In this document: positions 1 to 64,000 of the stretch, piece by piece
Position numbering within the stretch: the first letter of the stretch is position 1
Layout of the letters: each line of letters starts with the position of its first letter
Origin: Cupriavidus oxalaticus
GTDB lineage: Bacteria; Pseudomonadota; Gammaproteobacteria; Burkholderiales; Burkholderiaceae
Direction: 5' to 3'
Assembly (NCBI RefSeq): GCF_016894385.1
Contig: NZ_CP069812.1
Span: forward strand, 1,860,001 to 1,924,000
Length of the DNA: 64,000 bases
Position numbers and translations under genes: made by a program
Notes under the pieces: generated by a model
Seen by the model: the letters and a program-made list of their open reading frames with translations, nothing else
Database searches by the model: none
Told to the model about the DNA's origin: nothing

Positions 1-165
1 CGCGACCTGGCCGCGGTGCAGGCCATGAGCGACGTGCGGCAGCGCTTTGCCACGCTCGGCGCGGAGCCCGCCGGCGGCTCGCCCGCCGAGGTCGGCGCCT
101 TCCTGCACAAGGAGATCGAGCGCTACGCGAAGATGGTGCGCAGCGGGAAGCTGGCGGTCGAATAG
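1..165 (+). CDS. Bug/TctC-family solute-binding protein, C-terminal end only
   Basis: The reading frame is open from the first base to a TAG at 163-165 and encodes the last 54 residues of a protein whose start lies outside the window. The tail LGAEPAGGSPAEVGAFL followed by EIERYAKMVR is the characteristic C-terminus of Bug (TctC-like) periplasmic receptors, which are very numerous in Burkholderiaceae and bind carboxylates or related small molecules. The ligand cannot be told from this fragment. A noncoding gap of 164 bases follows before the next gene. Confidence 0.85.
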   Translation, partial: RDLAAVQAMSDVRQRFATLGAEPAGGSPAEVGAFLHKEIERYAKMVRSGKLAVE

Positions 166-329
166 GGCATGGGGCGCGGCCTCCGCACGCCCGCGGAGGG
201 CGCCATGCCGGGAGCGCAAGCGGACCATGGGCCATCCAAACCTTCGGCCGGCACGCTGTGGCCGGCCATTTTCTGAGAGCATGGCCCCTGAGGCATAGAA
301 TATTGGTTTCGCGATCAGTACAAGAGACC

Positions 330-827
330 ATGCACCGCACCGACGAATCACTTTCGGAGCAGGAACCGGCAGCCATCCACGAACCCCGACTTTGGCGAGA
401 CAAGGGTTGGACTGCCCGAGTGATCAAGAACGAGGATGGCGACGGCTGGGCTGTCGAAATGATCCGGGATGGCAGCGCAGAACCGGCGCTGGTCGGTCCC
501 TGGACCATGGGACGCAACAAGGTCGATCCGAAGCCGCTCGATGCCACGGCTCACCAAACGCTGGTCAAGACCGCCACCGAAGTCATTCGGCGGCATGAGC
601 AGCAACTGCACGCGCAACTCAACAAGCAGACCAGCTTCGACACCGAATCCGGAGCCGTCACCGTGAAGCTCGTCGTTACGCCGGATGAATTCGAGCCTTT
701 CGGTACGCTTACGGCGGTGGATCCCTTCGGGGATGTGATTGCGACCGTCAAGGTATCGCCAGATTTTCGCCTGACGCGGGACAGCGCCGCCCGCTGGGCG
801 GCTGATGGCTATGGCAAGGTTCGCTGA
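330..827 (+). CDS. hypothetical protein (165 aa)
   Basis: I do not recognise a named family. The protein is soluble, with no signal peptide or membrane segment. The first 35 residues are acidic and probably disordered; a central part reads like a small alpha/beta domain (ARVIKNEDGDGWAVEMIRDG, then VIRRHEQQLHAQLNK, then VTVKLVVTPDEFEPFGTLTAVDPFGDVIA). An upstream in-frame ATG at 258 exists, but the ATG at 330 is preferred because it follows an AAGAGA stretch and the extra residues are low-complexity. The segment VDPFGDVIATVKVSPDFRL looks like a conserved core. Confidence 0.6.
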   Translation: MHRTDESLSEQEPAAIHEPRLWRDKGWTARVIKNEDGDGWAVEMIRDGSAEPALVGPWTMGRNKVDPKPLDATAHQTLVKTATEVIRRHEQQLHAQLNKQTSFDTESGAVTVKLVVTPDEFEPFGTLTAVDPFGDVIATVKVSPDFRLTRDSAARWAADGYGKVR

Positions 828-903
828 CGTCGCACACGGTTCCCCGGAGCGGCCAATAGCCGTTGCTGGAGATTGGTAAGGCACCTGCAATGCCGCCTCC
901 TGG

Positions 904-1170
904 TCAGCCCCCTGGCTGGAAGCGATTGGCGAGTTCTTCGACGATCGAGGCCTGTAGCCTGTCGCGGGAAACCTTGAGTGGATCACGATCCGCGGTCGAT
1001 GCCATCCAACGCTTGAAGTCGACAAACGCGCTTGGACTGATCGTTGTCATCCGAGCCATCCGTCCGGTGACGGAAACGATGGGCGCCGAGAATGGCGCTG
1101 ATCCGAGCAAGACATTGGCGCGTCGCGCCTGGACAGCCCGGAGGGCATCTTCATCGTCGGTCAGTTGAAG
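904..1170 (-). pseudogene. remnant of a nucleotidyltransferase-like protein (C-terminal part)
   Basis: The minus strand encodes APIVSVTGRMARMTTISPSAFVDFKRWMA followed by DRDPLKVSRDRLQASIVEEL and a stop. This resembles the C-terminal third of a bacterial nucleotidyltransferase family (NTP_transf_8-like, from memory), where an FxxFKxWM(A) motif precedes RDPLKxxRDxxQA. The expected several-hundred-residue N-terminal part with the catalytic GS and DxD motifs is missing. Upstream of about 1170 the frame continues for about 50 codons with unrelated, Pro/Arg-rich sequence and has no good ribosome binding site. I read it as a decayed 3' gene fragment. Confidence 0.45.
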
Positions 1171-1294
1171 CGGGTGGGGACCTGAAGGATGGATACGAGG
1201 ATGTCTGGCGCTCGTCCGACGCGGACCGCGCGGTTCAGCCGCCTCCGATCGGCCGGGCACCGCCAGTCCCTGTCCCCTGACCATAGGAGGTGAC

Positions 1295-1627
1295 ATGTCC
1301 GAGGCATTTACCACCTTGTTCTACCTCCTCGTGGGCCATGCGCTCGCCGACTACCCCCTGCAGGGTGACTTCCTGGCCAATGGGAAAAACCGCAACACGC
1401 CCCTCGGCAAGGTTTTCTGGCCACATGCCTTGTTCGCCCATTCGATGATCCATGGCGGATTCGTCGCCGTGATCACCGGCCATGTGTGGCTCGGCATCGC
1501 CGAGGCGGCGATTCACGCGGCCACCGACTGGCTGAAGTGTGAGAAGCGGATCTCGTTGCGCTTGGACCAATTCGTGCACTACGGCTCCAAGGTCGCGTGG
1601 GCGCTCATCACGTGGTGGATGGCATGA
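1295..1627 (+). CDS. DUF3307 family membrane protein
   Basis: This 110-residue protein starts at an ATG preceded by a strong AGGAGG site. The N-terminus FYLLVGHALADYPLQGDFLANGKN is typical of DUF3307 proteins, which are small integral membrane proteins found in phages and on chromosomes, with unknown function. Further conserved features are WPHALFAHSMIHGG and the helix HAATDWLKCEKR, with hydrophobic segments between them and at the C-terminus (VAWALITWWMA). The gene stands alone between a gene remnant and a convergent oxidoreductase gene. Confidence 0.8.
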   Translation: MSEAFTTLFYLLVGHALADYPLQGDFLANGKNRNTPLGKVFWPHALFAHSMIHGGFVAVITGHVWLGIAEAAIHAATDWLKCEKRISLRLDQFVHYGSKVAWALITWWMA

Positions 1628-1692
1628 CGCGTCTCGATCCTGGATCGCCAGCCTTGAACAATTGCCGTCACGCATGCTCGTGCTTGCGCCGC

Positions 1693-2934
1693 TCAATTGC
1701 CGAAGCGGGCCGGATCGTACGGCCGGGGATCCACGTAAGGCGTCTCGCCGTCGATCAGTTCGGCGAGCAGCCGCGCTGTGGCGGGGCCGAGGGTAAAGCC
1801 CTGGTGCGCATGTCCGAAGTGGAACCACAGGCCCGGATGGCGCGGGGCCCGGCCCACTACCGGGCGCATGTCGGCCACGCAGGGCCGCGCGCCCAGCCAG
1901 GGGGTGTCCTCGACGGGGGCGCCGAGCTCCACCAACTCGCTGGCATGGCGCTCGGCCCGCAAAAGCTGCACCGGCGTGGGCGGCGCATCGTGGCGGGCGA
2001 ATTCCGCGCCCGTGGTGAGGCGCAGGCCCCGCTTCATCGGCGCCAGCAAGAGGCCGTTCTCGGTATCGAGCAGCGGCAGCCTGGGCATCGCCGGGGCCGC
2101 ATAGTGGCGGTGGTAGCCTCGCTTCACGAACAGCGGAATCCGGTATCCGAGCGGCCGGGTCAGCGCCGGCGTCCACGGGCCCAGCGCAATGACCGCATGC
2201 TGCGCCGTGACCACGCCGTCGTCCGTTGACACACTCCAGCCGCCGCCGGCAGGCCTGAGCGTACTGGCGTCGCCGCGGCTGAGGATGCCGCCGGCGTTCT
2301 GGTAGCAGGCGGCATAGCGGTGGACCAGCTCGCCGGGGTCGGCGACGGTCCACGGATCGCGCCAATGGACCGCGCCGGCCAGTGCCCCGTGCAGGGCCGG
2401 CTCCGCGGCGGCGAGGGCGGTGCCGTCCAGGATCCGGCAATCGAGGCCGTGCTCCCGCGAGAGCGCTGCGGCCTTTGCCGCCTCGCGGTCGAACGCCGCG
2501 CTGGTGCGGTAAGCCTGCAGCCATCCCTGCTTGCTGACCAGGTCCTGCGCGCCCGCCAGCGCGATCAGGCGTTCGTGCTCGGCCAGGCAGTGCCGGATCA
2601 GCGCGCTGTATGCAGTGACCGTCGCCGCATAGCGGCCGGGTGCCGATTCGTGCCAGTAGCGGACCAGCGCCGGCAGCAGGCCGGCGAGCGCCCGCGGATG
2701 GTAATGGACATCGTTGCCCTGGCGCGCCATCACCCGCAGCACCGCAGTCCACTCGCGCGGGAAGGCATAAGGCTGCACCGCCTCGCGCTGGATGATGCCG
2801 GCATTGCCGTAAGAGGTTTCACGGCCGGGTGCCTGCCGGTCGACCAGCACCACCGTGTGGCCGCGCTGGCGCAGCGCCAGCGCCGTGCAGACGCCAATCA
2901 TGCCGGCGCCGAGTACCAGGATGTCTTTGCTCAT
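1693..2934 (-). CDS. D-amino-acid dehydrogenase-like FAD oxidoreductase
   Basis: A 413-residue flavoprotein of the DAO/DadA superfamily. It begins with an FAD-binding Rossmann motif (GAGMIG at residues 9-14) and has the DadA-like segment ETSYGNAGIIQ shortly after. The C-terminal FAD-contacting region contains GARPCVADMRPVVGRAP and WFHFGHAHQGFTLGPATARLLAELI. Members oxidise D-amino acids or other amines and pass electrons to quinones. The substrate here is not evident, and no racemase is adjacent. The ATG at 2934 follows GGAAAGG; a longer in-frame start at 3063 adds an unconserved Arg/Pro-rich leader and is rejected. Confidence 0.85.
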   Translation of the reverse strand: MSKDILVLGAGMIGVCTALALRQRGHTVVLVDRQAPGRETSYGNAGIIQREAVQPYAFPREWTAVLRVMARQGNDVHYHPRALAGLLPALVRYWHESAPGRYAATVTAYSALIRHCLAEHERLIALAGAQDLVSKQGWLQAYRTSAAFDREAAKAAALSREHGLDCRILDGTALAAAEPALHGALAGAVHWRDPWTVADPGELVHRYAACYQNAGGILSRGDASTLRPAGGGWSVSTDDGVVTAQHAVIALGPWTPALTRPLGYRIPLFVKRGYHRHYAAPAMPRLPLLDTENGLLLAPMKRGLRLTTGAEFARHDAPPTPVQLLRAERHASELVELGAPVEDTPWLGARPCVADMRPVVGRAPRHPGLWFHFGHAHQGFTLGPATARLLAELIDGETPYVDPRPYDPARFGN

Positions 2935-3168
2935 GCGGGGGGTCTGCCTTTCCTGCAACGTTGATCCGATGCCCCGATTCTGCAACGCCGGCGTACGGGG
3001 CGGAACTGGCATCGGCAGCAATGGATTGAATTCCCGATTGCTTCTTCGGCCATCGATTCGCACTTGCCCTGTCGATCACTTACCCGCATCGATGCGCATG
3101 ATGGCTTGCGCCAGGTGCCGGACGAAGGCGCGGCCCGCGGGCGGCAGGTTGCGTCGGGCCAGCGTCCG

Positions 3169-4059
3169 CTATTCTTCACCACTAAGCTGCTCGAGGCGCC
3201 GCCGGAAATCTCGAGGAGATTCGCCTGTTTCACGTTTGAAGAACCTGGTGAAGTAGGCCGGATCTGAGAAGCCGATGGCGTATGAGAGCTCGCTGATGGA
3301 CATCGAGGTGTACGCCAGGCTCCGCTTGGCCTCGAGGAGCAGGCGTTCATGTACAAGGTCCAACGCCGACTTCTGCGCAATGCGGCGGCACAGAAAGTTG
3401 AGATGCGCAGTAGTAATGCCAAGCTCCCTGGCATAGCGGTCCAACGCGTAGTGCTTATCCCACCACTGGTCCAGCAAGTCGGTGAAGCGTAGATAGAGCG
3501 GGTTATCTTTCACTCCGCGCGCACCTTGCGGTCGGCACTGCTGAATTTTCCTTGCCAGCAGCACGATAACGGTGGAGAGCAATGACTCCACCAGCAGGTG
3601 CCGGTGCGGTGCGCCACCCCGATACTCGCGAACGAAGGCAGAAAATGCGGAGGCAAGGCAAGTGCTGTCTTCGTCGCTTCCTACGGTATGCAGGAATGGA
3701 TGGGAGAACCAGCCTGGCCCGCCCTCCATTGTCTGTGCCAGTCTCACGACGAACGGATAGGCGACGGTCACGACGTAACCGATGGCGTCAGGGCTGAACT
3801 TGAAGCCATGGACGAAATTTTGCGGAACGAGGAGCATTCGTCCGCTTTCCATGTCGCTCTCCTCTCCATCCAGGTGGAGTTGCGCGATGCCTCGCTGCAG
3901 ATAGAGAACCTGCAGCAGACCAGCGTGCTGGTGCGGCTTGATGTGCCAGTCGTGAAGTCGGCTCCGTGCCTCAATAGACTCGCAATGCATCATATCCGGC
4001 ATGGGCCAGACCTCCTGTTCGCCGTAGAGCATGTAGATGGGGACGCGCGGGCTTTTCAT
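3169..4059 (-). CDS. pobR: AraC-family activator of 4-hydroxybenzoate hydroxylase
   Basis: A 296-residue AraC/XylS-type regulator. The N-terminal half is a cupin-like effector domain (WHIKPHQHAGLLQVLYLQRG). The C-terminal half carries two helix-turn-helix motifs, ending with SISELSYAIGFSDPAYFTRFFKRETGESPRDFRRR. It lies head-to-head with pobA across a 363-bp intergenic region, the arrangement known for AraC-type PobR regulators that activate pobA in response to 4-hydroxybenzoate. Assignment rests on domain type plus this context. Direct repeats in the intergenic region are candidate binding sites. Confidence 0.85.
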   Translation of the reverse strand: MKSPRVPIYMLYGEQEVWPMPDMMHCESIEARSRLHDWHIKPHQHAGLLQVLYLQRGIAQLHLDGEESDMESGRMLLVPQNFVHGFKFSPDAIGYVVTVAYPFVVRLAQTMEGGPGWFSHPFLHTVGSDEDSTCLASAFSAFVREYRGGAPHRHLLVESLLSTVIVLLARKIQQCRPQGARGVKDNPLYLRFTDLLDQWWDKHYALDRYARELGITTAHLNFLCRRIAQKSALDLVHERLLLEAKRSLAYTSMSISELSYAIGFSDPAYFTRFFKRETGESPRDFRRRLEQLSGEE

Positions 4060-4138
4060 GTTCCTCCTCCGTTTCCGATCCTGGCGGCGGTTTCCCGAAG
4101 AAGATAACTCCTGTCGGGGCAGTCAGCAGTGGCATGTT

Positions 4139-4261
4139 CGAAAAGTACAAGTGATTGCGTCGAATGTGCAAGTCGAGCGTCCTGACGAACGGGACAGTCT
4201 GCCTGCATGCGCACTTGAAAGTCATTTCCAGGTCGTTGGTATAGCCACGAAAAGTACAAGT
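4139..4261. promoter_or_regulatory. direct repeats in the pobR-pobA intergenic region (candidate PobR operators)
   Basis: The 14-mer CGAAAAGTACAAGT occurs exactly twice, at 4139-4152 and 4248-4261, 109 bp apart and in the same orientation. A degenerate version (CGAATGTGCAAGT) begins near 4160. AraC-type activators bind direct repeats, so these are likely PobR sites controlling divergent pobR and pobA. The repeats are seen; the binding is inferred. Confidence 0.5.
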
Positions 4262-4401
4262 TTTTGTCTTGATCGTACATTCCGGTTGATGGTCCCGGGT
4301 GCAAGAATTCACCAGCACACAAGAGGCTGCGTCCCCCTCGGATCCGCATCGAATGCAGGTCATCTGCATCTGCCGCGCGATCGATACGCAAGCCGTAATG
4401 A

Positions 4402-5610
<1,209 letters not shown>

Positions 5611-5778
5611 ACCCAGCTTCCCGATTTCCATCTTTCAGAGCATTCCTTCGAGAGGGAGGGAGTGCGCTCATTCGTACAAGATGAACCGCAGTTCACCTAA
5701 AAAGCAGGCATACGCATAGCGAACATAGAGTCAAAAAAAGACCGAGTTCCATTCCATGTTGTTATACGGAGAGACATC

Positions 5779-7155
5779 GTGCCCCCAAGCCAGAAATCAA
5801 CCGCGAGCGCCGCGGTAGATGTGCAGGCGGTTATCAATAACCACCCGTTTTCCTCGTTTCAGTGGTTCGTCTTCGCCATGTGCTTTGTCATCGTGCTGCT
5901 CGACGGCTTCGACACGGCAGCCATTGGCTTCATCGCACCATCCCTGATCGCTGAGTGGGGTATTGGCCGGCCCGCGCTTGCGCCGGTGCTGAGCGCGGCC
6001 CTGTTTGGCCTGGCGGGGGGTGCCCTCGTCGCCGGCCCGCTTTCAGACCGCCTGGGCCGCCGGGTGATGCTCATCATCTCCGTCGGGATCTTTGGCGTTG
6101 CCTGTCTGGCATCCGGTTACGCGGGAACGCTCACTCAGTTGACGATTCTCCGGTTCATTACCGGCCTGGGGCTTGGGGCAGCCATGCCTAACACTGTGAC
6201 GCTGATGAGCGAGTTCTGCCCGGACAAGCGCCGAGCCGCAATCGTGAATCTGATGTTCTGCGGTTTCCCGCTGGGCGCAGCCTTTGGTGGATTCCTGGCG
6301 GCCTGGATGATTCCGACCTTCGGCTGGCGCAGTGTTCTCCACCTTGGCGGCGTGGCACCGCTGGTTCTTCTGGTGTTCCTTGTGATTCTGCTTCCTGAGT
6401 CGGTTCGCTACATGGCTGCAAAGAGGAAATCGCAGGCGAAGATTCGCCAGACGCTTGAGCGCATCGCCGGCACGCGCGTCGAGGCGGCTGAGTTTGTCGC
6501 TATCGAGCCTGCTGAAACCGCCGGCCAGGCAGGGATCCGCGTGGTTCTGTCCCGCAAGTATGCCGTTGGCTCTGTCATGCTGTGGGTGGCCTACTTCATG
6601 GGCCTGGTCATTTTCTACGCGTCGATCAACTGGATGCCCATCCTGCTGAAAGAGGCGGGCCTGACGCAGAAAACGGCCACGCTCATCTCGGCACTGTTCC
6701 CTCTGGGTGGTATCGGCGCTGTGCTTTGCGGCGTCCTGATGGACAAGTTCAACGCCAATCGCGTCATCGCCATCTGCTATGCGTTGACTGCAATCTCCGT
6801 GTACGGCATCGGACAGGCGGTTGGCAATGTGGGCCTGCTGGTATTGGTCGTCTTCCTCGCCGGCGTGCTCATGAACACGGCGCAGTCCTCGATGCCAGCA
6901 CTTGCCGCGGCATTCTATCCGACTGCCGGCCGCGGTACTGGCGTCGCATGGATGCTGGGCATTGGTCGCTTTGGCGGGATTGCAGGTTCGTTCCTGGTAG
7001 CCGAGCTCGCCCGCCTGCATGTCGGGTTCACCGGCATCTTCGCCATCGTGGCTGTTGCCGGCCTCATATCCTGCATCGCGCTGACCATTAAACAAGCAGC
7101 AAATCCGAGGGCGTCAGCAGCGCGCTTCAACTCGAGCGAAGCCGTCGGCCACTAA
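5779..7155 (+). CDS. pcaK: 4-hydroxybenzoate/aromatic acid transporter (MFS, AAHS family)
   Basis: A 458-residue major facilitator with 12 predicted membrane segments. The aromatic acid:H+ symporter signature DGFDTAAIGF lies in the first segment, and the loop 2-3 motif GPLSDRLGRR follows. The gene starts at GTG 5779 behind GGAGAGA, 168 bp downstream of pobA in the same direction, so it most likely imports 4-hydroxybenzoate or protocatechuate for PobA and the downstream pathway. The ring-cleavage pca genes are not in the window. The exact substrate is inferred from position. Confidence 0.88.
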   Translation: MPPSQKSTASAAVDVQAVINNHPFSSFQWFVFAMCFVIVLLDGFDTAAIGFIAPSLIAEWGIGRPALAPVLSAALFGLAGGALVAGPLSDRLGRRVMLIISVGIFGVACLASGYAGTLTQLTILRFITGLGLGAAMPNTVTLMSEFCPDKRRAAIVNLMFCGFPLGAAFGGFLAAWMIPTFGWRSVLHLGGVAPLVLLVFLVILLPESVRYMAAKRKSQAKIRQTLERIAGTRVEAAEFVAIEPAETAGQAGIRVVLSRKYAVGSVMLWVAYFMGLVIFYASINWMPILLKEAGLTQKTATLISALFPLGGIGAVLCGVLMDKFNANRVIAICYALTAISVYGIGQAVGNVGLLVLVVFLAGVLMNTAQSSMPALAAAFYPTAGRGTGVAWMLGIGRFGGIAGSFLVAELARLHVGFTGIFAIVAVAGLISCIALTIKQAANPRASAARFNSSEAVGH

Positions 7156-7360
7156 TCGCCCAGCTTCTTCCGCGGTAGCCTAAGCCTCTGATTCAAAAAA
7201 GAAATTGATCGACGGGCAGGGCAGCGGTGGCCGTGCAGGCTGTTGCGCAATGGCGCCAGCGATGTGTTTGCATTCGCACTACGCCACTTCCCGACCTAAT
7301 ATAGCCATGCCATGGGCGGCACGGGGGGCTACCTATGATGGTCGGTCTGGCGGTCTTGCC

Positions 7361-9682
7361 ATGTTGACGCGCAGGGCTTTCCTGCTTGGCGGCGCGGGCG
7401 CTGCCGGTGCGCTGGTGATCGGATGGGCGTGGCTGCCGCCGCGCCAGCGGCTGGCGGGCGATCCGCCGCCGGTGCGCGACGGGCAGTTCGCGCTGAACGG
7501 CTGGGTCAAGGTGGCGTCCGACAACACCGTGACGGTGGTGATGAGCAAGGCCGAGATGGGGCAGGGCGTGCATACCGGCGCGGCCATGCTGCTGGCCGAG
7601 GAGATGGAGGCCGACTGGTCGCAGATCCGCGTCGAGCCGTCGCCCGTCGACAACCTGTACAACAACATCGAGGGCGTGGTCACTAACCTGCCGTTCCGGC
7701 CCGACGACAAGGGGTGGCCCAGGCGCGCCGCGGAATGGTTCACGCGCAAGGGCGTGCGCGAGGTGGGCATGATGTTCACCGGCGGCTCCACCAGCATCAG
7801 GGACCTGTGGCATCCGATGCGCGAGGCCGGCGCCGCCGCCCGCATGATGCTGTGCGCGGCAGCGGCGAAGCAGTGGGACGTCAAGGCCGAAGAATGCCGC
7901 GCGCAGGCCGGCAAGGTGGTGCACCCGTCGGGACGCAGCGCCACCTTCGGCGAACTGGCCGCGGCTGCCGCGCGCGAGGCTTTGCCACGCAAGGTGGAAC
8001 TGAAGGACCCGGCCAGCTACAGGCTCATCGGCACCCGCGCGGCGCGCCTTGATGCCCCTGCCAAGCTCCACGGCAAGGCCAGTTTCGGCATCGACGTGGT
8101 GGCGGATGCGATGGTCTACGCCAGCGTGCAGATGTGCCCGACGCTGGGCGGCAAGCTGCAGGGCTCCCCGCCGGACGACGTGAAGACGCTGCCCGGCGTG
8201 CTCGACGTCGTCCCGCTGCCTCCGTTCCCGGGCGGCAGCGGCGGGGTGGCGGTGATCGCCAGCGATGCGTGGATCGCCATGCAGGCGGCGGAAAAGGTCC
8301 AGTGCAAATGGGACGAAGGAGAAGCGGCGAAGCTGTCGAGCGACGGCATCCGCGACACGCTGGTGAAGGCGCTCGACGCCTCCGGCCCGCGCGTCTGGCA
8401 CGAGCATGGCGACGGGCGCGCCATGCAGCAGGGCAAGCCCGGCATCCAGGTCTTGTACTCGGCGCCATACCTTGCGCATGCCGCGCTGGAGCCGGTCAAC
8501 TGCACGGTGCTGGTCGAGGACGGCCGCGCCGTCGTGTGGGCCGCCACGCAGATGCCCGGGCTGGCGCGCCGCTGCGTGGCGAAGACCCTCAAGCTGGACA
8601 CGGACCAGGTCGAACTGCGCCAGCTATCCATCGGCGGTGCCTTCGGGCGCCGGCTGGAAGTCGATTTCATCTGCCAGGCGGCCGCCATCGCCGCGAAGCG
8701 CAAGGGCGTGCCGGTGCAGACGATCTGGTCGCGCCCCGAGGACATGCGGCATGACTTCTACCGTCCGGCCAGCGTGTCGCGCTTTGAGGCGTGGCTGGAC
8801 GGGAACCGCAAGGTCATCGCCGTGCGCAATATCTCGGCCAGCCAGTCGGTGCTGGAGAGCACCGCGAAACGCAACTTCGGGCTGCCGGACATCTTCGTGT
8901 CGCGGCTGGACAAGTCGACGGTGGAAGGGGCGTTCGACCAGGCTTATGACTGGCCGGACGTGTGGGTCGGCCACCAGAGCGTGGATCTTGCCATTCCGGT
9001 CGGCTACTGGCGCTCGGTGGGGCACTCGCACCATGCCTTCTTCATGGAGAGCTTTGTCGACGAGCTGGCGGCGGCGGTCGGCAAGGATCCGCTCGACTAC
9101 CGCTTGAGCCTGCTCAGGGATGAGCGCCAGCGCGCGGTGCTGGAGCAGGCAGGGAAAATGTCGGGCTGGGGCCAGCCCTTGCGCAAGAAGCCCGGCGTGG
9201 TGAAGGTGGGGCGCGGGGTGGCTCTGCACGAGTCGTTCGGCAGCGTGGTGGCGCAGGTCGCCGAGGTGTCGGTGGACAGCGCGGGGCAGGTCCGCGTGGA
9301 TCGCGTCTTCTGCGCCATCGATTGCGGCATGCCGGTCAACCCGACCCTGATCGAGCAGCAGGTAGAGGGCGGCGTCGTGTTCGGGCTGTCGGCAGCGCTG
9401 TGGCAGAAGATCACGCTGGAGGCAGGCAAGGTGAAGGAGGACTACTACACCGCGTTTCCGGCCATGCGCCTGCGCGATTGCCCGGACATCCAGGTGCACG
9501 TCATGCCTTCGACGGGCCCGCCACAGGGCGTGGGCGAGTCCACCACGCCGCCGATCGCGCCGGCGGTGGCGAACGCCTTGTTCCAGGCGACCGGCGAACG
9601 CCTGCGCGACCTGCCGTTGCTGAAGACCCTGCCGCCTTCCGGAGCCTGCGATGCCAGACCAACAGCTCAGTGTCAACGGTAA
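7361..9682 (+). CDS. molybdenum hydroxylase large subunit (xanthine dehydrogenase family, IorB-like)
   Basis: A 773-residue molybdopterin-binding subunit. It begins with a twin-arginine signal (LTRRAFLLGG plus a hydrophobic stretch), so the enzyme is probably exported folded with its partner. Family motifs include GAFGRRLEVDFICQAA and, near the C-terminus, PPQGVGESTTPPIAP, whose Glu (about 726) is the expected active-site base. The large subunit precedes the small one and overlaps it by 32 bases. The overall form matches isoquinoline 1-oxidoreductase beta-type proteins, but the substrate is unknown. Longer in-frame starts upstream lack a conserved leader; ATG 7361 puts the Tat motif at the N-terminus. 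Confidence 0.88.
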   Translation: MLTRRAFLLGGAGAAGALVIGWAWLPPRQRLAGDPPPVRDGQFALNGWVKVASDNTVTVVMSKAEMGQGVHTGAAMLLAEEMEADWSQIRVEPSPVDNLYNNIEGVVTNLPFRPDDKGWPRRAAEWFTRKGVREVGMMFTGGSTSIRDLWHPMREAGAAARMMLCAAAAKQWDVKAEECRAQAGKVVHPSGRSATFGELAAAAAREALPRKVELKDPASYRLIGTRAARLDAPAKLHGKASFGIDVVADAMVYASVQMCPTLGGKLQGSPPDDVKTLPGVLDVVPLPPFPGGSGGVAVIASDAWIAMQAAEKVQCKWDEGEAAKLSSDGIRDTLVKALDASGPRVWHEHGDGRAMQQGKPGIQVLYSAPYLAHAALEPVNCTVLVEDGRAVVWAATQMPGLARRCVAKTLKLDTDQVELRQLSIGGAFGRRLEVDFICQAAAIAAKRKGVPVQTIWSRPEDMRHDFYRPASVSRFEAWLDGNRKVIAVRNISASQSVLESTAKRNFGLPDIFVSRLDKSTVEGAFDQAYDWPDVWVGHQSVDLAIPVGYWRSVGHSHHAFFMESFVDELAAAVGKDPLDYRLSLLRDERQRAVLEQAGKMSGWGQPLRKKPGVVKVGRGVALHESFGSVVAQVAEVSVDSAGQVRVDRVFCAIDCGMPVNPTLIEQQVEGGVVFGLSAALWQKITLEAGKVKEDYYTAFPAMRLRDCPDIQVHVMPSTGPPQGVGESTTPPIAPAVANALFQATGERLRDLPLLKTLPPSGACDARPTAQCQR

Positions 9683-10115
9683 GCGCGTCGACATCCGCTC
9701 TGACGGCTGCACGCCGCTGTTGTGGGTGCTGCGCTGCGAGCTGAAGCTGACGGGCACCAAGTTCGGCTGCGGCGTGGGCGTGTGCGGCGCCTGCGCGGTG
9801 CATGTCGACGGCAAGATGCTGCTGTCGTGCCAGCACCAGGCGAGCGAGATGGCAGGCAAGCGGATCGTCACCATCGAAGGACTCGACGGCCCCGAGGCGA
9901 GCGCCCTGCGGGCGGCCTGGCTCAAGCACGAGGTCGTGCAGTGCGGCTACTGCCAGAGCGCGCAACTGATGGCAGCGAGCGCGCTGCTCAGGCGCACCCG
10001 CAATCCGAAGGAAACCGAGATCGTCGACCAGATGAGCTGCGTGCTCTGCCGTTGCGGCACGTATACGCGGATCAGGCGGGCCATTGCGGCAGCCGTGGAG
10101 ATGTTGAGAGGCTGA
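9651..10115 (+). CDS. molybdenum hydroxylase [2Fe-2S] subunit (IorA-like)
   Basis: A 154-residue iron-sulfur subunit with two [2Fe-2S] domains. The plant-type ferredoxin domain has Cys ligands in FGCGVGVCGACAVHVDG and a following LSC; the C-terminal helical domain has VQCGYCQSAQ and CVLCRCGTYTRI. It passes electrons from the molybdenum site of the preceding gene product to an outside acceptor. It has no signal of its own, so it would be carried across the membrane by the Tat signal of the large subunit. No FAD subunit or cytochrome c gene follows, so the acceptor is not obvious. Confidence 0.92.
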   Translation: MPDQQLSVNGKRVDIRSDGCTPLLWVLRCELKLTGTKFGCGVGVCGACAVHVDGKMLLSCQHQASEMAGKRIVTIEGLDGPEASALRAAWLKHEVVQCGYCQSAQLMAASALLRRTRNPKETEIVDQMSCVLCRCGTYTRIRRAIAAAVEMLRG

Positions 10116-10190
10116 GGCAGCATCGCTGCCGACAGTCGCGCGTGGCCGCAATGCCGTGCAGACGAGCTGGAAGTCTTGGGGAGGACGGCG

Positions 10191-12185
10191 ATGAAGCATT
10201 CCGGGCCAGCACCAGGGTCGCCCTGTCCGGGCGGGTCGCAACCGGCGGCCCATGCCGCCGGCGCCGCGGCGATCCCGTCCGCGCCCGCTGCGACCGGACG
10301 CGTGGAGCTTTATACGCAACGAACCATGGTCAACTGGCTGAGCCCGCTGCAGCTTCCGTTCACCGCCATGCGCGTTGCCGTGGCGATGGCGGTCGGCACC
10401 TTTGCCGACCAGCGCATGGTGCAGGCTGCGCTTACCACCCTGAATCCGAATCCGCCGATCCCCGTGCCGGCCGACGAGGGCGGCGGGGTCTGGGTCGACT
10501 ACCTGGCCGACACCGGCGATGGCTGGGACGCGTCGTATTCCATGGCGCTGTGCGTCAGTCACGCGGTCACGCTGCGCGAGCCGGGCGTGACGCTGCCGCG
10601 GGCCAAGGTGCTGCTGCTCGGGGGCGACCAGGTGTATCCGACCCCTGCGCATGATGGCTATCGGACGCGCTTTGTCGACCCGTTTCGCGCGGCGTTTCCT
10701 GCGCCGGTCGAGTCGGCGGGCCCTGCATACGACGACCAGCCGATCAAGTTGCCGGATGCGCCGTGGATGGTCGCCACGCCAGGCAATCACGACTGGTACG
10801 ATGGCCTGCGCGGCTTCGCCCGGCTGTTCTGCAGCGGCAAGCCCGTGGGCGGCTGGGAGACACGCCAGCGCACGGGCTACTATGCCCTGCAGTTGCCCGG
10901 CGGCTGGTGGATCTGGGGGCTGGACCTGCAACTGGAATCGGAAATCGACCGGCCGCAGCGCGAATACTTCCAGAAGATGGTCACGGAACTGCAGCCCGGT
11001 GACCTTGTCGTGCTCTGCGCGCCCGAGCCGAGCTGGATTGACGAGATGGAGCGCGTGCGCCGCGGGGAGCGGCGGGCCGTGCCGTCGATCGAGACCAAGA
11101 CGCCGCGCTTCCGCAGCCTGAGCGAAATCGAGGGGATGCTGGGCGACCGGCTCGCGCTGGTGCTGGCCGGCAATGCGCACCACTACGCGCATTACGTGCC
11201 GAGCGCGGGCACGGCGGGGCCGCATCGCATCACCTGCGGTGGCGGGGGCGCGTTTCTCCACGGCACGCACCAGTTGCCGGATCCGCCGCGGCCCATCGTC
11301 GTGGGCGCGGCTAAACAGGCGTATGCGCTGCAGTCCGTGTATCCGGAGAAGGAGACGTCCCGGCAACTGCGCAATCGCGCGTGGCAACTGCCCGCGCGCA
11401 ACCTCTCGTTCTGCGCACTGGTGGCCATCCTGTACCTGCTGTTCGACTGGATCGTCCAGAGCGCGAGCCTGGCGGTCGCGCCTGGCCCTGGCCAGCGCGG
11501 CTTCGTGCAATGGCTGGCCGGTCTCGAGGTGACATTCGGGAATATCGGCGCGGTGTATGGCGAGCTGTTCCGGGTCATGGCGCATAGCCCGGCTTCGGTG
11601 GTGTACGCGGCGGCGATCGTCGCGACCTGTGCTGCGCTGTCGACCAGGAATGTCAGGCGCGGCGTCGGGCTGGCGTGCCTTGTCGGCGCGTTGCACGGGC
11701 TGCTGCACCTGGCACTGGCGATCGCCCTGCTATGGCTCATCACGCGTTTCAACCTCCATGGCTTTGGCGCTGACAATCCGCCACCCATCCTGTTTTTCCT
11801 CATCGAGGCCATGGTGCTGGGCGGGGCCGCCGGCGGCCTGCTGTTCGGCGTATGGATGGTGCTGGGCAACGCCTTGTGGCGCCTGCACCCGGAGGAGGTG
11901 TTCTCGTCCCAGCGCATCGCCGATTACAAGTGCTTCCTGCGGATGCGGTTCGAGGGCGGGCAATTGACGATCTACCCGCTCAAGCTGGAAAGGGTTTGCC
12001 GTCGCTGGAAGCTGGGAGAAGGTGTCAGGCAAGTGACGAAGGTCCGCAGCACCTGGCGTGTGCGCGCCCAGCCCGGCGCAAGCGGCCCGCGGTTCGTGCC
12101 GGCGGACGGTGAGGTATCGCCGCCGGAGGCGGTGCAGATGATCGAGGAAAAAGCCGTCATCATCCGGCGACAGGGGGCGGCATGA
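10191..12185 (+). CDS. metallophosphoesterase with C-terminal membrane segments
   Basis: A 664-residue protein. The N-terminal half is a calcineurin-like phosphoesterase: a D-x-GD-type element (DTGDGWDAS), LLGGDQVYP, PGNHDWYDG and the late LAGNAHHYAHY supply the usual metal ligands. About four hydrophobic segments follow between residues 400 and 560 (for example SFCALVAILYLLFDWIV and FFLIEAMVLGGAAGGLLFGV), then a soluble tail. It is likely a membrane-anchored phosphoesterase of unknown substrate. ATG 10191 follows GGGGAGG. Its last codons overlap the next gene (ATGA), which suggests translational coupling with the GMC oxidoreductase. Confidence 0.78.
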   Translation: MKHSGPAPGSPCPGGSQPAAHAAGAAAIPSAPAATGRVELYTQRTMVNWLSPLQLPFTAMRVAVAMAVGTFADQRMVQAALTTLNPNPPIPVPADEGGGVWVDYLADTGDGWDASYSMALCVSHAVTLREPGVTLPRAKVLLLGGDQVYPTPAHDGYRTRFVDPFRAAFPAPVESAGPAYDDQPIKLPDAPWMVATPGNHDWYDGLRGFARLFCSGKPVGGWETRQRTGYYALQLPGGWWIWGLDLQLESEIDRPQREYFQKMVTELQPGDLVVLCAPEPSWIDEMERVRRGERRAVPSIETKTPRFRSLSEIEGMLGDRLALVLAGNAHHYAHYVPSAGTAGPHRITCGGGGAFLHGTHQLPDPPRPIVVGAAKQAYALQSVYPEKETSRQLRNRAWQLPARNLSFCALVAILYLLFDWIVQSASLAVAPGPGQRGFVQWLAGLEVTFGNIGAVYGELFRVMAHSPASVVYAAAIVATCAALSTRNVRRGVGLACLVGALHGLLHLALAIALLWLITRFNLHGFGADNPPPILFFLIEAMVLGGAAGGLLFGVWMVLGNALWRLHPEEVFSSQRIADYKCFLRMRFEGGQLTIYPLKLERVCRRWKLGEGVRQVTKVRSTWRVRAQPGASGPRFVPADGEVSPPEAVQMIEEKAVIIRRQGAA

Positions 12186-13786
12186 CGCGCAATGCGCTGG
12201 CTTACGATGTCGTCGTCATCGGCAGCGGCTTCGGCGGCGCGGTCTCGGCCTGCAGGCTCGCGCAGGCCGGCCGCAAGGTGCTGGTGCTCGAGCGCGGCCG
12301 GCGCTGGAGCCCGGCAAACTATCCGCGCGACGAGAATGACCCCTGGCTGTGGAACCAGGAGCGCGCACACCGCTTCAGTGGCTGGGCCGATATCCGGACC
12401 TTCTCCGATGTCTGGGTCATCGCCGGGGCGGGAGTCGGCGGTGGCTCGCTGATCTACGCCAACGTTTCCGTGGAAGCCAGGCCAGAGGCGTTCCAGCAGG
12501 GCTGGCCGGAAGACGTGACCTATGCCGGCCTGCAGCCCCATTACGAGGAAGTCGGGCGCATGCTCGACGTGAGCGCAGTGCCGGATAACCAGCTGAGCGT
12601 GCGAACCCGGCTATTGCGCGAGGGGGCGGAAGCCTGCGGCTGGGGCGGGCGATTCCGCAAACTGCCGCTGGCGGTGTCGTTTTCCAGCGACTGGGACCCG
12701 GCGCGGCCAGACGCCCGCGATGACCGGCATTCAGAGCGATTCCTGAACCGGCATGGACGGTGGCAGGGCACTTGTGTCCATTGCGGCAACTGCGACGTCG
12801 GGTGCCAGGTGTCGGCCAGGAATACGCTGGACCTGAACTACCTGGCGGTGGCCGAAGACAACGGCGCCGAGATCCGTCCCTTGCACCTGGTGGACAGGCT
12901 CGAGCCGCTGGAGCAGGGCTGGCGGATATGCTTCCGGAAAATCGACCCCGAAGACCAGACCACGAGCCCCGGTGAAGTCACGGCCGCCCGGGTGATCCTG
13001 GCCGCCGGTTCTATCGGCAGCACCGAGCTGCTGCTGCGCTGCAGGGATCAGCATCGCACGCTGCCCGGGCTTTCACCGCGGCTGGGATATGGCTGGGCTC
13101 ACAACGGCGACTTCGTGACGCCTGCCTGGTATGGCAACAGGACGATCTCTCCTTCTCATGGCGTGACCATCTCTGCCGCAATCGACCTGCTGGACCACGG
13201 CGGCCCGAACGGACAGGCGCTCTTCGTGGAGGACGGCGGCATCCCGAACCTCGCAGGCAACTTCATCCGGCGCCACATGAAAAGAACGCGTTCGCGCAAG
13301 CTGCGCGCGGTGTGGAAGGAGGTAGGGGAGCTGTTCGACGACGGCGATCCGGTCGAGCGGATGATGCCCTGGTTCGGGCAGGGCGTGGACCCTGGCGATG
13401 GCCGGCTGAGGCTGGGCCGCACGTGGTACGCGCCGTGGCGTCGGGTACTGCGGCTCGACTGGTCCTATCAGGCCTCGGTGGCTGTCATCGAGTCCATGAT
13501 TGCCGCGCACACGCGGCTCTCGGAAGCGACCGGCGGGGATCCGTGGGTGCCGCTCACCTGGCGACGCTGGCACAACCTGATCACGCCGCACCCGCTGGGA
13601 GGCTGCAACATGGGGGCATCCCTCGCGGACGGCGTCGTCGATGCGTGGGGCCGGGTATTTGGCTACGAGGGACTGTATGTCATGGACGGTGCGATCGTCC
13701 CGCGTCCGCTGGGCCTGAACCCTTCGCGCACGATTGCAGCGCTGGCGGAGCGCAACGTGACCATGCTCTTGCGCGAGCAGGGCTGA
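12182..13786 (+). CDS. GMC-family FAD oxidoreductase (cholesterol-oxidase-like branch)
   Basis: A 534-residue flavoprotein. It opens with the FAD motif GSGFGGAVSA, has the GMC segment GAGVGGGSLIYANV, and ends with HPLGGCNMG and YVMDGAIVPRPLGLNPSRTIAALAER as in cholesterol oxidase-type GMC enzymes. A four-cysteine motif CVHCGNCDVGC occurs mid-protein, as in many ferredoxin-like insertions of this branch. The start codon overlaps the stop of the phosphoesterase gene by four bases, so the two are cotranslated. The substrate is probably an alcohol, sterol-like or hydrophobic compound, but this is only inference. Confidence 0.83.
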   Translation: MTRNALAYDVVVIGSGFGGAVSACRLAQAGRKVLVLERGRRWSPANYPRDENDPWLWNQERAHRFSGWADIRTFSDVWVIAGAGVGGGSLIYANVSVEARPEAFQQGWPEDVTYAGLQPHYEEVGRMLDVSAVPDNQLSVRTRLLREGAEACGWGGRFRKLPLAVSFSSDWDPARPDARDDRHSERFLNRHGRWQGTCVHCGNCDVGCQVSARNTLDLNYLAVAEDNGAEIRPLHLVDRLEPLEQGWRICFRKIDPEDQTTSPGEVTAARVILAAGSIGSTELLLRCRDQHRTLPGLSPRLGYGWAHNGDFVTPAWYGNRTISPSHGVTISAAIDLLDHGGPNGQALFVEDGGIPNLAGNFIRRHMKRTRSRKLRAVWKEVGELFDDGDPVERMMPWFGQGVDPGDGRLRLGRTWYAPWRRVLRLDWSYQASVAVIESMIAAHTRLSEATGGDPWVPLTWRRWHNLITPHPLGGCNMGASLADGVVDAWGRVFGYEGLYVMDGAIVPRPLGLNPSRTIAALAERNVTMLLREQG

Positions 13787-13884
13787 CGCTGGCTTGTGGC
13801 GCATGACCCGCAAAGGGCAGATGCTCCCCCAAAGGGGAGCAATCCGTCCGCTGCCGAGCAATTCTATTGAGCGAGTTGGCTGGC

Positions 13885-13920
13885 GGACGGCTTACCGGAC
13901 GGCTTACCGGGCGGCTTACA
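13885..13920. repeat. 12-bp tandem repeat, three copies, at the 3' end of the OYE gene
   Basis: GGACGGCTTACC, GGACGGCTTACC and GGGCGGCTTACA follow each other without a gap. Read on the minus strand, each unit contains TAA in the same frame as the oxidoreductase gene that ends here, giving three in-frame stop codons 12 bp apart. The first TAA (13916-13918) is the actual stop. Confidence 0.8.
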
Positions 13921-14998
13921 TGCGTGCGAACTCGGTGTAGCCCTCCGCGCCGCCACCGAAGTAAGTGGCGGCCGGAGCGTCATGCAGCGGAGCTTCCAGC
14001 CGCAACCGCTCGACGAGGTCGGGATTGCCGATGAAGGGCTTGCCGAAGGCGATCATATCCGCGTGACCCGAAGCGGTGGCGTCCAGCGCGCGCTGCCGAT
14101 CATAGCCATTGTTGGCAATGTAGGCACCGCCGAAGGCCGTGCGCAGCGCTTGCACGTCAAGCATGCCGGCCCCGTTACCACCGTGCAGCTGTCCTTCGAC
14201 GACGTGCAGGTAGGCCAACCCCATCTCTCCCAGCCGGCGAGCCAGGTAGCCATGCGTCGCCATTGGCGTGCTGTCCAGCGGGGTGTCGCCGACCGCGGTG
14301 GAGAGCGGCGAAAGGCGAAGTCCCACGCGATCGGCGCCCCAGATGTCCGCAACGGCTTCAACAACTTCCAGCGGAAAGCGGGCGCGGTTCTCGATGGAGC
14401 CGCCGTAGCGGTCGTCGCGACGGTTTGTGCTGTCGCGCAGGAATTGCTCCAGCAGATAACCGTTGGCCGCGTGCACTTCTACGCCATCGAACCCCGCATC
14501 CTTCGCGCGACGTGCGGCCTGTCGGTAGTCTTCCAGGATAGCGGCGATCTCCTCGGTGGCGAGTTCACGCGGCATCGAGGGCGGCAGGTGTCCGGCTTCG
14601 GTGAAGACGGTGCCGCCAGCCTGGAGCGCGGAAGGCGCTACGGGCGCAGCGCCACCCTCCTGCAGGCTGGCGTGCGACATGCGGCCTACGTGCCACAACT
14701 GGATCACGATACGGCCGCCGGCTGCATGGACTGCCTCTGTCACGGGCGCCCAGGCCTCCACGTGCGCATCGGTATAGATGCCGGGCGTATAAGCGTAGCC
14801 ACGGGCCTGACGAGAGATGTTGGTCGCTTCGGTGATGATCAGCCCCGCGGAAGCACGCTGCCCGTAGTAGTCGATGGCCAGCGGCGTCTGGATACCGTCC
14901 ATGCCTGCGCGCGACCGCGTGAGCGGCGCCATGGCAATTCGGTTGCGTACGTCGATAGCACCCAGGCGGGCAGGGGAGAAAAGGGCTTCGGAAGACAT
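13916..14998 (-). CDS. Old Yellow Enzyme family ene-reductase
   Basis: A 360-residue FMN enzyme of the NemA/OYE family that reduces activated C=C bonds (and often nitro compounds) with NAD(P)H. Key features are ALFSPARLGAIDVRNRIAMAPLTRSRA at the N-terminus (here split: RNRIAMAPLTRSR is the FMN-binding strand), QLWHVGRMSH, and the substrate-binding HAANGYLLEQFL with the expected His/Asn/Tyr. The ATG at 14998 follows TGGAGC. A LysR gene is divergent from it, with a 166-bp gap, and is a likely regulator. Symbol nemA would be by similarity only. Confidence 0.88.
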   Translation of the reverse strand: MSSEALFSPARLGAIDVRNRIAMAPLTRSRAGMDGIQTPLAIDYYGQRASAGLIITEATNISRQARGYAYTPGIYTDAHVEAWAPVTEAVHAAGGRIVIQLWHVGRMSHASLQEGGAAPVAPSALQAGGTVFTEAGHLPPSMPRELATEEIAAILEDYRQAARRAKDAGFDGVEVHAANGYLLEQFLRDSTNRRDDRYGGSIENRARFPLEVVEAVADIWGADRVGLRLSPLSTAVGDTPLDSTPMATHGYLARRLGEMGLAYLHVVEGQLHGGNGAGMLDVQALRTAFGGAYIANNGYDRQRALDATASGHADMIAFGKPFIGNPDLVERLRLEAPLHDAPAATYFGGGAEGYTEFARM

Positions 14999-15164
14999 GG
15001 CAGCTCCAGATGACTGAGGACGGTTGCAGTGTGAGGCGAAGGGCTCGCCGCCTGCCGGAAAGGCCAGGGCGGCGGCGCTTCGTTGCAGTGCAGTATGTGC
15101 GCCGGAGTTGCATTCATCCAATTTATTTGTTGAATTCAAGTTATATCGTCAGCAATATGACTAC

Positions 15165-16079
15165 ATGCGCTACGACCTGAATCTGTTGCCCGTTTTCCTC
15201 GCGCTCATGGAAGAGCGCAGCGTCACCCGTGCCGCCGAGCGGCTGGGGATGACGCAGCCGGCGCTGTCTAATGCGCTGGCCCGACTGCGCGAGATGCTGC
15301 AGGACCCGTTGTTCATCCGTGAACGGTACGGCATGCAGCCGACCGGGAGGGCTGAAGCCCTGGCCCCCGGCATCGCCGCCGCCGTCGCCAGCCTGGACGA
15401 ACTGGTGCTTGGCCAGCAAGGCTTCGATCCGACGAAGGCGGATCGCCTGTTCACACTGGCGCCGAACAGTTACGTCGAGTTCGTGCTGGTGCCAGGTATC
15501 GTCGCGCGACTGCGCGAGCGCGCTCCGGGCATCCGGCTGCGACTGGTGCCGTTCGGGGCGGACCTGGCGGAAACGGGCGTGACCTCCGGGGCGACGGCGA
15601 TGGTGCTGGGCCGCATCATCGACCCGCCCGGCAACCTTGTTGTGCAGCCCGTGATGGAAGACGGCCTGGCCTGCGTATTGCGCGCCGGCCATCCGCAAGT
15701 CAACAAGCGAATCTCCACGAAGCAGTATGAGCAACTCAAGCACGTCAATGTGCTGCCTCCCGGCCGCTTGCGTGCTGGCCTGTTCCAGGCGCTCCAGCGC
15801 CATGGCCTGCGACGCGAGGTCGCGATTTCGGTGACGCACTTCCTGGCCGTTCCGGAAATCGTCGCCGCGACAGACTACTGCGCGACATTGCCGGGCCTGA
15901 TCTGTCGCCACCTGGCGCGCGATGCACGGCTGAAGATACTGGCCGCGCCGGTCGACCTGGGCACATTCCCGGTGGAGATGGCGTGGCATGTGCGCTACCG
16001 TCACGATCCTGCGCACCAGTGGTTGCGCGACCTCGTCATCGAGGTGGCTCGCGAAACATTGCCCGGCAAGACGGCCTGA
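15165..16079 (+). CDS. LysR-family transcriptional regulator
   Basis: A 304-residue LysR-type regulator with the N-terminal winged helix-turn-helix (LNLLPVFLALMEERSVTRAAERLGMTQPALSNALARLR) and a substrate-binding-like effector domain (residues about 90-295). It is divergent from the OYE gene, and LysR proteins usually regulate the divergent neighbour, so control of the ene-reductase is inferred. ATG 15165 gives a family-typical short N-terminus; the frame is open further upstream, but that extension overlaps the promoter region. The effector is unknown. Confidence 0.88.
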   Translation: MRYDLNLLPVFLALMEERSVTRAAERLGMTQPALSNALARLREMLQDPLFIRERYGMQPTGRAEALAPGIAAAVASLDELVLGQQGFDPTKADRLFTLAPNSYVEFVLVPGIVARLRERAPGIRLRLVPFGADLAETGVTSGATAMVLGRIIDPPGNLVVQPVMEDGLACVLRAGHPQVNKRISTKQYEQLKHVNVLPPGRLRAGLFQALQRHGLRREVAISVTHFLAVPEIVAATDYCATLPGLICRHLARDARLKILAAPVDLGTFPVEMAWHVRYRHDPAHQWLRDLVIEVARETLPGKTA

Positions 16080-16250
16080 AGGGCGGCCAGGAGTTGGCTC
16101 CGGCGGCTCAGTGGCGTGGCTCGACCCGACGCAATGCGCGCAGCATCGCGAGATCACAGGCTGTCTTCAGCACGCCGCAGGCGAGCAGCGGCGTACTGGC
16201 CTAACCGTAGGCCGTCAACGCGGCGGCGATGCTGGAGCGAAAGCGTTCCG

Positions 16251-16577
16251 CTACTGCTTGCTACTGCCGGTATTGGCGCCATCGGTGAATGGATCCGCCT
16301 TGCCCGCCTTCGCGCCGTCGGTATAGGGATCCGCCTTGCCAACCCTTGCGCCATCGGTGTACGGGTCAGGCTTCTTGGCCGGCGCCAGGTCAGTGCGGGT
16401 CGAGGACTTGGCCCCATCCGTATAGGGGTCGAATTTCCCGGATTTCGCACCGTCCGTATACGGATCCGGCTTTCCCTTGGCTCCTTGCGTATAGGGATCC
16501 ACCGCCTTTTGCGCATAGCCGGGCAGGGCTAGCGATGCTCCGAAGGCCGCAATTGCCGCGATAACTATTGCTCTCAT
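16251..16577 (-). CDS. exported DPYTDGA-repeat protein 1
   Basis: A 108-residue protein with a clear Sec signal peptide (cleavage likely after GYA, residue 22). The mature part is almost entirely repeats: DPYTQGAK, DPYTDGAK, DPYTDGAK, DPYTDGAR, DPYTDGAK and DPFTDGAN, spaced 11-12 residues apart except for one longer linker. There is no cysteine or membrane anchor. I do not recognise a characterised family. A good ribosome binding site (AGGAGAAAG) precedes the ATG. It sits just downstream of the cNMP/TrxR-like fusion gene in the same direction. Two relatives lie at 18873-19187 and 31745-32080. Confidence 0.8.
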   Translation of the reverse strand: MRAIVIAAIAAFGASLALPGYAQKAVDPYTQGAKGKPDPYTDGAKSGKFDPYTDGAKSSTRTDLAPAKKPDPYTDGARVGKADPYTDGAKAGKADPFTDGANTGSSKQ

Positions 16578-16737
16578 TTCTTTCTCCTGAGAGTATCAAC
16601 TTCGCTCAAGCGTAGAACCCGACGGACACTGGCGAACCGCCATGAACTGGCATTGCCAGGCGCGCCCGCGCTGGGTTGCCTCCCCATAGTAGGTCGTATT
16701 GTGAAGGCATTCAGATACTTGCGCGGCTAATCGCGGG

Positions 16738-18486
16738 TCAGGCTGGCCCGAGGTGTCCCATGCTCCGCTCTTCGGCCAGCAGGCTATGAATCTGTGCCAC
16801 CACGGCCGCACCTTCTCCCACGGCGGCGGCGACGCGCTTGGTGGACGCAGAACGCACGTCGCCGATCGCAAAGATGCCTTCGATGCTTGTCTGCAGCGGC
16901 AATGCCTGTACCGCGTCGGCGCCGGTGCCGGTCAATACGAAACCCTTGCTGTCGAGCGCAACCCCGCAAGACTTCAGCCAGCCGGTGTTGGGTTCGGCGC
17001 CGATAAATATGAACAGATGATGCGTGGTCATGCTGCCCTCCGTGCCGCCTGCCCCGCGGTAGTGCACGCGCCTGAGCTGCACGTCTCCCTCGAGCCCCTG
17101 AAGCTCGATACGGGTATGCAGTGTCAGGTTTGGCAGCGACCGGACCCGCTCGACCAGGTAGCGCGACATCGTCTGCTCAAGGCTTGGCCCGCGGATGAAC
17201 AGGTGCACATGCTCCGCATGCGATGAAAGGAATACGGCGGCCTGTCCCGCGGAATTGCCCCCGCCGACCAGCACCACAGGCTCCTTGCGGCATAGCCTGG
17301 CTTCGATCGGCGTCGCCCAGTAATAGACGCCGGAGCCCTCGAAGCGCTCAAGTCCGTCGAGGACAGGGCGCCGATACTCCGCGCCCGTGGCAATGACCGC
17401 GGTCCGGGCAAGGATGCGCTTGCCATCGGATAGCTCGATGACGCGCGGGTATTTGTCGCAGTACAGGGCCTTGACCTCGCATGGAATCGCGATATGGGCG
17501 CCGAACTTCTGGGCCTGCACGAACGCGCGGCCCGCGAGTTCCTGTCCCGTGATGCCGGTGGGGAAGCCCAGGTAATTCTCGATGCGCGCGCTCGTGCCGG
17601 CCTGGCCGCCCGGTGCGCGGCAGTCGAACACGGCGACAGACAACCCATCCGATGCCGCATAGACGGCCGCCGCAAGCCCGGCAGGGCCGGCGCCGATGAT
17701 CGCCACGTCATAGACATGCATCGGATCGAATTCGGGGATCAGTCCGAGGCAGGACGCGAGCTGGCCGACATCGGGATTGCGCAGCACGGCGCCGCTCGGA
17801 CAGACGACAAGCGGAAAATCGTCGGCCAGTGGCGCGAGGCGCCTGAGAAAGGCAATCGCTTCCGCGTCCCGCTCCGCGTCCAGCGCGATATTGGGATAGT
17901 TGTTACGACGCAGGAAATTCTGCAGTTCAAGGAATCGTGCATTGCCGGGTGCGCCGACAACGACGGCCCCGCGTCCACGTTCGACTGCCAGAACGCGCCT
18001 CAGGATCAGGGCGCGCATGATCTTCTCGCCAATATCGGCTTCCTTGATCACCAGCGCGCTCAGCTCATCGGGCCGCAACAGCACGGCCTTGACGTCTTCG
18101 AGAACCTGCGCGTCGACAATCGCAGGCTTGTTGGAAAGCTGCGTGATATCCGAAGTGAACTCCCCGTGCCGCGTATAGGTGTGGATGATCTTGCGGTGAT
18201 TCAGGCGGTCGCGGATGACGATCCGCACCTTGCCCGACAGGATGACGAACACTCCGGGGCAGAGGCTGCCCGCGCGATAGAGGAAGTTGCCTTGCGGGTA
18301 GTGGTGCAGCTTGCCAAAGCGGCGCACCCTTTCCACCTCGGTATCGGTGAGGACCGGAAACATCTGCTCGAAACGAGGATGGTCGCGTATGGCCGCATCT
18401 TCCTCGATGGCCGCCTCGCCGAGGTCTGCACTCGCTTCGAAGTCTGGCGACGGCGTCTCGCGTGCTTCGTCCGGGTCGTTGTTCAT
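16738..18486 (-). CDS. cNMP-binding / thioredoxin-reductase-like fusion protein
   Basis: A 582-residue three-part protein. Residues about 40-150 form a cyclic-nucleotide-binding beta barrel (FLYRAGSLCPGVFVILSGKVRI). Residues about 173-255 look like a glutaredoxin-type fold without a CxxC. Residues 258-580 are a thioredoxin-reductase-like FAD/NAD domain (GAGPAG 265-270; GGQAGTSARIENYLGFP; VGGGNSAGQAA; FAIGDVR). The redox-active CxxC of true TrxB is absent, so it is unlikely to reduce thioredoxin by the standard route. ATG 18486 follows GGAGG; a longer start at 18729 adds a non-conserved leader. It is flanked on both sides by DPYTDGA-repeat genes. Confidence 0.86.
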   Translation of the reverse strand: MNNDPDEARETPSPDFEASADLGEAAIEEDAAIRDHPRFEQMFPVLTDTEVERVRRFGKLHHYPQGNFLYRAGSLCPGVFVILSGKVRIVIRDRLNHRKIIHTYTRHGEFTSDITQLSNKPAIVDAQVLEDVKAVLLRPDELSALVIKEADIGEKIMRALILRRVLAVERGRGAVVVGAPGNARFLELQNFLRRNNYPNIALDAERDAEAIAFLRRLAPLADDFPLVVCPSGAVLRNPDVGQLASCLGLIPEFDPMHVYDVAIIGAGPAGLAAAVYAASDGLSVAVFDCRAPGGQAGTSARIENYLGFPTGITGQELAGRAFVQAQKFGAHIAIPCEVKALYCDKYPRVIELSDGKRILARTAVIATGAEYRRPVLDGLERFEGSGVYYWATPIEARLCRKEPVVLVGGGNSAGQAAVFLSSHAEHVHLFIRGPSLEQTMSRYLVERVRSLPNLTLHTRIELQGLEGDVQLRRVHYRGAGGTEGSMTTHHLFIFIGAEPNTGWLKSCGVALDSKGFVLTGTGADAVQALPLQTSIEGIFAIGDVRSASTKRVAAAVGEGAAVVAQIHSLLAEERSMGHLGPA

Positions 18487-18872
18487 CGCCGATCCTCCAC
18501 GGTGTAGCCTTGGCCACGTCAAATATAGGCGCAAACCGGAATGAGTTCGGGTTGCGCTGGATTCACGCGACGCACTTGAGCGCATTCGGTCACATCGAGC
18601 CATGCGCTCCACGACGCAAGGGTGCAGCCTGCGCCTCGTGCGTGTCGATCTCGCTATGCCAGCCTTTGGCCTTTCGGCCGTTTTTCTGGTCAGGCAATGA
18701 CCCGCTTGCCGCGCTCGCCGGATCCACAACTATCGGTTGCGAGTGAATCAAGATTGCTCAGCCTAGTGCTACCTCCGGCCGGCTCCTAGAGTGGTTTCCA
18801 ACGGCGACGCGCTCCAACCCACCAGCGCAAGCCGCCTGAAGCATCCGTTATCCATACCCTCAGGAGTTGATC
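18487..18872. other. intergenic region between two divergent genes, nothing identified
   Basis: This 386-bp stretch separates the minus-strand cNMP/TrxR-like gene from the plus-strand repeat protein gene. It must hold both promoters, but I see no clear consensus promoter, palindrome or terminator. The GATACA-type half-sites found elsewhere in the window are not evident here. Confidence 0.5.
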
Positions 18873-19187
18873 ATGTTTGCCCATTTCTCTCGCGTGCTTG
18901 CTGTTGCTTCCTTCACCTTGGCTGCTGGCGCGGCGCTGGCCTCCGGCAGTGCCCATGCCGGTTCGCTTGTCGCCGGCATGGATACCTCCGGCGTATCGTC
19001 TTCGCCGGCGCGCTCGGTCGATGCCTTTACCGACGGCGCCCGCAACGGGCCCCGCAATCCGTATGTCGACGGCGCACGCGTTGGCAACCGCAACCCGTTT
19101 GTGGATGGTGCCCGGATCGGTGGCCACGATGTCTTCACCGACGGCGCCCGCATCGGCCCCCGCGACACGTTCTCCGCAGGCGCCTGA
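18873..19187 (+). CDS. exported DGA-repeat protein 2
   Basis: A 104-residue protein with a Sec signal peptide (hydrophobic core AVASFTLAAGAALASG, likely cleavage after AHA). The mature part has a block AGMDTSGVSSSPARSVD and then repeats DAFTDGAR, NPYVDGAR, NPFVDGAR, DVFTDGAR and a final DTFSAGA, 12 residues apart with GNR/GPR linkers. There is no cysteine. The start ATG 18873 follows AGGAG; a TTG two codons earlier is less likely. It is divergent from the cNMP/TrxR-like fusion gene. The AGMD...PARS block recurs at the C-terminal end of the relative at 31745-32080. Confidence 0.8.
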   Translation: MFAHFSRVLAVASFTLAAGAALASGSAHAGSLVAGMDTSGVSSSPARSVDAFTDGARNGPRNPYVDGARVGNRNPFVDGARIGGHDVFTDGARIGPRDTFSAGA

Positions 19188-19580
19188 GCCGCTACTGTCA
19201 CCGCTCCATGGCTGGCAGGTCTCGATCGCGTTGAGCGGAAGAGGCCTCCCTGAATTCCCATCCTCCGGCCCCGCTGACCATCCCGGCAGCGGGGCATCTT
19301 GCTCCGGAACGCTTGAGGAAATCGCAAGCGAAGCGGGCGAAAAAATCGTTTGCCAGCGAGTGCTGCGGCAACAACTATCCAATGGCGAGCCAGCCAGGCG
19401 CGTACTGCGGCCCGCAACCGGAAACCACCCCAGCCATCAGACAAATGCAGACATTGCCAGGCGCCGCGCGCGTTTCAGCACCTTCTTGAAAAAGCCGGCG
19501 TTGTGAATAAAGTTAGAGCGCGCCGCACCGGCGGTGCCTCTGCGACAGCGTTCCCCACGCTTCCGAAACGGAGAAAGAAT
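19188..19580. other. intergenic region upstream of the aldehyde oxidoreductase operon
   Basis: This 393-bp stretch holds no convincing gene. Apart from the promoter candidate at 19486-19513 I see no repeat, terminator or operator. Confidence 0.5.
19486..19513 (+). promoter_or_regulatory. candidate sigma-70 promoter for the paoABC-like operon
   Basis: TTGAAA (19486-19491) and TAAAGT (19508-19513) are separated by 16 bp, about 70 bp upstream of the first gene. The match is by eye and the -10 box is imperfect. Confidence 0.35.
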
Positions 19581-20252
19581 ATGGAAGACCACACCACTGC
19601 GCCCACGGCAGGCCATGGCACTGCTGCTCCTGGTGACGACGCCGTCACGCTTACGCGCCGCCGGTTCCTGCAATCCGTCTGCGCCTCCGGCGCGGGGATC
19701 ACAAGCGTGGGCTGGGCACCTGGCGCATTCGGCCAGTCCGTGCCGCAGGTGCCCGCGCAAGCCGGCGCTGCCGAGGGATATCCCGTCACGCTGAAGGTCA
19801 ACGGCACCACGCACCGGCTGACGGTAGCCGCCAACGCCATCCTGCTCGACACGCTGCGCGACCAGCTTCACCTGACCGGGACAAAGAAGGGATGCGACCA
19901 CGGCCAGTGCGGCGCGTGCACGCTGATCGTGAACGGGGTCACGGTCAATGCCTGCCTGTCGGTGACGGTCATGCACGACGGCGACGAGATCACGACCATC
20001 GAAGGGCTGGCGCGCGATGGCAGGCTGCACCCGGTGCAGCAGGCGTTCTGGGACCACGACGCCTACCAGTGCGGCTACTGCACGGCGGGGCAGATGATGA
20101 GCGCGGTCGGCATCCTGCAGGACAAGCGGATTCCGGCCGACGACGCTGCGGTCCGGGAAGCCATGAGCGGTAACATCTGCCGCTGCGGCGCGTATAAGAA
20201 CATCGTCACGGCAGTCCAGGACGCGCGCGGCAAGATGCGGAGGAACGTCTGA
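19581..20252 (+). CDS. periplasmic aldehyde oxidoreductase [2Fe-2S] subunit (PaoA/YagT-like)
   Basis: A 223-residue iron-sulfur subunit with a twin-arginine signal (LTRRRFLQSVCASG), so the complex is exported by Tat. Two [2Fe-2S] domains follow: GCDHGQCGACTLIVNG with a later NACLS, and YQCGYCTAGQMMS with NICRCGAYKNI. ATG 19581 follows GGAGAAAG; the open frame upstream is not conserved-looking. Together with the next two genes it forms the PaoABC type of molybdenum enzyme, which oxidises aldehydes in the periplasm in E. coli. No paoD-like chaperone gene is adjacent. Confidence 0.9.
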   Translation: MEDHTTAPTAGHGTAAPGDDAVTLTRRRFLQSVCASGAGITSVGWAPGAFGQSVPQVPAQAGAAEGYPVTLKVNGTTHRLTVAANAILLDTLRDQLHLTGTKKGCDHGQCGACTLIVNGVTVNACLSVTVMHDGDEITTIEGLARDGRLHPVQQAFWDHDAYQCGYCTAGQMMSAVGILQDKRIPADDAAVREAMSGNICRCGAYKNIVTAVQDARGKMRRNV

Positions 20253-21235
20253 TGCGCAACTTCGAATACGCGCGCGCCGCCGATATCGAGCAGGCGATCA
20301 TGCTGCATGCGCGCGGCAGCGACACGGTCTTCCTGGCCGGCGGCACGACGCTGCTGGACCTGATGAAGCTCGACATCATGCAGCCCGCCCGCGTGGTGGA
20401 CATCCACAAGCTCAAGCTCGACCAGGTGGAGCCGCTTGGCGACGGCCGGGTGCGCATCGGCGCCATGGTCAGCAACACCGACCTGGCCCGGCACGACCAT
20501 ATCCGCAAGCACTATCCCGCGCTGTCGCAGGCACTGCTCTCCGGTGCCAGCACGCAGCTGCGCAACAAGGCCACGACCGGCGGCAACGTGATGCAGCGGG
20601 TGCGGTGCGGCTATTTCCGTGACGGGGTCTCGGCGTGCAACAAGCGCAACCCGGGTTCGGGCTGCGCCGCCATCGAAGGCCTCAACCGCAATGTGCACGC
20701 GGTGCTTGGCGGCAGCCAGCACTGCATCGCGGCGCATCCGTCCGATATGTGTGTCGCGATGGTGGCCATTGGCGCGACGATCCACTTGCAGGGGCCGAAG
20801 GGCAGGCGCGACGTGCCGTTCGCGGATTTCCACCTGCTGCCCGGCGACACGCCGTGGAAGGAGCACGCGCTGGAGGCCGGCGAGATGATCACCCATATCA
20901 CCCTCGACGCGCCGATGCCCGGCAGCCGCTCGGCATACCTGAAGCTGCGCGACCGCGGCTCGTACCAGTTCGCGCTGGCTTCGAGCGCCGTGGTGGTCGC
21001 GCTCGACGGGAACGTCGTTCGCGATATCCGCATCGCGCTTGGCGGCGTCACGACCAAGCCCTGGCGCGCGGCCAATGCCGAGGCCGTGATGCGCGGCAAG
21101 CCGGCGTCGGAGGCCTTGATCCGCGAGGCCGCCGCGACGGCCATGGCCGGCGGGCAGTCGTACGGACAGAATGGCTTTAAGCTCATGCTCGGCCAGCAGG
21201 CCGTCATGCGGAATTTGTCGCTTCTCATGGCCTGA
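20252..21235 (+). CDS. periplasmic aldehyde oxidoreductase FAD subunit (PaoB/YagS-like)
   Basis: A 327-residue FAD-binding subunit of the xanthine dehydrogenase family. It has the FAD segment FLAGGTTLLDLMKLD, and LRNKATTGGNVMQRVRC followed by GYFRD, ACNKRNPGSGCAA. This cysteine-containing stretch matches the extra [4Fe-4S] site known in E. coli PaoB. Its start codon overlaps the last base of the preceding stop, so the two are tightly coupled. It shuttles electrons between the Fe-S subunit and the external acceptor. Confidence 0.9.
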   Translation: MRNFEYARAADIEQAIMLHARGSDTVFLAGGTTLLDLMKLDIMQPARVVDIHKLKLDQVEPLGDGRVRIGAMVSNTDLARHDHIRKHYPALSQALLSGASTQLRNKATTGGNVMQRVRCGYFRDGVSACNKRNPGSGCAAIEGLNRNVHAVLGGSQHCIAAHPSDMCVAMVAIGATIHLQGPKGRRDVPFADFHLLPGDTPWKEHALEAGEMITHITLDAPMPGSRSAYLKLRDRGSYQFALASSAVVVALDGNVVRDIRIALGGVTTKPWRAANAEAVMRGKPASEALIREAAATAMAGGQSYGQNGFKLMLGQQAVMRNLSLLMA

Positions 21236-21248
21236 AGGGGGTGCGAGC

Positions 21249-23459
21249 GTGAACAACACTGCTATCGGCGCGTCGCCGCGCCGCATCGACGGCCGGCTCA
21301 AGGTATCCGGCAGCGCCCTCTATACGGCGGATCGCACGCTGCCCGGCATGCTGCACGCCTACGGCGTGTACAGCACCGTGGCGAGCGGCCGCGTCACCGG
21401 CATCGAGATGGCCGACGCGCGCCGCGTGCCCGGCGTGGTCGATATCCTGCACAACGGCAACTTCCCGCGGCTCTACCGGATTCCAAAAAGCCCGATCTCC
21501 GGCGCGACGATCCTGACCGCGTCGATTACCGACGAACACCGGCTTCCGTTCGAGGACAATACCATCCACTACGGCGGCCAGATGGTGGCACTGGTCGTGG
21601 CCGACACGTTCGAGCACGCCCGTGAGGCGGCATACCGCGTCAAGGTGTCGTACGCCCGCGCCAAACCGGTCACGGACCTCGAACACGGTATCAAGGCGAA
21701 TGGGCTGCGCGATGGCGGCAGAGGGCATGCGCGCGGCACGCCGGCACCGGCGTTCGACCGGTCCGCCGTCAAGGTCGACGCCGTCTACCGTACCCCGGTC
21801 GAGACCCACAACCCGATGGAAATGCACGCCACGCTGGCGTGGTGGGAGGGGGGTGAGCTCCATCTCTACGAAGCCACCCAGGGCGCCACCGTCCATCGCA
21901 ATACCATCGCGCAGATCTTTGGCCTGACGCCCGAGCGCGTCACCGTCGACGCGCCCTTTATCGGCTCGGGATTCGGCTCCAAGCTGTTCCTGTGGCCGCA
22001 TTCCGTCGCGGCCAGCGCGGCGGCGCGGATGACCGGCCGGCCGGTAAAGCTGGTGGTGCCGCGCGCATACATGTTCACGACCACCGGACAGCGGCCTGAA
22101 ACGCGCCAGCGCGTGCGCCTGTCGGCAGGGGCCGACGGCAAGCTCACGTCGATCCGGCATGAATCGGTCAACACCACCTCGTTCATCGAACAGTACGTAG
22201 AAAATTGCGGCGGGATGACGCAGAGCGTGTATTCGTGCCCGAACCTCATGGTGAGCCATCACACGACCAACGTGCACCGGGGCGCGCCGACGTCGATGCG
22301 CGCTCCCGGCGCCGCGCCGGGATTGTTCGCGCTCGAATCCGCCATCGACGAGCTGGCACTGGCCTGCCGCATGGATCCCTTGCAGTTCCGGCTTGCCAAC
22401 CTGTCCGCGCGCGATGAAAGCCTTGACCTGCCGTGGTCCAGCAACCACCTGCGCGAGGCCATCGAGCAGGGCAGCCGCAAGTTCGGCTGGGGCCGGCGCG
22501 ATCCGCGGCCGGGTTCGATGACGGCCGGCACCGAGATCGTCGGCTACGGCATGGCGGTGTGCAACTGGGACGCCTGGCGCACGCCAGCCGAGGCTCGTGT
22601 CCTCCTGCGCAGCGATGGCACCGCCGCGGTGACCTGCGCAATCCAGGACATCGGCACGGGCATGTACACCATCGTCGCGCAAACGGTCAGCGAACTGACC
22701 GGGCTGCCATTTGAAAAGATCGATGTCAGGCTGGGCGATTCGGCGTTTCCGGCGGCTCCGGTAGCGGGCGGTTCGTGGGCGACGGCCAGCGTGCTCCCGG
22801 CCGTCGCCGAGGCCACGCGCAACGCGATCGGCCAGCTGCGCACGTTCGCGACGCAGGACGGCGCCGCCTTCGCAGGTGCCAGGCCCGAAACGCTGAAGAT
22901 GCAGAACGGCCGCCTGACCGACGGCAAGCGCGCCGTCGACCATGCCTCGATCCTCAATGCCCAGCGCTTTGCCAGCGCGGAGGGCTTCGCCCGCACCGGC
23001 GGCACACCGACCGACAAGCTGTCCTTCATGTCCTTCGGCGCCCACTTCGTCGAGGTGCGCTGGGATCCCGGCATTTCACGGTTGCGCGTCGCCAGGGTCG
23101 TGAGCGCGATCGACGTGGGGCGGGTCATCAACCCGGTCACTGCGCGCAACCAGGTGGAAGGTGCGATCGTGATGGGCGTCGGCATGGCCTTGTTCGAAGC
23201 CACCGAGTATGACGAACGCGACGGCATGCCGGGCAACAACAACTATGCCGAGTATGCCGTTCCGGTCCATGCAGACCAGCCGGAGATCGAGGTGATCCTG
23301 CTCAACCATCCCGACCTCGAATTCAATGAATTCGGCGCGCGCGGCATCGGGGAAATCGGCATCACCGGCTTTGCCGGCGCTGTCGCCAATGCGGTGTACC
23401 ACGCCACCGGCAAGCGGATCCGGGATCTCCCCATCACGAAGGAGAAGCTGATGGCGTAA
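21249..23459 (+). CDS. periplasmic aldehyde oxidoreductase molybdopterin subunit (PaoC/YagR-like)
   Basis: A 736-residue molybdopterin-cytosine-dinucleotide-type subunit. Motifs include GSGFGSKLFLWPHSVAA, RAPGAAPGLFALE and the C-terminal GARGIGEIGITGFAGAVANA, where Glu about 702 is the expected catalytic base. GTG 21249, preceded by AAGGGGGTG, is chosen as the start because NNTAIGASPRRIDGRLKVSGSALYTAD is the family N-terminus; an earlier ATG at 21171 lies inside the FAD subunit gene. It is exported with the Tat-carrying small subunit. Substrates are likely aromatic or aliphatic aldehydes, inferred from the E. coli enzyme. Confidence 0.9.
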   Translation: MNNTAIGASPRRIDGRLKVSGSALYTADRTLPGMLHAYGVYSTVASGRVTGIEMADARRVPGVVDILHNGNFPRLYRIPKSPISGATILTASITDEHRLPFEDNTIHYGGQMVALVVADTFEHAREAAYRVKVSYARAKPVTDLEHGIKANGLRDGGRGHARGTPAPAFDRSAVKVDAVYRTPVETHNPMEMHATLAWWEGGELHLYEATQGATVHRNTIAQIFGLTPERVTVDAPFIGSGFGSKLFLWPHSVAASAAARMTGRPVKLVVPRAYMFTTTGQRPETRQRVRLSAGADGKLTSIRHESVNTTSFIEQYVENCGGMTQSVYSCPNLMVSHHTTNVHRGAPTSMRAPGAAPGLFALESAIDELALACRMDPLQFRLANLSARDESLDLPWSSNHLREAIEQGSRKFGWGRRDPRPGSMTAGTEIVGYGMAVCNWDAWRTPAEARVLLRSDGTAAVTCAIQDIGTGMYTIVAQTVSELTGLPFEKIDVRLGDSAFPAAPVAGGSWATASVLPAVAEATRNAIGQLRTFATQDGAAFAGARPETLKMQNGRLTDGKRAVDHASILNAQRFASAEGFARTGGTPTDKLSFMSFGAHFVEVRWDPGISRLRVARVVSAIDVGRVINPVTARNQVEGAIVMGVGMALFEATEYDERDGMPGNNNYAEYAVPVHADQPEIEVILLNHPDLEFNEFGARGIGEIGITGFAGAVANAVYHATGKRIRDLPITKEKLMA

Positions 23460-23639
23460 GCGTGTCACCGGGTTGCCGGAAGCGCCAAGGCAGTGTGCGC
23501 ATCAGCCCAGTTGCGCGAGTCGATAAACTCTTCCGCGAGCGCGCCTTTCGACAGTGATCAAAGCGACCCGTAAAATGGCAGATCCAGCCTCTTCTGCCAT
23601 CGCGGACGGGCACTCTCCGACCGCTCCATGGAGTTCGCT

Positions 23640-24590
23640 ATGCACCACGTAGCCCTGGCGCTGTATCCCGGCTTCCAGGCGTTGAACCTGGCAGTCTCGA
23701 CGGTGCTGGAATTTGCCAACCGCTCGCTCGCACAGCCGATGTACAAGGTTCACCTGCTGTCCGAACATGGCGGGCCGGTGCCGAGTTCAGGGGGGTTTTC
23801 GGTCAGCACCGAGCCGTTCGGCAGGCGCCGCTTCGATACGGTGCTGGTGGTCGGAGATAACGACGTCCTGCCCACGCCGCCCGCACTGGTGAAATTCCTG
23901 CAGCGCGCGGCGCGGACCTCGCGGCGCATTGGCGCCACCTGCACCGGCGCCTTCAACCTGGCGGAGGCCGGGCTGCTGGACGGCCGCCGCGCCACCACGC
24001 ACTGGTACTACGCGGAGCAGCTGCGTCGGCGCTTCCCGGAAGTCGGGGTGGAGGAGGACCGCATCTTCATCATCGACGGCCCGGTCTGGACCTCGGCCGG
24101 CATGTCGGCCTGCATCGACCTGGCGCTGGCGCTTGTGGAGAAGGATGCCGGTGGCGCCGTTGCGCGCGATGTCGCCAGGAAGCTCGTCGTGTATCACCGG
24201 CGGGCCGGCGGGCAGTCCCAGTTCTCGGCGCTGCTGGACCTGGAGCCGCGCTCTGACCGCATCCGCGCCGCGCTGGATTTTGCGCGGCAGAACCTGCAGC
24301 GGGAGCTCTCCGTGGATCAACTTGCCGAAGCGGCGCACCTGAGCCCGCGCCAGTTTGCCCGCGCATTCCGGGATGAGACCGGGCAGACCCCGGCCAAGGC
24401 CGTGGAGCACCTGCGCGTGGAAGCGGCCCGGCTGATGATGGAAAGCGGCCGCCACGCCATCGACGTGGTCGCGCGGGATACCGGCTTCGGCGACCGCGAG
24501 CGCATGCGGCGGGCATTCCTGCGGGCATTCGGACAACCGCCGCAGGCGATCCGCCGCATGGCGCGCGGCGATGCGTTGCAGGTCGCGTAG
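23640..24590 (+). CDS. GlxA-family transcriptional regulator (DJ-1/PfpI + AraC HTH)
   Basis: A 316-residue regulator. Residues 1-185 form a DJ-1/PfpI-like domain with the nucleophile-elbow region GATCTGAFNLAEAGLLDGRRATTHW; residues about 210-310 form an AraC-type double helix-turn-helix (SVDQLAEAAHLSPRQFARAFRDETGQTP). ATG 23640 has GGAG six bases upstream; ATG 23628 in the same frame is an alternative that adds four residues. It follows the aldehyde oxidoreductase operon in the same direction with a 180-bp gap and may control it, but this is only positional inference. Confidence 0.87.
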   Translation: MHHVALALYPGFQALNLAVSTVLEFANRSLAQPMYKVHLLSEHGGPVPSSGGFSVSTEPFGRRRFDTVLVVGDNDVLPTPPALVKFLQRAARTSRRIGATCTGAFNLAEAGLLDGRRATTHWYYAEQLRRRFPEVGVEEDRIFIIDGPVWTSAGMSACIDLALALVEKDAGGAVARDVARKLVVYHRRAGGQSQFSALLDLEPRSDRIRAALDFARQNLQRELSVDQLAEAAHLSPRQFARAFRDETGQTPAKAVEHLRVEAARLMMESGRHAIDVVARDTGFGDRERMRRAFLRAFGQPPQAIRRMARGDALQVA

Positions 24591-24657
24591 CTTCGTATTC
24601 CGCGACGTACCGGCGAAAAAGGCCGGCCATGCGCGGACCATTCAGGCTACCAGGGAA

Positions 24658-25461
24658 CTACCGCGCCACGCCGTACCGGGCCGCGGGCTGGTCGCGCGAC
24701 AGGTTGGGGCCAAGCGCGGCACGTGCAGCCTCGAACGCCTTCCAGTCGGCTTCGTCAGGCAACGATGGCACGGTAATCACTTCACCCAGGTCGAGCCCGG
24801 CCAACGCGGCATCGACCAGGTCGTCGCCGCTCATCACGATGCCTTGCGGCAGGTTCTCGACCGGCTGGCCCGCAATGTCCCAGAACTCGGTCCGCGTCGC
24901 GCCGGGAAGCACGGCCTGCACGCGTACCCCCTTGCCGGCGAGCTCATGCTGCAGCGACTGGGTAAAGGCCAGCACGAACGCCTTGGAGCCGCCATAGACT
25001 CCATTCAGGATCTCGGGCGCCACCGCGACGACGGACGCGATATTGATGATGGTGCCTTCGCCGCGCGCCACGAATGCCGGCGCAGCGGCATAGGTCAGGC
25101 GAGTCAGAGCCGTGACGTTGAGCTCGATCATCGCCTGCATCTTGTCGACATCCGACACCAGCAACGGTGCCGCCGCGCCAATGCCGGCATTGTTGACCAG
25201 CGTGGCGATGCTGGCATCGGTGCGCAGCAGGTCTTCGATACGCCGGACATCGGCAGGCTGGCCCAGGTCAGCGGCCACGATCTCGACCGAGCGGCCAGTG
25301 TCGTCGGCGATGCGGCGGGCCAGCGCCTCGAGCCGGGATCGGTTGCGTGCCACCAGGATCAGGTCGTGGCCGCGGCGGGCGAGGCGGTCCGCATAAATGG
25401 CGCCGATGCCGGAAGATGCGCCGGTAATGAGGGCGGTGCCGGCATGGATGTCAGTCGTCAT
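24658..25461 (-). CDS. short-chain dehydrogenase/reductase (SDR)
   Basis: A 267-residue classical SDR. It has the NAD(P)-binding TGASSGIGAIYA motif, the NNAG motif (LVNNAGIGAAAPL) and the catalytic Ser...YxxxK (NIASVVAVAPEILNGVYGGSKAF). Arg residues after the second strand (VARNRSRL) suggest NADP(H). The ATG follows AGGAA. It is divergent from the response regulator gene; the shared 331-bp region holds a GATACA-type operator. The substrate cannot be told from sequence. Confidence 0.88.
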   Translation of the reverse strand: MTTDIHAGTALITGASSGIGAIYADRLARRGHDLILVARNRSRLEALARRIADDTGRSVEIVAADLGQPADVRRIEDLLRTDASIATLVNNAGIGAAAPLLVSDVDKMQAMIELNVTALTRLTYAAAPAFVARGEGTIINIASVVAVAPEILNGVYGGSKAFVLAFTQSLQHELAGKGVRVQAVLPGATRTEFWDIAGQPVENLPQGIVMSGDDLVDAALAGLDLGEVITVPSLPDEADWKAFEAARAALGPNLSRDQPAARYGVAR

Positions 25462-25672
25462 GTCAAAGTTCCTGGTTCACGGGAGGGACGTCTCGCCGGC
25501 TGGCCGGCTGCGTGAGCTCAAGATTAGGTACGGAAGGCCATGGCGACAATGTCATAGATACCACCTTTTCTGCCACCACCAACGAGGGGGGCTTTCACGG
25601 GAAGGAAAGAGTCCCACATGACCCGCGCGCGGTATCCACCGACGATGGCGGTGCCCCGTGAGCAAGCGGGTA

Positions 25673-25717
25673 TGTATCGGACTGTGGCGTCTGCTGCACC
25701 AGATACAGTGCGATACA
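25673..25717. promoter_or_regulatory. operator-like cluster 1: TGTATC ... GATACA-n4-GATACA
   Basis: TGTATC starts at 25673, GATACA at 25702 and again at 25712 (10-bp period). The distance from TGTATC to the first GATACA is 29 bp, exactly as in the cluster at 31395. The last GATACA ends 75 bp before the response regulator start codon, and a TACAAT -10-like box lies 20 bp further downstream at about 25738. Direct half-sites with 10-bp spacing are typical of OmpR/PhoB-type regulators, so autoregulation is likely. Confidence 0.55.
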
Positions 25718-25792
25718 CGGAAAATCGCCGGCACTCATACAATGGCGTCGACGCAGACTGGCGGTTCAGCGTACTTTTCTGAGGGGACAGAG

Positions 25793-26536
25793 ATGGATGC
25801 ACACGTCGACCATATCCTGGTTGTCGATGACGACCGGGAAATCCGGGAGCTGGTATCGACCTACCTGGCCAAGAATGGACTGCGCGTGACCGTGGCGCAG
25901 GATGGCAGGCAAATGCGCTCGATCCTGGAGGCCAATGCCGTCGACCTGATCGTGCTGGACGTGATGATGCCGGGCGACGATGGCCTGGTACTGTGCCGTG
26001 AACTGCGGGCCGGCAAGCACAAGACCACCCCGGTCCTGATGCTGACCGCGCGCAGCGACGAGACCGACCGCATCCTCGGCCTTGAAATGGGTGCCGACGA
26101 CTATCTCCCCAAGCCGTTCGCCGCGCGCGAGCTGCTGGCCCGCATCAAGGCGGTGCTGCGCCGGACGCGCATGCTGCCGCCCAATCTGCAGATCACGGAA
26201 GCGGGCCGGCTGCTGGCGTTCGGCGACTGGCAGCTGGACACCACGGCGCGGCATCTGATCGACCACGATGGCATCATCGTCGCGCTGAGTGGCGCGGAAT
26301 ACCGCTTGCTGCGCGTGTTTGTCGACCATCCGCAGCGCGTGCTCAACCGCGACCAGCTGCTCAGCCTCACGCAGGGCCGCGAGGCGGAAATGTTCGAGCG
26401 GTCGGTCGACCTGCTGGTCAGCCGGTTGCGCCAGCATCTCAAGGACGATGCGCGCGAGCCCCGCTACATCAAGACCGTGCGCAGCGAGGGCTACGTGTTC
26501 TCGATGCCGGTAGCGATCCGGGAGGCGCGGCAGTGA
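25793..26536 (+). CDS. OmpR-family response regulator
   Basis: A 247-residue two-component regulator. The receiver domain has the acidic triad Asp12-14, the phosphoacceptor Asp56 (LIVLDVMMPGDDG), Thr (MLTARSDE) and Lys (YLPKPFAAREL). The C-terminal winged helix ends in ERSVDLLVSRLRQHLKDD and YIKTVRSEGYVFS. ATG 25793 follows GAGGGGACAG; an in-frame open stretch upstream overlaps the operator cluster and is not used. The sensor kinase gene overlaps its stop (GTGA). It is the best candidate to bind the GATACA-type sites in this region. Confidence 0.94.
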   Translation: MDAHVDHILVVDDDREIRELVSTYLAKNGLRVTVAQDGRQMRSILEANAVDLIVLDVMMPGDDGLVLCRELRAGKHKTTPVLMLTARSDETDRILGLEMGADDYLPKPFAARELLARIKAVLRRTRMLPPNLQITEAGRLLAFGDWQLDTTARHLIDHDGIIVALSGAEYRLLRVFVDHPQRVLNRDQLLSLTQGREAEMFERSVDLLVSRLRQHLKDDAREPRYIKTVRSEGYVFSMPVAIREARQ

Positions 26537-27834
26537 ACCTCCGGGCCTTGCCGTGGCCCCGCACGCTGGGCGCGCGGCTGTTCCTGATCCTGCTGGCCGG
26601 GCTGGTGGTGGCTCATGGCCTGTCGTTCGGCGTGCTGTTTGCGGAGCGCTACATCACCGCGCGCCAGGTCATGCTCGGCACGCTGGAAACCGACGTATCA
26701 ACGTCGATCGCGATCCTCGACCGCGTGCCGGCGGCGGAGCGGCCGCAGTGGCTGCGGCACGTCAACCGCGGCAACTACCAGTATGTGCTCGGGCCGGGCC
26801 TGCCGGGCGTGCCGGAGATGAGCGCGCAGGCCCAGGAGATCGCCGACCGCATTACCGAAGCGAGCGGCGGCCGCTTCCCCGTCAGGGTCGAATCGATCCC
26901 GGGGCAGGGCAAACGCCTGCAGGCGCACCTCACCCTCAGCGATGGCAGCCCGCTGACCATCGACGTGCATCCGAAGCCGCCCGCGATCGCGCAATGGCTG
27001 CCCTATGTGCTGGTGCTGCAGTTGTTGCTGCTGGTGCTGTGCTGCTGGCTGGCGGTACGGCTGTCGCTGCGCCCGGTGGTGGCGCTGGCCAATGCCGCCG
27101 ACGCCCTCGACCCGAACGCCGCGAGCGAGCCGCTGGCCGAGACCGGGCCGACTGAACTGGTGCGTGCCGCGCGCGCGTTCAACGCCATGCGCGAGCGCAT
27201 TGCACGCTTTGTCGAGGAGCGCGTGCAGATCCTGGCGGCAATCTCGCACGACCTGCAGACGCCGATCACGCGCATGAAGCTGCGCGCCGAGATGGCGGAT
27301 GACTCCGAAGACAAGCGCAAGCTGGTGCACGACCTTGCCGAGATCGAGACGCTGGTCAAGGAGGGGCTGACCTATGCGCGCGCCATGCATGGTGACGGCG
27401 AGAAGGCATCGCGGATCGACATCGGTTCTTTTGTCGAGAGCCTGGTCTACGATTACCAGGACACCGGCAAGGCCGTCACCATCCGGCAGAATATCGGCGG
27501 CGCCATCCTGACGCGCCCGCACGCCCTGCGCCGCATCCTGACCAACCTGACCGACAACGCCATCAAATTCGGCGGGGCGGCGGAGCTGAGCGTGCGCCGC
27601 GACGGCGCCGCGGTGGTGATCGGCGTGCTTGATCGCGGGCCCGGCATCCCGGCAGAGAAGCTTGAATCCGTGATACAGCCGTTTGTCCGGCTCGAAGCGT
27701 CGCGTAACCGGGAGACCGGCGGCACGGGCCTGGGCCTGGCCATCGCGCACCAGCTGGCGCTGGCGATCGGCGGTTCGCTGACGCTGCGCAACCGGGAGGG
27801 CGGTGGGCTGGAGGCGCAGCTCAGGCTTGGCTGA
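26533..27834 (+). CDS. sensor histidine kinase (EnvZ-like layout)
   Basis: A 433-residue membrane kinase. Two membrane segments (about 15-37 and 154-177) enclose a periplasmic domain of about 115 residues; then come HAMP, dimerisation with His239 (ISHDLQTPITRMK), and an ATPase domain (NLTDNAIKFGG, DRGPGIP, GGTGLGLAIAHQL). The GTG start overlaps the TGA of the response regulator gene by four bases, so the pair is cotranslated. The periplasmic domain has no cysteine that would mark a thiol sensor. The signal is unknown; neighbouring genes suggest envelope redox stress. Confidence 0.93.
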   Translation: MNLRALPWPRTLGARLFLILLAGLVVAHGLSFGVLFAERYITARQVMLGTLETDVSTSIAILDRVPAAERPQWLRHVNRGNYQYVLGPGLPGVPEMSAQAQEIADRITEASGGRFPVRVESIPGQGKRLQAHLTLSDGSPLTIDVHPKPPAIAQWLPYVLVLQLLLLVLCCWLAVRLSLRPVVALANAADALDPNAASEPLAETGPTELVRAARAFNAMRERIARFVEERVQILAAISHDLQTPITRMKLRAEMADDSEDKRKLVHDLAEIETLVKEGLTYARAMHGDGEKASRIDIGSFVESLVYDYQDTGKAVTIRQNIGGAILTRPHALRRILTNLTDNAIKFGGAAELSVRRDGAAVVIGVLDRGPGIPAEKLESVIQPFVRLEASRNRETGGTGLGLAIAHQLALAIGGSLTLRNREGGGLEAQLRLG

Positions 27835-27871
27835 GGGGACAAGCCTCGCTCAGGACGCGCGGATTTCAAGA

Positions 27872-27902
27872 GTTCCCGCATAGGCGGGAACCCAGTGACT
27901 TC
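27872..27902. repeat. half copy of an interspersed inverted-repeat element
   Basis: GTTCCCGCATAGGCGGGAAC followed by CCAGTGACTTC matches one arm of the fuller elements at 55083-55184 and 62086-62163. The inner TTCCCGC...GCGGGAA can form a hairpin. It lies in the 276-bp gap after the histidine kinase gene; nothing else is seen in that gap. Confidence 0.7.
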
Positions 27903-28110
27903 ATCGGCCCCCGCTGACGGCAGGTTGCCCCGGCGAGCCCCGCAGCGCTGCACCGCGCCACATCGCGTTGGCGACCGCCGTGACGCAATTCTCCAGAAGT
28001 TGTCTATGCTTGCGCGTAAGCCGGCGACGATTGCTGGCCGATCCTCAGTGCGCATGCAACGCTGCGCATGGTGAGTGCAGCGGGCACGGCACAAGGCAAG
28101 GAGGAACGCG

Positions 28111-29481
28111 ATGGCCAAGGGATTCGACGCAATCATCATCGGTACCGGACAAGCCGGCCCCGCACTTGCCGCGCGGCTGTCCGGCGCGGGCATGAACGTG
28201 GCCGTCATCGAGCGCGCGCATTTTGGCGGCACCTGCGTGAACACCGGCTGCATTCCTACCAAGACCCTGATCGCGAGCGCTTATGCGGCCCACCTTGCGC
28301 GGCGGGCGGGCGACTATGGCGTGACGATTGGCGGGCCGGTCGCTGTCGACATGAGGCAGGTGAAGGCGCGCAAGGACGGCATCGCCGGGCACTCCGCCAG
28401 CGGCGTGGAACAGTGGATGCGCGGCCTGGCCAACGGCACGGTCTACCAGGGGCACGCCCGCCTGGAAAGCGCGCACGGTGTGCGCGTCAATGGCGAACTG
28501 CTGCAAGCCGACCGCATCTTCATCAACGTCGGCGGCCGGGCCCTCGTTCCGCCGATGCCCGGGCTCGACACGGTGGCGTACCTGACCAATTCGGGCATGA
28601 TGGACGTGGACTACCTGCCGGAGCACCTGGTCGTCATTGGCGGCAGCTACATCGGCCTGGAGTTTGCCCAGATGTACCGCCGCTTTGGCGCCAGGGTCAC
28701 CGTCGTGGAAAAAGGCCCGCGCCTGATCCAGCGCGAAGACGAAGACGTGTCGGAGGCGGTGCGGGAGATCCTGGAGCGCGAGGGGGTGGAAATCCGCCTC
28801 GATGCCAACTGCCTGAGCGCGCGCCGGGCCGGAGAGGGCATCGCCGTCGGGCTCGATTGCGCGACCGGTTCGCGCGATGTGCACGGCTCGCACCTGCTGC
28901 TGGCGGTGGGGAGGGTGCCCAACACGGAAGACCTGGGGCTCGACAAGGCCGGTGTCGAAACCGACGAGCGCGGCTATATCAAGGTGGATGAACAGCTGCG
29001 CACCAGCGTTCCCGGCATCTGGGCGCTGGGGGACTGCAACGGCCGCGGGGCCTTCACGCATACGTCGTATCACGACCACGAGATCGTCGCCGCCAACTTG
29101 CTCGACAACGATCCCCGCACGGTTGCGGACCGCATCACCGCCTATGCCTTGTTCACCGATCCCCCGCTCGGGCGCGCCGGCATGACGGAAACGCAGGCCC
29201 GCCAGAGCGGGCGCAAGGTGCTGGTCGGCAGGCGCACGATGAGCCGCGTCGGGCGCGCCGTGGAAAAGGGCGAAAGCCAGGGCTTCATGAAAGTGGTGGT
29301 CGATGCCGAGACCCGCTTGATCCTGGGGGCGGCAATCCTGGGCCTGAACGGCGACGAGGTGATCCACTCGCTGCTCGACGTGATGTATGCCGGGGCACCC
29401 TATACCACCATCAGCCGCGCCATGCACATCCACCCGACAGTCTCCGAGCTGGTGCCGACGATGCTGCAGGAGCTGGCATAA
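28111..29481 (+). CDS. class I pyridine nucleotide-disulfide oxidoreductase (RclA/MerA-like)
   Basis: A 456-residue flavoprotein with the FAD motif [10 protein letters not shown] and the redox-active disulfide [14 protein letters not shown] (Cys42, Cys47). It also has a central NAD(P) motif ([20 protein letters not shown]) and the C-terminal dimerisation domain ending [17 protein letters not shown]. It lacks the N-terminal metal-binding domain and C-terminal Cys pair of mercuric reductase, and resembles RclA-type enzymes that protect from oxidants or keep copper reduced. ATG 28111 follows AAGGAGG. It lies between a two-component system and a dipZ-like gene. Confidence 0.9.
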
Positions 29482-29513
29482 GCCGGAATGAGTGAATGGA
29501 AGGGAGGCCGGCC

Positions 29514-31313
29514 TCAGCCGAAGGTAAAGGCATAGGCCTGCGCACCGGTGTCCAGGAAGCGGATCTCGAAGGTATGCTCTCCCACCTTGCCGGCCTGGCG
29601 TACCAGTTGGTAGAGCCGCGTCTGCGTGACCGCACCGTTGCCGGCGGCATCGATGTCGGCGCCGTGGCTGTCGCCAGGGGGCTTGCCGTCGATCGTCACC
29701 AGGAAGCGCACCGCCCGGCCGTCGGGCGCCGGACCCAGCACCAGGTGCAGGTCGCGTGCATGGAAGCGATAGGCGATGCTGCCATCGGCCTTGTCGACGG
29801 TAGCCCGCTCGGCGCCCACGGTCCATTGGCCGGCCAGGCCCCACTGGTTGAGCCGGAGCTTGCCGACGCCGTACCGCTGCGGGGCATCCTGCCGCATGCC
29901 GCCCGGCGAGGCGAAGTTGGCCGCTTGCAGATAGCCCAGGTAGGTTTCGCCGGAGCGGAGATTGGACAGGTCCGGTGCGGCCTGGGCGCCTTCCGCAAGC
30001 GGGGCGACGACATCGCGCGCCGTGGACGGCTGGCCGGCTTCCGCCAGCAGCGCCTGGATCACACGCTCCGAGTTGGCGTAGTCGCCTTCGCCGAACTGGT
30101 GGTGGCGGATATTGCCGTGGGCATCGACAAAATACGCGGCGGGCCAGTAGCTGTTCCGGAAGGCGCGCCAGATGCGGTAGTCGCTGTCGACGGCGACGGG
30201 GAAGCCGATGCGGAAGTTCGCGACCGCGCGCTGCACGTTGTCCGGCGATTTTTCGAAAGCGAACTCGGGCGTGTGCACGCCGATCACCGTCAGGCCCTGG
30301 TCCTTGTACTTGTCCGCCCACGCGCGCAAATAGGGCAGGGTGCGGATGCAGTTGATGCAGGAGTATGTCCAGAAGTAGACCAGCGTGACTTTGCCGCGCA
30401 AGTGATCGCGCGTGAGCGGTGCCGAGTTGATCCATTGCACGGCGCCGTCGAGTGCCGGCATGCGGCCCTCCACTGGCAGGCGGCTCGGCATGGCCACCGG
30501 CATGTCATTGGCGGCCAGCAGCATGCCGGTGCCGGGCTCTGCCGCCGCGTGCGCGGCCTGGGGCGCAGGGCGCGCCTTGTGCAGCACGTCGACCAGCGCC
30601 TGTTCGATCCGCGCCGGCCCGCTCGCGGACAGGCGGGCCAGCAGGCCGGTGTCGGCGCCCAGCCCGATGGCAAGCACGCTGCCAAGCACGCCGGCACCCA
30701 GCCCCCGCCGCACCCATTCACCGGCACCCATCGACCGCTTCATGGCTGCCAACACGTGGGCGCCGATGCCGAGCGCGGCCGCCAGCGAGGTCGCCGCGCC
30801 CGCGGCATAGGCGGCCAGCGCCAGGGAGGTCGAGACGCTCGCGCCCTGCAGCGCCGCAGCGGTCAGCACTATGCCGAGGATCGGCCCCGCGCAGGGTGCC
30901 CATAGCATCCCGGTGGCGATGCCGAGCAGCAGCGATCCCCAGGGCGAAGGTGAGGCTGTCTGGGTCGAAGCTGAGGCCGCGGCAGCGTTGCCGGCCAGGC
31001 GGTTGCCAAGCGCCACCAGGGGCCGGGCCAGCGTATCCGCCACCTTTGGCAGGAGCAGGGAGAGCCCGAACAGTGCCAGCAGCGACAGCGCGGCCAGGCG
31101 CCCGTAGGCATTGGCCTGCACAGCCCAGGCGCCGCCGGCCGAGGCCAGCGTGGCGATGGCGGCAAAAGTCAGCGCCATGCCGGCCAGCATCGGCAGCTTG
31201 CCGCGCAGGAACGGCTGGCCGGCGCGGCTCAGCACGAAGGGCAGGACCGGCAGGATGCAGGGGCTCAGGATGGTCAGTACCCCCCCGAGGTAGGCGAGTA
31301 TCAGCAGGCTCAT
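29514..31313 (-). CDS. DipZ-like protein: CcdA-type membrane domain + redoxin + C-terminal domain
   Basis: A 599-residue fusion. Residues 1-245 are a CcdA/DsbD-like membrane domain with single conserved cysteines Cys19 (ILSPCILPVLP) and Cys141 (WAPCAGPILG). Residues about 285-430 form a periplasmic thioredoxin-like domain with Cys319-Ile-Asn-Cys322. The last 150 residues match the carbohydrate-binding-module-like domain of DipZ proteins (YLGYLQAANF ... FRFLDTGAQAYAF-type end). It should carry electrons from cytoplasmic thioredoxin to exported thiols. ATG 31313 begins the first membrane segment; the open frame upstream is non-coding. A GGTACA half-site lies 82 bp upstream. Confidence 0.9.
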   Translation of the reverse strand: MSLLILAYLGGVLTILSPCILPVLPFVLSRAGQPFLRGKLPMLAGMALTFAAIATLASAGGAWAVQANAYGRLAALSLLALFGLSLLLPKVADTLARPLVALGNRLAGNAAAASASTQTASPSPWGSLLLGIATGMLWAPCAGPILGIVLTAAALQGASVSTSLALAAYAAGAATSLAAALGIGAHVLAAMKRSMGAGEWVRRGLGAGVLGSVLAIGLGADTGLLARLSASGPARIEQALVDVLHKARPAPQAAHAAAEPGTGMLLAANDMPVAMPSRLPVEGRMPALDGAVQWINSAPLTRDHLRGKVTLVYFWTYSCINCIRTLPYLRAWADKYKDQGLTVIGVHTPEFAFEKSPDNVQRAVANFRIGFPVAVDSDYRIWRAFRNSYWPAAYFVDAHGNIRHHQFGEGDYANSERVIQALLAEAGQPSTARDVVAPLAEGAQAAPDLSNLRSGETYLGYLQAANFASPGGMRQDAPQRYGVGKLRLNQWGLAGQWTVGAERATVDKADGSIAYRFHARDLHLVLGPAPDGRAVRFLVTIDGKPPGDSHGADIDAAGNGAVTQTRLYQLVRQAGKVGEHTFEIRFLDTGAQAYAFTFG

Positions 31314-31394
31314 GATCAGTGTTTCCCACAGGGCTTGGCTTCCCCGTATCAGACACCGTCCGCGTAGCCGGATTGTGTCGTGGATCGGCGCCTG

Positions 31395-31439
31395 TGTACC
31401 GGATTGTCGAGCCCGTGCCGCCAGATACACTGCCATACA
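31395..31439. promoter_or_regulatory. operator-like cluster 2: TGTACC ... GATACA-n4-CATACA
   Basis: TGTACC starts at 31395, GATACA at 31424 and CATACA at 31434. Spacing is 29 bp between the inverse half-sites and 10 bp between direct ones, the same as in cluster 1, and flanking bases are also partly shared (CGGA-TTGT versus CGGA-CTGT; CCAGATACA in both). It lies 82 bp upstream of the dipZ-like start codon. Confidence 0.55.
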
Positions 31440-31557
31440 AAAACCTGCCGCGGCACGCATCGGGCAGGGCGAAAGCGTCCCGCCGGTCTGCTCAACATCG
31501 AGAGTGTCGAGAGCGTCGTATTCGCACCCGCCCTGGCTGAGCGGGACGGTCCGGCGA

Positions 31558-31584
31558 CGTACCGACTTTGTACGCCTTTGTATC
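31558..31584. promoter_or_regulatory. operator-like cluster 3: CGTACC, TGTACG, TGTATC
   Basis: Three half-sites in the same orientation start at 31558, 31569 and 31579, that is 11 and 10 bp apart. They lie in the 431-bp region between the dipZ-like gene and repeat protein 3, about 160 bp upstream of the latter. The rest of that region (31314-31744) shows no gene. Confidence 0.45.
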
Positions 31585-31744
31585 AACGCGACCTCCCGAC
31601 ACGTCCGGCGACAAAAGTGCCGCCCATCCGCTAAGGGGCAGATACATCGGTCGCCTTCAATGCAATCCGTGGCACGGCGGTGAACTGCAACACAAGCAAT
31701 CCCGGTGAGCCGCAACTCCGATGACCATTTACTGGAAGCTGATC

Positions 31745-32080
31745 ATGACTGCCAACACTGCAAAGACTGTCAATATTGCCAAGCGTTTTGTCTTCGCCAT
31801 CGCCCTGCTGGCCGCCGCCGCTGGCGCACAGGCCGCGTCGTCCGGCGTCGGTGCGCGCGACCCGTACACCGACGGCGCCCGTGCCGTGCACGATGCGCGC
31901 AGTCCGTTCAACGACGGCGCCCGCTCGGTGCAGTCGCCGCGCAGCCCGTACAGCGACGGCGCCCGCTATGTCGATCCGTTCACGGACGGCGCACATTCGC
32001 TGGCCGGCATGGATCGCACCGGCGTATCGGCCGAGCCGGCGCGCAGCATCGACCCGTACCTGGACGGTGCCTACGCCTGA
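31745..32080 (+). CDS. exported DGA-repeat protein 3
   Basis: A 111-residue protein with a Sec signal peptide (RFVFAIALLAAAAGAQA, cleavage near residue 30). Mature repeats are DPYTDGAR, SPFNDGAR, SPYSDGAR, DPFTDGAH and DPYLDGAY. Between the last two lies the block LAGMDRTGVSAEPARSID, nearly identical to the N-terminal block of repeat protein 2. It has no cysteine. ATG 31745 with GGAAG six bases upstream is chosen; ATG 31721 in frame is an alternative. The gene lies between the dipZ-like gene (divergent) and a TlpA-like gene (same direction, 131 bp downstream). Confidence 0.8.
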   Translation: MTANTAKTVNIAKRFVFAIALLAAAAGAQAASSGVGARDPYTDGARAVHDARSPFNDGARSVQSPRSPYSDGARYVDPFTDGAHSLAGMDRTGVSAEPARSIDPYLDGAYA

Positions 32081-32211
32081 CGCCATGCAACCTGGGTGGC
32101 CAGGGCCGCATCAGGCGCGGAGCGCGCCGATTCGCCGCGCTCCGGCAGACGCCGGAGCGGACGGGCCCCTGGGGCATCCGCTTCCCTCACAATTCTGCAC
32201 GGACCAGTATC

Positions 32212-32766
32212 ATGCGCACGACGTTATACCGCCTCGTACCGATAGGGCTGCTGATAGGGCTGCTGATCGCGGCAGCCGGAATTGCCGCCTTCGGCCAGCG
32301 AGGCCTCGCACCGGCCGTTGGCGACCAGGGTCGCGCGCCCGAGTTCGCAGGGATCCATCAGTGGCTGAACTCGCCGCCGCTGTCCATGGAGGGCCTGCGC
32401 GGTAAAGTCGTGCTGGTCGATTTCTGGACCTATGCCTGCGGCAACTGCATCAACACGCTGCCATACGTAAAGCAGTGGCACCACAAGTACAAGGACCAGG
32501 GCCTGGTCGTGGTGGGCGTCCACACGCCGGAATTCCCGTTCGAGAGATCGACCGCCAACGTGCAGGCGGCGATCAGGCGCTTCGATATCCGCTATCCGGT
32601 TGCCCTGGACAATGCCTACGCCACGTGGTCAGCCTTCAGCAACCAGTACTGGCCCGCCCTCTACCTGATCGATGCCAATGGGCGCATCGTGTACAAGCAC
32701 TATGGCGAGGGCAGCTACGCCGAAACCGAGGACACCATCCGCAAGCTGCTGGCGCAACGCCAGTAA
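32212..32766 (+). CDS. membrane-anchored TlpA/redoxin-family protein
   Basis: A 184-residue protein with an uncleaved N-terminal membrane segment (LVPIGLLIGLLIAAAGIAAF) and a periplasmic thioredoxin fold with Cys76-Gly-Asn-Cys79 (DFWTYACGNCINTLPY). It is strikingly similar to the redoxin part of the DipZ-like protein 1 kb away: both share WLNS/WINS, LRGKV, FWTYxCxNCIxTLPY, KYKDQGL, GVHTPEFxFE and YWPA. The two probably arose by duplication of the domain. It may receive electrons from the DipZ membrane domain. Cys76 and Cys79 differ from the DipZ site in the two middle residues (GN versus IN). Confidence 0.87.
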   Translation: MRTTLYRLVPIGLLIGLLIAAAGIAAFGQRGLAPAVGDQGRAPEFAGIHQWLNSPPLSMEGLRGKVVLVDFWTYACGNCINTLPYVKQWHHKYKDQGLVVVGVHTPEFPFERSTANVQAAIRRFDIRYPVALDNAYATWSAFSNQYWPALYLIDANGRIVYKHYGEGSYAETEDTIRKLLAQRQ

Positions 32767-32832
32767 GCGCCTCGCACAGATCTCACGGACGGGATTTCAC
32801 GGACGCGCGGCAAAGCCGCGCCAGTGGATATA

Positions 32833-32853
32833 GGCCGCGCTGGCAGCGCGGCC
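32833..32853 (+). terminator. GC hairpin downstream of the TlpA-like gene
   Basis: GGCCGCGCT and AGCGCGGCC form a perfect 9-bp stem with a GGC loop, followed by only TTT. It is a possible terminator for the TlpA-like gene, 67 bp after its stop, with weak T-tract support. The rest of 32767-33067 shows nothing else. Confidence 0.45.
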
Positions 32854-33067
32854 TTTGGCCGTCCGTTTGCTGGTCATGATTACATCGGTGAGCGCCTGCG
32901 CGTCACCGAGTCAGTGCCGATACCCGTCTGCCGTTTTTCCACGCGCTCTCGCCGGGGCATGCCGCTCCATATGCAGCGGTGGCCGGAACCACCAAGCTCC
33001 GAAGCGAGTGCTGACAGGGTCATGGCAGCCAGTATCAATACTCTGCGCAGCATGGCGGTTCGCCCCG

Positions 33068-34120
33068 TCAGCGCTTGTCGACGTCCAGTACCGCCTGCGC
33101 AAAGGCCGTGGGCGCTTCCTGCGGCGGATTGTGGCCAATCCCGCCGGCCAGGTCCCGATGCTCGTAGCGGCCGGTGAACTTGCTGGCATAGGTGCCGGGT
33201 TTGGGGTGCGGCGCGCCGTTGGCATCGGCTTCGATGGTGATGGTGGGCACGCTGATGGCCGGCGCCGTGGCGAGGCGCTTCTCGAAGTCGTCGAACCGGG
33301 CCTCGCCGGCAGCCAGCCCCAGCCGCCAGCGATAGTTGTGAATGGTAATGGCCACGTGATCCGGATTGTCGAAGGCGGCGGCACTGCGGTCGAACGTGGC
33401 GTCATCGAAATCCCACTTCGGCGACGCCAGCTTCCAGATCAGCCTGGCGAACTGCCGGGTGTACTGCTTGTAGCCGGCCTGGCCGCGGTCCGTGGCGAAA
33501 TAGAACTGGTACCACCACTGGAGCTCGGCCTCGGGCGGCAGCGGCTGCTTGCCGGCCGCCTGGTTGCCGATCAGGTAGCCGCTGACCGCAACCAGTCCCC
33601 TGCAGCGGTCCGGCCAGAGGGCGGCCATGATGGCGGCGGTGCGCGCGCCCCAGTCAAAGCCGGCCACCACGGCGTTGCGGATGTTGAGCGCGTCCATCAG
33701 GGCGATCATGTCGACGGCGATTGCCGAAGGCTGCCCGTTGCGCATGGTGTCGGCGGAAAGGAAAGTCGTCGAACCATAGCCACGCAGGTAGGGAACGATC
33801 ACCCGGTAGCCGCGGGCCGCCAGCAACGGCGCCACGTCGACGAAGCTGTGGATATCGTAGGGCCAGCCGTGCAGCAGCAGCGCGACGGGCCCGTCGGCCG
33901 GGCCTGCCTCGGCGTAGCCGACGTTCAGCACCCCGGCGCGGACATGCTTGATCGGGCCGAAGGTCTTGTGGGTGCCTGGTGCCGTCGCCGGCAGGGGTGC
34001 CGCCCTGGGCATCGCGGTTTGCGCGCGGGCGGCCTGCGACAGGCCCAGCTGCGCGGCGGCCAGCGCCATCGTTGCTGCGCCCAGAAAGCCTCGACGAGGC
34101 AAATCGATCGTGTTCGACAT
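33068..34120 (-). CDS. Tat-exported alpha/beta hydrolase (epoxide-hydrolase-like)
   Basis: A 350-residue protein with a twin-arginine signal (LPRRGFLGAATMALAAAQ). The alpha/beta hydrolase fold shows HGWPYD (84-89, oxyanion region) and a nucleophile elbow GFDWGAR with Asp156 rather than Ser. The late GIGHNPPQE supplies the catalytic His. An Asp nucleophile points to epoxide hydrolases or dehalogenases rather than esterases. ATG 34120 follows AGGAGAAG. A GATACA-type operator lies 83 bp upstream. The natural substrate is unknown; export is unusual for an epoxide hydrolase-like enzyme. Confidence 0.85.
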   Translation of the reverse strand: MSNTIDLPRRGFLGAATMALAAAQLGLSQAARAQTAMPRAAPLPATAPGTHKTFGPIKHVRAGVLNVGYAEAGPADGPVALLLHGWPYDIHSFVDVAPLLAARGYRVIVPYLRGYGSTTFLSADTMRNGQPSAIAVDMIALMDALNIRNAVVAGFDWGARTAAIMAALWPDRCRGLVAVSGYLIGNQAAGKQPLPPEAELQWWYQFYFATDRGQAGYKQYTRQFARLIWKLASPKWDFDDATFDRSAAAFDNPDHVAITIHNYRWRLGLAAGEARFDDFEKRLATAPAISVPTITIEADANGAPHPKPGTYASKFTGRYEHRDLAGGIGHNPPQEAPTAFAQAVLDVDKR

Positions 34121-34202
34121 CTTCTTCTCCTGTATGCGGAATCAACCTGAGGCTGAGTGTAGGAGGCCGTGGCAAGCGGCATGTGTCGAACGTCATGAGT
34201 TT

Positions 34203-34247
34203 TGTACCGCCATGTATATGCCGGCGTCTGCCAAATGTGCTGATACA
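34203..34247. promoter_or_regulatory. operator-like cluster 4: TGTACC, TGTATA ... GATACA
   Basis: TGTACC starts at 34203 and TGTATA at 34213 (10-bp period), with GATACA at 34242, 29 bp after TGTATA. This is the same geometry as clusters 1 and 2. The near edge is 83 bp upstream of the exported hydrolase start codon, and the only other neighbour is the 3' end of the NDH-like gene. Confidence 0.5.
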
Positions 34248-34317
34248 AAGCGATCGCCCCATGAAATGCAAAGAGGGCGATCCCCCGGATCGCCCCTTTC
34301 CTTCCTGCCTTGTGCCC

Positions 34318-35529
34318 TCAGGCCACGACGATGTGCCGCGGGTCAGCCAAGGCAAGCGCTTCTTCACGACTGGCGCTCGGGGGATAGATCCACTCGGTAT
34401 TGATCCGCGTCTTCAGCGCCTTGGCGACGCCGCCCGTCATCTTCACCTGGCGGTTCCAGCCTTCCGTGTAGACAGCACCCCAGGGCCCCAGGTCCAGGCA
34501 GGTCACGTACTTCGGCTGGCTATAAGGGATTTGCGCCGCGCCCACCAGGTCTGCTGCCACGTTGTGGCCCGCCGAGCGGCCGAGATTCATGGCGTGCTGG
34601 CAAGACATGGTGGCGAAGTTGCCTTCGTCATCGGTCGCGGCATAGGCGCAGTCGCCGGTGGCGAACACCGCGTCGACCCCCTTGACCTTCAGGTTGCGGT
34701 CAACATGAAGCCGGCCGAAGTTGTCCCGCTCTGCCGGAATCTGTGCGGTGAGTTCGCTGGCCCGGGCACCCGCCGTCCAGATCACGGTGTCTGCCTCGAT
34801 GCGCTCCCCGTTCTCGAGCGTGACGCCTTTTGCATCAACAGCCGCGACACCCGAGCCGAGCTTCCATGTCACCCCAAGCTCGGTCAGCGCCTGCGTGATG
34901 ACCGGACGCGGACCCTCGCCCAGGTCAGGGCCGATCTCGGCATTGCGCTCGACCATGATCACGTTCACGGCAGCGTCCTCGCCGAGGACCTCGCGCAGGC
35001 GAGCCGGCATTTCGGCAGCTGTCTCGATACCGGTAAAGCCGGCACCCGCGATTACCACCGTATTGCGGCCGCGGCCCTCCGGGCGGGAGGCCAGGCCATG
35101 GATATGCGCTTCAAGTTCCGCTGCGTCAGCGACCTGGTCGACATTGAAGGCATGCTGGTCCAGCCCCGGAATCTGCGGCCGGAACAGGCGGCTTCCTGCG
35201 GCAAGCACCAGACGGTCATAGCTGATGCGCTGGCGCGGCGCATCCGCGCCAACGCCCGCAACGCTCACCGCCTGGTTTGCGACATCGATGTGCTCCACCT
35301 TGCCCTGGATGAACCTGACGCCAACAGCCTGGAAGATGTCCTGCAGCGGCGCTTTCATCCCGTTCGGATTCTGCTCGTAGAGGCGAGGGCGGACGTGCAG
35401 TTCCGGCTTCGGTGCGACAAGGGCGATCTCCACATCGGTGCGCCCAACCTGGTCAAGCAAACGGGCCGAAGCCAGCGCGCTCCACATGCCGGCAAAGCCG
35501 GCGCCGATGACAAGAATCCGCTTGGACAT
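34318..35529 (-). CDS. NDH-2-like FAD-dependent NAD(P)H dehydrogenase
   Basis: A 403-residue flavoprotein with two dinucleotide-binding motifs (GAGFAG at 9-14, and VIAGAGFTGIETAAEMPARL in the middle) and the FAD motif VDAVFATGDCAYA. It resembles type II NADH:quinone reductases but has no obvious C-terminal amphipathic anchor, so membrane quinone reduction is uncertain. It is divergent from the cupin gene. The shared region carries two copies of a CTACGA-type palindrome, so both genes are probably under one repressor. Confidence 0.85.
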   Translation of the reverse strand: MSKRILVIGAGFAGMWSALASARLLDQVGRTDVEIALVAPKPELHVRPRLYEQNPNGMKAPLQDIFQAVGVRFIQGKVEHIDVANQAVSVAGVGADAPRQRISYDRLVLAAGSRLFRPQIPGLDQHAFNVDQVADAAELEAHIHGLASRPEGRGRNTVVIAGAGFTGIETAAEMPARLREVLGEDAAVNVIMVERNAEIGPDLGEGPRPVITQALTELGVTWKLGSGVAAVDAKGVTLENGERIEADTVIWTAGARASELTAQIPAERDNFGRLHVDRNLKVKGVDAVFATGDCAYAATDDEGNFATMSCQHAMNLGRSAGHNVAADLVGAAQIPYSQPKYVTCLDLGPWGAVYTEGWNRQVKMTGGVAKALKTRINTEWIYPPSASREEALALADPRHIVVA

Positions 35530-35614
35530 CTTTCATGCTCCTGAACAAATCTCATATAACAGGCCGACGCCGCTGCGGCGTAGCGCGCCCGATCTAAACA
35601 GCGAGCGCTCATCC

Positions 35615-35657
35615 GCGCCGCATAACTACGATCATAGTAGTCGTAGTTATGCGGCGC
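35615..35657. promoter_or_regulatory. 17-bp perfect inverted repeat containing operator copy A
   Basis: Arms 35615-35631 and 35641-35657 are perfectly complementary (GCGCCGCATAACTACGA and its reverse complement) with a 9-base loop. A run of seven T follows at 35662-35668, so it could also act as a terminator hairpin. The inner part, 35626-35648 (ACTACGA...TCGTAGT), matches 35730-35752 at about 19 of 23 positions. Confidence 0.7.
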
Positions 35658-35729
35658 AAGATTTTTTTCGACTGCTACCCGCGGACCCGCGCGCCTGGCT
35701 TGCGCTCCGGCACGCAATCCATTATCGTT

Positions 35730-35752
35730 ACTACGACTTATGTAGTCGTAGT
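35730..35752. promoter_or_regulatory. operator copy B, ACTACGAC...GTCGTAGT
   Basis: An 8-bp perfect inverted repeat with a 7-base spacer, just upstream of the cupin ribosome binding site and 104 bp from copy A. The paired sites suggest a dimeric repressor controlling the divergent NDH-like and cupin genes. No obvious cognate regulator gene is adjacent. Confidence 0.6.
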
Positions 35753-35767
35753 TTAAAGGAGATAGAC

Positions 35768-36193
35768 ATGAAACCCAAACGCCTGCTTTTGTCCCTCATG
35801 GCCGCCACAACGATGGCATTCTGTGGCGCCGCAGCCGCGCATGGAACCGGCGAGACGGTGAAGGAGAACTTTGCCCGACCCGTCACCAACATCCCGGGCA
35901 AATCACTGATCGCAGTGGAAGTGCTTTATCCGCCCGGGGCTGCCTCCGCACCGCATTTCCACGCCAAGTCGGCATTCATCTATGCCTATGTCGTCACAGG
36001 CAGCATTGCGAGCAAGGTCGACAATGGGCCGGAACGCATCTACAAGGCGGGCGAGAGCTTCCATGAGGAGCCCGGATCGCACCATGCAGTCAGCCGCAAC
36101 GCGAGCAAGTCAAAGCCCGCCAAACTGCTGGCCGTGTTTGTGGTGGACAGCGATGACAAGGAACTGACGACGTTGGAAAGGAGCGCGAAATGA
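35768..36193 (+). CDS. exported cupin-domain protein
   Basis: A 141-residue protein with a Sec signal peptide (LLLSLMAATTMAFCGAAAAHG). The mature part is a small cupin with metal-ligand-type histidines in APHFHAKSAFIYAYVVTGSIASKVDNGPERIYKAGESF and the second motif EEPGSHHAVSRNAS. Single-domain periplasmic cupins of this kind have no settled function. ATG 35768 follows a strong AAGGAGATAGAC. The gene is divergent from the NDH-like gene and sits directly behind a palindromic operator, so it is probably induced together with it. Confidence 0.84.
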   Translation: MKPKRLLLSLMAATTMAFCGAAAAHGTGETVKENFARPVTNIPGKSLIAVEVLYPPGAASAPHFHAKSAFIYAYVVTGSIASKVDNGPERIYKAGESFHEEPGSHHAVSRNASKSKPAKLLAVFVVDSDDKELTTLERSAK

Positions 36194-36270
36194 GGCTCGC
36201 GATCAGCTTCCCATGCCCGGCGCCGCCAGACCCCTGATCCTGACTATCCTGGCTGGACTTGCCTTGACTC

Positions 36271-36729
36271 TCAGTGGCGGTGGGCGCCTGATGCCTTCAC
36301 GTCCGGCACCGTGACTGCCACGGACTCGGTAGCGAGGATCTTGTGGCTGGGGTCGGCAAGCTCCAGGCGGATCTTGTGATCCCCGGGAGCAAGGCCGACC
36401 ACGATAACTGGATCAAGACTGGTATGTGCCCATGTGCCGCGCCAATCGTCGATGGTCACGTGAAGATGACCGATTCGCGGAGATACCTTGACGGCATCTT
36501 GTCCGAAGACCGGCATCACACGAAAGTTCTCTGTCTTGAATTGAATGATCACCACGCCGCGTGCCAATGGGTCGGCCAGCGGAGGGTAGGCGACGAGCCT
36601 CGGCGCTGCTTCCGACTCGAGCGGAAGAATCGCGGGGGGCTGCCCGACTTCCGGTCGCTGCTGCGCCAATGCGGGAACGCATACCGTGAACGATACGATT
36701 GTTGCAAACAGCCTGAACGAATTTAGCAT
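36271..36729 (-). CDS. DUF6130 family exported protein
   Basis: A 152-residue protein with a Sec signal peptide (LFATIVSFTVCVPALAQ). The mature part contains RGVVIIQFKTENFRVMPVFGQDAVKVSPRIGHLHVTIDD and VIVVGLAPGDHKIRLELADPSHKIL, a beta-sandwich-like pattern I associate with DUF6130. The role is unknown. The ATG follows AAAGGAAC. Its neighbours are exported or oxidant-related (cupin, Ohr), so it may belong to the same stress set. Confidence 0.75.
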   Translation of the reverse strand: MLNSFRLFATIVSFTVCVPALAQQRPEVGQPPAILPLESEAAPRLVAYPPLADPLARGVVIIQFKTENFRVMPVFGQDAVKVSPRIGHLHVTIDDWRGTWAHTSLDPVIVVGLAPGDHKIRLELADPSHKILATESVAVTVPDVKASGAHRH

Positions 36730-36813
36730 GATGTTCCTTTGGGCGCGCCAATCCTGTACAAGGCCGGCGCTTCGTGCTGGTTCTGTCAGATGAAGCGCCG
36801 CCGGCTAGCCCGA

Positions 36814-37227
36814 CTACACAAGCAGCGTTACGACGTCAATATTGCCGCGTGTGGCCTTCGAATACGGGCACGTCTGGTGCGCTGTCGCAATCAGAGCCTC
36901 CGCCAGCTCACGGTCGATGCCCGGGAGGCTCACGTGAAGCCGAGCCTGCAGCAAATAGCCGTCGTCATTCATGCCCAGATCGATCTCCGCATCAATGGCA
37001 GTCTCTTTGGGTAGGGCAATTCCCTTCGTCTGCGCAGCTTTGCCAAGGGCGCCGATAAAACACGCCGACCAGCCGGCCGCGAGCAACTGCTCAGGGTTCG
37101 TTCCGGTGCCAGTGCCCAGATGAGACAGTTTGATGTCCAGGTGACCATCAGAGCTACGTGCTGCGCCGTCCCGTCCACCTGTGGTACGGGTCTTTCCAGT
37201 GTAAATAACCTTTTCCAGTCGAGGCAT
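36814..37227 (-). CDS. ohr: organic hydroperoxide resistance protein
   Basis: A 137-residue OsmC/Ohr-family thiol peroxidase. The two catalytic cysteines are Cys56 (LLAAGWSACFIGAL) and Cys120 (AHQTCPYSKATRGNIDV), with the spacing and surroundings of Ohr rather than OsmC. It reduces organic hydroperoxides using lipoylated proteins in characterised relatives. No ohrR (MarR) gene is next to it; instead an Rrf2-type regulator is divergent, and GATACA-type half-sites fill the gap, the nearest 81 bp upstream of its ATG. Confidence 0.92.
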   Translation of the reverse strand: MPRLEKVIYTGKTRTTGGRDGAARSSDGHLDIKLSHLGTGTGTNPEQLLAAGWSACFIGALGKAAQTKGIALPKETAIDAEIDLGMNDDGYLLQARLHVSLPGIDRELAEALIATAHQTCPYSKATRGNIDVVTLLV

Positions 37228-37307
37228 TGCGATGCTCCAAAATTTGCATTCAAAGAAAGCGCAGGAGGAGGGCTCCCGCTGCTTCGGAGGACATTAGATT
37301 CGACCCA

Positions 37308-37385
37308 TGTATCTGGCGTGTACCTTCCAGTTGGGAGAGCGTATGCCTGCGTATCTGGGCTGGAGTGGAGATACAAGAGAATACA
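37308..37385. promoter_or_regulatory. operator-like cluster 5 between ohr and the Rrf2 gene
   Basis: Half-sites start at 37308 (TGTATC), 37319 (TGTACC), 37340 (CGTATG), 37350 (CGTATC), 37370 (GATACA) and 37380 (AATACA). Adjacent members of each pair are 10-11 bp apart, and the inverse pairs are about 30 bp apart. The near edges are 81 bp from the ohr start and 100 bp from the Rrf2 start. Confidence 0.5.
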
Positions 37386-37484
37386 AAGCCTGTCTCCGGA
37401 CCTGGAAGCAGCGTGTGCTGGCCTTGTGGTCCCCAAGGAAGTTGTATAGCATTGCAACTACGACAAATAAAGTCTGAGTAAGCC

Positions 37485-38042
37485 ATGTCCTACATCAGCA
37501 CAGGCGTCGAATACAGCCTGCACTGCCTGCTGTACCTGACGCGTTCGCGGGCGGCCGTGGAGGAAGCCAGCGTCCGTGATCTGGCTGAGCTTCAAGGCGT
37601 TCCGCACGACTTCCTGGCCAAGCTGTTCACCAAGTTGGCCAAGGCCGGGCTCGTGGTTGCGACGGAGGGCATCAAGGGCGGATTCCGACTCGCTCGGCCC
37701 GCCAATCAGATTACCGTTCACGATGTCGTGGTCGCGATCGACGGCGAGAAGGCGCTGTTCGACTGCCTCGAGATCCGTGGGCGCTGTGCCGTCTTCGATG
37801 ATCACGCACCGGGCTGGGCGACGCGTGGCGTCTGCTCGATTCACGCTGTCATGCAGGCCGCGGAGAAAGCCATGCGGGCGGAACTGAAGCGGCACACTTT
37901 GGCCGACCTTTCCCAGCGCGTTAACGACAAGACACCGGCCAGCTACGGGATGCAGGTTGTCCAATGGCTGTCGGATCGTGCGGCAAATCGGCGCGGCGAA
38001 AAGCCTGCGGCCACGCGCTCGGGTCCGCGCAGGAGCAGTTGA
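37485..38042 (+). CDS. Rrf2-family transcriptional regulator
   Basis: A 185-residue Rrf2 protein with an N-terminal winged helix (ISTGVEYSLHCLLYLTRSR, VRDLAELQGVPHDFLAKLFTKLAKAGLV, KGGFRLARP). Three cysteines at 94, 101 and 117 could hold an Fe-S cluster as in IscR/NsrR, although the spacing (7 and 16) is wider than in IscR. It may sense oxidants and control itself and the divergent ohr gene. Members of this branch without a cluster act by thiol switching, so both readings are open. Confidence 0.88.
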   Translation: MSYISTGVEYSLHCLLYLTRSRAAVEEASVRDLAELQGVPHDFLAKLFTKLAKAGLVVATEGIKGGFRLARPANQITVHDVVVAIDGEKALFDCLEIRGRCAVFDDHAPGWATRGVCSIHAVMQAAEKAMRAELKRHTLADLSQRVNDKTPASYGMQVVQWLSDRAANRRGEKPAATRSGPRRSS

Positions 38043-38094
38043 GGTCCGCTACGCAAATCCCCTGCGCACATCATCGTGACGACAGCTTAGTCCC

Positions 38095-38170
38095 TACATG
38101 TGATGTCCAGCGGGTTTTGAAAGGTCGCACCGCCCGCTATATTCAAATGTCGACATGGGCGTGCTTTTCT
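38095..38170. repeat. IS-derived direct repeat, copy A
   Basis: About 76 bp that match 40074-40150 with roughly 85% identity in the same orientation (shared blocks ATGTGATGTCCAGCGG, TTCAAATGTCG, GGGCGTGCTTTT). On the minus strand it encodes KSTPMSTFEYSGRCDLSKP, against KSTPAPTFECSGRSDPSKP in copy B, so both are ends of the same decayed transposase gene. The remainder of 38043-38284 shows no gene. Confidence 0.7.
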
Positions 38171-38284
38171 CTGTGGGAGTGTGACTGGCGATGCCTCAGG
38201 ACCGGGGGAGGGCAGCGCCTTGTCGCGACGGATGCGCAACGCCGCATCGCCCCCGCCGGCGCAGGGCACGCTTGCGTTTTCCTG

Positions 38285-38605
38285 CTAGACGAATGGCAGA
38301 GTTCTATCCGCAGAGAGAGCCATCTCTCTAACGTGATAAACCGTCGGCTCTCCCGCCAGGTATCCCTCCAATCCGGCCATGAACATCCGATGATCATCGC
38401 TCGGTTCGAAACCCAGCCGATGATCCTCGAGCGAGGACCATCGTACGATCAGGTTGAAGACTTCGGGCGTTTCAATGCCCTGTGCAAGCAGATGGCCGCC
38501 ATAGCCCTTCGCTCGGGCGAGCAGTGGCGCGACCTCGGCGAGAGCATCGGTAAACGTGTCGAGATGTTCCTCATGGACGGGCAGTAGTGCAATTTCGTAG
38601 ATCAT
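38285..38605 (-). CDS. antibiotic biosynthesis monooxygenase (ABM) domain protein
   Basis: A 106-residue dimeric ferredoxin-like-fold protein (IALLPVHEEHLDTFTDALAEVAPLL ... GYGGHLLAQGIETPEVFNLIVRWSSLEDH). Small ABM proteins are cofactor-free oxygenases or quinol-related enzymes. Here it lies 17 bp downstream of an NADPH:quinone reductase gene in the same direction, so an operon that handles quinones or electrophiles is likely, under the ArsR regulator next to it. Confidence 0.82.
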   Translation of the reverse strand: MIYEIALLPVHEEHLDTFTDALAEVAPLLARAKGYGGHLLAQGIETPEVFNLIVRWSSLEDHRLGFEPSDDHRMFMAGLEGYLAGEPTVYHVREMALSADRTLPFV

Positions 38606-38622
38606 GATGTTCCTTCAATGAA

Positions 38623-39612
38623 TCAGGCGTTCGCACTGTCGAGCTGCGCCAACGATCCGACCGCAATCGCGATTTTTCCCTGTAGGCCGTTGTTGGAACT
38701 CTCGAGTCGGGCGTGGGCGAGTGGGATGTCGGCGAGGGAATAGACTGCGCCTACATGCGGCCGCAGTTGGCCGCGCTCGACCAATGCGCTCAGTTCATCG
38801 AGCTTGCCGCGGTTCTGCCGTGTGAACACGAAGTGGTAGCTCGCGTTCTTGCCCCATGCCTGCATCACGTTCTGCGGCTGCGCGGTATCGACGATCGTGA
38901 CGACGCGGCCGAGCTGAGCGAGGGCGTCGGGGCTGCGGGACAGCGTGTTGCCGCCGATGGTGTCGAACACCACATCGACGCCTCGGCCGCCTGTTTCGCG
39001 CAGGATCGCGTCGACGTAATCCTCTTTCCGATAGTCGATGACCACGTCGCCCCCCAGACGTCTTGCGAACTCGAAGTTCGTGTCGCGTACGGTCGTGAAC
39101 ACTCTGGCCCCCATCGCTTTCGCGAGTTGGATCGCGATATGGCCGACGCCGCCCGCGCCGCCGTGGATCAGGATGTTTTCTCCCACGCGCAGCGCCGCAC
39201 GCGCGACCAGCGCTTCCCACACCGTGCCGCCAACGAGGCTAAGGCTTGCCGCTTCGACGTGGCTGATGGACGAAGGCTTCTTCGCTACGATGCTCTCGGA
39301 TGCAACATGGTATTCGGCATAGCTTCCGGGGCCGTCGAAGATCTTCGGGGTATACCAGACTTCGTCGCCGGGGATGAAGGCAGTCACACCGGGGCCGATT
39401 GCTTCGACGACGCCGGAGACGTCGTGGCCGGTAATGGCGGGCAGTGGCACCAGGTCGGCGTAGTCACCGCGCCGGACCTGATAGTCCAGGGGATTAATCG
39501 AAGTCGCCTCAACCCGGACCAGAACTTGTCCCGCCTGAGGCGAGGGCTTAGGTACTTTGCAAAGTTCGAACGCGTCGGGGCCGCCAAATTTCGTCAGTAT
39601 CAGTGCTTTCAT
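38623..39612 (-). CDS. NADPH:quinone reductase (zeta-crystallin-like MDR)
   Basis: A 329-residue medium-chain dehydrogenase/reductase without zinc ligands. It has the N-terminal GroES-like domain ([27 protein letters not shown]) and the NADPH motif [22 protein letters not shown]. Relatives reduce quinones or alpha,beta-unsaturated ketones. It is followed by the ABM gene and preceded by a 69-bp gap holding an ATATCGG-type operator that also occurs upstream of the arsR gene. Confidence 0.9.
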
Positions 39613-39647
39613 TGCGAGGTGTCTCCGGTTAATTTCGATAAAACGGG

Positions 39648-39667
39648 ATATCGGTAAATATCGATAT
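39648..39667. promoter_or_regulatory. ArsR-type operator upstream of the quinone reductase gene
   Basis: ATATCGGTAAATATCGATAT lies 36 bp before the quinone reductase start. The same 20-mer with one change (G for T at position 8) occurs in inverse orientation at 39994-40013, before the arsR gene. Confidence 0.7.
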
Positions 39668-39681
39668 ACCTAGACAAAAAA

Positions 39682-39984
39682 TTACAGATCATTCCCGATG
39701 AGCCGGGCGAGGGCGCTGATGGTTTCTTCGTTCCGCTTGTAGTAAGTCCACTGCCCGATACGCCGGACCTCGACCAGGCCCGCGCGTTGCAGCGTGGCAA
39801 GGTAATCCGACACCGTTGATTGCGACAGTCCAACCCCTTCCTGGATGCTGCTCACGCAAACGCCCACTGTGTGGACGTCGCCCTCATCCTGCGGCGGGAA
39901 GTTCTTCACGGGATCTTTCAAGCCGCGCAGGATCTCGAGGCGTGTCCGGTTCGAGAGTGCTTTGAAAATTTCGAGCAGGTCCAT
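39682..39984 (-). CDS. ArsR-family transcriptional repressor
   Basis: A 100-residue winged helix protein (IFKALSNRTRLEILRGLKD; LSQSTVSDYLATLQRAGLVEVRRIGQWTYYKRNEE). It has a single cysteine (Cys43, VGVCVSSIQ), no metal-binding ELCV/CxC motif, and hence is probably not an arsenic or zinc sensor; relatives of this type respond to electrophiles or quinones. It reads in the same direction as the quinone reductase and ABM genes, and matching operators lie before arsR and before the reductase gene. Confidence 0.88.
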   Translation of the reverse strand: MDLLEIFKALSNRTRLEILRGLKDPVKNFPPQDEGDVHTVGVCVSSIQEGVGLSQSTVSDYLATLQRAGLVEVRRIGQWTYYKRNEETISALARLIGNDL

Positions 39985-39993
39985 GACGGAATT

Positions 39994-40013
39994 ATATCGA
40001 TATTTCCCGATAT
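39994..40013. promoter_or_regulatory. ArsR-type operator upstream of the arsR gene
   Basis: ATATCGATATTTCCCGATAT, reverse complement ATATCGGGAAATATCGATAT, begins 10 bp upstream of the arsR start codon. It supports negative autoregulation. Confidence 0.7.
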
Positions 40014-40073
40014 GTCAATGAGGGGTGCAGCCGGTGTTGAATCGCCGGGTGACCGTAACAAGCCATCTAGCAT

Positions 40074-40150
40074 TACATGTGATGTCCAGCGGTTTTGATG
40101 GGTCGGAGCGCCCGCTACATTCAAATGTCGGTGCGGGCGTGCTTTTTGTG
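40074..40150. repeat. IS-derived direct repeat, copy B
   Basis: The second copy of the sequence at 38095-38170, same orientation, about 1.98 kb away. Here it is continuous with the transposase remnant described below. The two copies bracket the ABM, quinone reductase and arsR genes. Confidence 0.7.
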
Positions 40151-40513
40151 CGGGGTTGGAGTCTTTTGCGGGGTTCCCGTCGGGCGGTGGTGCTGGCCTG
40201 AGACGACAGAGTTGTGACCAAGGGTGGGGCGGTTGAACGCGCGCCGGCAAAGTTGAAATGTCCGCGCGCTTGGCTGAGTCCGCAGCCCCCGCCAGGGCCG
40301 TCCTCCTGAAGCCGCAAGACCAGCCGTCTGACGTGCCGGGCACTGATGCCCAGCCGCTCGGCAGCGCAGCACCAGACGTTCCACCTGACGCCGCGACAAG
40401 CCGAGCTTCTCGGCGGCGCGCCAGACCGCCAGGCCATGGTCGACCACGGCCTGAATCACCTTGAGCCGATCGAGTTCGCGCATCGTCATCGTGATGGTCT
40501 CTGGTTGGCGCAT
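40080..40513 (-). pseudogene. decayed ISNCY-type transposase
   Basis: The minus strand starts with MTMRELDRLKVIQAVVDHG and AAEKLGLSRRQVERLVLR, the helix-turn-helix N-terminus of ISNCY-family transposases. The frame then breaks, and a second helix-turn-helix (AAERLGISARHVRRLVLRLQEDGP) appears in another frame, followed by RGHFNFAG and the C-terminal residues. The catalytic core is missing. The duplicated motif suggests two remnants joined by recombination or an internal rearrangement. Confidence 0.7.
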
Positions 40514-40570
40514 CGCGGCCTCCGGTCTCGGACGGACGGAAAGCCGCCAGCATGCCAGTCCCGGCAAGGG

Positions 40571-40642
40571 GGTACGACATGTCTATTTGGCTCAGGTACG
40601 ACAATTCTATTTGGCTCAGGTACGACAATTCTATTTGGCCGT
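40571..40642. repeat. 24-bp tandem repeat, three copies, at the IS remnant end
   Basis: Units at 40571-40594, 40595-40618 and 40619-40642 read GGTACGACA(T/A)(G/T)TCTATTTGGC with the tail TCA or CGT. They lie just outside the 5' end of the transposase remnant and are probably the terminal iterons of the element. Nothing further is seen from 40643 to 40865. Confidence 0.75.
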
Positions 40643-40865
40643 GACACCGCTGGTTCGCATAATGTATGTTATGTCAAATCACTGATCCGGCTCCGCAACC
40701 CAATGCTGGCGCAGCATTCAGGAAAGAAACTCCTCTATCGCGTGATGCGCGCCGGCTTTGCCGCCCAGCCGTGAATCGCCCAGGGCCGCGGAGGCGCGGA
40801 TCCCGACAACGCGGACGGCCAGGTGCCGACTGAGCGCCGGCATCTGGCCGTCCGCGTTTCAGGCT

Positions 40866-41321
40866 TCAGTGAACCTGCATGCCACGCATGGCGTGGATGC
40901 GCCCATGATGCCGCATCAGTTCGTCATACTGGCGCTGGAGCATGGCGCTGGCTTCCGGTGGCAGCGGCTTCATCATGACCGACTGATACTCGCGCCTGGC
41001 GGCTTCTTCCTCGTGCTCGCACATGCCCAGGATCGCATCGTCGTTGTTCGGTTGCAGCATGTGGCGCAACGCCATCCAGCTGCGGAACAACGTGCCTTGC
41101 ATGCTGCCGCGCTCGGCCGGGTCGCCGCCCATGGCGCTGACCATCGATTGCAGTTCCCGCACCGAGCCGCGGCAGGATTCCGCGGTGCTGGCGAGAATGT
41201 CGCGAAGCTGTGCATCGTGCACATTGCTGGCCCCGCTGGTGCAGGCCAGTTCGCTGTCCTTGCCAGCCGCGATCAGCTGGTTCAGGGCGAAGACACTTCT
41301 TTGTTGCTGGGTTTCGGCCAT
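40866..41321 (-). CDS. PA2169/DUF2383-like four-helix protein
   Basis: A 151-residue soluble, mostly helical protein (SVFALNQLIAAGKDSELACTSGASNVHDAQLRDILASTAESC, then EEEAARREYQSVM). This is the ferritin-like DUF2383/PA2169 family pattern, of unknown function. Acidic residues and histidines could bind a metal, but I cannot identify a full di-iron set. The ATG follows GGGAGAAAG. It stands alone. Confidence 0.75.
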   Translation of the reverse strand: MAETQQQRSVFALNQLIAAGKDSELACTSGASNVHDAQLRDILASTAESCRGSVRELQSMVSAMGGDPAERGSMQGTLFRSWMALRHMLQPNNDDAILGMCEHEEEAARREYQSVMMKPLPPEASAMLQRQYDELMRHHGRIHAMRGMQVH

Positions 41322-41573
41322 GGCTTTCTCCCATCATTTCAGCCGGCGAGGCCGGCGTTTGCGCGAATCGCCAGATTGCCACGAGTGTCATGTCAGAGTC
41401 TGAGCATTGATCCCCGTGGCGCGTGACGAACCTCGTAAGAATTTTAGGCGCGAGTTCTCCGTATGGGATAGAAACTCAGGCGCATGGCGGATGTCACGCA
41501 TGAGTTCTGGCGCTGATGGATTGTGGAGCACCCCGGACCAGGGGCGTCAGTAGCGTGAGTGGCCTGAGTGGCG

Positions 41574-42584
41574 TCAAAGAACGATATTGTGCTCCACCTT
41601 TGGCTTGGCAATATCGCTCTTTTCGCCAAGCATCTCCATGAGCTCGCGTTCGATCTTCTGGCAGATCTGGGCCATGGGCACGTCATTGGCGTTTCCTTCA
41701 AACGGATTTTCCGTGCTTTCGCCCACCTGCTCCAGTGAGAGGTACATCCACGAGATCATCGTGCTGAATGGAATGACCAGCCAGATCATGTTGCCATGCA
41801 TGAACCCTGAAACGCCGGCATTGAGCTTTTCGAATTCCGTCAGCATGCCAAAAGGCAGCAGCAGGCAAAAGGTACGGACAAAGAGCTTGTTGATGACCGC
41901 ATATTGCCTGGGATACGGATAGTCCTTGATACGCTCCGCCCGTCCTTGCTGCGTGAAGAAGCCCCTGATCGATCCTCCCAACTCCATATAGAAGGCATTG
42001 CTGATCTCGCCGGCGTCAAGGAACCGCTTGATCGTCGCTGACTGGGTGCCCAGCAACTGGCTGGCCTTGCTCTCGGCCCGCGCAAGGGAGTCGAGTTCGG
42101 CTTGTGACAGATACCGCGCGAGCGCCGCTTCCAATGGCGTCTCCCACTCCGGGACCCGGTAGTACTTTCTTCGGTACTCCACGCTGGACGCCTTGCCCGC
42201 GCTTTCCCAGATCCTTGGTGTTCTTAGCTGGTAGCGCAGCGCCGTCAGCCAGGCGCAATGCCGGAGAATCAGTTCCCTGGCGCCCGCCTGCCCTGCCAGG
42301 AATTCCCGGCTCATCACACCCAGACTCCGGCTGCCATTCAGAATCTCGGTCCAGATCTGATGGGCCTCCAAGGCCCTGCTGTAAGTCTGCACGTTCCTGA
42401 AGCCCACGATGAATGAAGTGGCCGTTCCCAGAAGCACCACAACCGCGACGGGGATCGACAGCCATTTCAGTCCGAGCAGCTGATAGAGGAGGACTGGCAG
42501 TGATGCGCACGCTACCGAGGCATAGAGCTGCCGTCTCGACCAGAACGTGAACTCGGATATTGAGTACGATTTTCCAAGGTGCAT
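41574..42584 (-). CDS. bestrophin family channel protein
   Basis: A 336-residue membrane protein of the bestrophin/RFP-TM family (UPF0187). The N-terminal segments (LPVLLYQLLGLKWLSIPVAVVVLLGTATSFIVGFRN) are followed by ARALEAHQIW-type sequence (YSRALEAHQIWTEI), the conserved RYPRQYAVINKLFVRTFCLLLPFG-like region and EQVGESTENPFEGNANDVPM, the acidic loop near the C-terminus. Bacterial members form anion or cation channels. It stands alone, 252 bp upstream of the helical protein gene. Confidence 0.88.
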   Translation of the reverse strand: MHLGKSYSISEFTFWSRRQLYASVACASLPVLLYQLLGLKWLSIPVAVVVLLGTATSFIVGFRNVQTYSRALEAHQIWTEILNGSRSLGVMSREFLAGQAGARELILRHCAWLTALRYQLRTPRIWESAGKASSVEYRRKYYRVPEWETPLEAALARYLSQAELDSLARAESKASQLLGTQSATIKRFLDAGEISNAFYMELGGSIRGFFTQQGRAERIKDYPYPRQYAVINKLFVRTFCLLLPFGMLTEFEKLNAGVSGFMHGNMIWLVIPFSTMISWMYLSLEQVGESTENPFEGNANDVPMAQICQKIERELMEMLGEKSDIAKPKVEHNIVL

Positions 42585-42740
42585 GGTGCATGCGCTCTTA
42601 GCGGCGTGTCAGGTCACAGGATCGGGGGTGGCGGGTCGAGGTTCGAACCGTCGACTGCCAACATGGCCGACCGTCCTCATTCTTGACAAGATAGCTGCCA
42701 GGAATCCGGTTTTGTCATGGTGATGTGGCCAGCCGCCGGA

Positions 42741-45700
42741 CTAATTGCGCCCCGCCGCCAGCCGCGCCAGTGCGGTATCGATGGCGCCCACGGACGCGTG
42801 CAGGCCGGCCGCATGCGCTTCGTCCCTGAGCTGGTGCAGATTCTCGTGAAGCGCCGGCGTGCCGCCACCCTCCTCTTCCTGTCCGGCGCTGACCAGGGCG
42901 CGGCCCCGGCGGATCAGGAAGTCGCCCCACGGAAACGGCTCAGGCCGCATGTAATCCTGTAGCGCCGCGAGGTAGCGATCCGCCTCCTGCCAGCGTCGCA
43001 ACGACACGGAAACGTCGATCGCGGCTTCCAGCAGGTCGACGTGGCAATGGCTCACGCAGCCCTGCGCCAGGATCGCCTCGGCCTGCCGCAAGGCGTGGAG
43101 CTGCCGGCCGGGATCGCGTGCGGTGCGTGCCAGGAAGCCCAGCACGGTGGGCCCGGAGTAGCGCAGTCCGCTGGCGTGGCTCAGTTGCAGCGCCTCGTCG
43201 AGCAGTGCCTCGGCTTCCTGCATCTGGCCGAGCGCGCCGAGGGCGAGGCCAAGCCGCGCCAGCACCTCGGCTTCGAAGCGCCGTGCGCCCAGCCGGCGCG
43301 TCAGCGCCAGCGCCAGCCGCGCGTGCGCTTCGGCGTGCGGCCAGTCGCCGGCCAGCTGCGCGGTCGAGGTCATCACATCGTAGGCCAGCATCTCGCTGCG
43401 CGCATCGCCGATGCGCTGCGCCAGGCGCAGCCCTTCCTCGCAGCTGGCCCGCGCAGCATCGAGCTGGTTGCGGAACAGCTCCACCGCGCCCACCATCGGC
43501 AGGTTGGCGCATTCGATGCGGACAAAGTCGTGTGCCCGCGCCAGCCCGACGCAGCGGACAAAGTGCGCATGGGCGGTCATCATGCGGCCTTGCTGGTAGT
43601 AGGCATCGCCGAGCCCGCCCAGCGCACGCGCCTCGCCCAGCACCGATCCGGCCGCGCGCGCGTGGCCGAGGGCGCGCTGGTGGGCGGCGAGGCACCGGTC
43701 CATGTCGCCCATCGGAAAATAAAGATTGCCGCGCAGCGATTCGATCTCGGCCAGCCGCTCGGACTGGCCCAGCTCGGCGGCGGCCTGCTCGGCCTCGTGC
43801 AGCGCTGACAGGGCCTCGTCATGGCGGTCGAGCAGGCGCAAGGCAGCCGCAGTGCCCTGCCATACCCGGGCCTGTTGCGCCGCCCCGCTCGCAAGCGGCT
43901 GGGCCTGCCGGAACGCTTGCAGGGATTGCGCGGCCAGGCCCAGGTCCAGCGCCAGTTCGCCATGCAGGCAGGCAAGCGCATGCCGGCAGGCGGCATCGCT
44001 GTCCAGCCGCTGCGCGCGCTCGACCAGGCGCAGCGCGCGCTCGCCGCGGAAGTGCACCGCCTCGTGCCGTGCCGCAGCGGCATAGGCCTCGGGCGCACCG
44101 GGATCGCCCGCGGCATCCAGGTGCTCGGCCATCAGTGCCGGGTCCCTGCCCTCGTACCAGGCCGCCGCGCGCCGGTGCAGGTTCTGCCGGCGCGACTTGA
44201 GCAGCGACGCGTACACCGCCTCATGGATCAGCGCGTGCATGAACAGGTAGTCGTCGCCTTCCGGCCGCGTCATGGCGGCCATGACCAGGCGCTCGCACGC
44301 GTAGTCAGGGTCCTGGATCAGGTGCCGCAGCGCAGCGGGGCTGAAGCGCTGGCCCAGCACGGCAGCGGCCTGCAGCGCCTGCCGGTCCGCGGTGGAAAAG
44401 CGGTCCAGCCGCGCCAGCACGATGCTCTGCAGCGTCCCGGGCAGTTCCTCGATGCCCTCTTCCGCGCCCGCCTCGGCGCCGCGCAGCAACTGGTCGAGGA
44501 ACAGGGGATTCCCTTCGGCCCGGCGGATGCAGGAAGTGGCGACTGCCGGATCGACCTGCCGGTAGCAGGCGGCCAGTTCGTGCGCTTCGGCATCGTCGAG
44601 CGGGCCGAGGTCGATGGTGGTCAGCGGCGCGCCCTGGCTGGTCGCGCGCCAGGCCGCATCGACCGGGTCGTGCTCCGGGCGCACGGTCAGCACCAGGACC
44701 AGCGCATGGCTGCGCGTTGCCGCCGCCAGCTGCGCCAGGCAATCGAGCACCGTGCGCTCGGCCCAGTGCACGTCTTCAACCACGATCAGCAACGCTCGCG
44801 CGGCGCTGCGGCGGGTGGCCAGCGTCACCATCAGCCGCTGGGCGCCGCGCTGCCTGCTGGCGGGGTCCATCGCGGCCAGCGCGGCGGCATGCTCGGGGGA
44901 CTGGGGCAGCTCCAGCATGTCGCGCACGAACATCAGGTCTTGCTCGGCAAGTTGCCAGGCCGTGAGCGTGCCTTCGGTGGCAGCCGCGTTGCTGCCTTTC
45001 GCGCCGGAACCCCGCGCGGCGCCCACCAGGCTGTGCGCGAGCATGCGCATGGGATCGCCGCCGCTGCCCGCGCCGAAGTCAAGCACCAGGACCCGGTGCG
45101 CCTCCAGGCCGCGTTCGCGCGCCAGCGCGACAAAGCGTCCGGCCAGCCGGCTCTTGCCGATGCCGGCCTCGCCACGGATCAATACGACGCGGCCGTGGCC
45201 CGAGCGCAGGCAGCTGTCGGCCACACCGGCCAACTGGGCCAGTTCCGCGTGCCTGCCGACGAAGGCGTGCTCGGCCGGCGCCTGCTCCACCCCAAGGAAA
45301 CGCCGCACGCGCCACAGCGGGATCGGTTCGGCTACGCCGGGTAGCACGGCGCGGGCCACGCAATCGGCTTCCAGGCGTCCGGGCAGCGCCTGGTAGACCC
45401 GGTTGGATACCATCGTGCCGCCAGCCTCGGCGGCTTCCATCGCCTGCAAGGCCACGCCGACCGGGCCGCCGGTCAGCGTCATGTTGCTGTCGTCACAGGC
45501 CGCCAGCACCTGCCCGCTTGCCAGGCCGACGCGGGCCTGCAGCCGCGACCCGGCGGCACCGGCCAACCGCGCCAGCGCTGCATGCAGCGCCCCGGCGGTG
45601 TGCAGCGCGCGCTCGGCGTCGTTGCCGTGCGCCACCGGAACCCCAAACACGATGGTCAGCCGGGTGCCGATCTCATCGGTAATGTGGCCGCCACAGGCGC

Positions 45701-46670
45701 CCGCCAGGGCGCGGGCCTGCTGGCGCCAGCCGGCCAGGGCCTGGTGCAGCGGCTCAGGTTCCAGCGCGTCGGCGGCGCCCTCCTCCAGGCTGGCCACGAG
45801 TACCACCGCGTGGCGCAGTTGCGGCTCGGGTATCAGGGCGGCCGCCGGCGTGGCAGGGGGTGGGACCGTGTCCGATCCGGCCGCTTGCCCGGCACCGGCG
45901 TCGTCGTCACCACCCAGGCTGCCTGCCGCCGGCTCGCGCCGCGCGCGCAGGATGGCCTGGTACAGCGCTTCGGTCTCGGGCTCCGGCGACACACCGAGCT
46001 CGCGCTGCAGCGCCGCCCGGCACAGACGATACTGCTTGAGTGCCAGGGCTTGCCTGCCCTGCCGCTCATAGAGCCGGATCAGCGCCCGGTGCACGCCTTC
46101 CTGCAGCGGATCGAGCGCAAGCAGGCGCGTGGCACTGGCGATGGCCAGATCTGTCGCGCCGGCCTGTTCGTGGTGCGCCAGCAGCTTCGCCAGGGCGCCC
46201 AGCGCCACGCCGCGCAGGCGCTCGCGCTCGATCGCCAGCCAGTGGTCGAAGGCCGGCGCGGCGGCGTGGAAGCCCTCCAGCAGGTCGCCACGGTACAGGT
46301 CCGCCGCGCGGGCCAGAGATGCCGGCGAGGCTTCACGGGCACATTGCTCGAACTCGCACACGTCGACCGAGATCTCGCCCAGCATCAAGCAGTCGCCTTC
46401 CGCCAGTACCACCTGCTGGCCCTGCGTGCCCGCATCGTCGAGCGCGCGGCGTGCCGCGCTCAGGGCCTGTCGCAGGCTGCTGCGCGCCTGCTCGGCATTG
46501 CTTTCCGCCCAGCACAGCGCGGCGAGCTTGTCGCGCGGCTGGGCTCGCCCCCGGGCCAGTGCAAGGTACGCCAGCACGGCGCGCGCCTTGCGCGCGGTCA
46601 GCGATATCGGCATGCCGTCGGCGGAACTGAGCTGGAAACCGCCGAACAGGTCGAGACGGGCGCGGGTCAT
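42741..46670 (-). CDS. very large SARP/BTAD - cyclase-like - AAA - TPR regulator
   Basis: A protein of about 1309 residues. Residues 1-250 are a SARP-type winged helix plus bacterial transcriptional activation domain (LFGGFQLSSADGMPISLTARKARAVLAYLAL; ALYQAILRAR). Residues about 290-400 resemble a class III adenylate cyclase domain, but catalytic Asp positions are replaced (VLVASLEEG, DEIGTRLTIVFG), so it is probably inactive. From about 500 comes an AAA/NB-ARC-like ATPase (GEAGIGKSRLAG; Walker B ALLIVVEDVHW), then TPR-like helices to the end. Start is uncertain: ATG 46670 begins right before the domain, and ATG 46694 is in frame; neither has a good binding site. Confidence 0.85.
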   Translation of the reverse strand: MTRARLDLFGGFQLSSADGMPISLTARKARAVLAYLALARGRAQPRDKLAALCWAESNAEQARSSLRQALSAARRALDDAGTQGQQVVLAEGDCLMLGEISVDVCEFEQCAREASPASLARAADLYRGDLLEGFHAAAPAFDHWLAIERERLRGVALGALAKLLAHHEQAGATDLAIASATRLLALDPLQEGVHRALIRLYERQGRQALALKQYRLCRAALQRELGVSPEPETEALYQAILRARREPAAGSLGGDDDAGAGQAAGSDTVPPPATPAAALIPEPQLRHAVVLVASLEEGAADALEPEPLHQALAGWRQQARALAGACGGHITDEIGTRLTIVFGVPVAHGNDAERALHTAGALHAALARLAGAAGSRLQARVGLASGQVLAACDDSNMTLTGGPVGVALQAMEAAEAGGTMVSNRVYQALPGRLEADCVARAVLPGVAEPIPLWRVRRFLGVEQAPAEHAFVGRHAELAQLAGVADSCLRSGHGRVVLIRGEAGIGKSRLAGRFVALARERGLEAHRVLVLDFGAGSGGDPMRMLAHSLVGAARGSGAKGSNAAATEGTLTAWQLAEQDLMFVRDMLELPQSPEHAAALAAMDPASRQRGAQRLMVTLATRRSAARALLIVVEDVHWAERTVLDCLAQLAAATRSHALVLVLTVRPEHDPVDAAWRATSQGAPLTTIDLGPLDDAEAHELAACYRQVDPAVATSCIRRAEGNPLFLDQLLRGAEAGAEEGIEELPGTLQSIVLARLDRFSTADRQALQAAAVLGQRFSPAALRHLIQDPDYACERLVMAAMTRPEGDDYLFMHALIHEAVYASLLKSRRQNLHRRAAAWYEGRDPALMAEHLDAAGDPGAPEAYAAAARHEAVHFRGERALRLVERAQRLDSDAACRHALACLHGELALDLGLAAQSLQAFRQAQPLASGAAQQARVWQGTAAALRLLDRHDEALSALHEAEQAAAELGQSERLAEIESLRGNLYFPMGDMDRCLAAHQRALGHARAAGSVLGEARALGGLGDAYYQQGRMMTAHAHFVRCVGLARAHDFVRIECANLPMVGAVELFRNQLDAARASCEEGLRLAQRIGDARSEMLAYDVMTSTAQLAGDWPHAEAHARLALALTRRLGARRFEAEVLARLGLALGALGQMQEAEALLDEALQLSHASGLRYSGPTVLGFLARTARDPGRQLHALRQAEAILAQGCVSHCHVDLLEAAIDVSVSLRRWQEADRYLAALQDYMRPEPFPWGDFLIRRGRALVSAGQEEEGGGTPALHENLHQLRDEAHAAGLHASVGAIDTALARLAAGRN

Positions 46671-46942
46671 GGGAGGGGAAGCTGGCAAGCCCATCCTTTA
46701 TAGGCGACGGCAAAGGACTACGCTGCGCCCCCAGCCGCAAAGTCAGGTAGCCGTTACTTTCCGGCCCGCGGCAATTTTCACGATTCTTTCACGCCGGACT
46801 GCCGGCCCCCTTCACGGCCCCTGCCTAGTATCAGCACAACCCCGGCTCGCGCGGCATCACCGCAGCTCGCATTAACTGGCTGTTTAAATGGGCTGTCTAT
46901 CGAGACAAAAGCTGTCTCCATCACACTGGAAGGACTTGCATC

Positions 46943-48316
46943 ATGGCACACACGGATTCGCGGAGTGTTTCGCTCTCAAGCACCAACGCCAGCTCGATCG
47001 AGCGCTTCGAGGCGGCCCTGGAACTGCTGCACGGCTACTACGGCGACCCGCTCACGGTGATCGATCATGCCCTGGCGGAAGACCCCGGCTTCGTCATGGG
47101 GCATGCCCTGCGCGCCGGGATGATGATCACCGCCGGCGACGGCACCGTAGCGCCGCTGCTGCGGGAAAGCGTCGAAGCCGGCGAGGCGCTGTCCGCCAGC
47201 GCGAACGAGCGCGAGCGCCGGCATATCGCCGCGGCGCGCGCCTGGCTGGATGGCCACTTCACACGTTCGATCCAGCTCTACGGCGACATCGTGATCGACT
47301 ACCCGCGCGACAGCCTGGCGCTGCAGGTTGCCCATATCGGGGACTTCCTGCTCGGGCAGTCCACCCTGCTGCGCGACCGCATCGCCCAGGTGCTGCCCCA
47401 CTGGAATACCCGCGTGCCGGGCTTCGGCTATGTGCTTGGCATGCATGCCTTCGGCCTGGAGGAAACGAACTTGTACGAGCAGGCCGAGGAACGTGGCCGC
47501 TTCGCGCTGGAACTGAACCCGCGCGATCCCTGGGCGATCCACGCCGTGGCCCACGTGATGGAAATGCAAGGCCGCCAGGACGAAGGCATCGACTGGCTGA
47601 GCGGGCGTGCCAGCGACTGGTCGCAGGACAACATGATGGCCGTGCACAACTGGTGGCACCTGGCGCTGTTTCATCTGGAGCTCGGCCATGCCAGGCAGGT
47701 GCTGGACATCTACGACGCGCATATCCGCGAAAACCAGTCGTCGGTCGCGCTGGAACTGATCGATGCCTGCGCCATGCTGTGGCGCCTGCACCTGCGCGGC
47801 AGCGATGTGGGCTCGCGCTGGAACGAGCTGGCCGACACCTGGCAGGCCCGCGGCGCGCAAGGGTACTACGCCTTCAACGACACCCATGCGGCGATGGCCT
47901 TCCTGTGCGCCGGGCGCGATGACGCGCTCGCCGCCCTGCTCGCCGGCATGCGCGCCGCGGCAGCCGGAGGCGGCTGCAACGCGATGATGACGCGCGCGGT
48001 CGGGCTGCCGGTGACCGAGGCCCTGGTTGCCTTCTCGAGGCGCGATTACGATCGCACCATCGAGCTGCTGATGCCGGTACGCCAGATCGCACACCGCTTC
48101 GGCGGCAGCCATGCCCAGCGCGACCTGATCAACCTGACCCTGATCGAGGCGGCGCTGCGCGGCGAACGCGCCAACCTGGCCTGCGCGCTGGCGGCCGAGC
48201 GCATGGAACTCAAGCCGATGAACCCCAGCCTCAGCAAGCTGGTGCAGCGTGCCTCCGCGCTGCAGCGCGAGGCGGCGGACGGCGCGCGCGACGCGGCAGC
48301 CGTGAAGGCGGCATAG
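46943..48316 (+). CDS. TTC38-like tetratricopeptide repeat protein
   Basis: A 457-residue soluble protein of helical hairpins with the TTC38 family signatures HAVAHVMEMQGRQDEGIDWL and DNMMAVHNWWHLALFHLELG. Function in bacteria is unknown. It is divergent from the giant SARP regulator with a 272-bp gap, and is therefore the most likely target of that regulator. The ATG follows GGAAGGACTTG. The last 15 residues are low-complexity and Ala-rich. Confidence 0.85.
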   Translation: MAHTDSRSVSLSSTNASSIERFEAALELLHGYYGDPLTVIDHALAEDPGFVMGHALRAGMMITAGDGTVAPLLRESVEAGEALSASANERERRHIAAARAWLDGHFTRSIQLYGDIVIDYPRDSLALQVAHIGDFLLGQSTLLRDRIAQVLPHWNTRVPGFGYVLGMHAFGLEETNLYEQAEERGRFALELNPRDPWAIHAVAHVMEMQGRQDEGIDWLSGRASDWSQDNMMAVHNWWHLALFHLELGHARQVLDIYDAHIRENQSSVALELIDACAMLWRLHLRGSDVGSRWNELADTWQARGAQGYYAFNDTHAAMAFLCAGRDDALAALLAGMRAAAAGGGCNAMMTRAVGLPVTEALVAFSRRDYDRTIELLMPVRQIAHRFGGSHAQRDLINLTLIEAALRGERANLACALAAERMELKPMNPSLSKLVQRASALQREAADGARDAAAVKAA

Positions 48317-48371
48317 GGCTGGAGCCGGCTGGTGTGGAGAACCCGCCGGCGACCTGAGCCAGCGACAACCG

Positions 48372-48737
48372 CTACGTCTCCGGCGGACCATAAGCCACGG
48401 TGGCCAGGGCACGTGCGCCCGCGGCCACTCCCACCGTCTGCGAGGGCGGCTGCGGCCTGAGGAGCCCACTGCCCGTCAGCACGCTGGCGGCACTGACGGT
48501 ATAGCTGCCAGCAGCGAGGTTGGACAGCGTGGACGGCTGGGTCACGGTCTGGCGGAACTCGCCAGGGCCCAATACCGTGATGGCCGCCGACGTTCCGGAC
48601 GGCAGGCCGGAGATGGAGATCGTCAGCGTGCCGGTGCCGTCATTGCCCTCGTCTTCCCCGCCCCCGCCGCAGGCTGCGATGCCAAGGCAGCAGGCGACGA
48701 GGAATTGGTAAAGCGAGGATCGAAGTGCTACGGACAT
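48372..48737 (-). CDS. small putative lipoprotein
   Basis: A 121-residue protein with a lipoprotein signal peptide (LVACCLGIAACGGGG; lipidated Cys at 23), then a Gly/Glu/Asp-rich linker and a beta-rich domain (TLTISISGLPSGTSAAITVLGPGEF). The domain looks like the short Ig-like or transthyretin-like modules seen in lipoproteins. Function unknown. AAGGAGCG precedes the ATG. Confidence 0.75.
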   Translation of the reverse strand: MSVALRSSLYQFLVACCLGIAACGGGGEDEGNDGTGTLTISISGLPSGTSAAITVLGPGEFRQTVTQPSTLSNLAAGSYTVSAASVLTGSGLLRPQPPSQTVGVAAGARALATVAYGPPET

Positions 48738-48825
48738 GGCACGCTCCTTCCCCGGCTCGGAAACAGCCTGTCATCCCATCGCGTGCTGGGGCGAAGCAGC
48801 TCAGTTGGACAGGGCGCGGAATATT

Positions 48826-49344
48826 TCAATTGCAGGGCGTGCCAGGGAGCGGCGTCCCATAGCTGGTTATCCCATAACAGGCATCGCCTGGCTTGAGCGG
48901 GCCGTCGGCACTCGATTCCGGGTCAAGGGGAAATCTTCCGACCTTGGTGCAGCAGAAACGAAACTCTGTCAAAGGCGCTGGGGAATTCGCCACTGCCGGA
49001 GAAGCCATGCCGGATTGCTCGGCCGGCGCGGGCTCGGGGGCCGGAAGTCTGGTCGTCATTGGCGCAGCCTTGGGAGCTGGCGCAGGCGCCGGAACATTCC
49101 TCGTTGCCGGCGGAGCCGCGGCGGGCTGCCCAACTCTTGGAACGCTTTTCGGGGCCGTGGGAGCACTGCCGGGTTGCTGGACATTCCGATGATCCTGTGC
49201 GCCGGCGCCGGGCGTAACGCACTGACTGTTTTCGCAGATGCGCTCCCCTTTGCACTGCATATCAAATTGGCATCCAGCGGCTCCGGCGTGAGGCGCAAAC
49301 CACGCCGCCATTGATATGCCGAGAAGCATGCCTAGTGCTTTCAT
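48826..49344 (-). CDS. exported Cys-rich/Pro-rich hypothetical protein
   Basis: A 172-residue protein with a Sec signal (MLLGISMAAWFAPHAGAAG). The mature N-terminus has four close cysteines (CQFDMQCKGERICENSQC), a small disulfide-knot pattern, followed by about 70 residues rich in Pro and Ala and a C-terminal part with FCCTKVGRFPLDP, DACYG and a terminal PCN. I do not recognise a family. ATG 49344 puts the signal at the N-terminus; the longer frame upstream is discarded. Confidence 0.6.
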   Translation of the reverse strand: MKALGMLLGISMAAWFAPHAGAAGCQFDMQCKGERICENSQCVTPGAGAQDHRNVQQPGSAPTAPKSVPRVGQPAAAPPATRNVPAPAPAPKAAPMTTRLPAPEPAPAEQSGMASPAVANSPAPLTEFRFCCTKVGRFPLDPESSADGPLKPGDACYGITSYGTPLPGTPCN

Positions 49345-49683
49345 ATCTGCTTTGGCCTCTTTACCGTTTTGGCGCCCCTCGAGCTTCCCCCAGAACGAGC
49401 GCTGTTGCGCCAGCCTGAGCCCCGTGGCCCCATTGCCTGCAGGGGCACCACTTCCAGTATGGAATGCGCGCGCGCTGAGCGCCACCCTGGCCTGCCGTTT
49501 CATTCCCCGGCGACTGGACGACGCAGTCAATGCTGGACGAACTCGTAGCCTGGCGGCTGACACTTGACCAGGATCATGCGAGGCCTCGCCCAGCGTCGCT
49601 ACACTTTTCCAGTCGTAGTCCGACGTGCGCCCGAGTTATCTTGATGGGCAGGTCTCGAAGCCGTGTTCGCCCCCACCTCAGCC
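49345..49683. other. intergenic region, nothing identified
   Basis: This 339-bp stretch lies between the divergent Cys-rich protein and YitT genes. Open frames cross it on both strands but have no family resemblance or binding sites. No repeat or palindrome was seen. Confidence 0.45.
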
Positions 49684-50289
49684 ATGCAGCCTGCTATCGC
49701 CCGACACACCCCCATAGAAAACTGGCAGGCACTGCTTATTGGCACACTGCTGGTCGCACTGGCGGTATCCATGTTCAAGCAGGCAGGTTTGCTGTCGGGC
49801 GGTACGGCTGGCCTGGCATTTCTTGCCCATTACCTCGGCGGCATATCGTTCAGCCTGGCGTTCTTCGTCTTCAACCTGCCCTTCTACTGGCTTGCGTGGA
49901 AATACATGGGCGGGACGTTCACCTTCCGGACGTTCGTGGCCGTGCTGTTGTTCTCCGTCGAGACCGACTTGCTGCCGCGCTGGCTCAGCTTCGCCACGCT
50001 CGACCCCACGCTTGCCGCAATACTGGGAGGCGCACTATTGGGCAACGGATTCCTGATTCTGTTCCGGCACAAGGCGAGCCTCGGCGGTATCGGCATCCTT
50101 GCGGTCGTGCTTCAGGAACGGCGCAACTGGCGTGCCGGCCATATCCAGATGGCGATGGATGCGGCGATCGTCGCAGCGGCTCTCCTGACCGTTCCATGGC
50201 CACGCGTCGCGCTCTCCATTCTCGGTGCCGTGGTCCTCAACTTTGTGTTGGCAACCAACCACCGCCCGGGACGCTACGTGGCCCAGTGA
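49684..50289 (+). CDS. YitT family membrane protein
   Basis: A 201-residue integral membrane protein with five to six hydrophobic segments. Its N-terminal half contains FKQAGLLSGGTAGLAFLAHYL, and later come NLPFYWLAWKYMG, GGALLGNGFLILFRHKASLGGIGILAVVLQER and a C-terminal segment, the pattern of YitT/DUF161 proteins. The transported substrate is not known for this family. Both GTG 49663 and ATG 49684 are possible starts; neither has a clear binding site. Confidence 0.85.
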   Translation: MQPAIARHTPIENWQALLIGTLLVALAVSMFKQAGLLSGGTAGLAFLAHYLGGISFSLAFFVFNLPFYWLAWKYMGGTFTFRTFVAVLLFSVETDLLPRWLSFATLDPTLAAILGGALLGNGFLILFRHKASLGGIGILAVVLQERRNWRAGHIQMAMDAAIVAAALLTVPWPRVALSILGAVVLNFVLATNHRPGRYVAQ

Positions 50290-50456
50290 CCATGGCGGGC
50301 CGATTTTCTCGGTCGCTGCCCCCACCACGGCAGTCAGGGAATTCGCCTCCGCTTTGGCGCGGCCATGCGCAAGCGCGATTGCCCTTCCGTAGTGCCTAGA
50401 CCGCAGCCCGCGTCACGACTACCATCGACGCCGGGATCTGCGCGCAGGGTGAAACG

Positions 50457-51260
50457 ATGACCAACGGACGACGCGGAAGCGGTCCAAAGCTTTTCGGAAC
50501 CGGACGGATCGTGCTCTGGCGCGGCGGAAGCATCTGGATCGGTCATGCGGAAGAGCAGACCGGTTTCCATGCGCATCACGCAATTCAGGTTACGCTCGCG
50601 CTCTCCGGTGGTCCGGTGCGCGTCCAGAGTCCCGGAGAAGACTGGGCGGCCTATCAAGCGGCGATCATTGCTGCAAATCACCCTCACGCCTTTGAGGCAC
50701 GCGGCGCGCTGATTGCGCTGATTTTCACCGAACCCGAATCACATGAAGGAAGGATGCTGCGGGAACGCTTCCGTGCAGGAGTCGCATCGCTGACCCCAGG
50801 TGCCTTCGCCACCGAGGCGGCGGCACTCGCGGCCGCCTATCATTCGGACGCCCCTGACAAAGACCTTATCCTCCGCGCCCGGGCCGTGACTGCAAGGCTC
50901 ACCCTGGCCCAGCCTTCGCCGCCAAAAGTGCTCGACAACCGGATAGAACGCGCTATTGAAGTGCTGCGTGAACGGATCGGCGAGACGGTTACGATGACCG
51001 AGATCGCTGAGGCCGTCCATCTCTCCCCGGAACGTTTCCGTCATCTGTTCCTGAAGGAAACCGGCATCCGGTTCCGGCCCTACGTGCTATGGCTGCGCCT
51101 TGAACTCTCCCTCGCCTCATATGCTGCCGGACACAACCTGACCGAAGCTTCCTGTGCCGGGGGCTTCGCCGACTCCGCTCATTTCTCCCGCACCTTCAAG
51201 CGCATGTTCGGCGTCCTGGCGGTGGGAGTCCGCGTCCAGCGGGTCCGGGGCGGAACTTAG
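50457..51260 (+). CDS. AraC-family transcriptional regulator
   Basis: A 267-residue regulator with an N-terminal cupin-like domain (GFHAHHAIQVTLALSGGPVRV; ANHPHAFEARGALIALIF) and a C-terminal AraC double helix-turn-helix (VTMTEIAEAVHLSPERFRHLFLKETGIRFRPYVLWLRLE; NLTEASCAGGFADSAHFSRTFKRMFG). It lies 73 bp upstream of a metallothionein-like gene in the same direction, and may regulate it. The effector is unknown. Confidence 0.88.
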   Translation: MTNGRRGSGPKLFGTGRIVLWRGGSIWIGHAEEQTGFHAHHAIQVTLALSGGPVRVQSPGEDWAAYQAAIIAANHPHAFEARGALIALIFTEPESHEGRMLRERFRAGVASLTPGAFATEAAALAAAYHSDAPDKDLILRARAVTARLTLAQPSPPKVLDNRIERAIEVLRERIGETVTMTEIAEAVHLSPERFRHLFLKETGIRFRPYVLWLRLELSLASYAAGHNLTEASCAGGFADSAHFSRTFKRMFGVLAVGVRVQRVRGGT

Positions 51261-51333
51261 CCGTTTCGTTCAAGCTGCCCGCAATCCGGGACGGCACACT
51301 GGCGACTCGTTTCCAACAGAAAGGAGCATCGCC

Positions 51334-51483
51334 ATGTATCCCACCACCCAATCCCCCTGCCAGTGCACCGCTTGCCCGGGCGCCAGCTGCGCCTGCGGTT
51401 GCCAGAAGACAGCCGAACGCAACGCATGCTCCTGCGGGCCGCAATGCCCTTGCAGAGCCGGCAGCACCCCTGTGAAGAGCTGA
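51334..51483 (+). CDS. metallothionein-like small Cys-rich protein
   Basis: A 49-residue protein with ten cysteines (positions 9, 11, 14, 19, 21, 23, 32, 34, 38, 40) in CxC and CxxC arrangements, with no aromatic residue except Tyr2 and no histidine. An excellent ribosome binding site (AAGGAGCATCGCC) precedes the ATG. The composition fits a metal-thiolate protein that buffers Cu, Zn or Cd, but the pattern is not that of the SmtA/BmtA family I know, which has a zinc-finger-like part. Metal choice cannot be read from sequence. Confidence 0.7.
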   Translation: MYPTTQSPCQCTACPGASCACGCQKTAERNACSCGPQCPCRAGSTPVKS

Positions 51484-51590
51484 TTCACAGCCCGCGGCCG
51501 CGGGGCCGGCCTACGTTGCTTGGCCGGCCCGGTGGCGTTCTCATCCTTTCCGATTTTCCCCAAGTGAATCCATATCAACGAGCAACTGCC

Positions 51591-52055
51591 GTGTTTCGAA
51601 ACCTTGCGTTCATGCTTTCATTGATCGGGCTCACGTCCCTTGCCGCCTGCATGCCGCTGCCGTCGGGGCTGAACCTCTCGCTGGACCGGCCAACCGTTCA
51701 CGACAAATATCACGTCGCGATCTATCCGCCCGGCGAGCCGATCGCCATCAACAAGCTGCACGCTTTTGAGATCCGCTTGCGCTCGCCCTCGGGCGAGCCG
51801 GTATCGGGCGCCCGCATCAGCATTGACGGCGGCATGCCCCAGCACGGCCACGGCTTTCCGACCCAGCCCAGGGTCACGCGTGAACTCGGCGGTGGCCGCT
51901 ATCTGCTCGAAGGCATGAAGTTCAGCATGCCCGGCTGGTGGGAAATCAAGCTCAGGATCGACGCCGCGTCCGGAACCGATGACGTGACGTTCAATACGAT
52001 CATCGCTTCCCGCACCGCGGTGCCGGCCGTCGCGGGTGATCCGGCGCAGCGCTGA
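51591..52055 (+). CDS. FixH/YtkA-like lipoprotein
   Basis: A 154-residue protein with a lipobox (LTSLAAC) in the N-terminal hydrophobic segment. The mature domain contains HAFEIRLRSPSGEPVSGARISIDGGMPQHGHGFPTQPRVTRELGGGRYLLEGMKFSMPGWWEIKLRI, here cut into its parts: GxPMPQHGHG-like turn, TQPRV, YLLEGMKFSMPGWWE, which is the FixH/YtkA-like beta sandwich. Copper- or haem-protein accessory roles are known for relatives. GTG 51591 gives the shortest sensible signal; GTG 51564 is an alternative. The truncated cytochrome c peroxidase gene follows 12 bp later. Confidence 0.7.
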   Translation: MFRNLAFMLSLIGLTSLAACMPLPSGLNLSLDRPTVHDKYHVAIYPPGEPIAINKLHAFEIRLRSPSGEPVSGARISIDGGMPQHGHGFPTQPRVTRELGGGRYLLEGMKFSMPGWWEIKLRIDAASGTDDVTFNTIIASRTAVPAVAGDPAQR

Positions 52056-52067
52056 AGAGGTGCTGCC

Positions 52068-52787
52068 ATGAATCGTAGAGCACTCCGGGTGGCCTGCCTG
52101 TTTGGCGGCGAACTGCTTGCTGCCTGCGCCATCGCAAGCACGATCGGCACAACGGCCGTCGACGGCTGGAATGCCGACGAGACCGCCATTCTGTCCTCGA
52201 TACGGTTAAGCGCACTGCCACCGGCACCGAAGGATCCGTCGAACGCCTACGAGTCGTCACCGTCCGCGGCCAGACTTGGCGAGCGGTTGTTTTTCGACCG
52301 CCGGTTCAGCGGCAACGGCTCGGTGTCTTGCGGAAGTTGCCACCAGCCAGACAAGCAGTTCCAGGATGGCCGTCCGGTGGGGCTCGGCGTGGGCACTGGC
52401 ATGCGCAGAACGATGCCGGTCGTCGGTGCCGGATATAGCCCGTTCCTGTTCTGGGACGGGCGCAAGGACAGCCTGTGGTCGCAGGCCCTCGGACCACTCG
52501 AGGATCCCGCCGAGCATGGAGGAAACCGGCTTGCCTATGTGCATCTGCTTGCGGCGCACTACCGCGCTGAATACGAATCGGTATTTGGCGGCATTCCGAA
52601 TCTTGGGCGGCTTCCGTCGCAGGCGAGCCCGGTGGGTACGCCGGGGCAGCGGGCGGCGTGGGACAGCATGAGCGAGAAGGAACGACAGGATGTGTCCCGG
52701 GTGTTTGCCATCGCTGTGTGGAAAAACCGCTGCCTCTCAACAAGGGGCAGGCTCATTCGAATGCCTTCCCTTCGTAGGGAATCTTGA
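52068..52787 (+). pseudogene. truncated di-haem cytochrome c peroxidase (MauG/CcpA family)
   Basis: A 239-residue product with an N-terminal hydrophobic segment and the first haem motif CGSCH (GNGSVSCGSCHQPDKQFQDG), followed by RRTMPVVGAGYSPFLFWDGRKDSLWSQALGPLEDP, the conserved family block. Normal members have about 350-450 residues and a second CxxCH; here the protein runs out of homology at about residue 220 (VSRVFAI) and ends in unrelated residues overlapping the histidine kinase gene by 35 bp. It is probably non-functional. Confidence 0.75.
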
Positions 52788-54084
52788 CCACCAGGCAAAA
52801 GCCTTGTCCGGGCGCGCTGTCGACGGCAACTGTGCCGCCAAGCAGCCGTGCACGTTCCCGAATACCGAGCAGTCCGAGAGACTTCCGTGGCTCATCGTTG
52901 GCAGACAACTTGTCCCAACCAACACCATTGTCTTGTACCTGCAGCGCCAGTTGGTCTTGCGCCCGGGCAACGTGAATATGGACGGCCGTCGCGTTGGCGT
53001 GCCGGACGACATTGCTCAACGCCTCCTGGACGATACGGAACATTGCAATTGCCACTTGCTCGGGAACGTCAGCATCCACGCCGTCTACGGTTACTGTTAG
53101 TCCGTAGCGGGTCGCGCAGTCGTTGGCAAGCCACTCAATGGCTGGCAGCATCCCCAGTTCATCAAGCAAGGCCGGCCGCAGGTCGCTTGCTATCCGCCGA
53201 ACCGAGGCCACCGTTTCGTCAATGACGACGTTCATGGCGGCAACCTCCGCCAGCAGGCATTGAATACTCCTTTCCTCCTTCAGGTCTGCGCCGAGCATGG
53301 CGAGATCCATTTTCAGGGCACTTAGGCGCTGGCCAAGATCGTCGTGCAATTCACGTGCGATCCGACGCTTTTCCTCCTCGCGCGTGGCAAGAATGCTGTC
53401 CGACAGGTGCTGTAACTCCTCGCGCGAATGCCGCATCGCCTCCTCCGCCCGTACGCGTTCGGTGATATCGCGCAGCATCACCGTGTACAGCCTGGTGCCT
53501 CTATCGGCAATCTGTGAGATGGAGGCTTCTATCGGAAACTCGCTGCCGTCACGACGCAGCGCGTACAGCGCGCGCTGGCGCCCCATTTCGCGGTCCGACA
53601 CGCCGGTAACACCAAAACGGCGCACATGCTCTTCGTGAGCAGGCCGGAAGCGTTCTGGAATGAAGTCGCCCAGCGGACGACCGATCGCATTCTCGGCAGG
53701 CCATGCGAACAGCTTCTCTGCCATGGGATTGAACAGTATGACCCGTTGCTCGCTGTCGACGGTAATGATCGCCTCCATGGACGACCGGATAATGCCCGCC
53801 AAACGCGCTTCGCTTTCCTCCACGCTCCTGCTTTTTCCGCCAGAAGGATGCCCGAACCGCCGCTGGTGAATCAGGAACAGCCCCAGGACAAGCCCGAATC
53901 CGGCCCCCAGCCACTCGAACCGCGGAGGTGACATCTCCCAATAATGCCGGACTATTTCCTGCAACAGAAAAGACAGCGCCGCAAATAGCACGACTGTGCC
54001 ACTGCCGATCGCGATGTCGATAGCAAGAGAAGTCAATCTGTTCAGCGGCAGCGGCTTGCCCTCTGGGGCGAAGGGGCTGGTCAT
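52753..54084 (-). CDS. PAS-domain sensor histidine kinase (NarX/DegS type), orphan
   Basis: A 443-residue kinase. One or two membrane segments (LAIDIAIGSGTVVLFAALSFLLQ; FEWLGAGFGLVLGLFLI) are followed by a PAS domain (SSMEAIITVDSEQRVILFNPMAEKLFAWP). Then come a HisKA_3 dimerisation domain with the phosphoacceptor in RELHDDLGQRLSALKMD and the ATPase domain (FRIVQEALSNVVRHA, GLLGIRERARLLGG). No response regulator gene is adjacent. Start ATG 54084 lacks a good binding site; ATG 54186 in frame is an alternative. Its 3' end meets the truncated peroxidase gene. Confidence 0.87.
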   Translation of the reverse strand: MTSPFAPEGKPLPLNRLTSLAIDIAIGSGTVVLFAALSFLLQEIVRHYWEMSPPRFEWLGAGFGLVLGLFLIHQRRFGHPSGGKSRSVEESEARLAGIIRSSMEAIITVDSEQRVILFNPMAEKLFAWPAENAIGRPLGDFIPERFRPAHEEHVRRFGVTGVSDREMGRQRALYALRRDGSEFPIEASISQIADRGTRLYTVMLRDITERVRAEEAMRHSREELQHLSDSILATREEEKRRIARELHDDLGQRLSALKMDLAMLGADLKEERSIQCLLAEVAAMNVVIDETVASVRRIASDLRPALLDELGMLPAIEWLANDCATRYGLTVTVDGVDADVPEQVAIAMFRIVQEALSNVVRHANATAVHIHVARAQDQLALQVQDNGVGWDKLSANDEPRKSLGLLGIRERARLLGGTVAVDSAPGQGFCLVVKIPYEGKAFE

Positions 54085-54412
54085 GCGGCGCAATGTCTGA
54101 CTGTCGCGGTGCCTCTTGCGGCTATTCCGAACACCAATATAGCCCTCCCATTGCTGATCACAACCGGCAATAGTGCGATAACGCATCCCATAAGGCCCGT
54201 TTGCAGCGCAGCGGCTCAGTCTGAAAAGTGTTCCTGATATCGGCGCTTGACATCTGCCAGCTGGCAAAGGCCGGTTCCTGCACTCAGCCGCCTCTGACTC
54301 GATCGGGATCAACGGCCCGCCTGCTGCGGTGCAAAGATGGCAGCGGCGGATGGCAGTTACCTGCCCACGCAGGCGCCAGAGGCTGCGCCCCGGTATCCGG
54401 GAGATCGCGGCG
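54085..54412. other. gap between kinase and uspA, nothing identified
   Basis: A 328-bp stretch upstream of the kinase start and downstream of uspA. No gene, clear terminator or repeat was recognised. Confidence 0.4.
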
Positions 54413-54853
54413 TTATGATGGGCTGGTTTCAGGCTTGACCAACACCACGGGGCATGGCGCGCGTGCGATGACGCGGCTCGCAACCGAGCCCACGATCGCA
54501 TCAAGGAATGCGCCGCGCCCGTGCGTTCCCATGACAATGGCCAAGGCCTTGACAGACGTCGCGTACGCGACGATACGCTCGGGAGCAAAGCCGACCAGGC
54601 CCTGCCATACTGTCGGCACGCCTGCTTTTTGCAGGATGTCGATCGCGGATTTCATGACCCGCCCGCTTTCGTCGGTATGCCAGGCCTCGAGGTCACCCTT
54701 GCTGATGTAGGACTTCACCTCTGCGGAAACGTCCGGCATGCAGTGCACCACGTGCACGCAGAGGTCTTCCTTGAATAGTTTCCGCTTCGCGACCCATTCC
54801 GCCGCAGCATCGCTATAGACCGAACCGTCTGTTGCCAGGACAACATTTGCCAT
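54413..54853 (-). CDS. universal stress protein UspA family
   Basis: A 146-residue protein with the Usp fold: the N-terminal VVLATDGSVYSDAAAEW and the ATP-binding signature GTHGRGAFLDAIVGSVASRVIARAPCPVVLV, i.e. the G-2x-G-9x-G-S motif. It should bind ATP. The ATG follows GGAGGG. It opens the stress/PHA gene block and is divergent from the P-type ATPase gene with a repeat element in the gap. Confidence 0.92.
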   Translation of the reverse strand: MANVVLATDGSVYSDAAAEWVAKRKLFKEDLCVHVVHCMPDVSAEVKSYISKGDLEAWHTDESGRVMKSAIDILQKAGVPTVWQGLVGFAPERIVAYATSVKALAIVMGTHGRGAFLDAIVGSVASRVIARAPCPVVLVKPETSPS

Positions 54854-55082
54854 TTCACCCTCCGTTTCAGCATGGGCATGTCAGGCACCTTGTCTTGCGT
54901 CGGCGTGCCTGAGTCGGTATCGAGCTGCCATCTGTGCATTGCCGATGGCACTCCTCCCTAACCTATATCCGCGGGGGGATTGGTAGTTGACATACATCAA
55001 CAGTGGGCGCACCAGCCGGACGGTGCACGTCCACAGGCTTGTCACCGTATCGGAGCCGGGCAATCAAGGACGGCGATCCGGG

Positions 55083-55184
55083 TAATGCCGTTCAGTTAAC
55101 CACTGTCGTTCCCGCGAAGGCGGGAACCCAGTGACTTCGAAAGACGCTGGATTCCCGCCTTCGCGGGGAATGACAGTAGTGGTT
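55083..55184. repeat. interspersed inverted-repeat element, full copy
   Basis: The core 55098-55184 has imperfect terminal inverted repeats (AACCACT...AGTGGTT) and two internal hairpin units (TTCCCGCGAAGGCGGGAA and its rightward mirror). A leftward extension TAATGCCGTTCAGTTA from 55083 also occurs, inverted, at the right end of the copy at 62086-62163. The sequence resembles the widespread ATTCCC...GGGAAT (dRS3-like) repeats. The remainder of 54854-55307 shows nothing else. Confidence 0.8.
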
Positions 55185-55307
55185 GAGACCCCAAGAGATG
55201 ACCAGTCGGGCGCATAATGACCACTTCCCCGCCGCTCGCCATTGCTGCGCCATGTTTGACGACCCAAACTCAGGGGCCATCAGGCGCCTCAGGGCCATCG
55301 ATGCCGT

Positions 55308-57605
<2,298 letters not shown>

Positions 57606-57944
57606 CACGATCCGGGTCAACCCGCCCCAAGATCCAGGGCGTTCTCGGCAGTACCGCTTTCGGCCTGAATCAACACCCTTCCCAGCCAGGACCGCCCGCG
57701 GACAAGCGGCATTTCCGTCCACCACGCTGTCAGATTCCACTGACAGCGTGGTAAGCGGGCCAGACGCTCGGCTTCGCGCAACCCGTACAAGACGAATGGC
57801 ACCAGGCCGACACCATTTTCGGCGTTGGATGATTCAGGCATTGCCGACCGGAAACGATACTTGAAGCGTACAAAGCGCACGGAGCGGACGGCGACCCGAC
57901 AAGCCGGAAGAGATGAGCACGGCAAAGCCAGCAAGGGGACAGCG
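57606..57944. other. gap upstream of the LRAT-type gene
   Basis: A 339-bp stretch without a convincing gene. It contains the long palindrome at 57721-57752; an in-frame extension of the downstream gene to ATG 57825 has no family resemblance. Confidence 0.5.
57721..57752. repeat. 13-bp perfect inverted repeat
   Basis: ACCACGCTGTCAG (57721-57733) and CTGACAGCGTGGT (57740-57752) are perfectly complementary across ATTCCA. No T-run follows, so it is either an operator or a structural repeat rather than a classical terminator. Confidence 0.75.
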
Positions 57945-58430
57945 ATGAGCGACGGACAACACATCGACGATGCACAATGCCTGCCGGCAATCGCCGTGGA
58001 CATCCCCCTGGGCGCGCACCTCACGACAAGCCGCCGTGGCTATGTCCACCATGGCATCTACGCCGGCAACGGCGAGGTGGTTCACTATGTAGGATTCAAA
58101 GGATTCATGCGGCGCGGACCGGTCGAGAAGACCACACTGGCAGGCTTTGCCGGCGGCTACGGATTCCAGATCGAGCCGGCCCCGCAGGCCCGCTACCTCA
58201 AGGCGGAGGTTGTCCGCCGCGCGGCCTCGCGGCTTGGTGAGGACGATTACCGCCTTCTTACCAACAATTGCGAGCACTTCTGCTCGTGGTGCCTGTATGG
58301 CGAGAGCCGCAGCACGCAGGTGGAGGCACTGTTGACACATCGCTGGCGGGCGGCGATTGCCATCCTTGGGGTGATGTGCAACGCGGTCGTCACCGCCGGC
58401 CAGACTGCGGCTGCACAGGTAACGGCTTAG
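57945..58430 (+). CDS. LRAT/NlpC-P60-like acyltransferase-fold protein
   Basis: A 161-residue protein with the LRAT-type layout: an N-terminal strand with GAHLTTSRRGYVHHGIYAGNGEVVHYVG (candidate catalytic His35/36), and the NCEHFCSWCLYG motif with Cys109 and His111. A hydrophobic C-terminal segment (AIAILGVMCNAVVTAG) could anchor it to the membrane. Eukaryotic LRAT-fold proteins act on lipids; bacterial members are little studied. ATG 57945 follows AAGGGGACAG. Confidence 0.8.
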   Translation: MSDGQHIDDAQCLPAIAVDIPLGAHLTTSRRGYVHHGIYAGNGEVVHYVGFKGFMRRGPVEKTTLAGFAGGYGFQIEPAPQARYLKAEVVRRAASRLGEDDYRLLTNNCEHFCSWCLYGESRSTQVEALLTHRWRAAIAILGVMCNAVVTAGQTAAAQVTA

Positions 58431-58557
58431 GGCAGGGCAAACCAGCCGAAATGATGCGCGAGTACGATCTGCGCCAGGCACGTCCTGCCGGCCTGCCCGA
58501 GCAACCCAGGCCGGCAATTGGCTGGTCGGTCAATGACGCCGCGCCCCCCTGCTCTCC

Positions 58558-58935
58558 CTACTCTTCGGCTTGCCGCGCAAACAGATGTTCATGGTGTCGC
58601 TGGCAAGCGGTGCATCGCTTGGCGGTCGGATATGCCTGCAGCCGGACAAACATGATAGGCTCCCCACAATCGACGCAGATGCCGTACTGGGCGCGCTGCA
58701 TACGACTGCGGGCAGCTTCAATGTCGGCGAGCTGCGTACGGTAGTGTTTCAGCATTGCGTCAGCCTGGCGCTGCGTAGTTTCTTCGCCGGCCAGGTCGCT
58801 TTCGTCCCGCGACTCCCGCGGTACCAGGGAAGGCATGGGCGTGTCGGCGGAGCCAGCAACAGCATGGATATGGGCTTCTTCGGCATCAAGCTGAGCGGCC
58901 AGCGAGGCGATTTCCTGCGCGGTAAGCTCGTTCAT
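58558..58935 (-). CDS. DksA/TraR-family zinc-finger protein
   Basis: A 125-residue protein with a helical N-terminal part (EIASLAAQLDAEEAHIHAV; ADAMLKHYRTQLADIEAARSRM) and a C4 zinc finger CVDCGEPI ... CTACQ. It lacks the full coiled-coil tip of DksA, so it may be a TraR/YbiI-like factor that binds RNA polymerase. Its start codon overlaps the stop of the PRPP synthase gene by four bases, so they are cotranslated. AGGAGATC precedes it. Confidence 0.83.
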   Translation of the reverse strand: MNELTAQEIASLAAQLDAEEAHIHAVAGSADTPMPSLVPRESRDESDLAGEETTQRQADAMLKHYRTQLADIEAARSRMQRAQYGICVDCGEPIMFVRLQAYPTAKRCTACQRHHEHLFARQAEE

Positions 58936-59843
58936 GATCGATCTCCTGAGCAAGGCAATTCTTGCAGCGCCTGACGAATGCCGGCTGCCAGTTGTTGAGC
59001 GACGGCAATGCAGTTGGATGGATGCGCGATGGTGTCGCAAGTCGCTACGCCGGCCGCGATGGCTTTCAGCTCCGCATAGGCTGTCCCGGCGAACAGGGCA
59101 TGGATGCCAACGCAGACCGGCGCACGATAGCCATACTGGCGCAGCAGCCGGCACGACGCCACCATGGTGCGGGCGGTAGACACCACGTCGTCCACCAGAA
59201 CCGGCGTGCGCCCGTCCGGCGCGGGCAGGTCGGGCGCCTTGACGGTGACCGCGCGGTCCCCAAGGCGCTGTTTGGCCAGTACAACGCTGTCCGCGCCGCA
59301 GAGGCGGGCTATCTCGTCCACCCATTGCCGGCTCTCCTCGTCCGGACCGACAAGCAAGGGCTGAGGCACAGTCGCACGAATCCATGACGCAACCGCCGCG
59401 GCGGCATGCACGACGACTGCAGGCTGGGGAAAAATTTCCCCGACGTTGTGGATCCTGTGCAAGTGTGGATCTATCGTGACCAGCCAGTCGAAGGTGCGCC
59501 CGAGGAGCGCAGCGAAGTAATGGGCTGAGACGATTTCCCCGTCGCGAAAGATCGCGTCCTGGCGCATATACGCGAGGTATGGTGCCACCAGACCTACTCG
59601 CGCTGCACCTCCTTCCGTCAGCGCGGCGGCCAGCCACAACAGCGGCACCAGTTTCGTATCCGGATCGTTCAGCGAGCACACCACCATGACGTCGCAACGC
59701 GCTACGCGACTCAGCAGCCTGACGTACGATTCCCCGTCAGGAAAATGCCGGATTTCGGCATCCCCGGGCTGCCCGGGCAGGCAAGCCGCCAGAGCCGCCG
59801 CTTGCCGTTCATTGCCCGGCATGGCAAACAGGATTGGGGTCAT
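58932..59843 (-). CDS. ribose-phosphate pyrophosphokinase-like protein
   Basis: A 303-residue PRPP synthase-type protein. It has the N-terminal FPDGESYVRL, the catalytic region DPHLHRIHNVGEIF and the PRPP loop LVDDVVSTARTM, where the canonical form is DDxxDTGGT. It also has VGPDEESRQWVDEI. Short relatives are common as second copies beside stress genes. The substitutions in the loop leave open whether it makes PRPP or acts on a related diphosphoryl substrate. It is followed at once by the DksA-like gene. Confidence 0.85.
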   Translation of the reverse strand: MTPILFAMPGNERQAAALAACLPGQPGDAEIRHFPDGESYVRLLSRVARCDVMVVCSLNDPDTKLVPLLWLAAALTEGGAARVGLVAPYLAYMRQDAIFRDGEIVSAHYFAALLGRTFDWLVTIDPHLHRIHNVGEIFPQPAVVVHAAAAVASWIRATVPQPLLVGPDEESRQWVDEIARLCGADSVVLAKQRLGDRAVTVKAPDLPAPDGRTPVLVDDVVSTARTMVASCRLLRQYGYRAPVCVGIHALFAGTAYAELKAIAAGVATCDTIAHPSNCIAVAQQLAAGIRQALQELPCSGDRS

Positions 59844-59884
59844 TCGCTACGGGCGATTGGGCCGGCGTGCGGCATGTGCACGCG

Positions 59885-60217
59885 CTAGCGGTGCGTTACG
59901 GCCAATGCTGCCATGGCACCCGCCACGGCTGCGACCGCTGCAGCAGAACCCACGCTCTGCCACGGATGCTCGCGGACGTAGCGATCGGTGGAATTCGCCC
60001 ATTGCGACAATTGGCCTTTTGCTGCCTGGCGCTGCACGCTCAATCGTTTTTGGAGTGCGCCCAGGCGCACCGCCAGTTGCTCGCGAGCTTGCGCCGATTC
60101 ATGATTGGCTTCGGCCGCGACATCCTGCAACAATGCCTGGACATCGGCCAGCAACGCGCTGGCGTCGCGGACCAATGCATCCTTGTGGACCACCAGATCT
60201 GCGCGGATATCGTTCAT
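59885..60217 (-). CDS. DUF883 (ElaB/YqjD-like) protein
   Basis: A 110-residue protein. A long amphipathic helix (ALVRDASALLADVQALLQDVAAEANHESAQAREQLAVRLGAL) precedes a C-terminal hydrophobic segment (SVGSAAAVAAVAGAMAALAVTHR). This is the C-tail-anchored architecture of ElaB/YqjD proteins, which associate with ribosomes at the inner membrane in E. coli under stress or stationary phase. AGGGGAATGAC precedes the ATG. Confidence 0.85.
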   Translation of the reverse strand: MNDIRADLVVHKDALVRDASALLADVQALLQDVAAEANHESAQAREQLAVRLGALQKRLSVQRQAAKGQLSQWANSTDRYVREHPWQSVGSAAAVAAVAGAMAALAVTHR

Positions 60218-60509
60218 GTCATTCCCCTGTTCACTGAATCATTGCCGTGGATGGCACGGCGACCATCGAACCGGCTTTGCATTGCTTCGATTCTGTCCAA
60301 CCACGCGGCCTTCGGGTTGCGGCAAATCAAGGCCTCGTGTTTTCGCTGCATTGCATGACTTTCATTGATGCGACTCAACAGGCTACGCCATCGCACCACT
60401 ATGCTCGTTTATGCGAATGCCTCGCGCGATACCAGAGCCGGACTGGCATCCTCTCAGGCCAGAGGAACTTGTGAGGAACACTGCACCGACAGACAAACAG
60501 GAGCTAAGC

Positions 60510-60698
60510 ATGATCAATGAAACGAGCCAGCCCAGACCACTGGATCCGGGTCGCGTCAATCTGATGGATCCGCTTGAAGTGCAGTACTGGTGCCGCGAGC
60601 TACGTTGCAGTGAGCGGCAGCTGGAGGAGGCCGTCAGTGTCGCCGGAGACCATATTGCGGCGGTAAGGGAAAGACTGGAGGCCAGCCGGCCGGGTTAA
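60510..60698 (+). CDS. DUF3606 small protein
   Basis: A 62-residue protein ending in EVQYWCRELRCSERQLEEAVSVAGDHIAAVRERLEA, the DUF3606 pattern: a short acidic head (LDPGRVNLMDPLEVQYW) and two helices. Function is unknown. The ATG follows CAGGAGCTAAGC. It sits alone between the DUF883 gene and the YeeE/YedE pair; the 292 bp before it show no further gene. Confidence 0.82.
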   Translation: MINETSQPRPLDPGRVNLMDPLEVQYWCRELRCSERQLEEAVSVAGDHIAAVRERLEASRPG

Positions 60699-60805
60699 TT
60701 GTTCCCCAAGGCGGCCCAGTGCCTCGCTGTCGCGCCTGCGCTTCCATCGGGACGTCAACTAGGCCGAGGCAACGAAGTTTCGTCTCTGTTGACCTGCCTG
60801 CGAGC

Positions 60806-61237
60806 TTACGCGCTCTGCATGCCCGATCTGGTCTTCTCTGCGAACTCGAAGGCCGCCATGCCAGCCAGCATCGCGACCAGGAACCCGACAGCCTTCGGGT
60901 ACCCTGCGCCCAGGGCCACGATAGCCGGGCCAGGGCAAAATCCCGCCAGGCCCCAACCCACGCCGAACGCTGCGCTGCCGAGTATCAGACGCAAGGTTAC
61001 TGCCGTGCTTGCGGGCAACTGGACCGGCAAACCAAGCAAAGACCGCCGACGGCGTTTGGCGATCGCGAAGGCGATCGCGCTGACGACAATTGCGCCGACC
61101 ATCACAAACGCCAATGAGGGGTCCCAGGTTCCCGCAAGATCGAGAAATGCAAGCACCTTGGCTGGGTTGGCCATGCCGGAAATCATCAGCCCAAGGCCGA
61201 ACAGCAGGCCTGCAAGCCATGCGGTCACGACGATCAT
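60806..61237 (-). CDS. YeeE/YedE family half-transporter (DUF6691-like)
   Basis: A 143-residue membrane protein with four hydrophobic segments. The N-terminal half has [47 protein letters not shown] sequence (split: GLGLMISGM and [13 protein letters not shown]) and the second half [17 protein letters not shown]. The cysteine in GFCPGPA is typical of thiosulfate/sulfur-compound transporters of this family. It lies one base after the partner half gene in the same direction. Confidence 0.88.
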
Positions 61238-61238
61238 T

Positions 61239-61673
61239 TCAACCTCCGAGCAGATGGCGTTGGATGAGCACGGTCAGAAATCCCGCCGCCATGAATGTGG
61301 CGGTAGCGACCAGTGAGCGAATGGAGCCGCGAGAGATGCCGCATACACCGTGGCCACTGGTGCATCCGCTGGCGTAGCGGGTGCCAACGCCTACAACGAA
61401 GCCGGCGACCATGATTTCGCTCCAGCCAGCCTGGATGTCGGCAATTGCCGGCATGCCAAGCAGGCCGGCGATAACCGGGACACTGACGAGGCCGGCAAGG
61501 AAGGCAAGGCGCCAGGCCATGTCATGGCGTGGCAGGCCCAGCAAGCCGCCGACGATGCCGCTGATGCCTGCGATTCGGCCATTGAACAGCACCAGCACGG
61601 CTGCCGCAGCGCCAATGAGGATGCCTCCTGCCATGGACTGCCAAGGCGTGAAGTTGGCAAGGTCAATCAACAT
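61239..61673 (-). CDS. YeeE/YedE family half-transporter
   Basis: A 144-residue membrane protein, the N-terminal partner of the pair. It contains [30 protein letters not shown] and [33 protein letters not shown], the latter with the two conserved cysteines of the YeeE/YedE fold. Its start overlaps the end of the sensor gene upstream (bigR-like) by seven bases; it likely imports a sulfur compound such as thiosulfate. Confidence 0.9.
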
Positions 61674-62011
61674 GTTGCTTCCTCGTTTCTGGCACAGAAT
61701 TGATCATAGAGTACGGCCATCACGGCAAGCGCCTGACCGCTCGCTACCGAATAGAAGATGTTCTTGCCGTCGCGGCGCGTCGCGACAAGGCCGTTCTCGC
61801 GCAGCACGCCGAGCTGTTGGGACAGCGTCGGCTGCCGGATCCCGAGTTGCTCCTCGAGTTCACCAACCGACAGTTCGCCTTGGGACAGCCTGCACATCAG
61901 CAGCAGGCGGTCCGGATTGGCTAGCACCTTCAACAAGGCGCACGCACGGGTCGCGGCGGCCTGCATGGTGTCGATGTCAATGACGTGATGGTTCGGCTTC
62001 ATGGTCCGCAC
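61667..62011 (-). CDS. bigR: BigR/SqrR-like ArsR-family persulfide sensor
   Basis: A 114-residue winged helix repressor (LLKVLANPDRLLLMCRLSQGELSVGELEEQLGIRQPTLSQQLGVLRENGLVATRRDGKNIFYSVAS). Cys40 and Cys106 are 66 residues apart, exactly the spacing of the disulfide/tetrasulfide-forming pair in BigR/SqrR. The GTG at 62011 with AGAAGG upstream is used; ATG 62002 is an alternative. An AT-rich palindrome is upstream, and the overlap with the YeeE/YedE gene indicates one operon. It should respond to persulfides or H2S. No persulfide dioxygenase gene is present here. Confidence 0.87.
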   Translation of the reverse strand: MRTMKPNHHVIDIDTMQAAATRACALLKVLANPDRLLLMCRLSQGELSVGELEEQLGIRQPTLSQQLGVLRENGLVATRRDGKNIFYSVASGQALAVMAVLYDQFCARNEEATC

Positions 62012-62043
62012 ATGCCTTCTACGTTAACATTATACTCACCAAT

Positions 62044-62063
62044 ATTATATCATCAAATATAAT
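62044..62063. promoter_or_regulatory. BigR-type operator
   Basis: ATTATAT (62044-62050) and ATATAAT (62057-62063) form a perfect inverted repeat with a CATCAA spacer, in a very AT-rich stretch unlike the rest of the window. It is 33 bp upstream of the sensor start codon and probably covers its promoter. Confidence 0.65.
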
Positions 62064-62085
62064 GAAATCCGGGAGGCCCGCGTGG

Positions 62086-62163
62086 CAGTGACTTCAAACG
62101 ACGCTGAATTCCCGCCTGCGCGGGAATGACAGTAGTACTTGATGCACTAACTGAACGGCATTA
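62086..62163. repeat. interspersed inverted-repeat element, inverted copy
   Basis: CAGTGACTTC, GACGCTGAATTCCCGCC and GGGAATGACAGTAGTACTT match the right part of the 55083-55184 element. The end CTAACTGAACGGCATTA is the reverse complement of that element's left extension. The copy is therefore internally rearranged: the left hairpin is missing and the outer end is inverted relative to it. The rest of 62012-62334 is unassigned apart from the AT-rich operator. Confidence 0.75.
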
Positions 62164-62334
62164 ACGCCTCAGCTGTACCCATCCTTGCTGCCGATTCGCC
62201 CACGGGACCGATCGTGTCTCGCGCGGTTGACGTCGATCAAGGGCCAACCTGCACTCGCCGCTATGTTGGAAGCACGCAAGACCGCTTTGCGGCCGGACGC
62301 ATATGTACGCAAGGGCAAGACAGGAGCTACGAGG

Positions 62335-63084
62335 ATGATGGACCACCAACGGATTGCCCTGGTAACGGGAGGTATGGGCGGCCTCGGCGAAGCGATTGCT
62401 CAGAGGCTGCTGGCCGATGGCATGCGTGTCGTGGTAACACACTCGCTGCACAACGACCACGTAGCGCAGTGGCTGCAAGCGCAGCGCAACGCGGGTCGCC
62501 TGTTCACGGCATTCCCGGTGGACGTGACCGATTTCGCGTCATGTCAGGACTGTGTCTCGCACGTGCGCAGCGAAGTGGGCGAAGTCGACATCCTGATCAA
62601 CAACGCCGGCGTGACCCGGGACCGGACCTTGCGCAAGATGGACAAGGCCGACTGGGACTTTGTATTGCGCACAGACCTGGACTCGCTGTTTCATATGACG
62701 CGCCCCCTGGTCGATCCCATGATCGCGCGCGGCTGGGGACGCATCGTCAATATCTCATCGGTCAATGCCTCCCGCGGCGCCTTTGGCCAGACCAACTATG
62801 CAGCAGCCAAGGCCGGCGTGCATGGTTTCACCAAGGCGCTGGCGCTTGAACTGGCTCGCAAGGGCATCACCGTCAACACGGTTTCACCTGGCTACCTGGA
62901 CACCCGGATGGTGACCGCCATGCCCGCGAAGGTCCTGGAGCGCGACGTGCTGCCTGCCATCCCGGTGGGCCGGCTTGGCAAGCCGGCGGAGGTCGCGGCG
63001 TTGATTTCTTACCTCTGCGGCGACGACGGCGCCTTTGTCACCGGCGCCAATTTTGCCATCAACGGCGGACAGCATCTGCAATGA
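62335..63084 (+). CDS. phaB: acetoacetyl-CoA reductase
   Basis: A 249-residue SDR of the PhaB type that reduces acetoacetyl-CoA to (R)-3-hydroxybutyryl-CoA for PHB synthesis. It has TGGMGGLGEAIAQRL, NNAGVTRDRTLRKMDKADWDFVLRTDLDSLFHMTRP (here in parts) and the catalytic NISSVNASRGAFGQTNYAAAKAG. The close agreement in the segment after the NNAG motif favours PhaB over a general SDR. ATG 62335 follows CAGGAG. Its stop overlaps the start of the PHA synthase gene (ATGA). Confidence 0.9.
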   Translation: MMDHQRIALVTGGMGGLGEAIAQRLLADGMRVVVTHSLHNDHVAQWLQAQRNAGRLFTAFPVDVTDFASCQDCVSHVRSEVGEVDILINNAGVTRDRTLRKMDKADWDFVLRTDLDSLFHMTRPLVDPMIARGWGRIVNISSVNASRGAFGQTNYAAAKAGVHGFTKALALELARKGITVNTVSPGYLDTRMVTAMPAKVLERDVLPAIPVGRLGKPAEVAALISYLCGDDGAFVTGANFAINGGQHLQ

Positions 63085-64000
63085 AACTCGATGACGGCAT
63101 AGCGCCCGCCAAGGGCCCGGCGATACCGGAGTGCGTGCCCCAGCAGGAACTCCCCGCCCATGTCTGGCTGGACAAGCAGTTTCGCGCGTGCCTGGCGCGC
63201 GCCACAGGCGGGCTGTCGGTGATCTCGGCGAGCATGGCGGGACTTGACTGGGCGCTGCAGTTGGGCATTTCGCCGGCAAAGCTCATGCAGGCGTGGCAGG
63301 TGTGGCTGCGCCAGAGCATCGAAGATTCGCCGCGGCTATTGCCCACGACATCCGAACCGCCGTCTGTCCCGCAGAGCGACCAACGCTTTGCCCACCCGGG
63401 CTGGCGGGACTGGCCCTATCGCTGTTGGCGCGATGCGTTCATGCGCAGCGAGGTCTTCTGGGAGACGCTGACACAGGATATCGATGGCCTGTCGCGCCAC
63501 CATCAGCACATCGTATCCTTCTGCGCGCGGCAATGGCTGGACCTGGCAGCGCCGGGCAATGCCTGGTGGATGAATCCCGAGGTGACCAGTGTCGCTTCAC
63601 GCACGCTCGGCAGCAATTTCTTGCGCGGCTTCCATCACTGGCTGGAGGATATCGGCGAGTGGCTGTCGGAGCTTCCCGCGAGTCCGCCGGCCCGCCCCGT
63701 TCTCGAGTACCTGCCAGGCCGGGACGTCGCGGTGACGCCGGGCAAGGTGGTGTTCCGCAACGCGCTCATCGAGCTGATCGAGTATGCGCCGCTCACCGAC
63801 ACCGTGTGGCGGGAGCCGGTGCTGATCGTGCCGTCCTGGATCATGCGGTACTACATTCTGGACCTGAAACCGGAGGACTCGCTGGTGCGCCACATGGTCG
63901 AGCGTGGCCACACAGTGTTCATGATCTCGTGGAAGAACCCGGACGCGTCCGCCCGCGATTTCGGGTTGAATACCTACCTGGAATCCGGGTTGTTCGCCGC
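63081..64000 (+). CDS. phaC: poly-3-hydroxyalkanoate synthase, N-terminal part (runs off the end)
   Basis: The frame starts at ATG 63081, overlapping the phaB stop by four bases, and is open to the window end (306 complete codons). It contains the N-terminal helical part (HPGWRDWPYRCWRDAFMRSEVFWETLTQD, in parts) and the start of the hydrolase fold (VLIVPSWIMRYYILDLKPEDSLVRHMVERGHTVFMISWKNPD), typical of PHA synthases. The catalytic lipase-like GxCxG box lies beyond the window. This is probably a secondary phaC, in a phaB-phaC arrangement that differs from the phaCAB operon. Confidence 0.9.
   Translation, partial: MKLDDGIAPAKGPAIPECVPQQELPAHVWLDKQFRACLARATGGLSVISASMAGLDWALQLGISPAKLMQAWQVWLRQSIEDSPRLLPTTSEPPSVPQSDQRFAHPGWRDWPYRCWRDAFMRSEVFWETLTQDIDGLSRHHQHIVSFCARQWLDLAAPGNAWWMNPEVTSVASRTLGSNFLRGFHHWLEDIGEWLSELPASPPARPVLEYLPGRDVAVTPGKVVFRNALIELIEYAPLTDTVWREPVLIVPSWIMRYYILDLKPEDSLVRHMVERGHTVFMISWKNPDASARDFGLNTYLESGLFA

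Follow-up and report, generated by a model that had tools for sequence, protein, structure and literature searches.

A GATACA-type operator shared across a Cupriavidus oxalaticus locus that looks like an OmpR-type stress regulon

What is the meaning of a short repeated word, GATACA or its complement TGTATC, found in five intergenic clusters within a window (the whole stretch of DNA that was analysed, 64,000 nucleotides) of the Cupriavidus oxalaticus genome, which protein would read it, and in response to what? The operator common to the locus is real, and it seems to belong to a genuine stress regulon that has apparently gone unstudied. Judging from the sequence comparisons below, the locus is most probably (at roughly 0.8) a small self-contained two-component regulon, whose local response regulator would read the shared operators. 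The genes concerned are the following:

25793..26536, forward strand: OmpR-type response regulator (RR), 247 aa, Pfam Response_reg and Trans_reg_C
26533..27834, forward strand: sensor histidine kinase, 433 aa, periplasmic domain of about 115 aa, HAMP, HisKA and HATPase_c
29514..31313, reverse strand: DipZ-like membrane thiol-disulfide protein with CcdA-like and thioredoxin-like parts; Thioredoxin_10, AhpC-TSA; PDB 2hyx (DipZ), E 2.7e-58
31721..32080, forward strand: orf119, small exported repeat protein of 119 aa; certain relatives carry the name CopQ
32206..32766, forward strand: TlpA/ResA-like periplasmic thioredoxin; Redoxin, AhpC-TSA
33068..34120, reverse strand: exported alpha/beta hydrolase of epoxide-hydrolase type; PDB 5bov (putative epoxide hydrolase), 470 bits over 297 residues
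36814..37227, reverse strand: Ohr-family organic hydroperoxide reductase; TIGR03561, 155 bits, above the cut-off of 88.85
37485..38042, forward strand: Rrf2-family regulator (PF02082), possible divergent target of the operators in front of it

The receiver (PF00072) and winged-helix Trans_reg_C (PF00486) domains of the RR, both above cut-off, place it in the OmpR/PhoB family. Its closest NCBIfam model is OmpR (NF007005), and that of the kinase is EnvZ (NF007004), at 257.8 and 178.1 bits against cut-offs of 331 and 415, so that both were rejected as equivalogs. The TIGR03561 match likewise makes 36814-37227 an Ohr family peroxiredoxin gene, and the twin-Arg signal of the hydrolase was read by eye. 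The 119-aa protein has no Pfam match and 142 homologs; among the 120 listed, those with a named source are mostly from Cupriavidus, and among the matches listed two are called copper resistance protein CopQ and many hydroxyquinol 1,2-dioxygenase.

The operators, with their scores under a motif trained on other genera (see below), are distributed as follows:

25670..25720, forward strand: RR-gene operator, distal TGTATC (25673)/TGTGGC and proximal GATACA (25702)-GATACA (25712); score 22.8 at 25701(+), partner 12.4 at 25670(-)
31392..31442, forward strand: operator separating dipZ from the CopQ-like gene; highest score of the window, 32.8 at 31423(+)
31566..31585, reverse strand: second operator of the dipZ/CopQ-like intergenic region; score 22.6
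34200..34250, reverse strand: hydrolase-gene operator; score 24.1 at 34200(-)
37306..37325, reverse strand: operator nearest ohr, TGTATC-N5-TGTACC with 11-bp spacing, seen in the sequence
37337..37388, forward strand: highest-scoring operator between ohr and the Rrf2-family gene; 28.3 at 37369(+), partner 9.6 at 37337(-)

The operator consists of two GATACA half-sites in tandem, and in many cases a second such pair faces it at a distance of 31 bp. In the window, TGTATC at 25673 pairs with GATACA at 25702 and 25712, TGTACC at 31395 with GATACA at 31424, TGTACC at 34203 with GATACA at 34242, and TGTATC at 37308 with TGTACC at 37319. An earlier, sequence-only reading had described pairs spaced by 10-11 bp in five clusters; this spacing, which is that of OmpR/PhoB-family half-sites, is found in all five, but both halves are exact only at 25702/25712 and 37308/37319, the others having one degenerate half. 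Its inverse pair at exactly 29 bp in three clusters is present in two, while in the third the exact half-site lies at 39 bp, because that at 29 bp is degenerate. The distances that it gave from the nearest half-site to the gene starts (82 bp for dipZ at 31313, 83 bp for the hydrolase at 34120 and 81 bp for ohr at 37227) are correct, as is the end of the RR element 75 bp before the RR start at 25793. It had missed the best site of the fifth cluster, GATACA-N4-AATACAAAG at 37369-37388. The idealised repeat unit spans about 51 bp and holds two tandem sites that face each other, offset by 31 bp from start to start. A facing partner accompanies 36 of 109 strong sites at 31 bp and 44 at 30-32 bp, against a background of 0.14 per offset.

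The positions of these elements recur in relatives. The RR-gene operator is kept at the same place in the genus orthologs, and in Pseudomonas as GATACA-N4-ATACAAA; sites oriented as that at 31566..31585 precede orf119/TlpA genes in genus loci; and the hydrolase operator is kept, together with a downstream promoter-like block, in the 11 other genus loci shown. Within the genome, the dipZ/CopQ-like operator is the top match of the model, and the operator nearest ohr is one of five matches to a TGTAYC pair.

Could such short words have clustered by accident? A motif trained only on 22 RR-upstream sites from other genera gives the five clusters the top five places in the window, with scores of 22.6-32.8, the next being 12.4 and the maximum in 60 simulations 17.4. 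The window holds four occurrences of TGTAYC...GRTACA at 29 or 39 bp, whereas 300 second-order simulations average 0.01. The sequence-only reading had proposed a genome-wide motif search as a check, and in the whole 6.69-Mb genome the four exact matches to RTACAN5RTACAAA, as well as the four matches of model R1 at E<=10, all fall in the present locus. Once a single mismatch is tolerated, the pattern shows no genomic enrichment (14 matches vs 13 for the control), and for this reason genome counts used exact or scored matches only.

Of 40 genomes examined in the genus, 36 have an RR ortholog, and every one of these carries sites (153 matches vs 11 for the reversed-pattern control); the four genomes without an RR ortholog have 1, 0, 0 and 1 matches. 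In 59 related loci, 106 matches score above 18, compared with 1 for the reversed motif and 0, 1 and 0 in three simulations. Of those 106, 83 fall in the 3.8% of the DNA located up to 400 bp upstream of the gene set and 23 lie outside; under a cruder assignment only 69 adjoin named genes, a count less reliable than the former since its naive ORF caller overextends gene starts. The enrichment upstream of these genes in related genomes, on which the sequence-only reading had made its proposal depend, is hence present. An order-wide count found a match in 50 of 150 genomes, but the control pattern is also common there, which makes the short pattern uninformative outside the genus, and that count was not used.

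The individual families were counted at scores above 15 within 400 bp, split by whether the region is shared with the RR upstream. In regions not shared, a site precedes the hydrolase in 18/21, dipZ in 10/15 and orf119 in 6/9 cases, against 3.7% of random windows and 2/56 kinase genes; in shared regions the figures are 10/11 for dipZ, 2/4 for TlpA, 1/1 for Ohr and 0/2 for the hydrolase. Sites stand directly upstream of Ohr in 6/22, of TlpA in 5/19 and of the RR itself in 38/60 cases, some of these genes lying inside operons. Furthermore, all 12 rhizobial loci outside the training set with an RR identity of at least 73% (L006-L012, L014, L015, L017, L027 and L035) have sites beside dipZ, hydrolase or ohr, and 13 of 34 loci of distant RRs (L051, L053-L085) have a site above 16. 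In 20 additional stretches from the genus, selected by their sites, the hydrolase is directly downstream in 11, and in seven of these 11 the RR is over 100 kb distant or on a different contig; five have none of the gene set next to the site, and two others have ohr or TlpA only at a distance of 0.6-0.9 kb. A chance cluster of a common word devoid of regulatory role, which half-sites of only six bases and the degeneracy of some pairs might suggest, can be set aside for practical purposes, being contradicted by the training on other genera, the simulations, both reversed controls, the genome-wide uniqueness, the positional conservation and the same gene families elsewhere.

Which regulator, then, reads the operators? 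The RR at 25793 is the likely reader, because the sites track it in the genus and because Gln at its recognition-helix residue 214 tracks the A-type (GATACA) site. Gln214 is found in 48/52 GATACA-type loci and 0/8 GTTACA-type loci, counted without phylogeny correction and with 37 loci unreadable; four A-type loci carry Arg or Ala instead, and one paralog of the same genome without a GATACA site also has Gln. A rather unlikely alternative is that the operators are read mainly by one or more other OmpR-family regulators with the same recognition helix, the neighbouring RR being one reader among others. Genome G056, complete and matching C. metallidurans CH34 NC_007974.2 at all 2800 bases compared, has no RR ortholog and a strong operator (30.8) before its hydrolase gene; it encodes a 48% paralog with FDRSIDLLVSRLRQ, almost the recognition helix of the window RR, whose own upstream region carries GATACAAA. 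In G011 (54% complete), where no RR was found, an operator of 26.9 precedes the hydrolase gene and another site scores 25.1, and the distant RR branches L053, L059 and L064 also have upstream GATACA sites. Against this, the recognition helix of the window RR is absent from the next-best four of 60 RR-like matches in the genome, and the sites follow the present RR across the genus. The OmpR-type local regulon proposed by the sequence-only reading is well supported by computational footprinting, the same families elsewhere, RR co-occurrence and residue/base covariation; its choice of binder we infer to be likely right, with G056 and G011, two of the four genus genomes lacking a detected RR, keeping the operator before the hydrolase.

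Starting from the observed sites, their conservation and positions, the gene set and the covariation with the RR, a mechanism for a regulon read by the local RR can be sketched. The kinase (26533-27834) would sense an envelope signal and phosphorylate the RR (25793-26536), whose phosphorylated dimers would bind head-to-tail on tandem GATACA-N4-GATACA(AA) near the -35 region, at many promoters with a second dimer on the facing, weaker site three helical turns upstream. Binding would presumably activate, rather than repress, the RR operon, dipZ, the CopQ-like/TlpA genes, the exported epoxide hydrolase gene and ohr, and the probable task of their products would be to hold thiols of the envelope in the reduced state and to clear lipid hydroperoxides and epoxides.

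As for the signal, the label "envelope redox stress" is a conjecture drawn only from the genes present, and metal stress is a live alternative. The latter, in which the regulon would respond to copper or silver and the thiol and hydroperoxide genes would repair secondary damage, seems improbable on balance, yet less so than the other-reader alternative. Some relatives of orf119 are named CopQ, and many copQ homologs are metal-induced in CH34 according to excerpts of PMC7563307; sites elsewhere lie near MbnB/TglH/ChrH-type, CzcE and DUF2790 genes; and a single His (H132) is nearly invariant in the periplasmic part of the sensor. Nonetheless, the core genes (Ohr, DipZ, TlpA, epoxide hydrolase) do not belong to the metal-efflux type, and the RR is far under the heavy-metal regulator (CzcR/SilR/CopR) cut-off, with 147.1 bits against the 279.2 of TIGR01387, and was rejected as such. 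Sensing through Cys was likewise rejected, there being no conserved Cys in the periplasmic part among the sequences compared. This lack, the nearly invariant His132 and the metal-type genes (CopQ-like, CzcE, MbnB-like) beside some sites elsewhere make redox stress a tentative reading of the signal. Peroxide and hypochlorite induce three ohr genes in a B. cenocepacia microarray (excerpts of PMC2830190); no link to the present system was found in those excerpts or in those of the P. aeruginosa HOCl data (PMC7950407).

How does this locus relate to known systems? No description of the RR-regulon pair was found among the titles and abstract starts listed by searches of the open-access literature. 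OmpR/EnvZ of enterobacteria are the top NCBIfam matches for RR and kinase, but the window pair falls well short of the equivalog thresholds (258 of 331 and 178 of 415 bits). The window hydrolase resembles the 5BOV-type putative epoxide hydrolase (470 bits, 297 residues), on whose regulation an open-access search found no paper, and the regulon gives a context for such exported enzymes and for CopQ-like proteins. AgrR of C. metallidurans, according to excerpts of PMC7380067, is similar in genus, in being OmpR-type, in an operator mixing inverted and direct half-sites and in a CopQ-like target, PrsQ2; its consensus ATKACANNNNTGTMAT, however, is a 6-4-6 inverted repeat, unlike the tandem pairs of the window, which face each other across three turns. 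RisA/RisK of Bordetella pertussis (OmpR branch) share an OmpR-type RR and hexamer half-sites, often several per region, and the RisS fold weakly resembles the window sensor (best E 0.022, TM about 0.5), a match not relied on. The RisA ChIP-seq consensus is GTTACA, in 391/430 peaks (excerpts of PMC11019879), in contrast to a regulon with GATACA and a handful of sites; the RR was rejected as RisA on this half-site, GATACA in the window and in orthologs, and the RisA-like paralog of the same genome, named by resemblance, has Lys at residue 214, unlike the window RR. We suggest, tentatively and as something short of an even bet, a separate OmpR-type branch in alpha-, beta- and gammaproteobacteria, with GATACA/Gln214 instead of GTTACA and Arg, Lys or His, and a 51-bp operator for two facing tandem dimers on one helix face, which would govern a movable envelope-detoxification set (exported epoxide hydrolase, Ohr, DipZ/TlpA, CopQ-like). 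If true, it would be, as far as the open-access searches show, the first two-component system dedicated to envelope lipid-peroxide and epoxide damage. The conservation of the two-component system, its predicted operator, its compact regulon and the many arrangements of its gene set make the envelope damage that it senses directly testable, and GATACA/Gln214 versus GTTACA/Arg-Lys offers a natural pair for studying how DNA specificity shifts among OmpR-type regulators and how cross-talk between them is avoided.

Half-sites of the GATACA type lie between the genes of a locus that encodes an OmpR-type response regulator (RR) and the following neighbours:

25793 to 26536, + strand: RR
about 26432 to 26434, within the RR gene (+ strand): codon of residue 214, Gln
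26533 to 27834, + strand: sensor histidine kinase
29514 to 31313, - strand: dipZ
31721 to 32080, + strand: orf119, CopQ-like
32206 to 32766, + strand: TlpA
33068 to 34120, - strand: hydrolase
36814 to 37227, - strand: ohr

The sequence-only reading had grouped these half-sites into five intergenic clusters (near 25673, 31395, 31558, 34203 and 37308), and the half-sites and distances that it described are present in the window. The 10-11-bp spaced pairs were also recovered, both half-sites being exact only in 25702/25712 and 37308/37319, and the inverse pair said to lie 29 bp away in three clusters does so exactly in two and at 39 bp in the third. The fifth cluster has its strongest site at 37369-37388, a site that had been overlooked. 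In second-order simulations of the window, the two exact pairs compare with a mean of 0.02, and the four inverse pairs at 29/39 bp with a mean of 0.01.

The same pattern emerges from other genera. Inspection of the DNA upstream of each RR in the 80 best-ranking loci with RR relatives, all taken from named genomes, revealed GATACA-N4-ATACAAA in Pseudomonas, Variovorax, Massilia and others. A 20-bp motif, built from 22 of the 31 listed RR-upstream sites with no contribution from the window or its genus, has its five top-scoring matches in the 64-kb window exactly at the five clusters (31423(+), 32.8; 37369(+), 28.3; 34200(-), 24.1; 25701(+), 22.8; 31566(-), 22.6), while the sixth reaches 12.4 and 60 simulated windows peak at 17.4. 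In the whole window genome (6,694,750 bases, two contigs), a sequence-only model gives four matches at E<=10, every one within the locus, and RTACAN5RTACAAA has four exact matches, all between window positions 31425 and 37387, against none for its reversed control; with one mismatch allowed, the enrichment disappears (14 versus 13). Enrichment in related genomes, whose absence had been named as a ground for refutation, is there, with 155 occurrences versus 12 for the control summed over 40 genus genomes. RR orthologs (E<=1e-80) were found in 36 of these, each with at least one site (153 in total versus 11), and the RR-less G011 (54% complete), G015, G048 and G056 hold 1, 0, 0 and 1 (one-sided rank test, relatedness ignored, p=0.0008). 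In 14 genomes of other genera, selected for holding an RR locus, the count is 34 versus 6.

When 15 window proteins were compared with the RR loci by tblastn, the RR, in most cases along with the kinase, was accompanied by at least one of DipZ, hydrolase, Ohr and TlpA in many gene orders, the genera being Rhizobium, Pseudomonas, Lelliottia, Lysobacter, Variovorax, Paraburkholderia, Massilia and Cupriavidus; in several loci, the RR and kinase are the only members of the 15-protein set. In related loci, the gene heading an operon tends to be the one preceded by sites: most Rhizobium loci have them in the gap separating dipZ from hydrolase (the RR there being behind the hydrolase), and Lysobacter has them ahead of ohr-TlpA-RR-kinase. 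Sites scoring >18 number 106 in 59 loci, including some training sites ahead of RR genes; 83 of them fall upstream of the gene set, in regions that make up 3.8% of the DNA, and 69 are next to named genes by a cruder assignment. Excluding RR upstream regions, sites precede hydrolase in 18/21 cases, dipZ in 10/15, orf119 in 6/9, Ohr in 6/22 and TlpA in 5/19; in regions common with the RR upstream, the figures are 10/11 for dipZ, 2/4 for TlpA, 1/1 for Ohr and 0/2 for hydrolase. The RR itself has a site in 38/60 upstream regions, against 2/56 for the kinase, taken as negative control, and 3.7% of random 400-bp windows. Among 20 further genus stretches around pattern sites, hand-picked and leaning to recurring site sequences, the hydrolase is directly downstream in 11 (in seven, the RR is >100 kb away or lies on a different contig; in four, it is within 10 kb), orf119 in one and a glxA-like gene in one; two have ohr or TlpA at a distance of 0.6-0.9 kb, and none of the gene set adjoins the site in five. 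In the window, the gene for an FAD-containing oxidoreductase between kinase and dipZ (28111-29481; NF004990, above cut-off) has no motif match of its own, and that for a DUF6130 protein adjoining ohr (36271-36729) has none directly upstream.

Of 109 sites scoring >20, 36 have an opposite-strand partner (score >7) starting exactly 31 bp upstream, against six at 30 bp, two at 32 bp and a background of 0.14 per offset, although pairs with two strong members are counted twice and the genomes are related, so that counts are not independent. On the idealised unit, TTTGTAT-N5-TGTATCT-N11-AGATACA-N5-ATACAAA, facing dimers are predicted three helical turns apart. A conserved promoter-like block lies 3' of the operator in 12 hydrolase upstream regions (the window and 11 more, one genome represented twice), and TACAAT is found ~20 bp past the last half-site in 9 of the 11 genus RR upstream regions shown; we infer activation from near -35. 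In seven genus loci (L119, L121, L122, L123, L125, L126 and L167), the orf119/TlpA operator has another conserved block (GTATCGCGCCCGTAGCG or a variant of it) ~60 bp ahead of it.

The best guess for the role of this regulon is a response to envelope oxidant, lipid-peroxide or epoxide damage, the main alternative being metal stress. The hydrolase matches the solved structure 5BOV, a putative epoxide hydrolase, with 470 bits, DipZ matches 2HYX and Ohr exceeds its family cut-off; some relatives of the small repeat protein encoded at 31721-32080 carry the name CopQ, by record names alone. In other genera, genes near sites encode an MbnB/TglH/ChrH protein, CzcE, a second exported epoxide hydrolase (EHN), a secreted cupin and DUF2790. 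The kinase has no conserved Cys in its periplasmic part; a periplasmic His, H132 (QxHLxLxDG), is nearly invariant across 20 aligned sensors and might be a ligand contact. Many relatives of the exported repeat protein, 66-183 aa long, are recorded as hydroxyquinol 1,2-dioxygenase, probably a wrong name. In Pseudomonas, the neighbours of sites (L019 14120, L020 14173, L022 12122 and L023 15167) include a gene for an MbnB/TglH/ChrH-type RiPP enzyme, assigned via Pfam in L019 and via resemblance in L020, and EGKCGEGKCG-repeat proteins, which we take to be bufferin-like.

Are the sites read by this RR alone? The hydrolase region of G056 agrees with C. metallidurans CH34 (NC_007974.2) at every one of 2800 compared bases. 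This genome has no RR ortholog, yet a strong operator (30.8) precedes its hydrolase (L179 1726); its dipZ relative has none upstream. A 48% RR paralog of G056 (L182), with GATACAAA upstream, has almost the same recognition helix, so that putative readers other than the RR can exist. In G011, where no RR was detected, the hydrolase likewise has an operator (26.9), and a further site scores 25.1. None of RR ortholog, hydrolase, dipZ and pattern was detected in G015, and G048 lacks the RR ortholog, hydrolase and pattern, its dipZ relatives being without a site.

The RR as reader of the sites is favoured by residue 214, which is taken, from OmpR/PhoB structures, to contact DNA. The RR is OmpR-like, yet it scores under the OmpR cut-off. 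Among loci with a readable upstream type (37 were unreadable), this residue is Gln in 48 of 52 of the GATACA type (Arg in three, Ala in one), and each of the eight GTTACA-type loci has Arg, Lys or His there; this covariation, phylogeny ignored, supports the RR as the predicted reader. In the window genome, a RisA-like paralog from another branch has Lys at 214, and the paralog L172 has Gln with a differing recognition helix. Gln214/GATACA versus Arg/Lys/His214/GTTACA might be a specificity switch across OmpR-like regulators. B. pertussis RisA binds GTTACA (PMC11019879), in contrast to the GATACA half-site of the window and the RR orthologs.
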